A model generated the notes under the pieces. It saw nothing but the letters and a program-made list of their open reading frames with translations. It had not been told where the DNA came from and ran no database searches. DNA of 64,000 bases from NCBI GenBank assembly GCA_030295235.1, contig AP026124.1, forward strand, positions 496,001 to 560,000, in the 5' to 3' direction. Both the position numbers and the translations under genes were made by a program. Origin of the DNA: Fistulifera solaris. Taxonomy: Eukaryota > Bacillariophyta > Bacillariophyceae > Naviculales > Stauroneidaceae. This document shows, in pieces, positions 1-64,000 of the stretch. Position 1 is the stretch's first letter. Every line of letters begins with the position of its first letter.

Positions 1-432
1 CATCAACGCCTGTGTTATAAGTTGAATAGGCCGCGGAAACGATCCGTCAAACACGGCAACTTTCCTCTTCGAGTGATGTAAATTGTGCCAGTGTCCATGC
101 TTCTGGTTTTTTGTCGTGGCAGCCACGGGGAGTTTTTCAAGCCACTGCCACAAATCGTTGCAGAAATGGAATGGCAAGAAGGACTCTTTGTAGAAAATAC
201 TACCGGGGTTTTGGCTCGAAACACAATCTGAGAGTCGATTCAATTCAGGAACCTTTAAGGTGTAAAATTCTCCACTCCACTCTGGGAGTTCTTTGGAAGT
301 AGGGCGTCCATCTCTTGGGGAACTCGGTGGTGAGTTATTTTTGGCAATGCTTTCTCGGTTTCTTTGTCGAGCTTTGCGCTTCTCGTCGAGGTAAAGTTTT
401 CTATAGTCAATCGCATCTTCTGTCGGTGCCAT
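1..432 (-). CDS. Unknown protein, N-terminal part (possible AlkB-like)
   Basis: An open frame starts at the ATG at 432 and runs leftward off the window, giving 144 residues without a stop. An in-frame TAA lies just upstream of the ATG (478-480). The first 60 residues are charged and proline/serine-rich. A folded-looking part follows, with the motifs GSIFYKESFLPFHFC and, near the edge, KVAVFDGSFPRPIQLI. The pattern 'phenylalanine-tyrosine, FLP, W...L, then a proline-rich helix' is reminiscent of the start of AlkB-type (ALKBH6-like) 2-oxoglutarate dioxygenases, but the catalytic HxD...H part would lie outside the window. I therefore treat the family as unproven. It is transcribed away from the PhoD-like gene's 3' end, across about 0.7 kb of non-coding DNA. 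Confidence 0.6.
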   Translation of the reverse strand, partial: MAPTEDAIDYRKLYLDEKRKARQRNRESIAKNNSPPSSPRDGRPTSKELPEWSGEFYTLKVPELNRLSDCVSSQNPGSIFYKESFLPFHFCNDLWQWLEKLPVAATTKNQKHGHWHNLHHSKRKVAVFDGSFPRPIQLITQALM

Positions 433-623
433 AACAGTAAGCTTGCTCCTAAATGGTAGCAGTTTGATAAAGAGCACTTATTGTGCTTTATCGATGTGTT
501 TGGCTCACAAAACATGGCTTATTGCCACGAAGATGATTGATGCACACTGCGAGCTCGGATTTGCTGTTCAATCAAAATCACAATTGAAAGTATTTCCGTC
601 TGTTTTGAAATGTTTGTGAGTCT

Positions 624-645
624 GTGACTTACATGCAGTCGTGGC
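624..645 (+). repeat. Diverged hairpin element copy
   Basis: The right half GCAGTCGTGGCG is intact and the left half is altered (GTGACTTA). It matches the unit found in the 221-bp array near 9.1-10.1 kb. Confidence 0.5.
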
Positions 646-721
646 GAAGTGTCGCCAATCTCCCTTCATTTATTATAGCAAGAAAATTGTCTACGTAGTA
701 CGGAGTAGAAAATTATCGATT

Positions 722-743
722 CATGTCTGAAATGCAGTCTTGG
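722..743 (+). repeat. Diverged hairpin element copy
   Basis: CATGTCTG, five bases, then CAGTCTTGG. It is followed about 15 bases later by CAACACTATTG, as in the 221-bp array units, so the similarity extends beyond the hairpin. Confidence 0.6.
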
Positions 744-1122
744 TAGCTGTGAGACAACACTATTGTTTTGCTTCGAGGCTCTTAACGACGCCCTCTTATT
801 ATACGGAGTACTATTTTTACTCCCCCCTGACTGTACTTTATTCTATTTATTGATCAGATAGTAAAGCTTGGAGCGGTGCATCGTGCATCGGATTTCAAAA
901 TTTCATTACAATCATTCAACGGGAGCATTAAAGCGACGAGGGATTATGACTAGCAACCCAGAAATCATTAATGGGGCAACAATTCACATCATAGATGTCA
1001 TTGGTTCCTTGTATAGGCGTCGCTTTGAAGAGATATAAAGTAGCGTTTTGCTTTTAATAGAGGGACACCATCTGCCGAGTGTACTCGGTGCTTCCATCGC
1101 TTGCAATAGTTAAAGCAAGCCT

Positions 1123-2464
1123 TTATCCCAGTGTTCTTCGCGAAGATACGAGACGTATGACCACAGCTACGAGTATTGTTATGAATGCCGTTTTTAACCA
1201 CGGCAGCAAATGACCATCCATTGTTGTGTGTATCGTCCGCAATTCATCTTCCGTCCAAGTAGGATGCGGAGTTTGTAGAGTTCGTTGCCCCGTACTTAGC
1301 ACAGTCTGACCATCCTGATTTCGCACCTTGATTTCTACCGTTGAATTATCCCAATCGATGTGAATGACTCCATAGTTGATGCCAATGTAATAGCTGGAAA
1401 CGGTGTGAGTGGAGTATCAAGCCATAGCTCAGAACCATAAAAAACGCTTACTTTTTGATATTGTTGTGGCGATGACTGGAATACGTGTTCAAGAGAGGCT
1501 CACACAATCCTCCATAAAACGGAGAAGCGCAATCGTGGGTTAAACCCGAACTGGTCACCTCCAAAAACGAATCTTCTTTCATCGCCATCGGGTCGAGAAC
1601 CTCTCCGTGATGCACATCACCCGAAAGAATATAAACCGCAGTCTTTTCTGACATCTGGGATATCAACCGAAACAAGCGGTCTCGTTCCGATGGAAAATGT
1701 CCCCAACCTTCCATCATAGGATTTGTGGATAAGACCTGAATGCTACTGACGATTAGTGTCAGTACACTACCCGATGCCTCGGTTTCTTGCTCAAGCCACT
1801 GCCATTGTTCCTCACCCAATAAAGTGGACTGTGACGGACACAGGCTGGGAAAGAAAGCAGCCGCGAACCACCGCGAAAGACAAGCAAACCCCGACCCCAA
1901 AGGTACTTTCATGGCGACGGAAGGAATACAATGCTGTTCCCGGTGCCAGCGAGTATCTAGAAATAGGACTTTGACCTTTCGAGGTGCACTGCCGACCGTA
2001 AGACTCGAGTAAACGCCATCTCTGTTCTTCATGATTCGGTGGCCCAAAAACTCCCAAAACAAGTCGGCTCGCTCTCTTCGATTCGGTAGTTCTCGCCCCG
2101 CATCGTTGCCTCCATAATCATGATCGTCCCAAGTACCGTAAATACCGAGAGGAGGATGAAAATCTGAGTAGCCCAGCGTAGCGTTTGTTTTCATTTGTTT
2201 GTATTCATACTGCAGCGCGTCGAGTGATGCTTCGGAACGTCCTTTGGTATAAACCGAATCCCCGGTCCAAAAGAAAATTTGTGGTTCCTCTGCCCGGATA
2301 CTAGACCATGTTTTCTGAGCATTTGCGGCATATTTTCGATTGTGACACGAACCAAAGGCTGCTTTCGTAAGAGTGATGTTAGGGAATTCGAAATCGGCGG
2401 CATGTGCTGTTGAGACGCGCGATAGAGCAATCGCAAAAATTATTATGCACCGTAAACGTTTCAT
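1123..2464 (-). CDS. PhoD-like metallophosphatase / alkaline phosphatase D
   Basis: Two exons (2464-1452 and 1393-1123) join across a 58-base GTAAGC...CAG intron to give 427 residues. PhoD enzymes release phosphate from esters with a Ca/Fe centre, usually outside the cell. Seen: an N-terminal hydrophobic signal (residues 4-22, ending AHA), the metal-site motifs GSCHN (about 38), TGDSVY (about 67) and GTWDDHDYGGND (about 110-121), a late SGDVHHGE motif, and after the splice the typical NYGVIHIDW strand. A C-terminal hydrophobic helix (LKTAFITILVAVVI) suggests a membrane anchor, so the enzyme is probably at the cell surface or in the secretory path. It is divergent from the Puf gene, with about 300 bases between the two starts. 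PhoD-type enzymes are often phosphate-starvation induced; nothing in the sequence shows that here. Confidence 0.85.
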
Positions 2465-2769
2465 GGTAAAGCAAAGTGACGGTCCTGCATGGAGAAGTTA
2501 ATTATAAAACATCGACGAAATTATTACCATGGTTATGGACGACAACAAAGAGATGCAACTGTAAAAAATGGGGCATCTGCATCTTCAGGTTTCATACGTT
2601 TTACTCGTGACCCAATACGATACGAGACTGCATTCAAAGCCAACCAATTTTTTTGCATGTTCTTTTCAATTTTTTCATGCTATGTATGATGTTCTATTCT
2701 GACGAGTTTCTATCGTACGTTCCTGCTACGTAACCCCTTCCTTCCTTAGATACCACAGATTGCTGCACC

Positions 2770-4462
2770 ATGGTTTCTAATTCATCCCCAAAGGCGTCCG
2801 CAAAGACGTCAACGAAGCGGCCCGCACAAGGCAAACCGAACGCATCGAACAAAAAGGCAAAGACCACAACCACGGCACCTCCTCGTCAGCGCCGCCACGC
2901 GGATGTTGTGGAAGAAGCCAAAGTTCTGTGGAACAAATTGCGTGTGAAAACAAACACACCCAAGCAGACGCGGGAACTTCTCGATCAACTCATTCCTTTG
3001 ATCCAGAACAAGGCCTGTCAGATTGCTTTGCAACATGATGCCAGCCGTGTCGTGCAAGCCGTATTTCAGTTTGGTAGTCCCGAAGAGCGAGCTTCGTTAC
3101 TCAAAGAATTACTAGAGGACGGCACTACATTCCTGGAATTATGCAAAAGCCAATATGCTCACTTCTTAGTTTTGAAGGTCATCAAATACTGTCACAAGGA
3201 ACATGCCGAACAAATTCTCAAGGCGTTTCGCGGACACATGTCGAAATTGGCGGTACATGCGGTGGGAGCGCGGGTGTTGGAATCGTTGTTTACCACATTT
3301 ACGTCAAAACAGACGGCTTTTTTTGAAGCAAGAGTTTTACGGTCCCCACGTTACGATCTTTGCCTCTGAACAGTCGGCCTTGGAGGAGGCGCCAACACTA
3401 CGAAAAAACATTGAGAAACTTCCCGAGAAAAAGGACAAAACCATTGCAGCTATTGGGAGCTTGGTGAATAAAGGAGCAAAGAAGATGCTGTGCGGATTAA
3501 CATTCTTTCAAGAACTGATGTTCGAGTATCTATCGGAGGTGGATCCGAAGGAGATTCGTGCATTTGCTGCCACAGCTGAAATAGTCCATTTAACCTCCAG
3601 TCGACCTGGGGCACAAGCGGGGGCTTTACTCGTTTCGTATGGAACTGCCAAAGATCGAAAGCGAATGTTAAAGAGTCTCAAAGGGTTTACTCGGTCGGCA
3701 CTGTTGCATCCCGATGCCTACTTGATGATTATTCGTCTGGTGGAACTCACCGACGACACCGTTTCCGTACAGAAGAACCTTCTCAATGAGCTAGTAACTG
3801 CCCCTCCCGAATCGGAAAACCAAGACTCACCTCTGCTAGAGTTGGCTGTCGGGATCAACTCTAGCAAATTGTTTCGGATGCTTCTTGCCCCAGAAAGCCG
3901 CCAGAAGTTGTTTGATCCTTTTGAACACTCCGTTTTGTTTGAAAATCCGAAAATAAAAGAAGACGGTGAGGACGTGCCGACTTGTAAGAAAGAAGCTTCT
4001 CTTCGAAGACAAGAGTTGCTGAAATTCTTGCGGGAGCCTTTGGAGCAGCTTTGTACGAAACACGCTTTGGCTTTGATGAATTCGCAACCTGGATCATATG
4101 TTTTAAGGGATGTCTACGCGGCGTTCCGTTCCAACGAAGTTGCCAAAGCTGCAGTAGAGGTATGCCGTCAGGAGAGCTCAATTCTGGATGATTTTTACGG
4201 TCATTTGTCTATCAAAAATATAATCTTGTCGGATCTGGGCGACTCCGAAGCTCTATTTTCGACAATGTTCATTGAAGCCTTTTCGGATGATCTTATCAAG
4301 GTCTGCGAGACGAACCGAGGGGCTTTTATTGTGGAGGCTCTATGTAAAGTACCCACCATTCAGACACTTGTGAAGAAGAAAATCGACAAGAAGAAAATCC
4401 AACAGAAACTGCAAGGTAAAGGCTCAATAGCTGGGTTCAAAGCTCTCCTAGCAGTGCTTTAA
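2770..4462 (+). CDS. PUM3/PUF6-like Puf-repeat nucleolar protein (frame shifted once)
   Basis: The start CACCATGG at 2770 has a good context. The first 50 residues are lysine/threonine-rich and probably nucleolar-targeting. Then come Puf/HEAT-like helices with DASRVVQAVFQFGS, SQYAHFLVLKVIKYC and VGARVLESLF, followed by FYGPH and the CPL-type C-terminal half (SRPGAQAGALLVSYGTAKDRK). This order matches the PUM3/PUF6 family, which binds RNA and acts in 60S ribosome assembly. The reading frame changes at a run of seven T (3318-3324). Reading six T joins TAF to LKQEFYGPHVT and gives one protein of about 563 residues, slightly shorter than the yeast and human members. Both halves are well conserved, so a sequence error or strain indel is more likely than decay. 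The gene is convergent with none; the next gene lies 335 bases downstream. Confidence 0.85.
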
Positions 4463-4797
4463 TTGATTAATCTAGGTTCTAGGTTAAGTGTGTAACATCA
4501 GTGGGATATTATAGGGGTTAGGCGGAAAGCCATACTCAAGCTAGGTGCGAGAGATTTCATAGCATGGCTTGGTGGTAAGACGGCGGACCTACAGACGGTA
4601 CTACCCATAACCTTAATTTGCGCGACAACAGAGCGAGATTGAAGTTCAAGATGAAATTTATTCCACGCGAAATAAGCGAACGACGGAACGTTCGACCCAC
4701 CACGGTTGATTTCGTTTTCTTTGAGAAAAAATAAGAAAAAGATTTCACAAGGTGAACAATTACAACCCACAAGAGCGATACAGAATAACAGAAGAAA
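4463..4797. other. Intergenic, nothing recognised
   Basis: This is the 3' flank of the Puf gene and the promoter of heme oxygenase. Antisense open frames here do not resemble any protein I know. Confidence 0.5.
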
Positions 4798-5655
4798 ATG
4801 AATCGAACAAGATCGCTGACATTCTTTGCGGCCTTTGCTGCAGCGCTTTCGTCCTCGATGGCTTTCTTGCCTTCGACAAACTCCAATCGAATGCAGGTAC
4901 AGCTGCTGCACTCATCGTCTACCTCTTCCACCACCTCCTTTATCGAAAATGAGCTCCGAGGAGCAGCAATGAGACTTCATACTCGACAACAGGCACCAAA
5001 AGAAGGGCAGGCTCCGGCGAAAAAGATGGAACCGTACACACCCACCAGAGCCGATTATTTGCAATTTCTCATTGATTCCCAGCATGTGTACAAAGCATTT
5101 GAAAGTTTTGTCAACGAAAGACCAGAACTCGAAGCATTTCGTAACACGGGTTTGGAACGAGTTGCTCCGTTGGAGACGGACATTACCTTTATGTGTAATG
5201 AATATGGCCTGACGCGGACCGAAGTTGGTCAACCCGGATTAAAATACGCTGAAATGATCCGAGGAATTCAATCGATCCCAGAATTCATGTGTCACTATTA
5301 CAACTTTTACTTTGCACACACTGCAGGAGGAAGAATGATCGGAAAGCAAATGAGCGCCCTCCTTCTCGACAAGAAGACACTCGAATTCTACAAGGTACTT
5401 ACGTCGATTGTTATTGTTGTTGCAATCTGCTTCCGGTGAACTACATCTGATTTAATTTTTTCTAACTTCAACCTCTCCTTTTAGTGGGATGGAGACTTGA
5501 ATCAAATCAAAGCGCGCGTGAAGGAAAGTATTGAAAACATGGCTGCGCATTGGTCAGAAAAAGAAAAGCAAGAATGTGTCGATGCTACAGCGGCTGCATT
5601 CCAAGGAGGGGGCGGGGTCAACTCCCATCTTTCAGGGGGACAGTCGCCGCATTAG
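4798..5655 (+). CDS. Heme oxygenase, plastid-targeted
   Basis: Exons 4798-5394 and 5485-5655 join in phase 0 across a 90-base GTACTT...TTTTAG intron, giving 255 residues. Heme oxygenase opens heme to biliverdin, CO and iron, here probably in the plastid with ferredoxin, for bilin chromophores and iron recycling. Seen: a signal peptide (residues 1-22) ending SMA|FLPS, the diatom plastid-import type; then the plant/algal HO1 body with FLIDSQHVYKAFE, TGLERV, and the distal-helix signature HTAGGRMIGKQMS (about residue 176-188). The second exon starts WDGDLNQIK and carries the C-terminal ENMAAHWSEKEKQECVD segment, which is where plant-type HO1 has its last conserved helix. The protein ends with a short glycine-rich tail. 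Start chosen because the ATG opens directly into the signal peptide. Confidence 0.92.
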
Positions 5656-6116
5656 ATATTTATTTCGTACGTGCCGCATTGGTTAGCATATTCAATATCA
5701 TTACAGCATTCGAGAAAAGAGCTACCAGGTACTTGTTCTATTCTAGATTTTTTATTATTGCTTCATAAGTCGTTGCTAGTACTATGCTTTTCTACTCGAT
5801 CTAGATGAGTGTTTTATTTGGTTGATCTTGGCTACAGCAGCGGCAGAGAGATGACAAAGACACCTCCAACTTTGTGAGTTGTGATTGTGACGTCAGTCCT
5901 ACCTTTTGGGTCGACCTGCTACCTGCTGTTTCTCTTAGTGTAAATGAGATACTGTAACGACATCCGTGATGAACAGTATCGATACGAGCAAAGTGACGCA
6001 ATGGTGACGAAGCACGGTCGCTTTTGGGTCGGACAAATCAAACGGCACACACCTTGGCACACACCACCAGCGACGCTGCGTGCTGTAGCCCGATGCATTA
6101 CAGTTGCAACGTGACC
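5656..6116. other. Intergenic, nothing recognised
   Basis: 3' flank of heme oxygenase and promoter of the ATP synthase gamma gene; only short open frames without family resemblance. Confidence 0.5.
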
Positions 6117-7356
6117 ATGGCGCCTCTTAGCAAATTCATCGCGACGCGAGTGTCGCCCCGCGTCTTTGGATTGTAAGTTAGTTGATATTGTTTTGCGCGA
6201 CGTAAAGACTTGGCGGATTTGAATACGGAAAACGCCGACCTCTTTTAGATCGAGACCAATTGGTGCCGATCATCCGCTACTCGAAAAATCCTTCGCTTTG
6301 CATTATGATCGTCAACAACAATGTTGATGTTACAAGCATCTCAAAATTTTCGTTCTTGTTTCGCAGGTTAGCGCAACAGTCACGTGGTATGGCTACGGAA
6401 AAGCAAAGTAAGTGTCGATTAATTTATTTCGTACGAGGGGAGGAAGAGTAGAAGAACCCTTGCATCGGTGCTGTTTCAACGGATTTCTCATATAATTATA
6501 ATTATTATCACTCTTTCTCAGTTCTCAACCAGATCAATGCCACGAAGAATATCAAAAAGATCACCAGTTCCATGAAAATGGTGTCCGCAGCCAAGTTGAA
6601 GGGCGATGAGAACAGGCTTGCGGTGGCTGATCCGTTTAACGCTTGGACCTACAACTTGACGTCAGAACCCATGCTTCTCGAGGACGCAACCTTTGAGGGG
6701 CTACCGCAAAGGTACTCATCGTGCCTTTCACCACGGATAAAGGTCTTTGCGGTGGTGTGAACTCTTTCATCTCTCGTGGTGTTAGAGACATGATCAAGAA
6801 AATCAAGGAAGACGGCAAAGATGCCGATGTCGTTGTTGTCGGAGACAAGGGCCGATCGCAGATGAATCGTTCGGTGGGTCAGCACATTACCCGCTCCTTG
6901 ACGGAAGTGCTTTCTCCAGGAACGTTTGGACTAGCATCTTGCTTGGCACAGGAGATCATCGCCGCTGGATATGAAGATTATGATGCTGTTGTGCTGGTAT
7001 ACAACTCATACGTCAACGCTGCTGTATACAAGCAGATGTACAAGGTCATCAAAAAGTTGAAAACTGAAGCGGAAGGCGGAGAAGAAATGTTGATGGGTGA
7101 ATATGAATTCGATGCCGATAAGGAGGAATTTGTTTCGGACTTGAATGAGTTTGTGCTTGCGTCGCAGATCTTCCATTCTTTCATGGACGGAGCCGCTGCC
7201 GAGCAATCTTCTCGAATGACTGCCATGGAGAACGCCTCAAAGAATGCTGGAGAGTTGATTGATAAGTTGACCTTACGATACAATCGAGCCCGTCAGGCTC
7301 GTATTACCACCGAGCTCATTGAGATTATTTCTGGAGCTTCTGCTCTTGAAGGCTAG
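6117..7356 (+). CDS. ATP5C1: Mitochondrial F1F0 ATP synthase gamma subunit (frame shifted once)
   Basis: Three exons: 6117-6172, 6367-6407 and 6522-7356, with GTAAGT donors and CAG acceptors. Gamma is the rotating shaft of F1 that couples proton flow to ATP synthesis. The N-terminus (MAPLSKFIATRVSPRVFGLLAQ) is an arginine-rich mitochondrial presequence. It is followed by ILNQINATKNIKKITSSMKMVSAAK, the conserved first gamma helix, then LIVPFTTDKGLCGGVN and at the C-terminus the helix ASKNAGELIDKLTL / YNRARQARITTELIEIISGA. The frame slips at a GGGG run (6697-6700): one added G joins DATFEG to ATAKVLIVPFTTDKG and gives 310 residues, the usual length. The plastid gamma has an extra regulatory insert, not seen here. 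Since the subunit is essential, the slip is probably not real decay. Confidence 0.92.
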
Positions 7357-7934
7357 AGTACCGGTAGCTTAACAATCGTGTAATGCCAAAATTACCCTTT
7401 TTCTTTCTCTTCTTCTTGTAATCCATTTATAGAAAGCATAAGAACCGACAGAGGAGCTGACCAATTTCATCACTCACTAGAGCCTTAATAAAAAGCTGAT
7501 GACAAAATAAGTACTGAACTACAATGGGCAAAACTATAGAAATTGGGTCTTAATTGCTCCGTCAAAGGGATGTATGTTGATTGATGATAGAAGTCTGCCA
7601 CCACCGTTTCCAAAATGATGTCAAAGTGATGCGCATATTAAAAGCCTCCTTTCTAAGGAACATAAGTCCACCGCGAACCACGATACGTCTTATACATCAT
7701 TAAGTGAAGGGCAATTGGTTTTATTTTTTCACAAAACACTGAACCACTTCCTTGTGCTTGGACGTTTACGAGACGCAAGCGTAGGTATGATCAGACCATT
7801 GGCTGCGTATTCATGAGAGGAACGCTAGTCGAAATCTGGAAGTGGAAGAATGTGCGCGAACCAATCCATCCGTATCCACGGGCGAGAAGTAAATTGAAGC
7901 AATGAGCCTGGTTGTCAAAACTTTTGGTGATCAC
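7357..7934. other. Intergenic between convergent genes, nothing recognised
   Basis: Shared 3' region of the ATP synthase gamma gene and the RPAIN-like gene; no open frame or repeat of note. Confidence 0.5.
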
Positions 7935-8906
7935 TTAAAGAATCAGCATCCTTGTTTCGCAAGGAATGCAAATAGCAAACAGGTGCATCGCTTCATTGGG
8001 TGGACACGGTCCCATTTGAAAAGATAGTTGTTGCGAGCAATAAACAGCGTGTTGCTCGTAAGCTTCTTGCAGGCGGCCTTTGAAACTCAGTAGTGTCAAA
8101 CCAAGCTGATTGGGTATGTTCAAGTCGCACGATGAGTCCATCGTGTTAGGGCATACGATTGCGCCAAATGGTTCTTGTCTCAAAAATGTATCCGTACAAA
8201 GAGGGCACAGAACTCCGTCATCGAGATCAGATCCATCTATATCTGCATGCTGTTGATATTCTAATATTCTCTCTTCCAACTCACGCTCTTCAACGTCCGC
8301 TAATGCAAGCATCTGTTCATAGTCGTCTAAATCAGCGACATCCATTTCCATTTCAAGCTCAGCCAGTAACTCGAATAATTCTTCCTCGCTTATAAAGTGA
8401 TGTGCTGCTGGGGGCAAAGAATCTGTCGACACCATTGGTGAGGTTTCGGGGTCCTCTCCTATCATGATCGCCCTTATGTTCTCTGTATGCGTGAGACGTG
8501 GCTGTTTGTGATCGATGCATGGGGAGTCGACAATTACACCAAGATCCATCATTTCCTCTTCTAATATCTTGCGCACAGCGGACATACCCGAAGAGCTTGT
8601 GAGCACCCCGTTCGGTGACTTCTTTTTCCCTTTTAATCGAGCGAGGCATCCTTGCCGCAGCTTTTCCTTCCAGATTTTTGAGGAAACCGGCATTCGTTTC
8701 GAGTGCACCGATCCATTTTCTGATTTCGGAGGCATGACAATGCGCAAACTCTCAAGTATATCCACAGTGCAAATTTCTTTTTGAGCATGACGCAATTTGG
8801 CCGTCAAGTGTTTCTCGGCAAATTGACTTCGTTTTTGCAATGAGCATGATAAACAAAAAGTCGCGTGTGTGCGGTCGCCTAACTTTTTTCGAGCGGACCA
8901 TACCAT
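7935..8906 (-). CDS. RPA-interacting-protein-like zinc-finger protein
   Basis: Single exon, 323 residues from the first ATG. An internal ATG at 8735 (residue 58, MPPKSENG) may be the true start, because the conserved N-terminal block follows it directly: SSKIWKEKLRQGCLARLKGKK resembles the RIP N-terminal box. The middle is acidic and rich in E/L/D (EEELFELLAELEMEMD). The C-terminal third has the cysteine pattern CPLC, then CP and C, then a spaced H-x-x-x-C (EQHAVYC) and a final C-x2-C, as in the RPAIN zinc-binding domain. In animals this family carries replication protein A into the nucleus. I infer the same role here only from the domain order. It is convergent with the ATP synthase gene; upstream lies the 221-bp array. 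Confidence 0.65.
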   Translation of the reverse strand: MVWSARKKLGDRTHATFCLSCSLQKRSQFAEKHLTAKLRHAQKEICTVDILESLRIVMPPKSENGSVHSKRMPVSSKIWKEKLRQGCLARLKGKKKSPNGVLTSSSGMSAVRKILEEEMMDLGVIVDSPCIDHKQPRLTHTENIRAIMIGEDPETSPMVSTDSLPPAAHHFISEEELFELLAELEMEMDVADLDDYEQMLALADVEERELEERILEYQQHADIDGSDLDDGVLCPLCTDTFLRQEPFGAIVCPNTMDSSCDLNIPNQLGLTLLSFKGRLQEAYEQHAVYCSQQLSFQMGPCPPNEAMHLFAICIPCETRMLIL

Positions 8907-9089
8907 GATGTTATGTTATGTTAGTTGGTGGACCCAATTGGAACGTCCGTCGTCAGGATTACATAGGAAATTATCGAACCGTAGCGACATTTTATCCAAA
9001 AGGTCTCTCGTTTCGACCAATCAGATGAGTAATTCTAACCGCTCTCTAGCCAAACAGATGGCTAGTTCCAATTGCATTTCACTTTTCAA

Positions 9090-10069
9090 AAAATATGTAT
9101 TCATGACTGAAGTGCAGTCGTGGCGAAAAACGGTCAACACTATTGTCTATAGTAAATACGCAGACAACGTTTCGCAAGGCTTTTCGACATACAAATATTA
9201 AGGCGTGTAGCGCAAACGCCGCCAAAGCCTATTTCACTGCAATAACGACAAATAATGGTGTCGAAAAAATCTGCTAAGCGATCTTCTTGTAGGCAGCATT
9301 GTCGCTCCCAAAAATATGTATTCATGACTGAAATGCAGTCGTGGCGAAAAACGGTCAACACTATTGTCTATAGTAAATACGCAGACAACGTTTCGCAAGG
9401 CTTTTCGACATACAAATATTAAGGCGTGTAGCGCAAACGCCGCCAAAGCCTATTTCACTGCAATAACGACAAATAATGGTGTCGAAAAAATCTGCTAAGC
9501 GATCTTCTTGTAGGCAGCATTGTCGCTCCCAAAAATATGTATTCATGACTGAAATGCAGTCGTGGCGAAAAACGGTCAACACTATTGTCTATAGTAAATA
9601 CGCAGACAACGTTTCGCAAGGCTTTTCGACATACAAATATTAAGGCGTGTAGCGCAAACGCCGCCAAAGCCTATTTCACTGCAATAACGACAAATAATGG
9701 TGTCGAAAAAATCTGCTAAGCGATCTTCTTGTAGGCAGCATTGTCGCTCCCAAAAATATGTATTCATGACTGAAGTGCAGTCGTGGCGAAAAACGGTCAA
9801 CACTATTGTCTATAGTAAATACGCAGACAACGTTTCGCAAGGCTTTTCGACATACAAATATTAAGGCGTGTAGCGCAAACGCCGCCAAAGCCTATTTCAC
9901 TGCAATAACGACAAATAATGGTGTCGAAAAAATCTGCTAAGCGATCTTCTTGTAGGCAGCATTGTCGCTCCCAAAAATATGTATTCATGACTGAAATGCA
10001 GTCGTGGCGAAAAACGGTCAACACTATTGTCTATAGTAAATACGCAGACAACGTTTCGCAAGGCTTTTC
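9090..10069. repeat. Tandem array, 221-bp unit, about 4.4 copies
   Basis: The unit begins AAAATATGTATTCATGACTG and repeats exactly every 221 bases (hairpin starts at 9102, 9323, 9544, 9765, 9986). Copies are almost identical; the one difference I noticed is A or G in the loop of the hairpin CATGACTGAA(A/G)TGCAGTCG. The last copy breaks off at GGCTTTTC, where unrelated sequence begins. 221 is not a multiple of three, and the repeated minus-strand frames are overlapping and unlike any protein, so the array is not coding. Confidence 0.95.
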
Positions 10070-10990
10070 AAGCTATTCATAAAAGGATGGGTTTGCTAAG
10101 TGACTATCGTCGTGGCAGAGCGTGATTTTTACCAGCTCAAACGGCGGCTTGATTTTTGGGCGTTGTGGGACATAGCTTTTCTGTAGTAGCTACAGATGCG
10201 AGACGAGTGGGAGATGGAGAATACGATGGGCGGATCTACCAACCCAACTTCAAGGTCTAACGCGGATCATTCAAGCCACGTCTATAAGATCTTGAAATAG
10301 CATGTCAACAGTATTCCCGGCGAAAGTTTTACTCTGGGACGCTCTGTGGACAATGATCCTGAAGTACAGCGCAAGCGATTCTGTTAACTCTTGGAAACCA
10401 AGCTGGATGGACATGGACCAGAGCCTGACTTTGAATCTGATTTCAAAGATGACTAGTGCAAGTTAAGGTGGTCAGGTCCTAGCTTTTTGGCATTGGTTGT
10501 CACGACAAGAGTGGTAATATGCGTAAAATATTTCACGATGATCGTATCATGTCTGGTCGTTCTGGTCACAGGAATGAGAGATATAATCACAGAGAGGAGG
10601 ATGAATATGACAACGAGTTCGACGACGAGTATTTGTGTGAAGTCAAAAGCACTGAAAACAACCCCACCATCGTAGCAGCATATAAGTACAACCATTGTTA
10701 GCAATCCGACTCACGCTATGGTCTTAGTGACTACATATAGTATCCCTTTCGCCTTCTTATTCATCCAAACATCCCAAGTCCACTTGGTTTGGTCACTCAC
10801 AGGCGATGTATTCATCTACTAGATTCTGAACCGTTTCTCAAACCATGGTTCTCTTCGATCATTTTCCAAGGACGCGTTCCTGTTTCTGATTCTATCGTAT
10901 TGTTTAAGTAATCGGTAAAGGGTGTCGGCCGGCGGTACCTGGTACATTCAACTATATTCTATTATCCTGCAGCACTATAATAAAGAGGTT
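10070..10990. other. Region without a clear gene, possibly decayed coding sequence
   Basis: Directly after the tandem array, a stretch (about 10300-10460) reads like coding sequence interrupted by stops. A 60-residue frame at 10519-10701 (+) is rich in D, E, N and R. Nothing matches a family I know. A palindromic GGTACCTGGTAC motif lies at about 10935. Confidence 0.35.
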
Positions 10991-12584
10991 TTATTTCTTC
11001 GGCTTTCTTGTGCTGGCGAATGATCGTTCTGCTTCTTCGCGCGTTGGTACATTTGAGCCTAGCTCCCATGCTATTCGAAGCCATGCAATGGAGACAAAAC
11101 TGCTGAGTATTGAGGTTTCTTGTAAACCGATATTTCCCATTGATGATGTCAAAGCGGACAGGACCAACGACATTCTAAGGTAAGCAATATAGTAAGAAGC
11201 CTGTGGGCAAAAGGGGCTGTGACGTTGATAGCATGCACACTTACAATGATTTCCCGAATCGGTAACCAAAGACACCGATCAGTTCCTTCCCTAAAAATCT
11301 GGATTCAAAATCTAGCGGGACAAACAACATTTCATCCAACAGTCTTCGCACAGAATACTCTGTAACTTTCATCGCCAAGAAAGATGCACTGACAATCGCC
11401 AGAGAAGGGTTCTTCTGCGTTGCTTGGAACGAAGTAAACAAGAACGTCAGAACAGGCATGGCTCGCCAGAGATCCCGTGCTTCAATCGATTGTATCAAAG
11501 AAGGAAGCGCCCCAAACTGGATGACCATTGTGAGCAAGTTGATTGCGGAGAAGAACACTCCAACATATCCAGCACGCTTCGTGTCATTCGGTATGGCAGT
11601 GCTCAGGGCGGCCACAAAGCTGATATTGAGAATTGTCGCCATGGCCTGACTCGCGAGTACTTCGAAGAAAAGAAGACGCAGTAAAGGAACACGTTCAAAG
11701 AGTGACACCATCTTTTCCACCGTTCCTACACCATGAGACGTTTTGGACGGTGCCTTTGTTTTCGGTTGAGACGATTCGGTCGTATCTTTCGGTTCAAAGC
11801 CGTATTTTCTAGCCACATCATACGCCGATGACGACAGCAGTAAACTGATGATGAGCGTGACCGCCGTACCCATGAGTGCCCCCGACAAGCCCACACGTTG
11901 AACGACGGGCGTGACGAGGAATCCTGAAAGGGCACTGGTCAAACTGGTGAGGCCCGCAATGGGGCCAAACCATTTTTCGGACTGAGATGGATTTAATATC
12001 GAAGCCATAAACGACCAGTATTGTGACGTCAACAACTGGACGTAGGCCTCCCGAAACACAAAAAGCGGAGCTGTAATGAATTTGACCAGCGGAATACCTT
12101 GATACATAAGTTGAAAGTGATGACAGTAGGCAATCAACACGGCCGATAGTGCTATGGCAATGGAGCAGAATGACGTTGTTTGTATCATGGTCCGTCGAGC
12201 ACCATGTTTGTCCAATACATGGGTGTACCCCATCAGAAGCAACAGAGATAGCGGACTCACAAACGCCATGGCGAAAGGGAAGGCCCCTGCCACTCCAGCA
12301 TACCCTGAGGAAGCCGAAGTGAACAAGGCTACTGTAACGGGTCGGGCCAATGAGTATCCGAGATAATGAAATGACATGGCAATGGCCATACATAGAACAG
12401 CTTTTCCTTCCGGTGTCAAACCGAAAAGTCCTTTTTCTGGAGATAATTGTGTATCAGAAGCAAAAGAAGATGTCAGCTGTATTGCTGAAGACGCTAGGCC
12501 CAAAGTAGCTCCTCCTCGAGGGAGTGATAACAGCTTTTGCATCGAAGGCATTGCAGAAATAACGTGAGTATGAGTTCGGGGCAT
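10991..12584 (-). CDS. Polytopic membrane transporter, MFS/nucleotide-translocase-like
   Basis: Exons 12584-11245 and 11174-10991 join across a 70-base GTAAGT...TTAG intron (phase 2), giving 507 residues. At least ten hydrophobic segments are visible, including YLGYSLARPVTVALF, LSLLLLMGYTHVL and LIISLLLSSSAYDV. The loop after the fourth is charged, and there is a long hydrophilic loop (about residues 270-300) between two halves, as in 12-helix major facilitator proteins. Near the end, FGYRFGKSLMSLVLSALTSS recalls the GKS motif of plastidic and bacterial-type ATP/ADP translocases (TLC/NTT family), so a distant link to that family is possible. Substrate unknown. The N-terminus is not an obvious signal peptide; a downstream start at residue 12 or 14 is possible. 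Confidence 0.7.
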
Positions 12585-13141
12585 CTTTTCTACAGGCCAG
12601 GCGAGCTAAATCGAGAAATTTACAAAAATGAAAGCTCCGCTTCTTCCCTGGTCGTTGAAGTGAGGTTCTGTAATAATAGACAGCGCCGCAATGAATCGGG
12701 AGGGAATGAACACACCAAATTGGTTGTCAAAACGATCCATCATCATTTATTTTGTGGGTGGCTTTGATGGCGCTTCGGCTTTGAATTGATAGAAAAAATT
12801 GAAAATTAACAATGGACAGAAAACAGTGGACCAGACTGTGAAAATCTTTACCGTTCGGATATGTGTAAAAACTGTACTAAGTCCGTCCTTACGGCACACG
12901 GTTGAACGAGACCGTACAAGTGTTATTCGATACTGCAATGAATTGTAGGCTGCAGCTGAACCGGCACTGCTCCGTCAGCACAAAAGATCGCGCGAACCGC
13001 GCCGCGATCTGGTTGAACCTTTCAGCTCGCGATCCAACTTCGGCTGCTCTCGTTCGTTGTGAGCTTTTGTTCGAATGCACCACGCTTTCCTTACGAAAAA
13101 AGTCACTTTCAAGCGGATTGAGAAGACGAATAAAAGCGACC
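12585..13141. other. Divergent promoter region of transporter and Lhc gene
   Basis: Non-coding; contains short open frames on both strands with no family resemblance. The last 250 bases are the promoter and leader of the Lhc gene. Confidence 0.5.
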
Positions 13142-13908
13142 ATGATGCGCAACACTGTCTTTGCTCTTTTGTTGGCGGGCGCCTCGGCCTTTGCCCCTGC
13201 TTCTATGGTATGTGAAAACCAAACAGCCGGTGATTTTCAGTGATTTTTATTAGCGACAGTTCTCTTACTTTTTTTACCTCCTGTTTTCTCTTTTTAGCAA
13301 GCACAACGCTCGGGATCCGTTGCGTTGAACGCCGAACAAATGTCCAAGTCGATTCCTTTCTTGGTCCGACCGGACAAGCTGGACGGATCTATGGCCGGAG
13401 ACATGGGTTTCGACCCCATGCGTCTGTAAGTTGCGCTTCATTACAACAAAATGTAGACAGTATAACATACCTTTGCACTCATTTTTTACTCCTTTCTAAC
13501 AGCTCGGATATTCAAACGGACTTGAAATACGCCCGCTGGTCGGAATTGAAGCACGGACGCATCTGCATGCTCGCTGTTGTGGGAACCCTCGTACAACAGG
13601 CGGGTATTCACTTCCCCGGAGAGGCCTACACCAACACGGATATCTACGGTGCCCCCAGCACCGTGGGATGGGCCCCCAACTTGCAAATCTTCCTGTTCAT
13701 GTCGGCCTTGGAGCTATCCACTTTCAACTTGCATTACAGTGAAAGTGAACCCGGTGACCTCGGCTTGGACGGTGGCTTGTTGGCGAAGTTGACCCCGGAA
13801 CAGGTCAAAACCCGCAAGGAAAGCGAAATCGTGCACTGCCGCCTTGCCATGATTGCCTTTGTCGGCCAAACCGTTCACACTCTTTTGTTCGGTAGCGCCA
13901 TTCCCTAA
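13142..13908 (+). CDS. Lhcr-type chlorophyll a/c-binding antenna protein
   Basis: Exons 13142-13207, 13298-13425 and 13503-13908 give 199 residues. The N-terminus [20 protein letters not shown] is a bipartite plastid presequence with the classic ASA|FAP cleavage site. The mature protein opens with SIPFLVRP and [13 protein letters not shown], the block typical of the red-algal-like Lhcr group that serves photosystem I. Helix 1 has [18 protein letters not shown] with the chlorophyll-binding E and R. Helix 3 has [17 protein letters not shown] with the matching E..H.R set. The middle helix is less conserved ([14 protein letters not shown]). I place it in Lhcr rather than Lhcf or Lhcx from the [13 protein letters not shown] block. 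The first intron separates the presequence from the mature part. Light-dependent expression is expected of the family, not shown here. Confidence 0.92.
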
Positions 13909-14075
13909 ATTCTCGCTTTTATCTAGCTGATCTTTCTGGCGTGTCATGCTTATTGCAACGAACGAATAGTCTAGTAGAACTTGTGTTTGTTGGCATCTAC
14001 ATTCTTTTAATTTTGTAGGTACAGCATACAAGTGATGTTCATGTTGTTAGACTTTCTAAATGTTGTAAATGAATC

Positions 14076-15425
14076 CTACTCTTGCAACACATTTGGCGAC
14101 GATTCGTTTGATCGAGCGACAGCAAAGTGACTAAGCAGCGCCGCTGCCGTTTGGGTTTCAGCACCGGGTCGACACGTCACAGAATGGTTGCTTGTATGAC
14201 TGACTTGCGACCCATAAAAAAGCAGTGACGGGTGCAAGGACGATGATGATTCGTGATGTGAATGCTGCGATTGTGAGTTTTCCTTTTCCGTGTCCAACAG
14301 ATCATCCTTGGTTTGGCTATTATGCTTCGCCAACAGGTTTAGTGAACTTGAATGCAGGGGTAACTGTGCATGAATGGCTTGATGTAAGAGAGCAATGCCG
14401 GAGTCATGTTCTTGTTCTTGTTCGCAATCACGTTCATATGTTTCCGTTTCGACTTCACTTCGTGTCGAAGAATGCTGTTGATCTGTTGTGGGCGACGAAG
14501 ATGATTCCTTACGTTTGGCATCATCGACCTCCATGTCAGCATTTCTTTCTTCCTCAAACGTCACATTCTTATTAGAAACTCCATCACTGGAAGGATATTC
14601 AAATGAAGAAGCAACAGTCGTTTTCTGAATTTCGTGAACGCTGACCGCCGACGGCTCTTCAGTGTTATGCAAAAGACCCTGTTGTCTACCATTCAACATC
14701 GATGGCTTACCCAATGTTTCCTGCGATTCATTGCTCACTTCTTTTCGTAATGCATTGGGAAAGAGCCGATGACAATATTCTGTCATCGAACACCATTGCG
14801 TCGCATTCTCTTCCGTGACTTGCTGCGTCACCAATGCCGCAATGCGTTGACTGACTTCCAGTTGCAGTTCGGACAAATTGCTTTTCGCTCGTGCCAGTTC
14901 TTCCATACCGGAAATATCGGCGAATTGTTCGGCCGTGGCGGCGTTCATTTCCACAAATTGTTGCAACGAGAAAGCTGCTTGCTCGAGTTCATGTAAAATC
15001 GAATGATTCATATCGGCCGAAACGTGCTGTTGGAGGCTCTGATACGAATTGCGTTGTAGGAGCGGTAACAATGATCGTGTCATGGGATGATCTTGGCCGC
15101 AAATGGATTGTTCGTATTCGAGATATTGAAGCTTCTGTCGAAAGGCTGCTTCGGCAGTGGCGATGAGGGCATCCATATCTTGCGCACAATAATGCACCTG
15201 CAAAAACGCTTGCGCTTCGGCTTGACTGAGGAGTGGTTTTTCTTTTGTTTTTGCCATTGAATTAGTGTGCGGTTGGTATTGAAATATGACCGCGAGAGGA
15301 ACATTCAAGAGACTGGCAACGGGGCCGTGTCGTGCAGCATTGTTGTCGGTTGTCGACAGCGGTGAGGAGTCATCAAAATGAATTCGACGCTGTCGCTTGG
15401 CGGGTGGGCTCGATGTCTCTTCCAT
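14076..15425 (-). CDS. Unknown protein, Gln/Ser-rich, probably nuclear
   Basis: Single exon, 449 residues. The start MEETSSPPAKRQRRIHFDD carries a clear basic nuclear-localisation-type cluster. Residues about 60-230 look folded and helical (QAEAQAFLQVHYCAQDMDA, FRQKLQYLEYEQSICGQ, LSELQLEVSQRIAALV). The second half is low-complexity, rich in S, E, Q and H, and probably disordered. I recognise no domain. Gene orientation is convergent with the Lhc gene, whose stop lies 167 bases away. A regulatory or chromatin role is possible but unsupported. Confidence 0.7.
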   Translation of the reverse strand: MEETSSPPAKRQRRIHFDDSSPLSTTDNNAARHGPVASLLNVPLAVIFQYQPHTNSMAKTKEKPLLSQAEAQAFLQVHYCAQDMDALIATAEAAFRQKLQYLEYEQSICGQDHPMTRSLLPLLQRNSYQSLQQHVSADMNHSILHELEQAAFSLQQFVEMNAATAEQFADISGMEELARAKSNLSELQLEVSQRIAALVTQQVTEENATQWCSMTEYCHRLFPNALRKEVSNESQETLGKPSMLNGRQQGLLHNTEEPSAVSVHEIQKTTVASSFEYPSSDGVSNKNVTFEEERNADMEVDDAKRKESSSSPTTDQQHSSTRSEVETETYERDCEQEQEHDSGIALLHQAIHAQLPLHSSSLNLLAKHNSQTKDDLLDTEKENSQSQHSHHESSSSLHPSLLFYGSQVSHTSNHSVTCRPGAETQTAAALLSHFAVARSNESSPNVLQE

Positions 15426-16198
15426 GATAATAAAGAATAGTGAGAGTGATCTTCAAGAAAGAGAATACGTGATGCAGAACGATCGCAATGATGAGAACGT
15501 GAAAAGCCTCATCACAAGTTGGATGGATGTTTCGAACGGTTGTATTAGGTTGTAGGTGCTGCGGTCGAATATGGACATTCTGCAAGTAAACGTGATGGTA
15601 CGACATCCTACAGTTCGCTAGCTAAGGAAACGAATACCGAATGAAGAATGCGAAGACATATCAACTTGATAACAAAATCCATTTTTCGGGTATGTTTGAC
15701 TGCAATGCCATAATATCTTGAATTCACATCTATGATTCCCACTAATAAAACATGTTCACAATCAATTCAAAATCAAAACGGAGAAAACAGCGAAGATACA
15801 ACCTTTCGAATGTCTACGTGAAATTCACGTAGCCCTCGCAGGAATTTTATCGATCTAAGTAGCATCCGGAACTTATCGAATTCGACTGCATCAATTTTCA
15901 GGTCCGGCAGGGACGAAATTCATCGTAACATTCCTCATCAAACTTTTCTTAAAAATCATGAGCAAGACTTGATATTAATTAGAACACCAACGATAGCAGA
16001 TGGCATGGTGCGAATGTCGTGCATTTAACGTAGGCCCCCGTATAAAAATTTATCGAACAAGGGAAACCCGGATATTGTGATTTACCGCGGCGTCGATGGC
16101 GATGATGACACAAATTGCCTTTTGTTGACGACCGAAGGAACGGGGAAAGGAATGATAGTTTGACCATTTGCTTATCCAAATTTCAAACAGAATGGAAA
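15426..16198. other. Divergent intergenic region, nothing recognised
   Basis: AT-rich gap between the unknown nuclear-type protein and the HemW-like gene. No repeat of the window's families and no convincing open frame. A short inverted pair CTACGTGAAATTCACGTAG occurs at about 15812-15830 (CTACGTGAA/TTCACGTAG), a near-perfect palindrome that could be a factor-binding site. Confidence 0.5.
15812..15830. promoter_or_regulatory. 19-bp palindrome with CACGTAG half-sites
   Basis: CTACGTGAA then TTCACGTAG around one central base. The half-site contains the ACGT core bound by bZIP and bHLH factors in many eukaryotes. Its role is inference; it lies about 380 bases from both neighbouring starts. Confidence 0.35.
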
Positions 16199-17684
16199 AT
16201 GAAAGTAGGATATGGTTGGATCCTTTTGTTAAGCGCCGCTCGAGCCTTTTGGATTCCTTCCACGCTTCACAATCCTTCGTGCCGATTAACATCGTCTCTT
16301 TCTGTCAGAAGTAGTAGCAGCACCTCCTTACTTGCAAACAATGCCGGGGTCTATATACATATTCCATTCTGTAGGCGACGCTGTCGGTATTGTGACTTTG
16401 CCATTGTTCCGGTCGGCAGTGAAGATCGTACCGGCTTTACGCAACTCAATGATCAGTATACAACAGCCTTGCTGCACGAGATTACGCATCATACATCACT
16501 CAACAACAATCACACCATTTCGTCCATTTACTTTGGCGGTGGGACACCGAGTTTGGTGCCTGTATCGACTCTGCAGGCCATTCTCGAGAAATTGTACGGG
16601 CGTTTCAATGTTGCCCCCGATTGTGAAATATCGATCGAGATGGATCCGGGTACATTTGATTTTGCAAAAGCCACGGCACTGCGGGACATGGGATTCAACC
16701 GAGTTTCTCTGGGAGTTCAGTCGTTCAATGATACCATTCTAGAATCACTGGGTCGGATTCATCGGAAAAACGATGTCATGAATGCATTGAAAATTCTACA
16801 AGATGTGTGGGGCAATGATTTGAATTATTCGATGGATCTTATCTCTGGTCTTCCAGGATTGTCGGTTGCTGAATGGGTCCATACATTGGAGAATGTAATG
16901 CATTTACAATTGAGGCCGAATCATTTGAGTTTGTATGATCTACAGGTCGAACCGGTAAGTGCATTCAAGGAGAGGTGAAGCATTGGAGAAGTGAATGCAA
17001 TTGCAATGGCGTGTATGCTAATGAATGGTTAAACAGGGCACCGTATTTGGTCGATGGTACAGTGACTCGATGATCAACTCAATATCATCCTCCCCGGTGA
17101 CGACGCTGCCACTTCCCTCCGACGAAGAAGCTTCATTCATGTATAAATACGCTTCGGGATTTCTGCGTTACTATGGCTACGACCATTATGAAGTCTCCTC
17201 TTATGCTACGCCCGGACATCAAAGTCAACACAATCAAGTGTACTGGGCTGTAGATGGAGAGTGGTATGCATTTGGACTGGGAGCCACGAGTCATATAAAT
17301 GGTCAACTGGCGGCTCGACCACGCACCATGGCGGACTACTTGAAATGGGTTTATGAACCGACAGTATCATTACCATCAACGAACAGCTTTCAAGATCGTC
17401 TTTTGGACATCGTATTGAAACGTCTTCGTACGAAGGAAGGACTTTGTTTGCCATGGATTGGTGAAACATTCGGTTCTAACTATCAGAATGCCATTCGGAG
17501 GGGAGCAGAATTAGGTGTCGAACTTGCATTGGCGCAACTCGATGAGGAACGTGGTATTTTGACGCTGACCGATCCGCATGGTCTCTTATTCTCAAATTCA
17601 ATCATTTCGACCATTTTTGCAGAATTAGAGACCTTGCCTGAATGGAGTACTTTGAAGGAGAATGAAACGACTTTGTGTGGTTGA
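16199..17684 (+). CDS. HemW-like radical SAM protein, plastid-type presequence
   Basis: Exons 16199-16954 and 17037-17684 join in phase 0, giving 467 residues. The family (HemW, formerly called oxygen-independent coproporphyrinogen oxidase-like) binds an iron-sulfur cluster and heme and passes heme to partner proteins. Seen: YIHIPFCRRRCRYCDF with the radical-SAM CxxxCxxC, YFGGGTPSLVP for SAM binding, SIEMDPGTFD, RVSLGVQSFND and the C-terminal HNQVYWAVDGEWYAFGLGA block that separates HemW from true HemN. The first 20 residues (MKVGYGWILLLSAARAFWIP) are a signal peptide ending ARA|FWIP, matching diatom plastid import. The ATG at 16199 was chosen because it opens this signal. Not proven to make or move heme; a true HemN would be a different subfamily. 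Confidence 0.85.
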
Positions 17685-18185
17685 TACCATCATTTGCGAA
17701 AGCGTTTGCTTGTACATAGCTAGACAGCTTACGATGAGCGCGATGTGCAGACTGTTGGTTGTCTTCTCGCGACCGATCTCTTTATAATTTAATCTTGGTG
17801 ATGTGCAATCTCGATTTCTTGCTGGATCTGCGCGGCTTCTATTGTTCGATATTCATTAGATTGCCACAACATAGTGAATTGCAGACCAAATTCACGGTTT
17901 ACAAAATGTTGGTTTGCTATTAGTCTTGGTCAATGAACTCAGTCGGTTTGAATACTTTACCCTTTATCTTAGCTATGCCTAATATCAGACAACGGACGGG
18001 ACTCCTTTCCTGTTGAGTCGTAGCAGATCGCCTTTACACTTGACGTTATAGCATAATTAGTAGTCTTGCCAATGAACCCATAACCTTATTACTTTCGACA
18101 ATCACCAACAACAAATTGCGTGCTCCGCAACAATGTTTTCTTTTGACTTCGATCGCCTCGTAAATGCAATCACAATGATTTGCAA
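17685..18185. other. Intergenic, nothing recognised
   Basis: 3' flank of the HemW-like gene and promoter of the ZNHIT2-like gene; AT-rich, without repeats or open frames of note. Confidence 0.5.
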
Positions 18186-19533
18186 ATGGAACCGACCGAT
18201 CTTCGCCACCACTTTCTCATTCAGAAACATGCTGCGCGCAACAGTTCCGTGTTAAAAACAGATTTGGGTCCGTCATTCTTTGAAAACGAAGTTATCGGCT
18301 CTGACTCGTCTTCGTCTTGTCAAGTGTGTCGGACGAATCGAGCACGTTATGCATGTCCGCGCTGTTCGCTCCCGTACTGTTCTGTGACATGCTTTCAAGA
18401 GCATAACACTGGTAAGGCGTCGACCTGTGTAGAAGCATTTTATCAAGAACGCGTGCACCAAGTCTTGAATCTCGACATCAAAGCCAAAAAAGAGCAAACG
18501 CAAGAAATTATCCAACGCGTGCACGAGCAACAACACAACACTTTACCGCCGTCCGGAGTTGCTCCTTGCGGTATACCCGAAGAGCAGCTGTACGAGCTGC
18601 TAGTCGCTCTCGAACATAAGGATGAAGGAATGATACAGCAATTGTTGCGCTCGAATCGGCCGCTTCGATTGGCGGTGACACGGGGACTGCAACACGACAA
18701 TTTACACGAATGGTTATTAGATCCCTGGATACCCTGGTGGATGCCGCAGTTTGTTCCGGAGGATCAAGAGAATGGACATGATTCGGATTTTATGACGGGA
18801 ACATCGTTGGATGAGTACATTGTGTCACTTTCGCCACTCTCGAGTCTTCGCACAGGTCCTACGGTGGAAATCAGATACAATGTGTTGGAAGTAATTTACG
18901 CGACAGTTTGGACACTTCGTTTATATTACGGACCTAACAATGCCCAGGAGCTTGCCGAACAAGCCGTCGAAACGTTGTTAGCCGCTTCATCCGTGCTGTC
19001 GCAGAACATGTCTTATGTATCATTGGAAGCTGTCTTGACGCATTGCGCCACAACATCAACGCATGCGGTTACTGTCAATGAGTGCAACACAACATGGACA
19101 GATTTGATGAACGATCTGGTGCACATTTGCATGAATCAACGCTTTGTTTTAAAATGTTTTTGGAAGCGAAGTCGATTATCAAACAGGCTGTGATACAAGC
19201 AAAACGACAGGAGAATGACAAGCGCAGTAATCATAGCCGCACGGAAAGGAAAAGTACGCTACGAAGAATAAGCAAAAGATTGATTTTTATGCTTCCTGGT
19301 GCAAGGCACCTTCGCGTCACATGGGGGCGTTAGGTGATGACATTCGCGCGTGGGCCAAACAATGGTTGCCCGATGAAACATCATCGCCCACTCCAGACGT
19401 ACTTTGCTTGAAGAAAAAACAATCCGATACTTCCCAACTCAATCCTGCGGATAAAATTCGTTTCCGCGACACCGACGATGGATCTTTGTTCGTACAAGAA
19501 GTTGTGAGTGCTGAGAGAGCTGCGAAAGAATAG
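18186..19533 (+). CDS. ZNHIT2-like HIT zinc-finger protein (frame shifted twice)
   Basis: Starts at the ATG at 18186. Residues about 43-80 form a zf-HIT domain: CQVCRTNRARYACPRCSLPYC, then SVTCFQEHNTGKASTC, all eight ligands present. Then come a helical domain with EEQLYELLVALEHKDE and the segment LLDPWIPWWMPQF. HIT-finger proteins of the ZNHIT2 type bind the R2TP/RUVBL chaperone and help assemble snRNPs and RNA polymerase. The frame slips at two AAAA runs (19151-19154 and 19250-19253). Adding one A at each joins RFVLK to MFLEAKSIIKQAVIQAK, then to KNKQKIDFYASWCKAPSRHMG, giving about 449 residues. The tail KIDFYASW is typical of the family C-terminus, which supports reading through. Both slips lack one base. 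Confidence 0.75.
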
Positions 19534-19684
19534 AGATAATGTATCGTTTGAAGAAAGCTAATTTGTAACCAAGTCCAATTGAATCACTCGTGGAAAATTT
19601 TTCCATAAATTATGTTGCTGCTAACTTATTAGGATTGCTAGATTAGAAGTATAATGCGGGGGATATGGAAAGAGATATCGACGT

Positions 19685-20797
19685 TCAGGGAAAGTCAGGG
19701 AATACCTTGAAGTGAACGAACTTGACCAAGATGTAAAGAGTAGCCCAAAGAAAGAGGTATTTTCCTACAAAGGTATCGAGAGCGTAAATGGCTTGCTGAA
19801 TCGCCTGTGAAAGGCGAGGTGAACGGCAATTTGTGAGTGAATAAGGAAGAAAGCACATGCAATCATTGCCATTGGCTAATCGGCAAGAACTTACACCAAC
19901 GACTTGACCAAAGAATTTTGTGACGCCACTCAAAATCAGAACTACCACCTTGACGAAATTCAAATCGCCCTTGACAAAGTTCTCTTCCTCTTCCTTGGGA
20001 GGACCAATGACACGCGTCTTGAATTGACCGATACCAATATCCAACGTCACAGGCTTGCCGGTAGCTCGATCGTACACAAAGCCACCCAGAGTCCGAGTCG
20101 GAAGTCCAATCAAAAAGTCGACATAGGTCGCAATGACACTGACAATCTTGGTGGATCCAATTAAAATGAAGCTCGTGGCAGCGGCAAAAATAGTCCCAGC
20201 CAGGAATGTTTCAACCGTTTCGTGGACGGGCAGAATCCAGTTGAAACCATTCTTCTCAATAAAAGGACCGATGGCTTCTTCAAAGAATGATTCTACCACA
20301 CAAATCTCGAGTCGAACTCGTAAGAGACCCCCGGAAATCAAAGGAGCGTATTCGATGAAATTGTCCTTTCCCACAATGGACAAGACCGAGGATTGCAACA
20401 GACGGTAAATGATATCCGACGTTGGACACACGGGTTGAAACTCTTGTGGCGTCATGGTGCCCAAATCGGTTTTCGCCATGACGTCCGTCGACGCGACCGT
20501 TAACGCGGTGGCAGTGGTAGCGGCTGCCGTGGTCAGACGCGAAAAGTGAGACACGATCTTGTTCTCATCGTCACATCGACCTAGAACTGTTTCGTGATCG
20601 ACATCGAGAAAAATGTCTGATTTTAGTGCCTTATCTTTCGTGAGAGTTCTTCTCGCAAAGAGAGGTCGCAGTGATGCTCGTTGACTTGAATTATTCGTCA
20701 GCACTCTTTCATGACACCGACGCAATACGGGTTGGAAAGCTGTGACGAGGGATGAGCCTACAAGAGCAAGTACAAGATAACGGATTGAATACATCAT
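19685..20797 (-). CDS. Plastid membrane protein of unknown function
   Basis: 340 residues if a 90-base intron (19894-19805, GTAAGT...CACAG) is removed. The intron has no stop and is a multiple of three, so an unspliced 370-residue form would also be open. The N-terminus MMYSIRYLVLALVGSSLVTAFQP is a signal peptide with VTA|FQP, followed by a serine/arginine-rich transit stretch, as in diatom plastid proteins. At least three hydrophobic segments follow (TFLAGTIFAAATSFILIGS, VVVLILSGVTKFFGQVVG, YLFLWATLYILVKFV). Two amphipathic blocks (PLISGGLLRVRLEICVVESF, DFLIGLPTRTLGGFVYDR) look conserved. I do not recognise the family. It is convergent with the ZNHIT2-like gene. Confidence 0.75.
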   Translation of the reverse strand: MMYSIRYLVLALVGSSLVTAFQPVLRRCHERVLTNNSSQRASLRPLFARRTLTKDKALKSDIFLDVDHETVLGRCDDENKIVSHFSRLTTAAATTATALTVASTDVMAKTDLGTMTPQEFQPVCPTSDIIYRLLQSSVLSIVGKDNFIEYAPLISGGLLRVRLEICVVESFFEEAIGPFIEKNGFNWILPVHETVETFLAGTIFAAATSFILIGSTKIVSVIATYVDFLIGLPTRTLGGFVYDRATGKPVTLDIGIGQFKTRVIGPPKEEEENFVKGDLNFVKVVVLILSGVTKFFGQVVGVSSCRLANGNDCMCFLPYSLTNCRSPRLSQAIQQAIYALDTFVGKYLFLWATLYILVKFVHFKVFPDFP

Positions 20798-21288
20798 TTA
20801 CTCCTTTCACGCGGTCAATTTCTGTGACCAATATTGAAGAGTAATTAGAATTACAAAAGAAAAGGTTACAAGATGCGTCCGATCGCGGCAACTTGAGATG
20901 AATGAAACGCCGAAAGCTTATTGTGTTGCAATGTGAGGCGTCATTTCTTTGTTTGCCTCACCTTGCACCTATTTTGTACATCGTTAATCGTTACTGTCAG
21001 AGTGATTGTAGCTGCACCGGTACCCAAAGCAGGAATTATACTACTGATACCTTCGTCCTACCGGTCTTTTTTATGTTATATGTTTAAATTTCCAATTACC
21101 ATATTGATACAAAGTGTACATTCCATGTTAAATCGAAAAGCTCGACACTCGACACACTCACTCTCAACCATCATCAACACACGATGGCAGACGAGAGATT
21201 CGATTTCGACCATGACATACATAATCCGAGCGATCATGGCATCGGTTGATAGTAGTTTTTTCTTGACACTGACAGTTCTATCATCACT
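20798..21288. other. Divergent intergenic region, nothing recognised
   Basis: Promoters of the plastid membrane protein and the HEAT-repeat gene. Contains GCACCGGTACC at about 21013. Confidence 0.5.
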
Positions 21289-24200
21289 ATGACAGAAACA
21301 AGGAACAATACTATTTTCAAGCTTCTCAATGACATGAAAAAGGCCTGTCGGCGACCGCTTTATGCGGATATTGTATTGCAAACCTCTCGATGGAAAAACA
21401 GGCACCAACCACCAAGGAAACCGTCGAAAACAAACGACATTCCGCACAAATCAGCGTCAGGAGTCTCATTTAAACCTTTGAACGACAGCAAGGAAGAAAA
21501 GTCTTGGCAACAGGTACGTCTGTGCTTGTCAAAGTCACGTGTTTCGATTTGCAAAATGGTCATGGTCGACGAATTCTTATGCGATTTGTTCACTTTTCAT
21601 AGCTGTTGGCTGAGGCGGCGGAACTAGCAAACTACTTGACAGAGGAGGAGCACAACACGGTGTTTCGTTTGGCCTCTATTATGCTACTAGGATATTTGCT
21701 ACCCTACTCGACAGGGAATGACTATTACTTGTTGGAGGATTTTCGGAGAGATCATGCCGACCCTGCTCCATTAGATATAGAGAAAGAAACCATTCAGTTG
21801 CCGCTGGAAACTCGTATTCGAAAATCAATTCGCAATCTACCGGTCAATGAAGTGGGGGATATTTTGACGGATCCGTATCACGATGTGGCATTTCATGATT
21901 TCATGACCAGAGGTTTGGTTCCTTTGTTAGAGGCGAGACCATTCCCCCGCGAACAAGTTGATCTTTTGCATATCTTTGCCATGATCATACATCCATGTCC
22001 CACTGCTTTGTTTCTTCCGCGCTATTACAAACGCGATTGCTCGATTTGGAGAAACGCCTGCCAGATTGTGGAATGCAGCTACGGTTGTCATTTTCAAATA
22101 CAATACAGACATCGCGTTCAATCGATACAAATACTTGCCAAGAGTCTTACAATACCTCCACTACCCGTCAATTCAATACGACCCGTCACAGCGCTTTTAC
22201 GAGGAGCGATCCCGCATTTACAAGCAGCACTGCATTGTTTCGCCATCGGCGCCGAATCCATCTACGATGCCTATTTAGCGTATCGTGTCAAAGTGAATCT
22301 TGATATCCAAACACAAAATGTGGAAATAATAAGAGATGGTTGGGATTCCTTGCTGCATCACTTTGACGAAAACAGTGATCATGGCTGCGGCACCTGTTTG
22401 AATAAACTTCACCATCGGAAATGCATACGGAACGCCTTCGACATACCCAATGATGAGGACACTTTCTGCTTGAACTCGGCTCGAGGACAGCTTTTGTCCT
22501 TTTCATTCTGCGATCGTGTGGTACGTATGATATAGTGGATCCAGAGCTCCTCTACAAAATGGTGGAGGGTCTCGGAGAACGGATTGAATGGCAGTTGGAA
22601 AATTGGAAAAGATGCGACAAGCCAAACAATGGAAACGACGCAAAACGTACACGTTCGCCGTGCTTACTTGCCGCACTACTATCTGCGGCACGATATGCGT
22701 TTCTATTTCGACCCTCGCGATTAAAAGACGAGGACGATGATCCATGTGCGACGCCCATCGAATGTGCAATTCAACTTCTCAGTCACCCCAATGCGTCTAT
22801 AGCGGAAGAATCAGCAAAGTTATTGACCACGGCTTTTCGTCAGGACAGAGACAACAATATCAGGTTATATGCAGTCTCCCTCTTCCAAGGGATTTATGAG
22901 ATGCTCAAAGGTGATGGTGGCATTGCGCAGCTGACGGAGTTGGCTGGTGTTGCTACTGAACAAACACCGCAACACGGACTATCCCTGATGAATTTCTTGT
23001 TCGAAATTCCGGAGATTGAGTCAGATGGGCAGCTGCACCGTCGATTGCAGGTGATTGTGGCCATAGCGATGAATTGTCCTTTGATAGCCTTTAAACAGGT
23101 GGAAAAGCTCGTATTGTTGATGAACTCCATTCCATTGAATTCAACTCCTTTACTGTTTCCTGCAATCACAGCAAGCCGTCTTGCACATTTCCTTCCTGGT
23201 AAGGACGACAAAAACATTCATGAGCCAGCGACTCGCATTCTCTCTCTCGACGCTTGGTCAAGGTACAAAGTTGCGCAGCATTCGATTGTATCCGGAAATT
23301 TCCTAGAGGCTTCCCAATGTTTCAGCAGTCTACTTGACAATTGCTCCAATGAGAACCATTATTTGTGGATCGATTCATTGGAACAACTCTCTTCAGCTGA
23401 AGCGGCACTCGCCGCACGCGCTTCCATGGGTATCCCAGATGCTGTGGAAAAGCTGCAAAGAGCTGTGGACCGACTTCACCGCATCCGCAACACGAAAGAA
23501 AGTTATCACTTTACAATAGCCTTCCTACGGTTGAGGCTTGATTTTTTAGATCTCACTACTGTGCTGCGGCAACTAACGCGTGAAATGCGACTGACGGGCT
23601 CCTATCCATCGAAGAAAACGCGCAATCATCTTTATATGCTAAACACGATCAAATCGTTCAAGATTATTGCTCAAAGATTCAAAAGGCTTTGCTGGGAAGG
23701 AGGAATCCGCTTTCGACATTATCAGTCGAGAATGGCGCTTTGCATCCACAGCCAGATGGCGCTATTCTTGCTTTCGTTGACACAAATGACGTTTGCAGAC
23801 GCAAAATCGGTGAAACAGAAACTCTCGTTTCTATGTGACAACTCCCTTCGTCACCCTATGGCCGTATTGATGCGCGAGATGGCTTCTACCATTTCGGAAG
23901 AAACGGATTCGATAGCTCGAGCTGAAATCTTATTACAGCTTTTGGATGGGCTGCTTATGACGCCGGTGCCAATCCCGCGAGACATCTTCTTGCCTAAATC
24001 TGACTATACCGCGGAACTTCAACTGTTGGTAAGCTCTGGCGATAGAGAACATAATATCATCCACGCCTTTCCAACAGCTGGTTTTGAGTTTCAAGTGGTA
24101 GGGTGTATCTCGCCTAATTTGCTTCGTGAAGCTCTTGACCCTATTGCAATGTTTTCAGTGTGGTTTCGCGTAAGTTATGTGGCCCCAATCGATGACGAAG

Positions 24201-24463
24201 ACGGAAATAAGGGCGACGACGAGGCCGAAGCAGACACAACGACCATCGCCACCATTCCCGATCTGTCTAAATTATCGCCGTGGTCGGGTACTTTTTGTCC
24301 CACCAGCGGTAGATTCGCGGATGAAATCGAAGGAATGCCGTTTGCTGACGAAGGTGTCTTCCTTCTGGAAGCTCAGTTAGGTTGCCAAGATATTGCTGGA
24401 AAGTGTTGGAAGTTGCAAAGTGTGCCTGCTTCGATACGAATTCGCGTTGCTCGACCGCGTTAA
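21289..24463 (+). CDS. Integrator subunit 7-like HEAT protein (frame shifted three times)
   Basis: Exon 1 (21289-21513) joins exon 2 (from 21603) across a GTACGT...CATAG intron. Three single-base slips then break exon 2: one extra base near 22000, one missing near 22250 (TTT run) and one missing near 22457 (GG). Allowing for them gives an uninterrupted protein of about 1028 residues, close to animal INTS7. Segments in order: LAEAAELANYLTEEEHNTVFRLASI, ARLWNAATVVIFKYNTDIAFNRYKYL, GAESIYDAYLAYRVK, VDPELLYKMVEGLGERIEW, then long alpha-helical repeats. The end, VFLLEAQLGCQDI...GKCWK, matches the beta-type INTS7 C-terminus in spacing. Integrator cuts nascent RNA at paused polymerase II. Family assignment rests on architecture and weak motifs, so it is tentative; an unrelated HEAT protein is possible. 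Confidence 0.5.
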
Positions 24464-24835
24464 AGCGATTGCAAAGTCACAGCTTCTCTGTAGTTCCCAT
24501 TGCGCACTAGGTTTGAATAGACATTGACTAAAATGAAGCAAGACCGTCGAAGTCAAGCTGTAATGGTCACCACACGAAGCAAGAAAGTCCGCATTTTTTC
24601 ATTTGAGGGTTGAGATTGGTGCCCTCGCCAAAGGCAGATCCAAATGCTATTCAATTTTGCCAGTACCATTTACTAAGCTAGCTAAAGCTTTTGTTTTGTG
24701 TCCCTATTCGATGAGTGCTTCTCATGCAGTCGACGCACCAAAATAAGCTAGCGCCTTCGATTTCCTGTTGTTTCGCTGCTTGTTCATCCATTGAGCTTTC
24801 CCGCCGCGGACGGGGTACTCTGTAATTTTTTCTCA
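24464..24835. other. Convergent 3' region, nothing recognised
   Basis: Short gap between the HEAT-repeat gene and the ASCH gene; contains repeated GCTAGC/AGCTA words near 24676-24750 but no gene. Confidence 0.45.
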
Positions 24836-25318
24836 TCACGTACGGCCATTGCTATCTTTCTTCGATACTATTTCAAACAACGATCGCATGCGGCGTTCGA
24901 CCCAGACTGGGTCTCGTCGCTCTGCAAAGTTAGTAGCAAAGCTAATTACCCATCCATACAGTCGCTCCGTGTCTTCTTTCCATCCGAATGAGCTTGTGGC
25001 AGGAACTAGATGAAACCTCTCGTCCGAACGGAAATCTTCTTCTGAACTGTAAATTTGTACATGCGAGAATATAACAGACCCGACAATGCGGTTGGTCTGG
25101 AATCGATCGGGTAGACCACTCTGACTTGTTCCTTGATCCTCCGATTCAAGTAAGAGTATGCGGCGCCCCAGCAAGCTTTCTGGAAAAGGATAAGCTCTAG
25201 CTTCGATGGTCTTCTTTCCTTCGGACCGCAAACTGGACCATGGCTGCTGTACTTCCAAAGCGTACTCTCCCGTCGACCAGTTGGGGTGATCGATCGAATA
25301 GAAGTCGTGCTTACTCAT
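24836..25318 (-). CDS. ASCH-domain protein
   Basis: Single exon, 160 residues. Residues about 19-150 form an ASCH (PUA-like) fold: YALEVQQPWSSLRSEGKKTIEAR is the signature strand-helix with the GxKxxExR core, followed by LLGRRILLLES and, after an insert, RIVGSVIFSHVQIY and the closing YGWVISF. ASCH domains bind RNA or modified nucleotides and some act as nucleases or co-activator parts; the exact role here is unknown. No transit peptide. The protein is short, so it is a stand-alone ASCH domain rather than a TRIP4-type co-activator. Confidence 0.75.
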   Translation of the reverse strand: MSKHDFYSIDHPNWSTGEYALEVQQPWSSLRSEGKKTIEARAYPFPESLLGRRILLLESEDQGTSQSGLPDRFQTNRIVGSVIFSHVQIYSSEEDFRSDERFHLVPATSSFGWKEDTERLYGWVISFATNFAERRDPVWVERRMRSLFEIVSKKDSNGRT

Positions 25319-25734
25319 CTAGAGTAATATGAAAGGCCAAAAAATAGTGCATAACTTCTATGATCCCTCGACATCATTGCTAATAATAAAGTGTTCCGCT
25401 TATAAAAATGTGTCTTTTGCGACGACTCAACGTACATGCAGTCCCGGCTACGGCACCATACGCCAGGTAACATTCTTGAATCATCGAGCATGACCCGAAC
25501 TCATTTCGTTTATTATGATGAAATTGATGACATGGTTCTGATGCTGGTGTAGGGATAAATTACGTTGATTCCACTAATAAACAATATAACTGCGTGTTAT
25601 CACGTATTATAATTCACCATGAACACTTTCCAGTCATGAATCATGATTTACCCTAGCCTTAAATCAGTTACACTGCTACAGCGACCGCAAAGACGGCTAC
25701 AACGTAATCCAAACGAAGAGAGTGCATCAAAGGT
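25319..25734. other. Intergenic with a degenerate hairpin-repeat copy
   Basis: No gene. Around 25631-25675 the words CAGTCATGAATCA and GTTACACTGCTAC occur in the same order as at 29666-29705, so the two gaps share a diverged intergenic repeat. Confidence 0.5.
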
Positions 25735-26273
25735 TTACTTCGTCGTAGACAAGTAAGTCAACGCCACAAGGAGCATGATGCATCCTGCCAAACATGCACC
25801 CAGACACAACTCCTGTGCTGTGAATAAATAAAATGTCCCAGCAAAGTCCAGAAAAGTGTATGATCTCGTCGAAAACGCAACTGTCACAACCATCAAAGGT
25901 TGTAAATACATCGTCATCTAGCGCACTGAGATGATTGCTAGGCGGTGGAACGACAGGCATTTCTTCATTCGGATTGCCAAAAGATTGCTGTCGTTGTCCT
26001 CTTTGTTATGTATGGAACGCTAAAAAGATAACCGTTCAAGAACCAGCATAGAAGTGCCCCGGTCCCCTGCAAAACTGTTTCCAAAAGGCAAGCGATTGGA
26101 AATCAAGCAAGTTGCTCCAGTGATGAAAATGGCCATACTCGTCAGCGCTACAACAGATAGCCTCCATGATAAAGCGCGGTCTCTAGTTTCGCGACAAAGG
26201 GGTGCTTACCACACACAATCGTCTAGCGCCGTGCCGAGAAGTGTGAGGGTTGCCGCAACGAGTTTAGTAGTCT
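25735..26273 (-). CDS. Possible small multi-exon membrane protein, structure unresolved
   Basis: Three minus-strand blocks read like exons. About 26270-26210 gives LVAATLTLLGTALDDCVW and ends at a GTAAGC donor. About 26182-26020 gives LSWRLSVVALTSMAIFITG and ends in a stop. 25917-25735 gives a very hydrophobic tail (ELCLGACLAGCIMLLVALTYL). The first two do not join cleanly: the simplest splice makes a stop, so either the acceptor differs or a base is missing, as elsewhere in this window. The sequence TALDDCVW followed by membrane helices is vaguely like small cation exporters, but I do not assign a family. Treat as a hint of a gene, not a model. Confidence 0.25.
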
Positions 26274-26399
26274 GAGCGCGAGAAACGTCCACCGTGCGTG
26301 TCACCCTTTCCTGCTACAAGCTGCAAGAACAAGAGTAAAAATGTCACGAGAGAAGGGAAAAGTACATTAGGACAACGATAAAAGAAATGCAGAACTTGC

Positions 26400-27289
26400 A
26401 ATTGCAATGGCATCGAGTACGATGCACGGCGAAGGAGATGCGGAGGAATCATCGGGCGTACCGAGTTATACCTGGTACGCGGGAAAATGTAGCTAGAGGG
26501 ACGTACCTGGTGACAGCGACAAAACCATCGCTTTAGCATAAAATGAGCACTCAAATAACACCAATAGCATGCAAACGAATGAAAGAGGAGACAATAGTGA
26601 TACAAGTAATCGGATCATCGATCTTTTACGTTACTTTTCTTCACAACAAGGCCGCAAGGCTGAGATACTTTCCTGGCGTATACATTCAGAAGCACATATT
26701 ATTCTACACTTTCCCCGTCGTAGCCTTCTACGTGCAGAATTGTACCGCGGTCCGCAGCTTGCCCCTCTCGCCGCTTGTCGGTAGCCACTTTTTCTTACCT
26801 CGTCGTATGAAACAGAGTCCTGAAACAAAATGATAAACTTTATCAAAACAAACAAAACTTTCGCGAGCTTCATGCTCTTTACTTGCATCCTTTCGTCTCC
26901 TGTCGGCCGGATTGGCTGTTTCTTCGCTCCGGCGGAGATTCAGTTTGCTCTGGAGATTATAGTATGCTGCGCAACAGCGCAAGTGTTCAGTCGCTTTGGG
27001 AGTCGGTGTGTGTTTACTCCTGCGTCTGTTTGCTTGTTCTGTCGCTTTGTATCATCCTTGTGCCTGCTTGCGTTGCGGGGCTTGTGTTGATGCGTTTCTG
27101 CGCTCGGACCGTCGCAGAAATCGCTCTTCTGGCGCTGAAGAGTTTTTGCTCGACCTTGTGGCTGTTGTTTGGTCGTCGTGCGGCTGTTTGCTTCGTTCTT
27201 TTCACGCGAACAGCTGTGTGTATTGTGAAGATGTTCTCTTGGCAAAGAACACGGAGTTTCCAGTTCGTTTGGAGACTCTACGTCTCACG
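26400..27289. other. Upstream region of the repeat-protein gene, T/G-rich
   Basis: From about 26960 the plus strand becomes markedly rich in T and G, like the coding sequence that follows. Frames upstream of 27290 stay open to 26996 without an ATG, so a 5' exon or a longer frame is possible. GTACCTGGT/ACCTGGTAC palindromic words lie at 26466-26515. Confidence 0.4.
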
Positions 27290-29145
27290 ATGTTTCGTCC
27301 TGTAGCTCCGGTACTTGACGCTACGGGGAAACAATTTGATTTGAAGCGAAACCACCGTGTCATTTTTCGTGTGTCTTTTGTTTTCATTCTCTTTCTTGTG
27401 GTGATTGGAGTTGTTTCTGCTTGTGGAAGTGCCAGACGGATCGGCGCTTCTGCAGTTGGCTTGTTTTTGTTGTTGGCTGAGCGTCGTGGGTCGTCCGCAG
27501 CAACAAGAGCAAAGCATATCGTGCGATTGGGGATTTTCGAGACATCTAGGTCTTTCGGTGTCGATCCCATTCGTCTTTTGTATGAATTCTCAAACAAGCG
27601 TGTTGTTTGGAACGCACATTTCCGATGTTTCTTAAAGGAAAGTGGTTTTCTTCGCGTTCGTTTTGCCCCCGATGAAAATTTGGTGTCGTGTCGTTTCATC
27701 GAACGGATGGGGCAACGAAGTGTTTGCAAATACTTTTCGGAGTTTGCTCATTGTCGTTGTTGTGTTCAGCAACCAGCTGCCAAGACTTTAGATGCTGTTC
27801 CTATGGAGATTGATGAGATGGCTGGTTTGGAGGATGCTGTTCCTATGGAGATTGATGAGATGGCTGGTTTGGAGGATGCTGTTCCTATGGAGATTGATGA
27901 GATGGCTGGTTTGGAGGATGCTGTTCCTATGGTGATCGATGAGATGGCTGGTTTGGAGGATGCTGTTCCTATGGTGATCGATGAGATGGCTGGTTTGGAG
28001 GATGCTGTTCCTATGGTGATCGATGAGATGGCTGGTTTGGAGGATGCTGTTCCTATGGTGATCGATGAGATGGCTGGTTTGGAGGATGCTGTTCCTATGG
28101 TGATCGATGAGATGGCTGGTTTGGAGGACGCTGTTCCTATGAAGATTGATGAGATGGCTGGTTTGGATGATGCTGTTCCTATGGAGATTGATGAGATGGC
28201 TGGTTTGGAGGACGCTGTTCCTATGGAGATTGATGAGATGGCTGGTTTGGAGGATGCTGTTCCTATGGAGATCGATGAGATGGCTGGTTTGGATGATCCA
28301 TCTTGTTGGAATCGTAAGCCCTTGTTGGTAGATGGCGTCGTTTGGTCTTCTTCACCAATGAGAAATTTGAAGCGGCAACGATTGTGTCTTGATCCTGTCG
28401 TAATGGTGGATCCTGGTCATGGGACGCGTAAGCGCTTGTTGGTAGATAATGTCGTTTCTTCCAATTCACCGATGAGGAGTTCTAAGCGACGGAGATTATG
28501 TTCGGAGCCTGTCCTAGTGGTGGATATGGCTCGTGGGACGCGTAAGCGCTCTTTTGAAAATGATTGTGTTTCGTCCTTTTGCCGAGGAACTTGAAGCGAC
28601 GGCGATTATGTTTGGAGCCTGTCGTAGTGGTGGTGGATCTTGGTCGTGGGACGCGTAAGCGCTCATTGGAAGATGATGTTGCTTCTTCCTCTTCTCCGGT
28701 GAGGAATTTGAAGCGACGGCGATTATGTTCGGAGCCTGTTGTAGTGGTGGTGGATCTTGGTCGTGGGACGCGTAAGCGCTCATTGGAAGATGATGTTGAT
28801 TCTTCCTCTTCTCCGGTGAGGAATTTGAAGCGGTGTCGATTGTGTCTTGTTCCTTTTGTAGAGGAGGACCTTGCAATGTCGACGTTGGATTTTTTGAGTG
28901 AAATGGAGATGAATACCATGCCGAGATTGGATATCTCGAGTGGAATGGAGGTGGATACCATTTCACACTTTTGTGATGTGGATTCAATGGAGCTGGATGC
29001 GGTGCGAAAGTGTAAGAGAACCTTTTTCCCTTACCTCCGATCCCGTCCTTACCTACAGCGGAAGTGCAAAGATGGTTTTTGCTTGCGCACGCGCCCGTAC
29101 TTGGCCCGGCAGTGCAAAAAGATTGTTCGAGTACTGGTTGTGTAA
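27290..29145 (+). CDS. Orphan repeat protein: 14-residue acidic repeats plus basic repeats
   Basis: The first ATG of the long frame is at 27290. With one base added at a TTTT run (28577-28580) the frame runs to 29145, giving about 618 residues. Residues about 26-46 are strongly hydrophobic. From residue 168, twelve tandem copies of DAVPM(E/V/K)IDEMAGL(E/D) follow. Then about five copies of a 38-39-residue unit with NLKRRRLC(L/S)EPVVVVVDLGRG and TRKRSLEDD, each carrying nuclear-localisation-like basic clusters. The tail is acidic (FLSEMEMNTMPRL), then basic and cysteine-containing. I know no family like it. The acidic-hydrophobic units resemble activation-domain composition, and the basic clusters suggest the nucleus, but the hydrophobic N-terminus argues for a membrane or secretory start unless it is spliced. 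Codon use is T/G-rich and unlike the neighbours. Confidence 0.6.
27791..28294 (+). repeat. Coding minisatellite, 42-bp unit, 12 copies
   Basis: Twelve in-frame 42-base units, each GATGCTGTTCCTATGG(A/T)GAT(T/C)GATGAGATGGC... and ending GGTTTGGAG or GGTTTGGAT. Variants are clustered: three E-type units, five V-type, one K-type, three E-type. That order suggests recent block duplication by slippage or unequal exchange. Confidence 0.95.
28295..28855 (+). repeat. Coding repeat, about 115-120-bp unit, about 5 copies
   Basis: Units share GGGACGCGTAAGCGCT at the start and the KRRRLC-coding segment near the middle. The last two full units are nearly identical, the first two more diverged. This second array lies in the same gene as the 42-bp array. 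Confidence 0.85.
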
Positions 29146-30202
29146 AATGATTGATCTTAGGGACAGAAAAGGTAAGGAAGAGAGGTTGTCACGAGGAGGC
29201 ACTGGAATCCTGTTTGCGCTGAACTCGACGGCAGAGACTCTGGCAGGGTCCGTGACAAGGTACGTTCACCTCAAGTCCAAATCTTTTTGTTCCTCTCTTT
29301 TAAACCCAATTAATTGGCCAGGCGTGGCAAGCCAACTCTCGCACTGCAATGAAGGTAAGGTCCCATGTCTCTCGTTAAGACGCCAGATGTGCCGTCTGCG
29401 GGTGTGATTCATGTGTTGAATCACTCGTAGCTCGGTGGCTTGGTGCAGTGAGACAGGGTTCTTTCTTCTAGCTCCTCGTGCAAGAGTTGTGCTCCTTTGA
29501 TTCTGGGATCTGCGTTCTATCCATTTTTAGAAATAATAGAATGGATATTTTTTAAAAAAATTTATTTAGTTTGCTGGTTCCTCATACTGAGTACTCCGTA
29601 ATAAATATATTGCAGTGATCCCCCTCGTAAAAATAAAAGTGTTAACCACGACCACGACTGCTTTTCAGTCATGAATCAGGATTGGTCCGAGTTACACTGC
29701 TACCTAAGCCTAACCTCCGTTTGTTCTGCTGGGCTGGTAAGCTATGTTTGTATTTTATGACGTGCTAAAGCAATGATCCTTGCAGCATTTGCAATGCACA
29801 ACTCGATTGCTTACGTCGAAAATCCTTGCAAAATCATTGTCTTTCATCTGTTCTATAGCCCCATAGTGTGCCCTACCTTTTCATTGAAAAATGGCGCACT
29901 GCTATATGCTATACCTCTTCACTAACGGGTTCATCTTGGTACAGTTTGGTAGCCTAACTTCATTTTCATTAGTATTTGACTACTTGCAGTAGCAATTGCA
30001 ATACATGTCTCGAATTTTGACTTCAAAAATCCGGTTGTCTACTTTTCTCCAACGACTCAACCTTTTCAGTCCCGGGAACGATCCCTTATTTTATTATTAT
30101 TTTGCCCGATCATTTAGTTTGCTGTGCAATTCAATTACCCCCATCAATTATCAGGTAGCTGTATTTGCAAACGAATAAAAGAAGTTGCCATCCAAAAAAG
30201 CG
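29146..30202. other. Intergenic, about 1 kb, with an inverted hairpin-element copy
   Basis: No gene found. It contains the hairpin element in reverse orientation at 29652-29673, the TACTCCGTA motif near 29591 and an A/T-only block around 29540-29570. Confidence 0.6.
29652..29673 (-). repeat. Hairpin element, reverse orientation
   Basis: CCACGACTG, five bases, CAGTCATG: on the minus strand this is the same CATGACTG-N5-CAGTCGTGG as in the 221-bp array. The arms pair over eight positions with one G-T. Confidence 0.8.
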
Positions 30203-31447
30203 ATGGCTATTCATTTCGAAATTAGAATCAATGAGCAAGCCGTAATTGAATCAGTCCACAACTTACAACATCAATGGAAGGAGTACTTGCAAAGTCGTTG
30301 CGCAACCATCGACACAATGACGTTTCAACAAGCTCCTTTGCAGTTGTGTTATGGTGGCGATTACACCATTTACAGTGAAGGAACGACAGTACCCAGTATC
30401 TTGCTGACGGAAACGACATCGTTTGAAGTATACACGTTTCTGTTGAGCACGGAAGAACCTTCGATTGAAGAACTCGAACCATCGGAAGGAGGAGGGAGCG
30501 ATCAAGAATGGACGGCTGCATGTGAAAATTTAACACTGCCACATGTATCGCTGCACACTTCCTGGGAATCATTACTATTTGAAGGATCTATTAAACAACA
30601 ATTGTTCTATTATGCGATTTCCGCATTGCACTTTGCCGACAAACAAGTTTCGGGTCATCTGGTTCATTGGAATCGTCTCCTCTTGCTGTGGGGACCTCCG
30701 GGAACGGGTAAAACATCTCTTTGCCGAGCTCTAGCACAGAAACTAGCAATACGAATGAATCGACGTTTTCCACGCGCGTGTTTATTGGAAATTCATTCCC
30801 ATTCACTCTTTTCGAAATGGTTCTCCACGAGCGGCAAATTGATACGCAAACTGTTTGATCTCATTCAAGAAATGCTGCAAGAGGACCCGGAGCGATTAGT
30901 ATGTGTCTTGATGGATGAAATTGAAAGTCTTGCGGCCAGTCGGTCGGCTGCGAGCAGTAGCGAACCCACCGATGCCATGCGCGCCGTGAATTCCTTGTTG
31001 ACGGGGTTGGATCGATTGCGGCATTGTCCCAACGTTTTGCTACTGGCGACCACCAACCTGACTCAATCGGTCGACACGGCCTTTTTAGATCGCGCCGATG
31101 TTAAAGTTTACATCGGTCCTCCGTCTCTCGAAGCGCGATGTGCCATGTTGCACTCGAGTTTAAATGAACTGTTGCGTGTGAAGATTGTCAGAATGACGGA
31201 AGAGACGGATCCGGATGTTAATACAATGACAAACTCCATGTATCAGCAACGAGTACTATCACTGGCGCTGCTGGCCGATGGCTTAAGTGGTCGAAGTCTT
31301 CGACGATTGCCATTGCAAGCACATGCACATGTTGCGTCATCCTCTTCGACTGTAGTGGATTCCATTCTCATGGATGTATTTATGAATGCCCTGGAGCAGA
31401 CGATACGAATGGAACTACAATCGCTTAAAATGATGAGTAAAGGCTAA
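30203..31447 (+). CDS. TRIP13: TRIP13/PCH2 AAA+ ATPase
   Basis: Single exon, 414 residues from the ATG at 30203. TRIP13/PCH2 is a hexameric AAA+ remodeller that unfolds HORMA-domain proteins such as MAD2 and meiotic axis HORMADs, controlling the spindle checkpoint and meiotic recombination. Seen: an N-terminal domain of about 150 residues, then WNRLLLLWGPPGTGKTSLCRALAQK (Walker A), EIHSHSLFSKWFSTSGKLIRK (the family pore-loop block), VCVLMDEIESLAASR (Walker B with E), SEPTDAMRAVNSLLTGLDRL, LLATTNLT (sensor 1) and FLDRADVKVYIGPPS (arginine finger region), and a C-terminal SGRSLRRLP sensor 2. All catalytic motifs are intact. Length is usual for the family (about 430). Its presence fits a sexual or checkpoint role in diatoms but does not prove sex. 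Confidence 0.93.
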   Translation: MAIHFEIRINEQAVIESVHNLQHQWKEYLQSRCATIDTMTFQQAPLQLCYGGDYTIYSEGTTVPSILLTETTSFEVYTFLLSTEEPSIEELEPSEGGGSDQEWTAACENLTLPHVSLHTSWESLLFEGSIKQQLFYYAISALHFADKQVSGHLVHWNRLLLLWGPPGTGKTSLCRALAQKLAIRMNRRFPRACLLEIHSHSLFSKWFSTSGKLIRKLFDLIQEMLQEDPERLVCVLMDEIESLAASRSAASSSEPTDAMRAVNSLLTGLDRLRHCPNVLLLATTNLTQSVDTAFLDRADVKVYIGPPSLEARCAMLHSSLNELLRVKIVRMTEETDPDVNTMTNSMYQQRVLSLALLADGLSGRSLRRLPLQAHAHVASSSSTVVDSILMDVFMNALEQTIRMELQSLKMMSKG

Positions 31448-31525
31448 ATTTTTTTCGCTTCGTTATTGTTATGCATTTGGCTGTTTTTACAATGATTAAA
31501 ATAGGCTTACTTTAGAATTTCAGAA

Positions 31526-32504
31526 TCATTGCGCCCGACGACGTTTTGCCGGCGGTCCATCGCCCCTATGCTGATCGCGACGCAAAGGATGATGTTTCAG
31601 CATTTCAAAGGAAAAGCCAGATCGTTCTGGAGTGGGACCACCGTCTTCCCAGCCTTGTACGGCCCATCCTGCTTTTCCGAATGCTTTACTCCCATACCCT
31701 GCCTTCCATCCGTTCCGACCAAACGCCACTGCTAATCCAGCAAACTCCCCGCTCGAAGTACTTGGCTGTCCTGCTCGCAAACCGACATGCTTCGGTCCCG
31801 CTGGTATTACTCTTTTTGTTGTTCCGCACGGGGCGTCGCCAATTTGACTTCTACAGGTCGTCCGTGAATGTTGATGGGTTGTACTTCGATGGCCTTTTGT
31901 GCCCCCTGCGACCCATTTTCAAATGTCACAAAGCCAAAGCCTCGACTGCGCATTGTTGTCTGGTCTAACATGACAATCGCATCCACAACTGCACCAAACT
32001 GTTCAAATATCTGTTTGAGTTCTTCGTGATCGACTTGCGGCGGCAGTCCTCCGACAAACACTTTATTGTGCAACTGTTCCGGTGTCAATTCGGCTTCGAC
32101 CGGTGGAGCGGGTGCTGCCGCGGGGCCATCATCACCGTGATGTATGGAAGGAGGAGCAAGGCCTCTGGCTTGTGCGCGTTTGACATCGACGATTTTGTGA
32201 TTGACTTCGTGTTTGGCTTCGTTCATGACTAAATCGACCGTCGATGCATCACTAAACACAACAAACGCAAAGCCTCGTGGTTCACCAGTTTGACGATTCT
32301 TCATGACTGTGCGAGTAAAGAAGACGAAATTGAGAAGGAAGTCATAGAAGGAACGAGACAAACTGCATTCTAAGACGCACCTTCGACGGATGCGACGGGC
32401 CCGTACTGTTCGAAATGCCATCGCAAGGATTCTTCTGTCGTTTGCCACGAAAGACCGCCGACAAAAATCTTGCCATGATCCATTAATATGTTTTTGTCTG
32501 TCAT
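31526..32504 (-). CDS. Two-RRM hnRNP-type RNA-binding protein (frame shifted once)
   Basis: Exon 1 (32504-32381) and exon 2 (32306-31526) join across a 74-base GTGCGT...CACAG intron. RRM1 has RNP2 KIFVGGL and, after the splice, RNP1 RGFAFVVF. RRM2 (about residues 115-190) has KVFVGGL and RGFGFVTF. The tandem, with the linker and the spacing of the two RNPs, resembles DAZAP1/Musashi/hnRNP A-B proteins that act in mRNA splicing, transport or translation. At an AAAAA run (minus strand; 31813-31817) one A appears to be missing. Adding it continues EQQK into RVIPAGPKHVGLRAGQP and a glycine/tryptophan-rich tail ending AKRRRAQ, a nuclear signal, for about 301 residues. Without it the protein stops after RRM2. 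It is convergent with TRIP13. Confidence 0.85.
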
Positions 32505-33003
32505 TTTGTGAAACAAAAACGATCTTGAACTTGTTTGTTCTACTCGAATGAGGGCTCTCTTTCTGCTTTGTTTGTCGCGACTTCGATTTATTGCACTACA
32601 ACTTTATACAACAGTACACGGTACCGGTACCTGGTACCCGGGGACCGTACTGGCAAAGGAGTATATGTTACACGTACCGGTACGATCTACGTCTACCTGG
32701 TACAAGTACGGAGTAAATCGTACCAGTATCCCGTGTCAAAATCTCCTTTCCTCCTCCGCAAATCGCGGTGTAATCATAGTTTTTCGACTTTCGACAATAA
32801 ACAATAAACCATGAAGCCATTTCTTTAGCTAGCTATTACACCACCACACTGATTGCTCAAACAACGTTCCGACGTTCCACATCCGACTTCCAACTTACCT
32901 AATCTTTGATTTCAAGTTATTGATGAACACCCGGTATGCCGCATAAATAAGTATAAGGACAAAGCAAAATGTATTCACTACACTAGATACTTGTTTCGTG
33001 TGT
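32505..33003. other. Intergenic with clustered GGTACC/ACCGGT palindromes
   Basis: Between 32614 and 32730 the sequence is dense in GGTACCGGTACC, ACCTGGTAC and CGTACCGGTACG words, plus TACGGAGTA. This looks like a short, palindrome-rich intergenic repeat. No gene. Confidence 0.6.
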
Positions 33004-34972
33004 TTAGTTCTTCTCTTTGCTTTCAGGATTGACAAAGATTTCCATCTTTTCTGTTCGTGGGTTAAATACCATTGATCGTTCACGACGAGCCGTTGCTACT
33101 TGATCTTCCATCTTCTGTCGAAGCTCAGCAATGCGCTGTCTCTCTTTTTCTCGTGCCGCTTGAAATTCGGCCATATCTTCTAGGGCTGCCTTTCGCAACC
33201 CTTTCCGCGCGTCTAGCATTTCTTGCAGGTCAGCGGCCGTGAGACAGTCAAGCCACTTGGCGTACTCTTCGCGATTGGAGCCTCCCGGTGTCAAAATCTC
33301 GGTGGCTAGCAGTTCGGCGCCAACTAGTTGCACTTCAAAATCCTTCCAGCTTGGGCATTTGGAACGAAGAATGGCATAGGTGGGTTTCAGACCCGTCACG
33401 AAAGCTTTGAGAGCTTCGTCTTGCGCCGGATCGTTCGACCCAAATCGTGGAACAATGTACGAGAGTAAACTGATCTTGTCCTCAATTTCAATAGCCGCTG
33501 TCTCCATTCCAACTGGCTTCCAGAAATCTTCTTGGGGCATTCGTAGACCAAGACCTTCTCTCAGTGCCAACATCTGCATATCATTCCCATTGAACGCTGG
33601 ATCGCAGATCAAGTCGGCCGCCAATTGTGATTGCATACTGAACGTAAACGAGAATTTATCCATTTTCATGAGCACTTCGTAGATTGCTGGGAGATGTTGA
33701 ATATTCCTTTCGATAGAAGCTTTTAAAGTCTCCTTGTCATCTGCTGTCTCAAGAGCACGTGTCAAGCGAGGTACCACGAGCTTCTTGTCACGATCTTCCA
33801 TGATAGGAAGCATCCATAACAAACTCTGCAGAGACCGTTCCAAATTTTCGAAATCGATACAGTCATCTTGAAACCCTTTGGTTGCTTGAACCACATACAC
33901 GTTGTTGGCTTTGTTGGGTTTTATAAGTTTTTGTAATGGTCCTGCGTTCATTTCAGCGGCATTCTCTGGCGAAATGTCGAAACCTCTCAAGTTTTCCCAA
34001 CCATCTCCCGCCGAAAAATGAAAGAAACTTCCCGTCATCCACATGTGCTGATCGTCATTGTATTGTTGCCAAATTCTTGTTCGAGCTTCTGTAAATTTGT
34101 CTTTGACACCGTCCTTGCCAACAAAAGTAACAATCATGGAACCACCGGGCTTGATGAGATACCAAGCGCTGCGAAAGACTTCGCGTGGATTGGTCAAGTA
34201 GTCGACAGTGCATGTCATGACAATCATATCAAATGGTTCCTTCGCCAACATACGAAGATCATCATTGTCTACATCCCGCTCTTTGACAACTTTATTGAGA
34301 TCGACGACCAACGTATGGGTCAAAGATGGATTTTGTTTCATATCGGCCTCATTCGCACCGACTCCCACATGGCGTGACAATTTCAGATCGGGAGGAAAGT
34401 ACGAATTCGCTCCGGCTCCTAATTCCAGCACCGACATTCCATCCCGCATATAAAATGCAAAATGCGCTTGCAATTTGGCAATCCCATCTTCATCCATGAC
34501 ACTGCTGGGTTCTTCCGTTTGCGACCAGTATTGCAAAGGATCAAACGCCACTTCTTTGGCCTTTTCCAAATCATCTTCTTTCGGTACTTGCGGCATACCC
34601 GATAAGATGGTCGTTAAACTCGAGACCGCTTTTTGTTGCTCCATCGCGGACGCTTCACCGGCCGATTTGAAAATGCTTTCATCGTACGGCCAAATCACGG
34701 GCCATTTCCAAATATTGGCTCCTACACGCAATCCGGGAGCTTCTTTGGCTTTTTCGTCTAAGTCCGCCATGGGTAATTTCTTCTTTTCTTGTTCTTCTCT
34801 CATTTTTTTTAATCATAGGACCGATGATCATGGGTGGCGGCACGGCGGAGAGCCCGGTGGCGCGTCGCGTGGATGCCGATGGAATCATTGTCGTCCATGC
34901 CGTTGAAGAGGGTATATGAAACGTCGATAAAATGCTGATAGCCGTAAATAATTTCATTTTTTTAGTTGTCAT
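33004..34972 (-). CDS. SAM-dependent methyltransferase, plastid-type presequence (frame shifted once)
   Basis: Joined across a run of eight A (minus strand; plus 34803-34810), the frame gives about 655 residues; with seven A, PMIIGPMIKK continues into MREEQEKKKLPMADL. The N-terminus MTTKKMKLFTAISILSTF ends at TAW, a signal peptide followed by a short S/T-rich stretch, as in plastid preproteins. Residues about 150-260 form a class I methyltransferase: MSVLELGAGANSYFPP (motif I), HTLVVDLN, PFDMIVMTCTVDYLTNP (motif IV) and AWYLIKPGGSMIVTFVGKDG (motif V-VI). A long alpha-helical C-terminal half follows, ending with a charged coiled coil (FQAAREKERQRIAELRQKMEDQ). Substrate unknown. If the run is correct as read, the methyltransferase would lack its targeting signal. 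Confidence 0.8.
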
Positions 34973-35132
34973 TACGAAATATACGAAACTTTCAAGTCGA
35001 ACAACTCTTATGAATTGTCGGGGTTGATGGATTTTGCTTTGTCAAAAAAGCATCTGGAAAACTGACTTCAACTTGGCTCTTTGCGCACTTTTGATGTGGG
35101 CTTGTACGTCGTGCGTCAATGGTTCTTTGACG

Positions 35133-35154
35133 CATGACTTAAGTCCAGTCGTAG
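35133..35154 (+). repeat. Diverged hairpin element copy
   Basis: CATGACTTAAGTCCAGTCGTAG, split as CATGACT, six bases, CAGTCGTAG. It resembles the dispersed element and lies just before the 34-bp array. Confidence 0.5.
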
Positions 35155-35174
35155 TTAAGTTGAGGGTAGAATGG

Positions 35175-35416
35175 GACTGTGGTGTTTTCACGTACCCAGA
35201 AAATATGGGTGTGTGGTGTTTTCACGTACCCAGAAAATATGGGGGTGTGGTGTTTTCACGTACCCAGAAAATATGGGCGTGTGGTGTTTTCACGTACCCA
35301 GAAAATATGGGGGAGTGGTGTTTTCACGTACCCAAAAAATATGGGCGGGTGGTGTTTTCACGTACCCAGAAAATATGGGAGTGTGGTGTTTTCACGTACC
35401 CGGAAAATATGGGCGT
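35175..35416. repeat. Minisatellite, 34-bp unit, 7 copies
   Basis: Unit GTGGTGTTTTCACGTACC followed by CAGAAAATATGGGNGT. Seven copies with few changes. Because 34 is not a multiple of three, all frames read through it with the same peptide-like pattern, which explains long spurious frames here. Each unit carries a CACGTA word. Confidence 0.95.
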
Positions 35417-35756
35417 GTGCGAACGACGAAACGCGAAAACTTTTTGAGAAAGACGCCTTTCGGCGTCTGCCCATCGCTCGCGAGCAATAAAAATACAAAA
35501 AGGTCCACCCGCATGGAGCATGAAGTGGTTGCCGACTTGTTTGCTTGTTCTTGTTGTTGGGCTTAACCTTGAACTCCGTACGACGGATGCACGAATTGAG
35601 AGCAAACTCTCCCTCCAATCGTTCCTTTGCACTTTTTTTTCAACGGAACAAAAAAGAAATATATGCACAACAAACAACTCACTTCACACACCTTGTCACC
35701 TCTCATCATTACACATCATTGTACAGTATAACAACGAATAAACATTTTACGAAATC

Positions 35757-37398
35757 ATGAAGTTAGATCCCACCGTACTGCGCACGATGCACACCAACGA
35801 CTTTCGTGTCTTGGAAGCCGTCGAACAAGGAATGAAGAACCACGCGCTCGTGCCACTCCCTCTCGTTTCGTCCATTGCCAATTTACGACACGGAGGTGTG
35901 CACAAAATTGTTTCCAGTTTATTGCGTGATAAATTACTCAGTCACGAAAAGAAGAATGGACATGATGGCTATCGCATTACGAATGCGGGTTACGATATTC
36001 TGGCTTTGCACTATTTGAAAACACGAAAACAAATTGCGGCCTTGGGGCAAAAAAGTCGGAACTGGCAAAGAAAGTGATATTTATCTAGGAGCTACACCAT
36101 CGGGGAAGCAAGTAGTATTAAAATTTCATCGACTCGGACGAACATCCTTTCGAAATGTCAAAAAGAAGCGTGATTATTTTGGCAAGGCGGTGCAACAGGC
36201 CCATTCTTGGTTGTTTTTGAGTCGATTGTCCGCCTTGAAAGAATACGCCTTCATGAAGGCATTGCACGACGTCCAATATCCGACACCAACTCCCATTGCA
36301 CAGAATCGTCACGTCGTCGTCATGAGTCTAGTGCGAGGGATGCCATTGTATCAGATATTCCCCAAACAGCTCTCGGCCGATCAGGCGGCAGATATCTATC
36401 AACAAGCCATCGGTATCGCGGCACGCTTGGCACGACAACACGGTCTAGTACATTGCGACTTGAACGAATTCAACTTGTTGGTGGACTTGTCGGGCGTACA
36501 ATCGTTGGCAACACAAGATTCGGACGATCCGTACGTGAGACATTCGGGTCAATCGGTGGCGGGGGAAAAGTCCATGGGGGCCTTGTCGAAACCGGCTTGG
36601 GAGCAATCGTTAGAACAGGGAGATGATTTGACGGTCATGCCAGAACCGGCCGAGCGATTGGAGAACGGTGAGCCGAAACCTGTCGTGACACTTATTGATT
36701 TTCCGCAAATGATTTCCATCAAGCACCCCAACGCGCAAGAGTTGTACGAGAGGGATTTGGCGTGTTTACGTAAATTCTTTGAAGTGAAACTTCATTGTCA
36801 AATACCGGAAGATGAAGAAGAGCATGTGTCGTGGACGTCTATTATGGCGTTGCAACCTGAGTCTGTACAGACGCGATTGGATTCCGAACTGAAAGCGAGC
36901 GGCTTCTCGGATGCCATGGGTCGAGGACTTGAGCTGTATTACTTTGATAGTGGTCCTCATACTGCTATGGACCATTTGAACGAAGAAGGAGAAGAAGAGG
37001 AGGAGGAGGAGGAGAGCGATAACGAATTTGACGATGAGCACGACGTGGAAGAGGAACAAGTCAATGATAACGAGTCGTCCTCGAGCAGCGATCCAGTTCC
37101 AAAACAAGATGTGAAAGAAACAACAAAGGTTTTAACCACAACTTCAAAAGTGGAGATTGACATGGATGCCCTCGCACTCGATGACGTAAGCGTGGACCAT
37201 GATTTGGTAGATCTCTTGGATAGCGAACAACTTCGTTCAATAGCACATTCAAGAGCATTGGAACACGCCAAAGAGCGTGTTCGTCGTCAGCTGGAAGAAG
37301 AAAAACGAAAGTCAAGGCGACAAGGTGCTTTTCGAAAAGGCAATAAGAACAAAACATACGTTAAGGGCAAGCGTGTGATGAGTGATGCAATATTCTAG
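35757..37398 (+). CDS. RIOK2: RIO2 atypical protein kinase (frame shifted once)
   Basis: RIO2 is a 40S ribosome-maturation ATPase/kinase. The N-terminal winged helix is present: MKLDPTVLRTMHTNDFRVLEAVEQGMKNH...YRITNAGYDILALHYL. The frame changes at six A (36049-36054). With five A, KQIAALGQK continues into VGTGKESDIYLG, the RIO2 P-loop, giving about 546 residues. Kinase motifs: VVLKFHRLGRTSFR (lysine), HGLVHCDLNEFNLLV (catalytic loop) and VVTLIDFPQM (the metal-binding D). An insert of about 50 residues lies between the last two. The C-terminus is highly acidic (GEEEEEEEESDNEFDDEHDVEEE) and ends in a lysine/arginine-rich helix. RIO2 is essential in other eukaryotes, so the frame change is probably an error in the run length. 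Confidence 0.92.
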
Positions 37399-37515
37399 CT
37401 TGGTGTGTTTGGAGATATGCTGAAGAAATACTGTGATATTTACGATTCAGGGTTACTACGTTTATCATTGGTTTGGTTATAAGTGTAAACTTATTACACT
37501 TAGATTACTTTGAAA

Positions 37516-38097
37516 TCAACGAAATTGCTTCATTTTGAGCTGTGCGGCTTCCGCTTCTTGTATTTGCATGGCTTTGGCCAACAAACCATCATCGCCCACG
37601 GCAAAAGAGGGCAACATTGTGTCTAGTTGACTTACTTGCTGACACATGACACAGTAAACAGCCTGTGAAGCCTTCTGGTTAACTTGAAGAAAAGTAGCAC
37701 AGTTGGGACACTGCACGACAGTGGCGCGTCCCTGGCCGATGGACTGGTAGACATGTCTCATGCCTTTCATGCGAACCGTCTGCCCATTCTCGAGATGCTG
37801 GACAGTATCCTCATGATATCGCCGGACCTTCTCTTTATCGACTTTTGCAGCAGGCCCAGCCGATGACTTGCTGGATTGAAATGACGAATAGAGTCGGTGT
37901 TGCTCGCGCATTACTTCGGGGTCGTTCATCAACATGGTAATATCGACATCGACAAATGATTCGGAACTTGGGGCAGCTTTGGCCGCCTCCTCAAACTGCC
38001 GAAATCGCTTCGCTTGTTCTTCAATCAAGCGAGTCATTCGTTCACTCTGCTCTTGTTGTGGAAAGGACAAGCTGCTGTTAGATAAAGATCGATACAT
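37516..38097 (-). CDS. Zinc-ribbon protein of unknown function
   Basis: Single exon, 193 residues. The N-terminal half is a helical, charged region (SERMTRLIEEQAKRFRQFEEAAK). The C-terminal part has one four-cysteine zinc ribbon, CPNCATFLQV...AVYCVMCQQV, preceded by VYQSIGQGRATVVQ. The ribbon resembles the short LSD1/zinc-ribbon fingers of plants and algae, but the rest does not match. It is convergent with RIO2 (117 bases between stops). Function unknown. Confidence 0.75.
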   Translation of the reverse strand: MYRSLSNSSLSFPQQEQSERMTRLIEEQAKRFRQFEEAAKAAPSSESFVDVDITMLMNDPEVMREQHRLYSSFQSSKSSAGPAAKVDKEKVRRYHEDTVQHLENGQTVRMKGMRHVYQSIGQGRATVVQCPNCATFLQVNQKASQAVYCVMCQQVSQLDTMLPSFAVGDDGLLAKAMQIQEAEAAQLKMKQFR

Positions 38098-39100
38098 TTT
38101 GATTTACCGTTGTGTTTTGCCTCGAAATACATTTCATTAATGAAGGGTGTCGACTTTGGCGTCGATTGCCGGCCACTGAAATCTTTTTTAATTCCGCCGT
38201 CGGAGTTTCAAAATGAGAACTTGAGGGAACCCTTGCGTCAGCTGGCGCCTTCCGCGATCTTAGCGGCAAATAGCCCGTCTTTTATGTTTTCAATTCCCAC
38301 CGCACCGCACCGCGTCGGGACTCTCGGAGACGTGCTGGCAGTGAGAGCAGGTGAAAAGATGAAAATGAAACACATAGAAGCGTGAAGCAAGAAAAGGCAA
38401 GCAGTCGGCAAGCCCAAAATGTTGCTGACCGGTCGTGAAGACGAATGTTCGATTTGGTTCACACTTGAAGTTGTCTGTGTTCTGTCTTGCACTTTCGTAG
38501 GTCCCCTAAGTAACAAAAACAACAGCTGTCAGCTGTCACCACCGCACTGGATACAATGTAGGATTACAAATAATAAAAAAGACAAAGTAGAAAAAATAAC
38601 TGTAAGAACTTTAAGGGAAATGTGGGCCGTGGGTTCGGCAGTTCGGCATTCGGCATGCCTCGATCCTCGATCCTCTATCCTCGATCACAGATTGGTCATT
38701 TCGTGATATTCTGAGTGCTTCTTTAAATACTCGCTTTATGTCCAACTGCCGATGTCTTATGTCCCACGTCCCCAGCCATTCATGTTCGATGTTCGATATG
38801 CACTCTGGGTTGCAGCTCGCTCTCCGTTCTGCGCTCTACAAAAGGATACCTACCTGGTACCGGTACGAGATACCGGCACCATACTACGTAGTAGAAGGAC
38901 CTCCTATCTCCTATCCTCCTCTCGACGACTCAATTTCAGTCCCGTCAAGGTTTGTCCTTGCATTGCAGACTGCGCCGAACTGGATGTTGTTGTCGTCAAA
39001 ATATCTCATGTGTTGTGTTAGGTTGTTGTTCTCTTTGACGTAAAAGTCTTTCTATAGAAGATTTTCTCTTTCAAACAGTCTTAAGGCACGCGGAAACATT
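38098..39100. other. Intergenic, about 1 kb, with short direct repeats and palindromes
   Basis: No gene. Near 38635-38695 there are short direct repeats of TTCGGCA and of CCTCGAT/CCTCTAT. Near 38850-38890 lies a cluster of ACCTGGTACCGGTACG palindromes and TACTACGTAGTA. Confidence 0.55.
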
Positions 39101-40161
39101 ATGATAAATATAATTGTGGGAGGCTTTCTGTCTCTTCCGGGCTTGTTGCTTCATATCGTCACTGCCCCCGTCATTGCTTTGCTTTCTGCCCCAGCCATGA
39201 TCTTTCTGGTATACAGTAAACCAAAACCGGCAAAGAAAGCATTATCGACTGATCCTTCTTCAAAAAGGGTTATTGTGACGGGAGGGAGTAGCGGAATTGG
39301 CAAAAGCATTGCTGTCGCAGCCGCAAAGAAAGGAGTCGCGGAAGTGATTATAATTGCCCGAAACAAGGAACGTCTCGAAGAAGCGAGAAAAGAAATCACG
39401 CAAGCAAATTCATCGATCGTCGTTAAAGCTCTTTCTGTGGATGTTGGAAGACCCGACTCTCTTGCTGAAGCAGCCAAAGAAATTTTCACACAAGACCAAA
39501 AGCCACCCAAAACCATACATTTGTTTTGTTGTGCCGGAGCCGCGTACCCACAGTACTTCCAAGACATTGCCCCGGAAGAATTCTCGAAAGCCGTCCACAC
39601 CAATCAACTGGGAAGCATCTTTACAGCGCAAGCGTTCGTGCCACTCATGACCAGTGGATCAGTCACCTTTGCAGCAGTGGGGCGGGACAGATTGGTGTGT
39701 TTGGATTGGCGTCGTATTCTCCCACTAAGTTTGCGTTGCGCGGATACGCTGAGTGTCTACATATTGAGCTTTGCGAAAGTCCTATCTACGTACAAATCGC
39801 TTATCCTCCCGATACGGATACACCTGGTTTTGTGGAAGAAAACAAAACAAAACCCTACGAAACGAAGAAAATATCCGAAATGGCTGGACTCGCCAACCCA
39901 GAGGATATCGGGGGGACCATGTTAAAGGAAGCATTGAAGGAAAATCCTCCATTCAATGTGTATTTTGGGCTAGAAGGGTGGCTTGTAACGACCCTCACCT
40001 GTGGATTTCAACCCGTCTCCACGGTTTTGGATGCCATGGCACAAGTTTCTATTATGTCAGTCACCCGTTGGATTTCTCTGTTCATTCTCAATGATTGGTA
40101 CAACATGATTCGAACGTATAAACGTGGTAAGGCGAATAATACATCAAGCAAACACGACTGA
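39101..40161 (+). CDS. 3-ketodihydrosphingosine reductase-like SDR (frame shifted once)
   Basis: Short-chain dehydrogenase of the KDSR/TSC10 group, which reduces 3-ketosphinganine in sphingolipid synthesis on the ER surface. Residues 1-40 hold a membrane anchor (PGLLLHIVTAPVIALLSAP). Then VIVTGGSSGIGKS (NADPH), a CCAGAAYP strand and, after the slip, SYSPTKFALRGYAECL with the catalytic YxxxK. IYVQIAYPPDTDTPGF is the KDSR-type loop. A C-terminal hydrophobic segment precedes a basic tail. The frame slips at TTT (39668-39670): one more T joins SVTF to CSSGAGQIGVFGLASYS. That gives 353 residues, similar to human KDSR (332). Without it the catalytic tyrosine would be lost. Confidence 0.85.
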
Positions 40162-40308
40162 GTGTGATACTTGTTCAACTGATAACAGTACCCTATCTGC
40201 GTGCAATCTTCTTGTAAACTCGCGCTTAAAGCCCCAACAACGATGTCTTTATGTATATACACATATCACCCTTTTCGCTACAACTTGCTAGTTCTTCTTT
40301 AAATAACC

Positions 40309-41478
40309 TCACTTACGACGTAACGTGTGATGCACCAGAAGCGCCGTGATGGCGACAGCCGTATATAATTGAATCAAACTGCCGTACCACGGAGCCTCCC
40401 CTGCTTTCTTTTGCTCTTTCCTGTACACCACATCCGGATGATGAAATTGATCAAACAAGCGTACAAGGTTGCGTTCCAGCATGGCCACCGTCACCTTCCC
40501 GACCAATGGCACGTAAACAACTCCAGGGATTTTGAGGAGCGCTTCTTCGTCCACATTTTTGAATGAAGCAACATTGACCACAGTTGCATAGGGTTGAATC
40601 CATTCGGTTGGAAGCCTGTAGTTTTTCGTGGGCACACCGGTGATGACGATAGATGATTGTCGGACGCATTCTTCCGGTGTAAGTTCGCATTTGTGCAAAC
40701 GTCCTCCAGAAAATTTGTAAATCGAATTAATGTCAACTGAGAAAACCTCTGCACCGTCGTTGGCTAGCATGGCTGCCAGCGGGCGTCCCACAATCTCGGA
40801 TCGATTGATGATCGTTACCGTTCTACCCTCGAGTTGACGACCCACAGCTTTTGATTCATCGTAGCAGTTTGGGCATTTTTCCAGAATCTTGACAACGGAA
40901 AGAGCGGTACAAGGCAAAAGGCACTTTTGTGACTGATTCGGGTAATCCAAATAACGAACGTTTCGATACAAATTGGTGCGGTACGTGTGACAAAGCCCTT
41001 CCACATCACATTTAAAACTAACAGAATCGCGGAGGTAGTCATCTTGACTAGCACCGGAAAAAGATTCTTCTTGTCCGAAAATCGGATAATACACAATAAT
41101 GCCGTGAACTTTGGGGTCTTCGTTTGCTTTCATGAGTTCCGCCTCGACATCAATCGCGTCGTCCACACATCGTAATTCATATCGAAGACCGTCTGACTCG
41201 CAAGCCTTTCGTGTCCACTCGGCGTACTGTTTCGCTGCAGGATCTTTGTTGGCGAGTAGCCCTACTAAAAGCGGTGCATCTAGAAGCAAAAGAAAGCTAT
41301 TTCATGAGTTTTCCAAGTTGCGAGTGGGCACAGCGAGTGTTTCGTTCGACATACCGACGCCGTGGGCTTTCAAGGCCTCCACCTTGTCACGAATTTCCTT
41401 TCGAAACGGAGCAGCGACCACTCCGGCATCCACTTTCACTCCCTTGGAAGGGTCTGCGATAATCACGGGCTTTGACAT
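40309..41478 (-). CDS. Methylenetetrahydrofolate dehydrogenase, MTD1-like, with C-terminal membrane tail
   Basis: Exons 41478-41355 and 41279-40309 join across a 75-base GTATGT...CTAG intron (phase 1), giving 364 residues. The start MSKPVIIADPSKGVKVD is chosen at 41478; an upstream in-frame ATG (41610) would add 44 residues. The protein aligns in its parts with the yeast NAD-dependent MTD1: LVGLLANKDPAAKQYAEWTRKACE, VHGIIVYYPIFG, KCDVEGLC, LPCTALSVVKILE and INRSEIVGRPLAAMLANDGAEVFSVD (Rossmann). It would oxidise methylene-THF to methenyl-THF, supplying one-carbon units for purines. Unusual is a C-terminal hydrophobic helix (IQLYTAVAITALLVHHTLRRK), like a tail anchor, which the yeast enzyme does not have. 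Confidence 0.88.
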
Positions 41479-41868
41479 TCTTTTTGTAAATTGAGGAAAT
41501 TGATGATATGTTTGTTGTGTTTGTATTATTTTCTTTCGGGACGGTAAAAAAATCGCTTGATGGCGGGTGATGGCTGACGATGAATGAGCGGACAGACAGA
41601 CAGGTGGCACTATGATGAGTACCCCTGCCTGCCTGCCTACCCCACACTTTACAACAGATTATTCTTGAAGCCCGCTGGGACAATCGAAACTGAGAGGTTA
41701 AAAGAGAAAAAACTGCAAATTTCGAAAAGCTCATCTCGCTATAATTATGACAACTCCATCATCTAGCATCCAACTCCTTCCTCCGGCCTCAGCGTCTATC
41801 GTCCGAGCTTGCCATCGATATTGCTCAATCGCATATTGACAGACGTGAACAGGCGTATCTCCACCATT

Positions 41869-43079
41869 ATGAAAAGAAGCGGATCATTGCTGAAGAATCT
41901 TTGCTTCGTTGTACATTCTCATTTGCTAACAAACAGCCGAACTTCGTCGGCGATTCGATTTCCCTTTGACCAATTACCGTCTAGCACAAACATAAGAGCC
42001 ATGTCAAAGACAAAAGTCGATCACAATCTCTTCTGGAATCGCGAAATATCCAGTAAACTGGCGTATGATGCGAATGCACCTATTGTTAAAGAAGCCAAGA
42101 TTATTTCGTTGAGTGATGTCAATGATCCTTCCAATCGGCCTCTGAACAATCCCGCAGATGGCCTTCCCCAGGGAAGTCGTCTTCTCGCTGTTGGGGGTTC
42201 CATTGAAGAGTTTGACATTGAAATGTTGAAGCGGGAAGGGGCGAATACCATCTTTGTGAGTCATCCACTCGCACGTGAGCCTTTGGATCGTCTGTTACAG
42301 GAAATTCCCTCCATTGAATGGATTCATTCACGTTCGGCTGGGATGGATTTTGTAGCGTCACCCACGCTAGCATCGTTTCAAGGAAAAGTGACGAATGCCA
42401 AGGGACTCTATAGTAGTACGCTGGCGGAATACACGATAATGGCGTGCTCCTACTTTGCCAAGGATTTGCCTCGCTTACTTAAGAACAAAGGAGCCAAGAA
42501 CTGGGAAAAGTACAATGTATTGGAGCTTAGAGGATCGACATTGGGAACTGTTGGCTACGGTGATATTGGTCGAGCGGTGGCGCGACTGGCAGTAGCCTAC
42601 GGTATGAAGGTGCTTGCCCTTCGAAGACGTCCCGTACCAGACGACCTCTGCTCCGTGGTCTACGGTAATGACAAAGAGTCATTGAGTCGACTTTTGCCGA
42701 ATGTGACTATATTCTGTGCGCTGCACCCCTCACAGCAGAGACGAAAGGTATGATTGGTAAGGAACAGTTTGATGTAGCGAAATCCGGAGCCGTCTTTATC
42801 AATGTAGGACGTGGACCGATCGTTGATGAGGACGCTCTCATAGAGGCATTAAAGGATGGCCGCCTTAAGGGAGCAGGGTTGGACGTGTTTGCTACCGAAC
42901 CTTTGTCGAAATCATCCCCTCTTTGGGAATTGGATAATGTTTTGCTATCGCCACATAATATGGATCAGACTGCTACGTTCACCTACGAATCAACGTCTTT
43001 TTTCGTGGAAGAGAATCTTCCTCGGTTTGTGAGAGACTTGCCTCTCCTAAACCCAGTAGACGTATCTGCGGGATACTAA
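41869..43079 (+). CDS. D-2-hydroxyacid dehydrogenase (frame shifted once)
   Basis: NAD(P)-dependent D-isomer-specific 2-hydroxyacid dehydrogenase. From the ATG at 41869 and with one C added at CCCC (42726-42729), the protein is about 403 residues. The slip otherwise separates the first Rossmann half from the rest: CALHP continues into LTAETKGMIGKEQFD. Motifs: GTVGYGDIGRAVARLA (nucleotide), NVGRGPIVDEDAL (catalytic R), GAGLDVFATEPL (E) and LLSPHNMDQ (H). All three catalytic residues are present. Residues 1-45 are basic and serine-rich (MKRSGSLLKNLCFVVHSHL), perhaps an organelle presequence; an internal ATG at 42001 (MSKTKVDHN) would give a 359-residue cytosolic form. The substrate could be hydroxypyruvate, glyoxylate or another keto acid. 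Confidence 0.85.
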
Positions 43080-43156
43080 TTTAGTTAACGTTCAAATAAT
43101 AAACAATAACCTCTAGATTCTTTGTCTTAATTATGTTAAAAGCTACATGGCGTCGC

Positions 43157-44542
43157 TTAGAAAGCGAAATCACCGTCGTCGAAACCATAGTCATCGCCTT
43201 TGTATTCATCGTCCTCGTCCTCGTCATCATTACCACCCTTGGCATGATCTTTACCTGCCGCGTCCTCAAAGTTCGAAAGTTCAACAAAGTCAACTTTCCA
43301 TCGCAAGATACCGCCAATACCACCAAAACCTTTTACAAATTGTGTTCCTTCGCCAGATCGATCAGTAACAAATTCCAAGTTACACCCAAACTGTTTAAAG
43401 TTGTTCGCAAACCACTCCACCAAGGCTTCCTTCTCAATCGTTTCCAGTTCTGTACCACTTTCCGGATCTCGAAAGTGTTCATCATTTTTCTCTTCTTCCT
43501 TACTCAAATGAACAACTTTCTCTTCACCTGTTGTTTGGTTGCGTAGAACATATCGGGAAACTTCTAGATTGTCCCAGATAATGAGATCTTCAACAGCACC
43601 CAGATCTAGCGCCTTGAGAGTATCCTCCACCATGAAACAATACTTGCCCGTGTCTTGCGAAATTTCATCCATGTACCGCTGTAGTAACTTCTTTTCTTTC
43701 ATGAGCTTCACATTCGCCAAAGCGTCTGCAGCCAGCTCAATGGCTTGATTAAACCCTTGTTCCCCACCGTAGCTGACATCCACCAATTTAACCACAATTT
43801 TGACGAGACGGGGATCAAAGAGATCACTGCGCATGAGCTCGGCTTTAAAGTCAGCGGAACCGGCTAGTACAATACCTCGAACGTTCGGTCTTTGACCGTC
43901 TGGTACAAACAACTGGGTCGCCATTTCCGCGACTTTGCGCACGTAGTTGTGTCGCTTTTCTAAGCGAAGACGAGCGAAACGCAGCGCAGACTGACCACCA
44001 CGGCCGTGCTTCTTGGGTAGATCGACGGAAAATTTGTGCAAGATTTCGCGGTTACTGCCTTGCACATTGCCGTACAAGCAGCCGTTACCGTCCATGACAA
44101 TGAAACCGAAGCATTCGTCATCCATGAGGAGTTCTTGCAAGTCTTCGGTGTGAAATTTGTTGTCACAAAGGTAAAGCGATGTATTGATCGGTCGGAAAGG
44201 CTCAAAGTCAATGTTCACCTTTCTTTCCTTGCCGTCTTCTGTAATAACTGTGCCGCAGTATAAAACCAGACCATTTTTAGGGCATTTGGTGTACAACTTG
44301 AGGCGCTGTTGCGTCGATGTGATCGCCGATAGAACGGAAGAGCGATTGACGCGTGATTTGATATTCGAAGCAGTTCCGTATTCGTCACTCAACATCTTAT
44401 TGACTCGGCTAATCTGATCACCAGGAGGAATAATGAGAGAAATCATGCTCGTTCCGTTACCTCGGGCAGCTTCGAGATTCTTTATCAGTTTCTTCACTTT
44501 GAAGATCTCAATCTGCTGTTCCATATCATCGTTAGTCGACAT
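43157..44542 (-). CDS. ETF1: Eukaryotic peptide chain release factor 1
   Basis: Single exon, 461 residues, full length. eRF1 reads all three stop codons and triggers peptide release with eRF3. Stop recognition motifs are normal: [11 protein letters not shown] (NIKS) and YLCDNKF (YxCxxxF). The catalytic GGQ is in [17 protein letters not shown], and the C-terminal eRF3-binding domain ends in an acidic tail ([13 protein letters not shown]). Nothing suggests an altered genetic code, in line with TAA, TAG and TGA all used as stops in this window. Its stop lies 78 bases from the stop of the 2-hydroxyacid dehydrogenase (convergent). Unlike many neighbours it has no frame break. Confidence 0.97.
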
Positions 44543-44844
44543 GTTTGCTTCTCTTTATGTTTCTGTGAGTTTCGACTATTGAATATGTGTATCAAGGCAA
44601 TGGATGCGGGTGTCACTGATTGTAATGGCCCACTTCTTTTGTTGTCTTTGGCGAAGTCTTTCTCGTCGATGGCCTCGTGCATGTTGGTTGGCCGACGGCT
44701 CACAATAAAAAGAGGCGCGAGGAGCTCCTTCAAGGTTTCGAATGCCATCCATACTACAGTAATTAGGTATAGTATCTGAGGTTATGAGTGCAAAGCACTT
44801 CACCATCACCACAAAAAAGCGTCCGCATGATCAGAAAATTAGTC

Positions 44845-44875
44845 CATGACTGAACTATGCTTCAGCCGCGGCGAA
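44845..44875 (+). repeat. Diverged hairpin element copy
   Basis: CATGACTGAACTATGCTTCAGCCGC, then GGCGAAAACGAGCAACACT. The flank GGCGAAAA..CAACACT matches the 221-bp unit, though the loop is longer. Confidence 0.6.
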
Positions 44876-45084
44876 AACGAGCAACACTTTGGACGACATT
44901 CAGTTTTAAGTGCCCAATCCGGCAAGCATTTCGACGTCATCAATCAAAAAGTTTATTTCAAATGTAAAGATTATCGACAAAGCTCTTTTACTTGCAAAAA
45001 GTGACCTTCACGTATGCTAGGGACGACAGCACAACCTCTTATAATCATACCTCTTTACAAGACGAAACGAAAGGTTTTTGGTCT

Positions 45085-45106
45085 CATGACTGAAATCCAG
45101 TCGTGG
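45085..45106 (+). repeat. Hairpin element copy
   Basis: CATGACTGAAATC then CAGTCGTGG, one base from the array consensus. Confidence 0.75.
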
Positions 45107-45252
45107 AGACAAAGCAGAGACAAAAACCCCGTAAATAGCAAGTGAAGCTTTTCAGGACGGATTGCGACAATGACAACGGAAGTCGGAAAGGTATGCTTCA
45201 GGTGCAGTCCATAATCATAGTAAGAGCAACTATATGATCGACTGAGGTCAGA

Positions 45253-46617
45253 TTATGAATGTCGCGAAACACGAAATAGGTAGCGGCCCACAGATTGTCC
45301 CCATCGCGAATAACATCGTGCGTTAGGGTGAACGCCGTCAATGGCAATCAAGGCTCCTTCCTCCATCGCTTTCAATACGTTCTCTTTCACGCCACTTTTC
45401 ATGCGCGGTGCGTACCAAGATTCTAACTCCGCCTTTGACAGTGGAACATACATGACGTCATTTGACGGAAATGTATCCACTACAACTTTCTTTTGGGATT
45501 CCCAAAATCCAACCACCATGTCAATGAAAAAGAGCAGTGGGAAAATATTCAGCGGGGAATTGTAGTGTATCATCTGCGTTGGTAATGCCGGTAGGATTAC
45601 TTTCGATCCAGGAGAGAGCCGTCGGATTTCGAGAATAAGGTCATTGAGTAGCCCACGAAAATCTTTGGGTGTCAAAGGCTTCAGTGGGTTGGCTACTACC
45701 TTCTTCAAATCATTCAATCCGCACAAAATGACGACACAGTCCGGTGCACGGTCTGCTTGAACCTCCTGTTCCAAAACAGGAAGACACAAGTCTCGAATGT
45801 GGACCACGGTGCCTCCATCCACGCCGGCCGACCTCCAACTCACCGGATGATCCGACAAGCCAGCGAGACAGCCAGCTAGGGCTTGCGGGAAGGCGGGACT
45901 GGGAAGAGAGGGTGAAGAATCTAAATTTTGGTAGAGCTGATAATCAATGGATTGATTCTTGTTCGCGTCGAAAATGTTCACAGTCCCCAATCCGACGGCT
46001 AACGAGTCCCCAATGACTAGAATCCGTTTGATGTCTTTTTTGCTCGTAGTGTTCGTACTGGGTAATGAATCGGCCGGATGGGTCTCGTGTTGGGCAAAAA
46101 AGGCGGCAGGGACGTCAAAGAGCTTGACCAACGTTAGGATAAAACCGATGTGCAGCACATGCATCGAGCGACTAAAGATGAAAGTCACTTGTTGTACTGC
46201 CAGAGGCAGCAAAAGAAATAAGAAGCGATTAATGCGGTTGATAGTTCGTGCATACTCACTTGTCGACGATGCTTCTGATTCGTTCGTTTCGAGAAAGGAT
46301 GCATTGTCGGTGTGCGTATTGTTGTAAGATGACTCATAAAGAACTGTGTTGTTTTGATTCGGATGCGCAATTCCGACCGTCGGGCCCGGTGGGATGATGA
46401 GTTCACCAGCGGGGTTCGTGCGATATTGGAAAAGAGCAATGACGGCTTGCAAGAAAGCAATTAAGAGCGAGGCAATCAAGATAGTTTCTCCAACTTTTTG
46501 AATAGCTTGCGTAGTCGCCCACAAAGAAAAGCCTTGGCTTTGAAGGAAAGTCGTGATAAAATTTGGTTCTTTCTTGAATTCCGAGGCCAGCGCAGTGTCC
46601 GTCATCGGATATGTCAT
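45253..46617 (-). CDS. SGNH/GDSL-type hydrolase, membrane-anchored
   Basis: Single exon, 454 residues. Two hydrophobic segments precede the enzyme: ILIASLLIAFLQAVIALF (about 47-65) and FLFLLLPLAVQQVTFIF. The SGNH fold starts at about residue 200: RILVIGDSLAVGLG (block I with the nucleophile S), SAGVDGGTV (block II, G), VILCGLNDLKKV (block III, N) and DGVHPNARCY (block V, D and H). All four catalytic blocks are in order. Such enzymes hydrolyse acyl esters (lipids, sugars). The substrate is unknown, and the two membrane segments suggest lipid-facing action. Confidence 0.87.
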   Translation of the reverse strand: MTYPMTDTALASEFKKEPNFITTFLQSQGFSLWATTQAIQKVGETILIASLLIAFLQAVIALFQYRTNPAGELIIPPGPTVGIAHPNQNNTVLYESSYNNTHTDNASFLETNESEASSTSEYARTINRINRFLFLLLPLAVQQVTFIFSRSMHVLHIGFILTLVKLFDVPAAFFAQHETHPADSLPSTNTTSKKDIKRILVIGDSLAVGLGTVNIFDANKNQSIDYQLYQNLDSSPSLPSPAFPQALAGCLAGLSDHPVSWRSAGVDGGTVVHIRDLCLPVLEQEVQADRAPDCVVILCGLNDLKKVVANPLKPLTPKDFRGLLNDLILEIRRLSPGSKVILPALPTQMIHYNSPLNIFPLLFFIDMVVGFWESQKKVVVDTFPSNDVMYVPLSKAELESWYAPRMKSGVKENVLKAMEEGALIAIDGVHPNARCYSRWGQSVGRYLFRVSRHS

Positions 46618-47175
46618 GATGACTGACGCAACAGCAAGTCCGCCTTTGCTTGAAAGAAAGTTGTTTCGGGTGATATGAACAGTTGCATGGCATACCTCAC
46701 AGCCAACTAAAATGCCGCCGAAAGGATCGACTACTTTACAAAAGAGAGGAACGAAATGGATCGACGAGATGAACTCGATTTGCTAAAAAGGGTTCGCACG
46801 AACGTCGATTGCGAACTTCGAAAGAAACCGAAGTGGTGCAACAAAAGTGGACGCGAATCTTTGGCGTATCTTTTTCATCGCGAAAAGTCGCCATCCGATA
46901 CCTGACGAACGACAGACATTCAAAACGCGCTTCTGCTCAAGGGTCATTTCGCACTGTTTTGCGTATAGTCTAAGGGTCATAATCTGCGATCTTGCGAACT
47001 ATAGAGCACACATTATTTGTAGCTCCTTTTACACGATAGGAACACGCAGTGCAACGTGCAACCAGCAAACGATGGCGAGCGACAAATTCAGAAGCCATGA
47101 CATTGACAGGCTAAAAGAAGAGTATTTGTGAAACTAAAACAATCAAAGAAAGAAAAAGATCCAAGATACACGATC
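46618..47175. other. Divergent intergenic region, nothing recognised
   Basis: Promoters of the SGNH hydrolase and the small duplicated-domain protein. Open frames here have no family resemblance. Confidence 0.45.
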
Positions 47176-47639
47176 ATGTCCGAAACAAAAAGCAAAGACG
47201 AAGACCTTGTTGAGGTTTCATGGACAGGCCGAAAGCTGTTGATCAAACGCTCTCTTCTAGACGGTTGGTACCACCAGATGTCTTACGAGGACAAAGTTCA
47301 ATATGTCAAGGAACATCCTTACGCAGAGCAGCCTGTGAATGTTCATACTTTCAAGCCATTGAAGGATATGAAAATCGAAAAGGTAAGTTTATCGCTTGTG
47401 AAAACTTCATCTTGTCTCGATTCGATGTACTCTTTCTCATCTCTTTTCAATTCTTTCGTGCAACTCTTTGCCTTTGTCAGATCTTAGACCCCGACGACTA
47501 CGTCCTTATCAAATGGGCAGGAAGTAAGGTTCTTATGATTCCCAAAGATTTTGTTGAGGAGTGGTACGCCAGTAGTTACGAGCAGCATCAGGACTATGTG
47601 GAAAAGAATCCTGACTGTGTCATCGAGGAGTCGACCTAA
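47176..47639 (+). CDS. Small protein with two copies of a 45-residue domain
   Basis: Exons 47176-47382 and 47481-47639 join in phase 0, giving 121 residues. The two halves are similar: EVSWTGRKLLIKRSLLDGWYHQMSYEDKVQYVKEHP and LIKWAGSKVLMIPKDFVEEWYASSYEQHQDYVEKNP share the pattern 'hydrophobic-x-W-x-G, K-x-L, W-Y, Y-E-x..Y-V-x-x-x-P'. The intron falls between the two copies, as expected if one exon was duplicated. I do not recognise the domain; a small SH3- or chromo-like beta barrel plus helix is a guess. No signal peptide, strongly charged, probably cytosolic or nuclear. Confidence 0.75.
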
Positions 47640-47959
47640 AGGAGGCATTCTAATAGTCGAATCGAACCATGGTAGTATTCCATGTTCGTGGTGTTTCGCT
47701 GTCGTGCAGAAATGTCGGAGTAGGCTATTAGATGCCTCTGAAAGGGTGTGTTGTAATAGTTAATGTCTCTCCCTGTCTCTTTCGGTGTAGTGTTGCTAGT
47801 TTTTTTCGTCGTGCTTGTAGCGTCTTGTAGTGAAGATGCAAATCAAAGTAATTACTGGAGTGAATATATAATAGTCGTCTTAATCTAGCAAGAACTTTGA
47901 TGTCTAAACGTGCCTAGGTCTAACATTTTTATTAAACTGAGATGCCTTTTGTTCATACT
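47640..47959. other. Convergent 3' region, nothing recognised
   Basis: Short gap between the duplicated-domain gene and the PPR gene; contains no gene. Confidence 0.5.
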
Positions 47960-50030
47960 CTAACTTAAATTGCGTTTTCGTCGCCATTTTCCTTCTACTA
48001 CATTGCACCACCATTCCTCTGGAAGATTCTCGATGGTCAAATCTTCATCGAAAGGTCGCCCGATCAGCTTTTGATACAACTCCCTCGACGACAACGCTTT
48101 CAGTTGTTGAATGACCAAGTTTCCCACTTGGCCATCTTTGCAACACTTTTTGAAGAGAATCTCCACAATTTGTTCTCGGCTGTGAGAATCTGGCATTTGA
48201 TTGGCACACACTTTGAGAAAAAGTCCCGTAAGTCACTTGATCAGGTTTGCCGTATATTGACTTTTCAAAGTCTTTCATGATCTTATGGGCGATTTCGACC
48301 GCCCGTGTTTGTTCGGCGAGATTGTCTCCGCTGGTGTAGGCGCATGCATTCATAACGGCATTGGCAGCAACAATATTTGGCCGAACGTGTGGGTTGCCCT
48401 TTTCGCTTAGCGCTTGCATCTGGCGATACAGGTTGTACGAACGTTCGGCTTTGCCTGGTTTCTGACTTCTAGCCCATGCTGTTGATGAAGACAAGAAATG
48501 CTGAGTCACTGCGCAAAAAACAACCTTGAAACATACATTGCAGCACGTACCATTGATCACCGTACAGAAACTATGCACGTCAGGTTGGACAAATTCGTTG
48601 CCTTCTTCGCTCATTCTCGTCATCGTGTCGAGAAGATTTTCTGCGATAGCGGTAGCTTCGCTTTCACCACTTTTGCCCATGCTGAAAAAAGTATCAACTG
48701 TGAGAATATTAAGGTGGTGACATCGTAACGCAGCTCCGGGGCTTACCGTTGATAACCGAATTGAATGACCGAGTGTTTGGCCTTGCATTCGGATTTTCTT
48801 TTGACTCGTATAGATACGTCATGTGATTGAGAATATTTTGTGCCTTTTTGGGGGCATCTTCTTCGCCTGATTTGGCATAAGCATCGATGACAGAATTGTA
48901 GCTCACTGTGGTGGGCACAACATCCGTAGAGCCTCTTTTGAACAGCATTTCCATTCGATCCAAAACCTGGCCAGCTCGCTGTGCGGATCCCTCATCGTCA
49001 CAGTTAGCCCAGGCTGAAATTAATGTGTTGAAGTTGACAGTCGTTGGTTTCGCATCTTGCGCGCCGAAATTGTACAGTTCTTCCATGCGATCGAATAGCG
49101 ATTGAGCTTTTTCTCCGTCACCCGCTTTACCGTAAGCGTGTATTGCGGCGTTGAACGCTCGAGCGGTAGGCAACACACCAGGATCTCCAGCTTTGTATTT
49201 GGTTACCATCAACTCACAAAGCTCTTCTACACGTTGAGCAGAACCAGGTCGACCCGAATTAGCGTGAGCTTCCATGACGGCCGTGTACGTAAACGTATTT
49301 GGCTTGACGGACACGTCTCCGCTATTGTACATGGATTCCATACCTGCCAGAATTCGCTCGGCATCTTCGCCCGCCGTTAAACTGGCAGAGCGACTAATGG
49401 CATTAATTGCCTTGGTATAGGATCGCACATCGGGTTTCATGAGAGGATTGGATCTCCCCGTTTCTTCCATACACTTTAATAAATTCATGGCTTGTGTTGC
49501 TGCGTCATCTTCGCCCGAAAAAGCCCAAGCATCCAGTAAGAAGTTGAACGTTTTGCGTTCTACTTTCATTCCCCCTGCTACTCAATGCTGCGTCGTATTT
49601 GTCACTTTGTGCGAGCTCGAGGAGAGTAGCCGTTCGTTTCCGCAAAAGTTGGTATCGGCCATGGCCGGATTCGATCGCTGCGTCTTTCCATTCGTGTGTA
49701 AGCTTTCGTGAAGGACAACTGTGTCGCCCGCTGTAATTTTGAGATCCAGTAATTTGAAAGCTTCTGCTTCTTCTTCTTCGTCATCCTCTGGGGAAAACGA
49801 GGATGAAGAACCGGGTTCTGACACCAGCGTGGCTGGAAAGTGTGGTGGTTTGGTTGCAGGAGAAGAGCAACGATTTCGAAAAGGTATCAAATGCCCCTCA
49901 ATGTTTGGTTTCGATAAATAGCCGTGTGCCAATTCGTTGGTGACCACAGCCAGAAAATAGACGAGTGCAAATTCCTTTCTTTTTCGCGCAGAGGAATTAC
50001 AGCATCGTGGGGAGAATTGTTTGACGCCAT
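47960..50030 (-). CDS. PPR protein (three introns or fewer, frame shifted three times)
   Basis: At least three exons on the minus strand: to 48747, 48681-48551 and 48478-47960, with phase-1 GTAAGC/GTACGT donors. The body is a chain of about ten pentatricopeptide repeats: KTFNFLLDAWAFSGED, VRSYTKAINAISRSAS, TFTYTAVMEAHANSGR, AFNAAIHAYGKAGDGEKAQ, TVNFNTLISAWANC, TVSYNSVIDAYAKSGE, SFNSVINAWAKSGES, SFCTVINAWARSQK. PPR proteins bind organellar RNA. Single-base run changes appear at 49704-49706 (one base short), 49571-49575 (one G too many) and 48218-48222 (one base too many). The 5' end is uncertain: ATG at 50030 or an upstream form; the N-terminal 150 residues are low-complexity. Organelle targeting is likely for the family but not clear from this start. 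Confidence 0.75.
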
Positions 50031-50825
50031 TCTCGATCTTTTTCCGTCTCGTTGATGAATGAAGAGTAAGAAGTAGCAAAGGTTTGCACTCGGATATTAG
50101 TTTTCGTAGTTGTTTTTACTTAAATGTTAATAGAAATAATTGTTTTGAAGTTTTGGATGGCCGTTGACACGTGTGCTTCTTTTTTGAGATGAAGAGTGGA
50201 GAGAAATAAGAAGACACGGTGATGCGTGATGCAAGACGATTTTGATGGCAGTTTACGCTCGAGGGGATACCTGGTAATTGTATTGTTTGGTTTCTCAGTC
50301 AACTCTAATAACGATAGTATCTTTCGACCAAGTGCGTACTACGTAAGTTCGGAGTTCGGAAAGTCACGTCGTACCGGTAACCAAACCTTTGGCTTGAAAG
50401 ACGACCATCCGTTGTCCGGTTACGGACATTTTTTTTGTTGATGCGGAAACGAGATCTTCAAACGGCGGTGCACAGAAGCTGAAGTCACTTCGAATCGAAA
50501 GCGTCAAGCTGGAGAACACATTTTAACTTTCATCCACAAAGAACGCTGAAAGGGCGTGAAGCGAAAGGGGCTCTTGTAAAGAAAGTGGAGAAGGCGCTCT
50601 ATCGCTGTTTTCTTGCGGGGGTAAGGCTTTATTCTTCGCCGTAAATGAGACTGCGAACGAGCATAGACTTCCTTCTTTGAAAAGTGCAATGCTGTGAGCC
50701 GAGCCCAGAAGCAGTCAAAGCAAACATTTGATAGTTGCACTACAAAAATCACTTTGGTGATTCACAAAATATGCTAAAAACGCTAGAAATATCAATGCTT
50801 CTTCATTGAGAACGTAAAGAAGACA
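50031..50825. other. Divergent intergenic region with GGTACC-like palindromes
   Basis: Contains GATACCTGGTA (about 50266), GTACTACGTA (about 50336) and GTACCGGTAAC (about 50372). No supported gene. Confidence 0.45.
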
Positions 50826-51485
50826 ATGGAACAATCCACTCTTAAACGAGCTGCTACGACAGCTGAGGTGCAAGACCCTGCTGTATCCACGTGTACTCCC
50901 TCGACCACTGCTTGGGAACAGCAAGGAGTGTCGAAGCGCCCTCGTCTCGACGAGTATCGAGAATCAACGCAGGAAAGTGACGAGGACGAAGATGATACTG
51001 ATAGTAAAGAAAGCAGCCGGAGTATTGCAAATCGACGCACTGCGAGCGATAATGATGGAAGCTGGTCATTCTCTGATTCTGGCCTATCGGGGACGGAGGA
51101 TTCGCGACGTGGACAAAAGGAGCGCCGATGGATTGTTCGCAAGGACTCGGCGAACCCTTCCGTGTCGTCTGTTATTACGGAAGTTTCGGATTCCGAAATC
51201 ACGTCAACGATGCTTGGACAAGACGATGATACCGTGGGGCGTCATAAGAATCATCGGAAAGGATCGCAATCCATCGAGAGCGTGATACGAAATATGGAAT
51301 CGTGGAGTGTTACGCACATTCGCGCGTTACGGAGGAACAATGTTTATGAAAACAATCGATTATCAGGGACTGGTGCCAATTACCGCACGGCTGTGAATCA
51401 TGCGAAACGTGATGTTATGCGGACGTTACGACGATCGAGCGACGACAATCTTTTGCGATCGAGTTCGAGGGGCCTACTCAAATGA
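50826..51485 (+). CDS. Unknown Ser/Asp-rich disordered protein
   Basis: Single exon, 219 residues. Low-complexity: acidic/serine stretch ESDEDEDDTDSKESS after a basic cluster SKRPRLDE that looks like a nuclear signal. A more ordered part (about 145-200) reads SIESVIRNMESWSVTHIRAL and YRTAVNHAKRDVMRTLRRSS. I recognise no domain. Serine clusters before acidic residues are typical casein-kinase-2 sites, suggesting regulation by phosphorylation, which is inference. Confidence 0.6.
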   Translation: MEQSTLKRAATTAEVQDPAVSTCTPSTTAWEQQGVSKRPRLDEYRESTQESDEDEDDTDSKESSRSIANRRTASDNDGSWSFSDSGLSGTEDSRRGQKERRWIVRKDSANPSVSSVITEVSDSEITSTMLGQDDDTVGRHKNHRKGSQSIESVIRNMESWSVTHIRALRRNNVYENNRLSGTGANYRTAVNHAKRDVMRTLRRSSDDNLLRSSSRGLLK

Positions 51486-51701
51486 TGGGGCCACAGCACT
51501 CGATCGCTCTCCGAGTCCTATGGATGAGTTTTAATTTATAATTCATTCTTTTCGAGAAATATGAGGTCCCTCCGTTCGATTCCCTTCACCATTTAAATGC
51601 TCATAAGGGCCGCATAGAATTTGTTGACTTTACAAGAAAAACAATTACGTTAATGATATAGAAGCGCAGACGATGCCTGAATAAAAGCTTTCGTCAATCA
51701 T

Positions 51702-52210
51702 CTAGGCATCATTCGCTTCTCGAACAGCGACTCCCATTGTTCCACAGGTACCTACTACAGACCGAGCAATCCCCTCAAGAGGAAGATGCCATCGCATTTC
51801 GTCTTGTTGCTTGATTTTGGCTATTTCATAGACAGCTTCTGGAGTTATATACGCTACTGGTGCATCTGGATTCGGCTGAGCTGGTCCTTTCTCTAATCCG
51901 ACGACACGTTTGATGAGATACGATGTCGGTGGACTTCTCACGTCAAACGTAAAGCTTCGATCCGACATGGCCGACAATCGGATGGACAGCAAAATGTCTT
52001 TTTCATAAACGGATTCTGTCCGTTCGTTAAACTGCTTGCAAAATTCAGCCATGTTAATTCCCTGAAGAAGAAAAGTAAGAATTTTCTGCGTAATGGGAAA
52101 ATGCGGCAATTCTTTCTACTTACCAGCGGACCGAGTGCTTGTCCCAGCGCCGGACCGGGGCGTGCGTTTCCTGCTAAACATCTTAGTTTCACAAATCTAA
52201 CAAAGGACAT
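51702..52210 (-). CDS. MRPL11: Ribosomal protein uL11, mitochondrial type
   Basis: Exons 52210-52124 and 52061-51702 join in phase 0 across a 62-base GTAAGT...TTCAG intron, giving 148 residues. uL11 forms the GTPase-associated centre on 23S rRNA. The N-terminal domain has [30 protein letters not shown], with the usual proline-rich linker. The C-terminal domain has FTFDVRSPPTSYLIKRVVG and the closing RSVVGTCGTMGVAV. Lack of a plastid signal peptide, the short N-terminus and this sequence style favour the mitochondrial form; plastid uL11 is normally plastid-encoded in diatoms. The mature protein starts with few residues before the conserved part, so a mitochondrial presequence is at most very short. 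Confidence 0.88.
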
Positions 52211-52483
52211 AATGCGCTGCAGTTCTTGGCATAAAAGACAAAAGGTTTGTTGCTATTATTCGTACTTGCTTTTTGTTTCACTGAAAGTTGCTGCTTGATG
52301 ATGTTGCGTGGAGGAGGTTTAGTCATGGATGTTTAATCATGAGTTAGAGTTACTGAAAATTGATGATCGATTCCTAAGGTCATAAACTCTTGCTATTGAA
52401 ACCATTCGTTTGATAGACCTAAAAATATTCTCTGTAATTTTAATTACTCCATTCAATCGTAGAACAATGATTGGAGGGCTGCT
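52211..52483. other. Short intergenic region, nothing recognised
   Basis: Upstream region of the uL11 gene, AT-rich. Confidence 0.4.
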
Positions 52484-55400
52484 TCATAACCAGAGTCGAT
52501 TTCGGCCTTTGGAGACAAGAAAGATACAAACACGAATCAAAAGGAAAATCATCCATGAAATCATAGTCGCCGTCGAACTCCAGCTCCTCTTTGCGGTCTT
52601 CGGGTGTCCTCTTACTTCTTCTGCTTCTACATGTTTCTTCGCCCCGGGTTTCAGCAGGACCTTCAATAACATTTATGCGGTGAGTCGGTCAGGTGTCATC
52701 AGGGATGTCGCCGGAACATTTGTTGTTGCGAAGTCTTCTTTTTAACTGTTGCAACTGATTGTGACGTTTGCGACGAAGAGTTCTCACAAGCTCGCCATCT
52801 CCGGCTCTGGCGTTGCCTTCATTGTTTCGTCGGTGCTCGTTCGCTGAAGCTTCGACATTCCGCGATCTCCGAGAAATACAAACACAGGCTTCGCTTTCTC
52901 AAGTCGAATCGGCTTCGAGACTTGTGTTGCTTCAGTATTGCATTTCGTTTGTACTCTTGAGTAATTGCTGATTTGGATAGATGGCTCGATGCCCCTATCC
53001 ATCGTTGCCACAATGGTCGCTCGTTTTTGGATCCTTCAAATCAACATAGACTACTTTAAGAGCCAAAACAGAAATTCACTATGGATCCAAGCGATTGCTT
53101 CTGAAACTAAGTTTTGCCGATGTCGGGTCAATCCCTCTGACGGGGTTGGCGACCAATTTGTTTTTTCAGGTGGGCAACTAATGGATCCTCTTCGGTAGCG
53201 GCATGCACAGAACGAGTCTCGTCTTCTTTGTCATGGCTTGCTTCGGGTTCAAGGTCGTCACAAAGCGAAAGTGTAGAATCAGTCTCGGTGGGCTTGTCTA
53301 AGCCCTGCACAAAGACCTTTGTGGATTCAAGGCACGCCTCTACAACCGTTTGGGTTTGCGCTGGTTTCGGTAAGCTTTGAAGTAATAAGCCCGAGACATG
53401 AGAGGAAGCTTGAATGTCTTCAGCTTTATGATTGATGACACGATTCTCGTGATGAGTATGCAGCTGGTTGTCACTTCCGGTCTTTGCATCAGGGAGACCT
53501 CGTATTAGATAGTGCGGAATAACACACCTAGCACCTTGCTCGGTATAGTTAGTCTGGAGGGTTTTCAGTTTTGTTAGTGGTTCATTCTTCCGTATCAACA
53601 GCATATTCAAGGGCTTTGATCGAAGCGTGCTTGTAGTCGGAAAGGGCATTCGCGTTGCCGAAGCCAAAGAGACCGGCGATACTTTTTCTCTTCAATCTTT
53701 TGCCTTGTTTTTCACGTTGTAGCTTCATCATCTCCGCTAGGTGGTTACTTTGCTTGCATTTATAGCGGTTCTATGATGCGTCTTGCCCGGTGATTCCATT
53801 TCTGCCAAGATGCGGAGGCTGCCCTGTGACATTGTCTGTAAACGCGCAGAATGGCAATGGTATTGGTCTGTCTCGTACCCTGAGGGTGGTACCGTGAATT
53901 CAGGCTGATATTTATCAGATTGCGATGAATCTCGTTGTCTGACCGGGCTCTGGTCGTAAGAAGGTCTTGTACCAAGTGTTGAAATTGTGTCCAAACCGGG
54001 AAAAGTAATTATGTTTTTTCCGTCACCGCATTGCAAGAACGTGTGAAATGAATTTGTTGCCTCAACGATATCGCAATCATTGCTGGATAGCACTGTGTAT
54101 CGATCAAACATATTGTCTGCAGTTGAAGAGAGCAAATTTGGAGATGAATCAGTTTCTTCTTTGGAGCCGGATGGCACAGTCCCCGCTTTGTGACGGCCTC
54201 AATGTCGAGTTGTTCTGCCCATATCTCGCTTTCCCCTTTTTGTTCTTCAAAATAGGTTTATGCCCAGCTATGGTCAGAGAATTATCCATGGGGATCGAAA
54301 CACTGCAATTGTTTGCTAGAAGATCAGGATACACTTCTGCTGCTGCTACAACTAGTCTCGACGTTGAATCCTGGGTCTTTCCATTTTGTACCATGCGCTC
54401 TAGTGTTGAGACCACTCGAGTCCTGTTTGCTGCAGAATCCTGTATGAAATGTATTTTCACGTTCTTCCGGGAATCTTTACTTTTGGTGTCATTGATGGGA
54501 ATGTCCTGTACTCTCGCCTCAGCCGGGCAGTACTTTCACTTGTGGATGGTCAAGGTAATTGACTTTGTGACGTAGCTCTTCCTGCACGATGAGTCGTTTC
54601 CACTGACAAGCAACGCAGCATCTGTATCTGGTGTTGTCTTTTCTGTCCGTTTCTTTTCTTGTCTGGTTGATTTCTTGGACGCGAATAAGCCTCCCGAACA
54701 AACTAGACCTTCGCGATGAGAGTTCTCGCCAGTATTCGTCCCTGTTTTGGTTATGATCGTATCTGTGTCTTCCGGTTGAGCATTTGTGGATGGCTTGTGT
54801 AACCCCTTCTCTTCTGGTCTTTCCGTCATTTGCTCGGGAGTGGTAGTTGCGGCCTCTTCCTCCCGGGCCATCCAGAATTTCATTCAATGAACTCATACTC
54901 AGGATATTGAAATCTTTAAGTTTTGTGACGTGCTTAAAAGTTGCATCAGATGAATGAGATGCTTCCAGTTTAGTATTTGAAAGCAGTTTGTAACCATCCA
55001 ATGAAACCCTTGGCGTCGCAACTTTGTTTTCCCGGGAGAATGAAATCCATAAAACTTCGCGCTCTGCTGGCGTGATTCTCTCCTTCACTTTGCGATGTAT
55101 CATTGTTGAGTTGTTGGTTGAGTTCCTGTACTTTCAATACTTCTGCCTTTCCTTTGGTGATCGCATCATTGAGAATTGTTGCTAACCCTTCCGACGTGTT
55201 CATTGGTGGCTCGGCTAAGCTTCTTGCTTCTAGTGCTAAAGAGAAGGCTTTGTTCGATAGCTCACTACTCCTTTGCACAGATTCTTCATTGAGTGCTTGC
55301 TCAAGCATCTGCTTGGCTGCCGCTTCTTTCTCAGCAGTAACGAGCAGTGTCAATTTGGAGCTCACCACATTATCTTTCAGTTTCACAATTAGCTCAAGCT

Positions 55401-55752
55401 TCTCCGGGAACTGTATCGATCATCGGCTCGGGTAAGACTATTATATGACCTCTTGTTGCGTCGGTAACTATCTGTTCTGTTCTCTGTGTCATCAGAAGTT
55501 TTGTTGCCACCCCTGAATTCGAGTTTACGTTCGATGATTTGGCCTCATTCTCGACCCACAAAATTTCTTGCCCTTGTTCCTCCCGGGAAAGTTTTCTTCT
55601 GTGGCAACAGAAATAATAGAGCTTTTGAGGCCTTCAAGAATTGTCGGTTCAGGATAAGACCCTTTCATGTTTGTTACCAATATTGCGTCAGGGACGTTGC
55701 CTTTTTGATTTGGATTGAGTGTTGGGCTTTTCTGAAGAATGGTTTCCCCCAT
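52484..55752 (-). CDS. Low-complexity coding locus, frame unresolved
   Basis: A chain of minus-strand frames with coherent protein-like content covers this stretch: MGETILQKSPTLNPNQKGN (55752), EQGQEILWVENEAKSS, then KLTLLVTAEKEAAAKQMLEQAL (a short coiled coil), REEEAATTTPEQMTERPEEKG, TRVVSTLERMVQNGKTQD, SKEETDSSPNLLSSTADNMF, SRKPLNMLLIRKNEPLTK and, near the end, LVRTLRRKRHNQLQQLKRRL. They switch frames at short homopolymer or similar points (for example TTT near 55593 and CCC near 55409), as in the clear genes of this window. I therefore suspect one long, fast-evolving, mostly disordered protein of about 1000 residues, but introns or two genes are possible. No family recognised. Confidence 0.35.
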
Positions 55753-56474
55753 TGATATTTGAGTTCACTGGATTGTAACGTTTCCAACGTTTCTTTCAGT
55801 TATTTGTTCCAGTTCAATTTCAGAAAAGCGATGAGTGAGGCGACATGAATTTAGCAATTCAATTTGAAATTGTGGCGAAGAGCAAGGTCAATTATTTCGA
55901 GAGGTGTGCGCATTCCTCATTCTAATTAATCTTGTTGTATTTAGCAACTCCAAAAGTACATTCACATAGGTGTCTGTATAAGTAAATGATCATGAAGTCT
56001 TATGGCCATGTTATCTCAACGGATGCAAGAAGTATTTTGCTACTAATCATTCGGTGCAAGCCAGAGGTGTATCAATTGTCCGGCTCGCGCGGGTCGCGGC
56101 AAAGGCAAAAGTCAACAGAAACGGAATGACCGAATACGTCACCATTGCGTCACAGAAAATTTTTTTTGGCCTCCGGTTAACTGGTACCTGGGAACGGCGT
56201 TAAAATTCTGCCTCGTCGTAGACGCTACGTAGAATCTTGTACTGGGAGGCAGAATTTTAACGTCCTTCCCTGGTATTTTAGGATCGGCCTCTCAACAAAA
56301 TGTCTATTGTCCATGATTGAAGGTCATTCACGTTTTCTGTTTTCTGGCTCCTTCGCTGAGGTTCATCTGCATCTGCCTGCGGCATCCGCTCGTCCGGTGG
56401 TAACCATGGTGATGAGCACATTGTTCGGAGATCTTCGCTCCTTAATTTTTCCTTGATAGCAACTATAATTAAAA
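55753..56474. other. Intergenic with a fold-back repeat
   Basis: Promoter of the proteasome gene. Holds the inverted repeat at about 56181-56280. Otherwise nothing found. Confidence 0.6.
56181..56280. repeat. Fold-back inverted repeat (MITE-like)
   Basis: CGTTAAAATTCTGCCTC (56198-56214) and its exact reverse complement (56246-56262) flank a 31-base spacer. Outside the 17-bp perfect arms the similarity continues imperfectly for about 10-15 bases (TGGGAACGG against GGGAAGGA), with GGTACC-type words at both ends. It starts about 200 bases before the proteasome beta1 ATG. Confidence 0.85.
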
Positions 56475-57213
56475 ATGACAACAGAGGTATCTATGATGCA
56501 TTCTGCCGAGTCTCAGAACTTGAAGGACGGGGAAGTGAGCACCGGCACAACTATCATTGCAATCCCTTTTCAAGGCGGTGTGGTCGTTGGTGCGGATTCG
56601 CGCACGTCTACCGGAAGTTATGTTGCTGTACGGACGTCAGATAAAATCGCTTGTCTTTCCGATCATATCTACGCCTGTCGATCAGGAAGTGCCGCTGACA
56701 CGCAGGCGTTGACTGATTATATCCGTTATTATTTGCAACAACTCAAGTAAGTTGTCCAGCGCGTCTTGCGAAACTCTTGGTCTACATCTCACACCAAGTT
56801 ATTTATCAATTAGAATTGAGACTGGTCGTCCTGCTCGGGTTAAGTCGGCCGCCCATTTGCTACAGAAGCTCGTTTACCAGAACAAAGACAACCTAAGCGC
56901 TGGTATGATTGTCGCAGGATGGGATCCAGTCGAAGGACCCGCGATTTACAGTATTGCCTTGGGTGGAACTTGTCTTAAGGTCCCATTTGCGTTCAGTGGG
57001 TCTGGAAGTTTGTATATTACCGGTTTGCTGGATTCAGAGTTTCGGGAGAACATGTCAAAAGAGGAGGCGAGAGCGTTGGTCAAAAAGGCCCTTGCCCATG
57101 CCATGGCCCGTGACGGCTCATCTGGAGGAATCATCCGAACCGTTGCTATCACAGCAGAAGGCAATGATCGCGATTACACATCAGAGCTTCCCTACGGGCC
57201 TGTTTCGTACTGA
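56475..57213 (+). CDS. PSMB6: 20S proteasome beta1 (PSMB6-type) subunit
   Basis: Exons 56475-56746 and 56814-57213 join across a 67-base GTAAGT...TTAG intron (phase 2), giving 223 residues. It is a catalytic caspase-like beta subunit of the 20S core. The propeptide ends EVSTG, and autocleavage would expose the catalytic threonine in [27 protein letters not shown] and K of the catalytic set are in ADSR and SDKIACLS. The signatures [11 protein letters not shown] and [11 protein letters not shown]...[22 protein letters not shown] are those of beta1 rather than beta2 or beta5. The C-terminus [11 protein letters not shown] ends the usual domain. It is intact with no frame break. Confidence 0.93.
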
Positions 57214-57813
57214 TTTGTTTTAATGCTTATAACCTTTGACTTACATTCTTTTTACCGCGTTGGGATCGTTGCAGTGGAGTCGACTACAACAGCCTGTTTG
57301 AGTTTACATACCTCCTCTATCTTGTTCGAAGCTATGACTTGTCAAACGGTAGAACATCTTCTAATGCTTATCAACAGCTGAGCTCTTGAACACACTAGTC
57401 GAAATGTTACGTGAAGATTAAGTCGACTTGGGAGTACTGCGGTTTCCCGCTTTCATTGAGCTAAGTCCATTGCTGAAGTTGAGCTATAAAATGCAACATT
57501 TTAGTGAAATCGAAAAGTGGTCATGCTCATCCAACCCTCTATCATTTTATCATTGGCTTCGTCGAATTGTATCATATCCGGGTTTCCCCATTGATAAATT
57601 TCCTACGGCGGATACGTAACAAGACGTCTTGGACGCCAAACAACGAGCCAGCACTCGTGACACACACTCTCAACTAACAACACACAACATCTCGCGTTTC
57701 GGCCGTAATCTCCAACATTCTGCTCTTGACTTATAAAAAAGAACATAGCAGGCTTTCTTGTCTTCAATTGTGTCGGGCAAAAGGAATTGTGTCAATGGGC
57801 AGCAAGGATTATT
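57214..57813. other. Intergenic, nothing recognised
   Basis: 3' flank of the proteasome gene and promoter of the lipase gene; no repeat of note. Confidence 0.5.
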
Positions 57814-59091
57814 ATGAAGACTTTTTCAACAACCCAATTTCTCCTCCTATTTGTTCTATTCGGAAAGTCCAAATCAAATAAGACGATAAGGGGCGCTTCA
57901 AAGGACAAGTTAGGTTTACAAAATGAGTTCCCAAGCATCGATGACACAGTGGAGATGGCGGCTCTCTCTGTGATTGTATACACGTTCCGCGATGTACTAG
58001 ATGACACAGGTGTTTGTCAAATGGTGAATGATCGAAATTTCAATACGACTGGCTTGCATGTTCCGGAAGTCATTCAAAAAAACACCGACATTGAGTGCCA
58101 CTGGTATCTGCATGATCGAATACAGGGAACACAAGTCATGCTGGTTTCCTCTCCCTCCAAGAATTACAACGCTTTAGTATTCGCTGGGACGGATAACATG
58201 AGGTCGGCGCTCACGGATGCGGATATCATGACGGTTCCGTTTGGTGATGGGGAAAGTACGGTATTGCCCCCCGATTTGGCAATACGCGTTCATGCTGGTT
58301 TCAATCACGGTGTCTTTCTTCAAAATATCTTTGCGCAGGTGCTCGACCATTTCCATGCGTTGCAGTCGAAATATCCGTCGCATCGGCTGTTCACGACGGG
58401 CCATTCGCTGGGGGCGGCCGAGTCGATATTGGCGGCGGTCGCTCTTACAATGAAACAAAAAGAACATAAGAGTCGCTATCGTTGGTGGCCATGGAAGCGC
58501 AAAAAGACAGTTCAACCCATTACGAATATTAACTTTGGGTGTCCTAGAATTGGTAACGAGAACTGGAGAGCGTTTGTCGACGACGATTCTTCCGTTGCAA
58601 ATCTGGCCATCTGGCGACTTGTTCTGGGCTGGGATCTCGTACCACGCTTACCAGAACTATTTAAACATGTCGGTCACACCATCGAGTTGCTGAAAAATAG
58701 TCTTGCGGACGAAAGTGGGAGCAATGCCACTGCCGTGGCCTACTATCAACATTACGGAGACGAGTCTCTCGGGTTGGCCGGCGTCCCTTTTGGCTGGTCC
58801 GCAAAACCTTATATTTGGGTCCCAGGTGCCTTGTGGTCGCATCACGTCACCAAATACTGGAGTGTTTTGAATAATTGGGCCAACTCAACAATGGAACATC
58901 GAGCTGCGTGGGTGAGTGAATTTGAAAAGGTGGATTCATCACATAACAACAGTGACGACGGTAGACCAAGGAACGTTGACGACGATTTCTGGGTGAATCC
59001 ACCAGACGATGATTTCCAGCATAGAGGTGATTTGCTTGATTCGCGCCTCGAGCAGATGATATCGGATGAACCGTATCGCGCGGTTGCATAG
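57814..59091 (+). CDS. Class 3 (fungal-type) lipase, secreted or vacuolar
   Basis: Single exon, 425 residues from the ATG at 57814. The signal peptide MKTFSTTQFLLLFVLFGKS is followed by a lipase class 3 domain: NALVFAGTDNMRSALTD (oxyanion strand), VHAGFNHGVF, and RLFTTGHSLGAAESILAAVAL with the GxSxG nucleophile. The strand TNINFGCPRIGNENW follows, then VLGWDLVPRLP (catalytic D), and a late H (near ALWSHHVTKYW). A basic insert (RYRWWPWKRKKTVQ) interrupts the fold. The tail is acidic. It probably hydrolyses acylglycerols or phospholipids. Convergent with the CPBP protease gene, only 53 bases between stops. Confidence 0.88.
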   Translation: MKTFSTTQFLLLFVLFGKSKSNKTIRGASKDKLGLQNEFPSIDDTVEMAALSVIVYTFRDVLDDTGVCQMVNDRNFNTTGLHVPEVIQKNTDIECHWYLHDRIQGTQVMLVSSPSKNYNALVFAGTDNMRSALTDADIMTVPFGDGESTVLPPDLAIRVHAGFNHGVFLQNIFAQVLDHFHALQSKYPSHRLFTTGHSLGAAESILAAVALTMKQKEHKSRYRWWPWKRKKTVQPITNINFGCPRIGNENWRAFVDDDSSVANLAIWRLVLGWDLVPRLPELFKHVGHTIELLKNSLADESGSNATAVAYYQHYGDESLGLAGVPFGWSAKPYIWVPGALWSHHVTKYWSVLNNWANSTMEHRAAWVSEFEKVDSSHNNSDDGRPRNVDDDFWVNPPDDDFQHRGDLLDSRLEQMISDEPYRAVA

Positions 59092-59144
59092 TGCTGTTTA
59101 CTTTTATTTTGTAGTACGTAATTGTTTCAATTTGCACGCTTGTC

Positions 59145-60095
59145 CTACTCGAGTTTTCTCCTGACAAGGACAGAGAAAATATAATAGTCAGCTATTGTAT
59201 GAGAAAAGATTGGAAGCCAAATACCTCCCCGCGTTTGATCCGCCATCCACCCAAGGAGAAAACCGTAAAGGAAAGTCAACGCAACTCCCGTCATGCCGCT
59301 AGGGATTCCGTTGTAGTGCCGTATGCCAAACAATATAGACTGCCCCAGGTTCGAGTACAAAGTGATGCTGGGATCTGTTAGAATAGTATTCGTTGAAATG
59401 CCTTGGATTGTTTCGAGCCAATTGAGATGGTTCTGGCCATAAACAGTGGGTATCCATGCCACAGCAAAGATTGAGCGCCAAAGCACCCTAGCGGACAGCT
59501 CTTCGCATATTGCGTTGATTGCTGCCAAGCTAAGCAGCTGTAGACGTTCTCTTCGTGTTAGAGGCCTCTCTAAGGACCCACGGAGCATGCGGTTGACACC
59601 GGCATGATTTCCTCGCGATTGGAGAAGCTTGGACCATAGCTGTAACACAACGTTGACTGTGAACGAGAAAATGGCCACAGACAAAATCGCAGACCAAGAA
59701 GGTGAAAATCCTAGTTCCAAATGCATCGGAAAGGATTGTAGCCCTGCTTGCGGTCCTGTGTAATACCACAAAAGAAAACCCACCAGAATCTCACATAACT
59801 TAGAAAGGCCGTGACCCAAAGGACCTCCATTAACAATCCAAATTGGGACGAAAGGGAACAAGCGAGGCCATGATGCAATTACAAAAGACGACAGACATCT
59901 CCACCATACCAACGAGCATAAGAATAGTAACATTGGCAAGAAATAAGTCTCTCGTAAAGTCCAGTAGATTGCAAAGAAAGAGAGAACCGCCGAAGCAGCA
60001 ATGTGAATGGGAACGCGACGCTCATTGTTTCGAAAAAGATTCCAACCTATATCGTGCGCAATCGCTATTAAAACTGTAAAGGCCACCAATAACAT
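59145..60095 (-). CDS. CPBP-family intramembrane metalloprotease-like protein
   Basis: Single exon, 316 residues, with about eight hydrophobic segments. The CPBP (Rce1/CaaX-type) motifs are in order: ICEELSARVLWRSIF (motif 1, EExxxR), LGQSILFGIRHYNGIPSGMTGVALTFLYGFLLGW (motif 2, FxxxH) and PIFSHTIADYYIF (motif 3, HxxxD/N). The glutamates and histidines needed for metal and catalysis are present. Family members process CaaX proteins, or in bacteria modify bacteriocins and membrane proteins; in plants several are plastid-located. The target here is unknown. The N-terminus is a membrane segment rather than a clear signal peptide. Confidence 0.82.
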   Translation of the reverse strand: MLLVAFTVLIAIAHDIGWNLFRNNERRVPIHIAASAVLSFFAIYWTLRETYFLPMLLFLCSLVWWRCLSSFVIASWPRLFPFVPIWIVNGGPLGHGLSKLCEILVGFLLWYYTGPQAGLQSFPMHLELGFSPSWSAILSVAIFSFTVNVVLQLWSKLLQSRGNHAGVNRMLRGSLERPLTRRERLQLLSLAAINAICEELSARVLWRSIFAVAWIPTVYGQNHLNWLETIQGISTNTILTDPSITLYSNLGQSILFGIRHYNGIPSGMTGVALTFLYGFLLGWMADQTRGGIWLPIFSHTIADYYIFSVLVRRKLE

Positions 60096-60559
60096 AAGCG
60101 AAGGAAGAGGAACTCAAGAAACCTTGAACAATTATCCTCGGCATTGTTCATGCAGTAAATATTGTCGTCGTTGCGTGAAAAATCGTTCCAGAATTTTGCT
60201 GTGAATTATTTTTTTGTAAAGGTGACATAGTACGACTCAACTCTAAAAAAGTCCCGTGTAAAGTCTGACTAGAGAATTTATGAGCGACATTTCATCTGCG
60301 TTTTTGGGTTTATTTTAGCAGTACTTGACCAGAGATCAGACAAAGACTATAGCCATCTATCTGTAGTATCGTGGTTGCTTTTGGACGTTCTTGTTGAAAA
60401 ACTTGTGCGGTATTCATTGAATGACAACCGTCAGAAATGAGATTTTGGCTATCACTATCCTTGAAGATTCTATGGGCCTTCGTAAAGACAATCCTCGATC
60501 GTCGATGTTTAATCGTCGCGGCTCAGTAAAATAGCTAGAAAGTTTACCGTAGCGCTCAA
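60096..60559. other. Intergenic, nothing recognised
   Basis: Promoter of the CPBP gene and 3' flank of the fibrillin-like gene; no supported feature. Confidence 0.5.
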
Positions 60560-62083
60560 TTATTCAAGTCGAATTCGGGACTTTTGTGAAAACAAAAAGG
60601 AGCCATGATGGCCGCGAAGAACTCTCATTGTTCGATCCGCATAGATTACGTCGATAAACGCTTTTCCATGGCCACCGATTGGTCGATTTAGAGAGTATGC
60701 CATGGTTCCATCCTCCGACATACTCTCGGGAAGATCCGCTCCCGCAAATATCCGCGCAGCTAAAATGCGCGCTGACTGGATAGTCGAACGGGAGGGTAAC
60801 ATTTCTTTGTCAAACAACTCTTTCCAATCACGCAAGTCCGCCTCCTCATTCTCTACTTCGAGTGCGCCTCCAGTGAACCAGACAGTCAGTCGATTGCTGA
60901 CTTCGGGGTCAGGCAAGCAGTATCCATGATTCGTTAATAGGCATTTGATTGGACGACGAACGACGTATTCATCAGTTGACTGAGCTCCTACTTGTCCGCT
61001 CCGTGTTTGACCCGGTTCGATAATTAGTGTAAAAACAAGGCTTCGAAACAAAGAAGAGGTTAGAGCAAGGCATGAGTGGCCAAACTCAAGTGAATGCACA
61101 AAGCTTACTCGTATTTCCGCAGTGGGGCCCGACCAGATAGTGTGCTGCTCTTGATTAGACTAGCAGGATAGATTACAGGGCGGGTCTTCTCTTTCTCAAG
61201 ATCCCAGGGACATATTATATTGAAAGCCCCTTGGATCGAGCATAGTAGTCCAGTCGGCCGAAACATATCGAAAGCAATACGACCAAGTGGAAAAAGAATA
61301 TCGCCGTTCTCATTTCTGCCAATGCTTCCAGTGAATTCAGACTTGGAGAGCGAGCCAAGTACCGTCAAGATTGCAAGCTGTTGAAATATCTCCAGCTGTC
61401 CATCGTTGATCGGATCCGTGATCCCTGTAAAACTCTCCAAGTGCATTGATCAGCGAATGAAATTCAGGAGAGGTTGTATCACCTTTGTTCCGTCGAAGAA
61501 ACTGAATTAAAGTTGATTTCAGTTCAGGAATTTGATGATTGCGTCTGGATACGGATATTCTTTGCACCATATTATCTGTTGATGCTGTATCAGCCCTGGT
61601 TGATGCATCCTTCTCCCCATGACGAGTACTACTTGCCAATTCGGAACGATATTGACGATCCTTTTCTGTCCGATCATGATCGTTCAATTTTTGACGTTTC
61701 GAAATTTGATTTCTCTCTAGTCGCTTGTTTTCAAGAAAGTTTGCCTCTACCCACCACCTGTTAAACAGCATGTCGGCGTCAAGAGCCGCCGCATTCGCCT
61801 CATCTGGATTTATCCCCTGCATCAAACATTCCGAGTAAAACTTTGCCCGTATCAACGCTCTTTTCCGTTCCTCTTTTGGAATAGGAGCTACTTGAGGACG
61901 CGTAATGTTGGCTGTAACACAATTTTCTAGGACGAAATGACGAGGAAGTTGATGAGACCCGCTTAACAAATGGCTGTTCCGATCTTTAGATGATCTTCCT
62001 GATGTAGAGGTTTCATCTCTTACGACGAATGCTCCGCTGTCCGTGGATAGAGTCTTGCCATCCGATGGATTGTCTTTGTTCAT
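60560..62083 (-). CDS. PAP/fibrillin-like protein (frame shifted once)
   Basis: Exons 62083-61109 and 61040-60560 join across a 68-base GTAAGC...GAAG intron. Residues 1-170 are charged and low-complexity (RNQISKRQKLNDHDRTEKDR). The rest resembles the plastid lipid-associated (PAP/fibrillin) fold: STACNLDGTWLAL, then KSEFTGSIGRNENGDI, FPLGRIAFDMFRPTGLLCSIQG, VSNRLTVWFTGGALEVEN, and ending TMAYSLNRPIGGHGKAFIDVIY. Fibrillins bind hydrophobic compounds. Near 61357 (CTCTCC) the frame moves by one base; removing one C joins DGTWLAL to KSEFTG, giving about 484 residues. No plastid presequence is obvious at this start, so cytosolic or nuclear location is possible. Assignment to the family rests on motif spacing only. 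Confidence 0.55.
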
Positions 62084-63023
62084 TTGATATAGCCTCAATA
62101 CGCTATAATAGCAAGAACAAGAATGTTTGAAATTGCAAAGGCTTTCATTAACGTCGGAAGTCGATGCAAGGAGAAGCGACGAATAGTTTGAATGTGAGGA
62201 GTGAGGAAGACCGTTCTCTCAAAAACGTCCGGTTGTTTTCGTTGCTCGTCGTTCGTCGTCATTGAGTATAGAGTACAAAAATATCAAAGAACAGAAGGTA
62301 GAACACAAAGAACACAGACCAGCCCTTCTACAAAATAGGTCATACCAATTCAAAGTTTGGCAGTCACTTTTTCAGAAGGTGTCGAGGTGCGGTGTGTGAC
62401 GTCATAAAACGTGTCTAATCTGAACATTAATATCGACAGTACATGGTTCTTTGTTTCTTCTTTCTTCGGTTCTGGTCTTCTGTCATCGTTCTTCATTCTT
62501 CATTTTTCAACTGTTGACTCTATACTGTATACTGTCCGATGTCCACTATGTCCGTTGTTCCGATAATCGATGATCGACTTTTCCGCGGTTTAGTTCAGAA
62601 ATTGCCGAGCGACTAGCGACGGAAGAAAATAGTGGTCAGGTGACTTTTGGGATCGTTGCACTTCATTTTTCACCGTCCCCGTCCCGTTTTCTCCCAACGT
62701 CCCTATCATTTTTTAAAAAGTAGTGGCACTGCTTGACCCTAAAGGCGCGTTCACGAGCCCGGGTATTGCTAGCCTACGAAGCCAACTATCAAGGCTTCGT
62801 TGAGATTACCTAACCTTGGGTTGGCGGAGTGGCGCTCGATTACGGTGAACGATGAAGGTTTTCCCTTGAGTAATCCGCTAAGTTGATTCAACCTTAAAAA
62901 TTGACTCCCATGTCCTTTCGCTTCCCGTCTTTGTTCCACAAAAAGACAATGACCACGGTATGAAAGCAAGCCTTGAGAAATTCGCAAGGTTTCTTTTTAT
63001 CTTTATAGAGCTGAAGATCTTAC
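62084..63023. other. Intergenic, 940 bases, with a structured segment
   Basis: Promoter of the fibrillin-like gene and 3' flank of NELF-C/D. Between 62776 and 62893 several complementary arms suggest RNA or DNA structure (see the separate entry). Otherwise nothing found. Confidence 0.5.
62776..62893. ncRNA. Possible structured RNA or repeat
   Basis: ACGAAGCC (62776-62783) pairs perfectly with GGCTTCGT (62793-62800). Then GGTTG (62819-62823) pairs with CAACC (62889-62893), and inside it GCGGA (62824-62828) pairs with TCCGC (62874-62878) and AAGG with CCTT around a short TTTTC loop. The 75-base outer element has tRNA-like size, but I find no anticodon arm or T-loop, so it is not a tRNA. The strand is unknown. 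Confidence 0.25.
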
Positions 63024-64000
63024 TTATTTCGATACTTTGTACGCAGACACCAGCGTACTCACAAGCGACTTATCTTCAGGAGCTGCGGTGCGTTCACAAG
63101 CTAAAAGCATTGCACGGAATAGCTCTTGGTTTGACTCCGTGAAGTAAGTCGATCTTACCGCGTCGATGCACTTGGGAGTTTTCAGAAATAATCCGAAGCA
63201 GCGAACAAATTCCGAAGAAACAGGTGGTCTAGCACACTCGAGTACTCCACTGACAAAGTAACGAATGAGAGATGCATCCAAATCAGACGATCCGTGCTGC
63301 TCCATCTTTTGGGATAATTTTCCAAGTACATCCGGTATCTCGCCTTCCAGGAGTAGCATGATGAGGAGCCGGATACTTTGTTCCTTGATTGTAGTTACCT
63401 TTTGGTAAGAAATGTCTTGATTTGAATGTCCCAGAAAATTGACAGCAACTTCTATGACCCGCTTTCGTGTGAATGGATGCTTCATACTGATAGTGCGCAG
63501 TAGTGAGAGAATGCTTACAGAAATCGTCGGGAACGCGGGAGAGCTTGCAAAATCTGTACCGTGGGTAAATGCCTCGGCCCAAATGACAACGCCCTGGGCA
63601 ATCGCAGCGCAGTTTAAGGCTAGCGAGCACAGCTTTTCGCCAGGTGATGTTCCAGTCTTTGTCTCGTCCAAAAGCATCAGAAAGGAAACCATAGTTTCTA
63701 GCTGTTCACAAAGCTGACTCGCCTGTACTATCATCCTTGTGAGAGCTACTTCGTCCGAATAATAGTCAGCCATATTTCCATCTTCTCCTGTGGTCTTTTC
63801 GGCAGCTAGGACAGCAAATGCTAATAACCTTGCGCACTTGTTGCGGAGAACTGGAGCGACGACTCGCGTTGAGCCTGGCTTGAATAAGTGTTCCAACAAG
63901 GCTTTGATTGCGACAGGGTGTTCGACGAAAAGCCTTCCAGTATCCGCGAAGGATGTGATATCGATGCCGCTGGGAAGAAGAGAATCCAGGACTGCATCAT
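63024..64000 (-). CDS. NELFCD: NELF-C/D (TH1) negative elongation factor, C-terminal part
   Basis: The frame is open to the right edge, so the 5' part of the gene is outside; 324 residues are visible. The family holds RNA polymerase II paused near promoters together with DSIF. Helical TH1-type repeats are seen throughout: SGIDITSFADTGRLFVEHPVAIKALLEHLF, TRVVAPVLRNKCARLLAFAV, LNCAAIAQGVVIWAEAF, and HPFTRKRVIEVAVNFLG. The best block is near the end: SDLDASLIRYFVSGVLECARPPVSSEFVRCFGLFL, matching animal TH1 'D-x-SLIR-FV-EVL..PPY-F'. The position of PP and the following 'I-x-x-x-R-S' also agree. NELF is missing from yeast, nematodes and land plants, so a diatom copy is informative. Confidence 0.85.
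   Translation of the reverse strand, partial: DAVLDSLLPSGIDITSFADTGRLFVEHPVAIKALLEHLFKPGSTRVVAPVLRNKCARLLAFAVLAAEKTTGEDGNMADYYSDEVALTRMIVQASQLCEQLETMVSFLMLLDETKTGTSPGEKLCSLALNCAAIAQGVVIWAEAFTHGTDFASSPAFPTISVSILSLLRTISMKHPFTRKRVIEVAVNFLGHSNQDISYQKVTTIKEQSIRLLIMLLLEGEIPDVLGKLSQKMEQHGSSDLDASLIRYFVSGVLECARPPVSSEFVRCFGLFLKTPKCIDAVRSTYFTESNQELFRAMLLACERTAAPEDKSLVSTLVSAYKVSK

Follow-up and report, generated by a model that had tools for sequence, protein, structure and literature searches.

The repeat-rich region at positions 27290-29145 of the window, the 64,000-nucleotide stretch of Fistulifera solaris DNA analysed in this study, most likely (at a probability of about 0.6) belongs to a decaying, recombined member of a gene family that evolves concertedly in this alga. 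The original prediction was of an orphan protein, a status that does not survive comparison with the rest of the F. solaris genome, in which 16 related loci on 10 contigs have both a 5' block of 0.7 kb and a 3' block. Five of these loci are located on contig C17, three on C18 and one each on C1, C2 (the window copy), C3, C5, C7, C21, C22 and C35. The first 400 bp of the 5' block were found at 19 places, which correspond to the 16 loci together with internal duplications in C1, C5 and C7; the 3' block is present at all 16 loci, with one additional 76-bp piece near C35, where a degenerate extra 3' element upstream of the C35 gene (L017:2167-2271) is possibly the relic of a lost family member.

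Within the window, the proposal that 27290-29145 encodes one protein could not be upheld. The 14-residue array is contained in a stop-to-stop frame at 26963-28594 on the plus strand, which terminates at the stop at 28594 and of which the predicted open frame (27290-28594, plus strand, 434 amino acids and a stop) forms a part, while the later KRRRLC/TRKRSLEDD units and the C-terminal part occupy a second plus-strand frame at 28564-29145. In tblastn searches with queries from the N-terminal part of C3, an intact paralog, from the repeat units and from the C-terminus, the window copy proved to change frame three times: near 26953, near 27200 and between 28540 and 28585. Given two frames and three frame changes, 27290-29145 is not one reading frame. 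The C-terminal region with its RPYLxRxCK motif (28876-29145, plus strand, from tblastn and motif comparison) lies in the later frame.

The family start is probably the ATG at 26830-26832 (plus strand), upstream of 27290, as the sequence at this position aligns with an ATG that is in frame in all four paralogs with a single frame (C3, C5, C22 and C35). In the window copy, the frame from this ATG is broken near 26953. Between the N-terminal part and the C-terminal motif, only these four of the 16 copies keep a single frame; by tblastn the other 12 have at least one frame change each, at places that differ between copies. The window copy is a recombined and probably non-functional family member, a likely pseudogene.

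Two types of body were distinguished between the shared ends. H-type bodies, which carry RRVRF...HPAHW...ITWYD, were found in C18, C21, C22 and C35 and in the second halves of C1 and C7. R-type bodies, which make up C2, C17, C3 and C5 and the first halves of C1 and C7, have repeats that come after an RV[RH]F-like stretch and are built of acidic (MExDAM) and basic (KRKR..SPVR..KRR[RK]LC) modules. In a genome search with the H-type domain, 53 matches had an E of at most 1, the weakest four with E above 0.001; eight of the 53 are within the family itself, and many of the non-family matches are clustered on C25 and C26, with some on C11, C12, C17, C18 and C24. The H-type bodies matched small RRV[RQ]F...HPAHW proteins of F. 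solaris with E down to 1.7e-11, and RRVxF, HPAHW and GF.S were invariant in six aligned sequences. However, the small proteins shown have neither the 5' block nor the C-terminal motif of the family, and the R-type bodies retain just the RV[RH]F-like stretch in common with them. Clusters of these small proteins on C25 and C26 (L026, L027, L032, L033 and L034) form part of a larger F. solaris family, in which none of the four members scanned had a Pfam match at the cut-off.

The H-type bodies are under constraint, with dN/dS of 0.15 and 0.17 in one comparison and 0.15-0.22 in another, where saturated pairs (one of three in the former and two of six in the latter) were given no value. A chance open frame was rejected for these bodies on the values of 0.15-0.22 where computable. 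For the R-type bodies of C1, C3, C5 and C7, dN/dS was 0.30-0.52. Comparisons across the two types show constraint on the C-terminal motif (dN/dS is 0.09 for C35/C17e, for instance), but several R-type comparisons gave it ratios of 0.5-1.

The tandem arrays that had been recognised in the window copy are real. Twelve near-identical 14-residue acidic units of 42 bp, as predicted, are located at 27791-28297 (plus strand; 12.1 copies with 96% matches by TRF), with six distinct 36-nt cores and one frame throughout; the reported clustering of variants was also borne out, since the V-variants of the unit adjoin one another. For the approximately five KRRRLC/TRKRSLEDD units the array itself stands (117-bp unit, 4.5 copies at 28313-28832, 80% matches by TRF), but its later 39-residue basic units are out of frame with the first, being followed by tblastn to 28860 in two frames (28313-28860, plus strand). 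The suggestion that array length varies agrees well with the 12 acidic units in the window against 93 unit cores across the five-copy C17 stretch examined, in which the spacing is 42 or 48 bp. Neither array showed detectable amino-acid constraint at the level of sequence variation: among 105 of the 14-residue units (C2 and C17) there were 6 synonymous site variants compared with 6.4 expected, and no synonymous excess was found in the 39-residue array either, the counts being small in both. Stops were found in none of the 105 units, with just 0.8 stop variants expected. Among basic-array units picked by their basic motif, 29 of 38 contain SPx[RK] and 37 of 38 have KRR-like letters, although the latter count is not independent evidence because the selection pattern already included the basic motif. 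The arrays were without structure when the window protein was folded alone with AlphaFold (mean pLDDT 38.3; 390 of 434 residues below 50). In the intact paralog C3, acidic modules (MELDAM, MEVDAM) alternate with basic modules (RKRDLEDD..SPVRNLKRRKLC) in one frame, and the window and C17 arrays appear to be separate growths of these two neighbouring modules.

F. solaris is described as allodiploid, its chromosomes forming 42 homoeologous pairs (PMC13276009, PMC5935921). A primer for the apt gene of this diatom (PMC13276009) agrees with the genome analysed at 25 of 25 bases. The neighbours of the window gene are duplicated on contig C1 at 86-91% identity; C1:543500-550500 matches window 22066-25326 (86%) and 30162-32577 (91%), with no match between them. 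The intervening 4.8 kb (25327-30161), which include the family gene, are missing from the homeologous site, where about 500 bp of other sequence are found.

The 5' blocks of 10 copies were 90.1-98.0% identical (alignment columns 77-700) whatever the relation between the copies, with body dS of 0.345 for C22/C21 and 2.66 for C22/C18. The C21 block is 96.0% identical to that of C1 compared with 92.9% to that of C22, the flanks of C21 and C22 being about 92% alike. The likeness of the 5' blocks among these 10 copies therefore exceeds what would be expected from their bodies or flanks, as in a concertedly evolving family. The window copy itself is a mosaic of a C18-like 5' part and a C17-like body. 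Positions 26805-27200 are 97-98% identical to C18 and 93% to C17, and a 12-bp stretch present in C17 is absent from the window copy, C18 and C35, while C17 is the best match for the body and the 3' part. When segments of 75 bp were compared, C17 was nearest in all four from 27525 to 27825; of the nine covering 26700-27375, C18 or C35 was best in four, three were ties and C17 was best in two (27075 and 27225), so that no single clean switch is seen. The presumed agents of exchange, gene conversion or crossing-over, offer the plain explanation of the alike ends, and constraint at the DNA level may add to their likeness.

Several other sequence features of the window were recorded. Positions 25658-26325, inside the stretch absent from C1, resemble places on C3 and C4 at 74-76% identity, and this sequence recurs upstream of two C18 copies. 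TRF identified a 221-bp tandem repeat at 9089-10069 (4.4 copies, 99% alike) and a 34-bp tandem repeat at 35171-35419 (7.3 copies); units like the latter were seen by eye in the C1 homeologous gap opposite the family gene, and the gap sequence also resembles C4:691500-696500. The 18-bp motif CTTTTCAGTCATGAATCA, with up to three mismatches allowed, occurs six times compared with 0.10 expected (717, 9318, 9539, 9981, 25626-25643 and 29661-29678), within the 221-bp repeat and flanking the family gene on either side.

The 5' block (26808-27580, plus strand) is homogenised between loci, self-complementary and apparently without amino-acid constraint, as judged from the 19-copy alignment, change counts, identities and folding z-scores. 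Across the 19 copies there were 55 synonymous variants compared with 57.1 expected and 161 non-synonymous compared with 153.8, counts that are inflated before 26901, where the columns include misaligned sequence of the three internal duplications; dN/dS ratios were scattered around 1, each pair of copies having few changes. Stop variants were absent where 5.1 were expected (P 0.0055), although in all of these counts and pairwise comparisons the copies are related, so that variants and copy pairs are not independent. Since stops are absent while non-synonymous changes are about as frequent as expected, the frame may be read without its amino acids being held. The hydrophobic N-terminal segment, for which a membrane-tethered or surface location had been raised, lies in this block. 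Its peak hydropathy in C3 does exceed a composition null (P 0.008; for the number of peaks, P 0.13), but as the block has no amino-acid constraint, the segment argues little for a membrane protein.

In all eight copies tested (of 15 aligned, with 20 shuffles each), the 5' block folded better than dinucleotide shuffles on both strands, with z-scores of -2.33 to -4.66 for the sense and -1.91 to -6.96 for the antisense strand, compared with a mean of 0.25 and a lowest value of -2.02 in 42 control stretches of the window; the window copy gave -4.92 in one run and -3.54 in another. Helices predicted from the alignment were kept in 98.7% of cells. Covariation was not demonstrated, as none of the 190 predicted pairs has a two-sided change. 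The pair-breaking substitution test gave sense-strand P values of 0.11 and 0.52 for the halves of the block, and since a control body on the minus strand gave 0.028, values near 0.03 in this test carry little weight.

Downstream, a 3' element of about 200 nt (29314-29516, plus strand), delimited by a covariance-model match, probably folds as a structured RNA of the 3' UTR, the pair counts and the substitution test being mixed. The region 29300-29520 (221 nt) had a folding z of -2.42, and two 160-nt segments across the element had a mean of -0.16. In the aligned copies 98.8% of cells were paired and 10 cells had two-sided changes compared with 3.5 in shuffled alignments, values reached by none of 500 shuffles; pairs with a two-sided change were just three of 44, a number matched by 181 of 500 shuffles. 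With the window copy as reference, substitutions broke predicted pairs 25 times on the sense strand, fewer than the 38.8 expected (P 0.0004), and P was 0.28 on the antisense strand; the corresponding test gave P 0.026 with C3 and 0.54 with C22 as reference. By BLAST the element occurs in tandem, two to four times, in C1, C3, C5, C7, C21 and C22, of which the covariance model resolves fewer copies in some loci. Rfam gave no match at the gathering score and three chance-level matches with E up to 5.

Against the reading of the window gene as a broken copy, the avoidance of stops in the 5' block and the lack of stops in the 105 array units fit translation. Introns or ribosomal frameshifting might then rejoin the frames into an array protein much as originally described, and the spacings of 42, 48 and 117 bp, all multiples of three, as well as the splice-like GTAAGT and TTGCAG judged by eye to be in the blocks of some copies, would suit such a working gene. 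These splice-like sequences are, however, absent from the window copy, and the phases, followed by hand, fail to join the frames; in addition, the window copy has three frame changes and other copies have different ones, and the arrays are without amino-acid constraint. A working window gene is therefore considered unlikely. The avoidance of stops in the 5' block tells against the idea that the 5' block is mainly a structured nucleic acid, as a leader RNA or as DNA hairpins, whose open frame is incidental. The low folding scores on both strands of eight copies, compared with the controls, and the even spread of changes over codon positions, are what such a block would show, and C22, which has no ATG from the end of the block to its RVRF motif, is difficult to reconcile with it. 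Considering also that two-sided changes are lacking in all 190 pairs and that the pair-breaking test was weak and similar on both strands, this explanation appears rather improbable.

Alike ends around differing middles, at dispersed loci and, for the window gene, at one homeologous site only, could also indicate that the ends belong to a mobile element carrying different gene bodies. No terminal inverted repeats were found, the single inverted pair observed being chance-like and confined to the 3' part, and no transposase domain was recognised in the proteins scanned; moreover, the 5' block was never found alone and the 3' block just once, as the partial copy near C35. We regard a mobile element as very improbable. 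The wtf genes of fission yeast, which are drivers, form a concertedly evolving multigene family with variable repeat arrays. As far as the descriptions can be compared, the F. solaris family resembles them in that its ends are kept alike across loci, its copies are mosaic and in many cases broken, and the number of repeats varies. By analogy it might be selfish or antigen-like, with diversifying selection acting on it, with homogenised ends, variable repeats and presence in one subgenome only as the points in favour. A wtf driver makes poison and antidote from one gene, as two transcripts, and drives in meiosis. The H-type bodies of the F. solaris family, by contrast, are conserved, and a family of the wtf kind is regarded as very improbable. 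The reading of the window copy as a decaying member of a concertedly evolving family remains the preferred one.

Searches of Pfam, NCBIfam, PDB, viral contigs and prokaryote genome contigs revealed no relative outside F. solaris; patterns were matched in the viral and prokaryote contigs, none of which was confirmed as a relative. No curated cut-off was reached, in keeping with the original statement that no known family has this layout. Matches of the repetitive C3 protein to Pfam Imm2 (E 0.0011) and NCBIfam SorU (E 2e-05, 24.7 of 100 bits) were read as composition noise because no single stretch passes, and PDB gave myosin matches on the array with E of 0.31 or worse. The family did not appear among the open-access papers listed on diatom RVxF/protein phosphatase 1, diatom gene conversion and tandem repeats, and Fistulifera gene families.

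Tentatively, the intact members might be nuclear regulators, although this is doubtful. The transcription activator or scaffold suggested at first is likewise a candidate role. The SPx[RK] of the basic units would presumably suit nuclear import and phosphorylation, and the RV[RQ]F motif, we assume, docking to protein phosphatase 1 (PP1). Regulators of PP1 bind through an RVxF docking motif, to which the RV[RQ]F of the aligned bodies is similar; RRV[RQ]F occurs at one position in six aligned bodies, a motif for which chance matches are common. The motif is short, and no Pfam or PDB match accompanies it.

In the history proposed here, a working member would be read from the ATG in the 5' block of 0.7 kb, across a body that varies, to a conserved Cys/Arg-rich C-terminal motif, and its 3' UTR would carry the structured element. 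Exchange between loci would keep the ends alike and combine them with different bodies. The two kinds of module would each have expanded into an array of their own in the window and C17 copies, and small indels would have broken the frame. It is conceivable, though unlikely, that the family represents a diatom diversification system, in which a 5' cassette with self-complementary sequence and a structured element of the 3' UTR would be traded across the loci of both subgenomes and attached to different bodies, with the ends as conserved working parts and the bodies varying partly by array growth.

The seemingly one-off repeat protein proves to be a member of a family that can be traced through the genome of an allodiploid alga. 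Since the pure arrays sit in broken copies, the function is better sought in C3, C5, C22 and C35. Both the 5' block and the 3' element are as yet unnamed candidates for structured nucleic acid, and the 5' likeness of C21 to C1, which is greater than that of C21 to C22, makes the family a case for studying exchange between two subgenomes.
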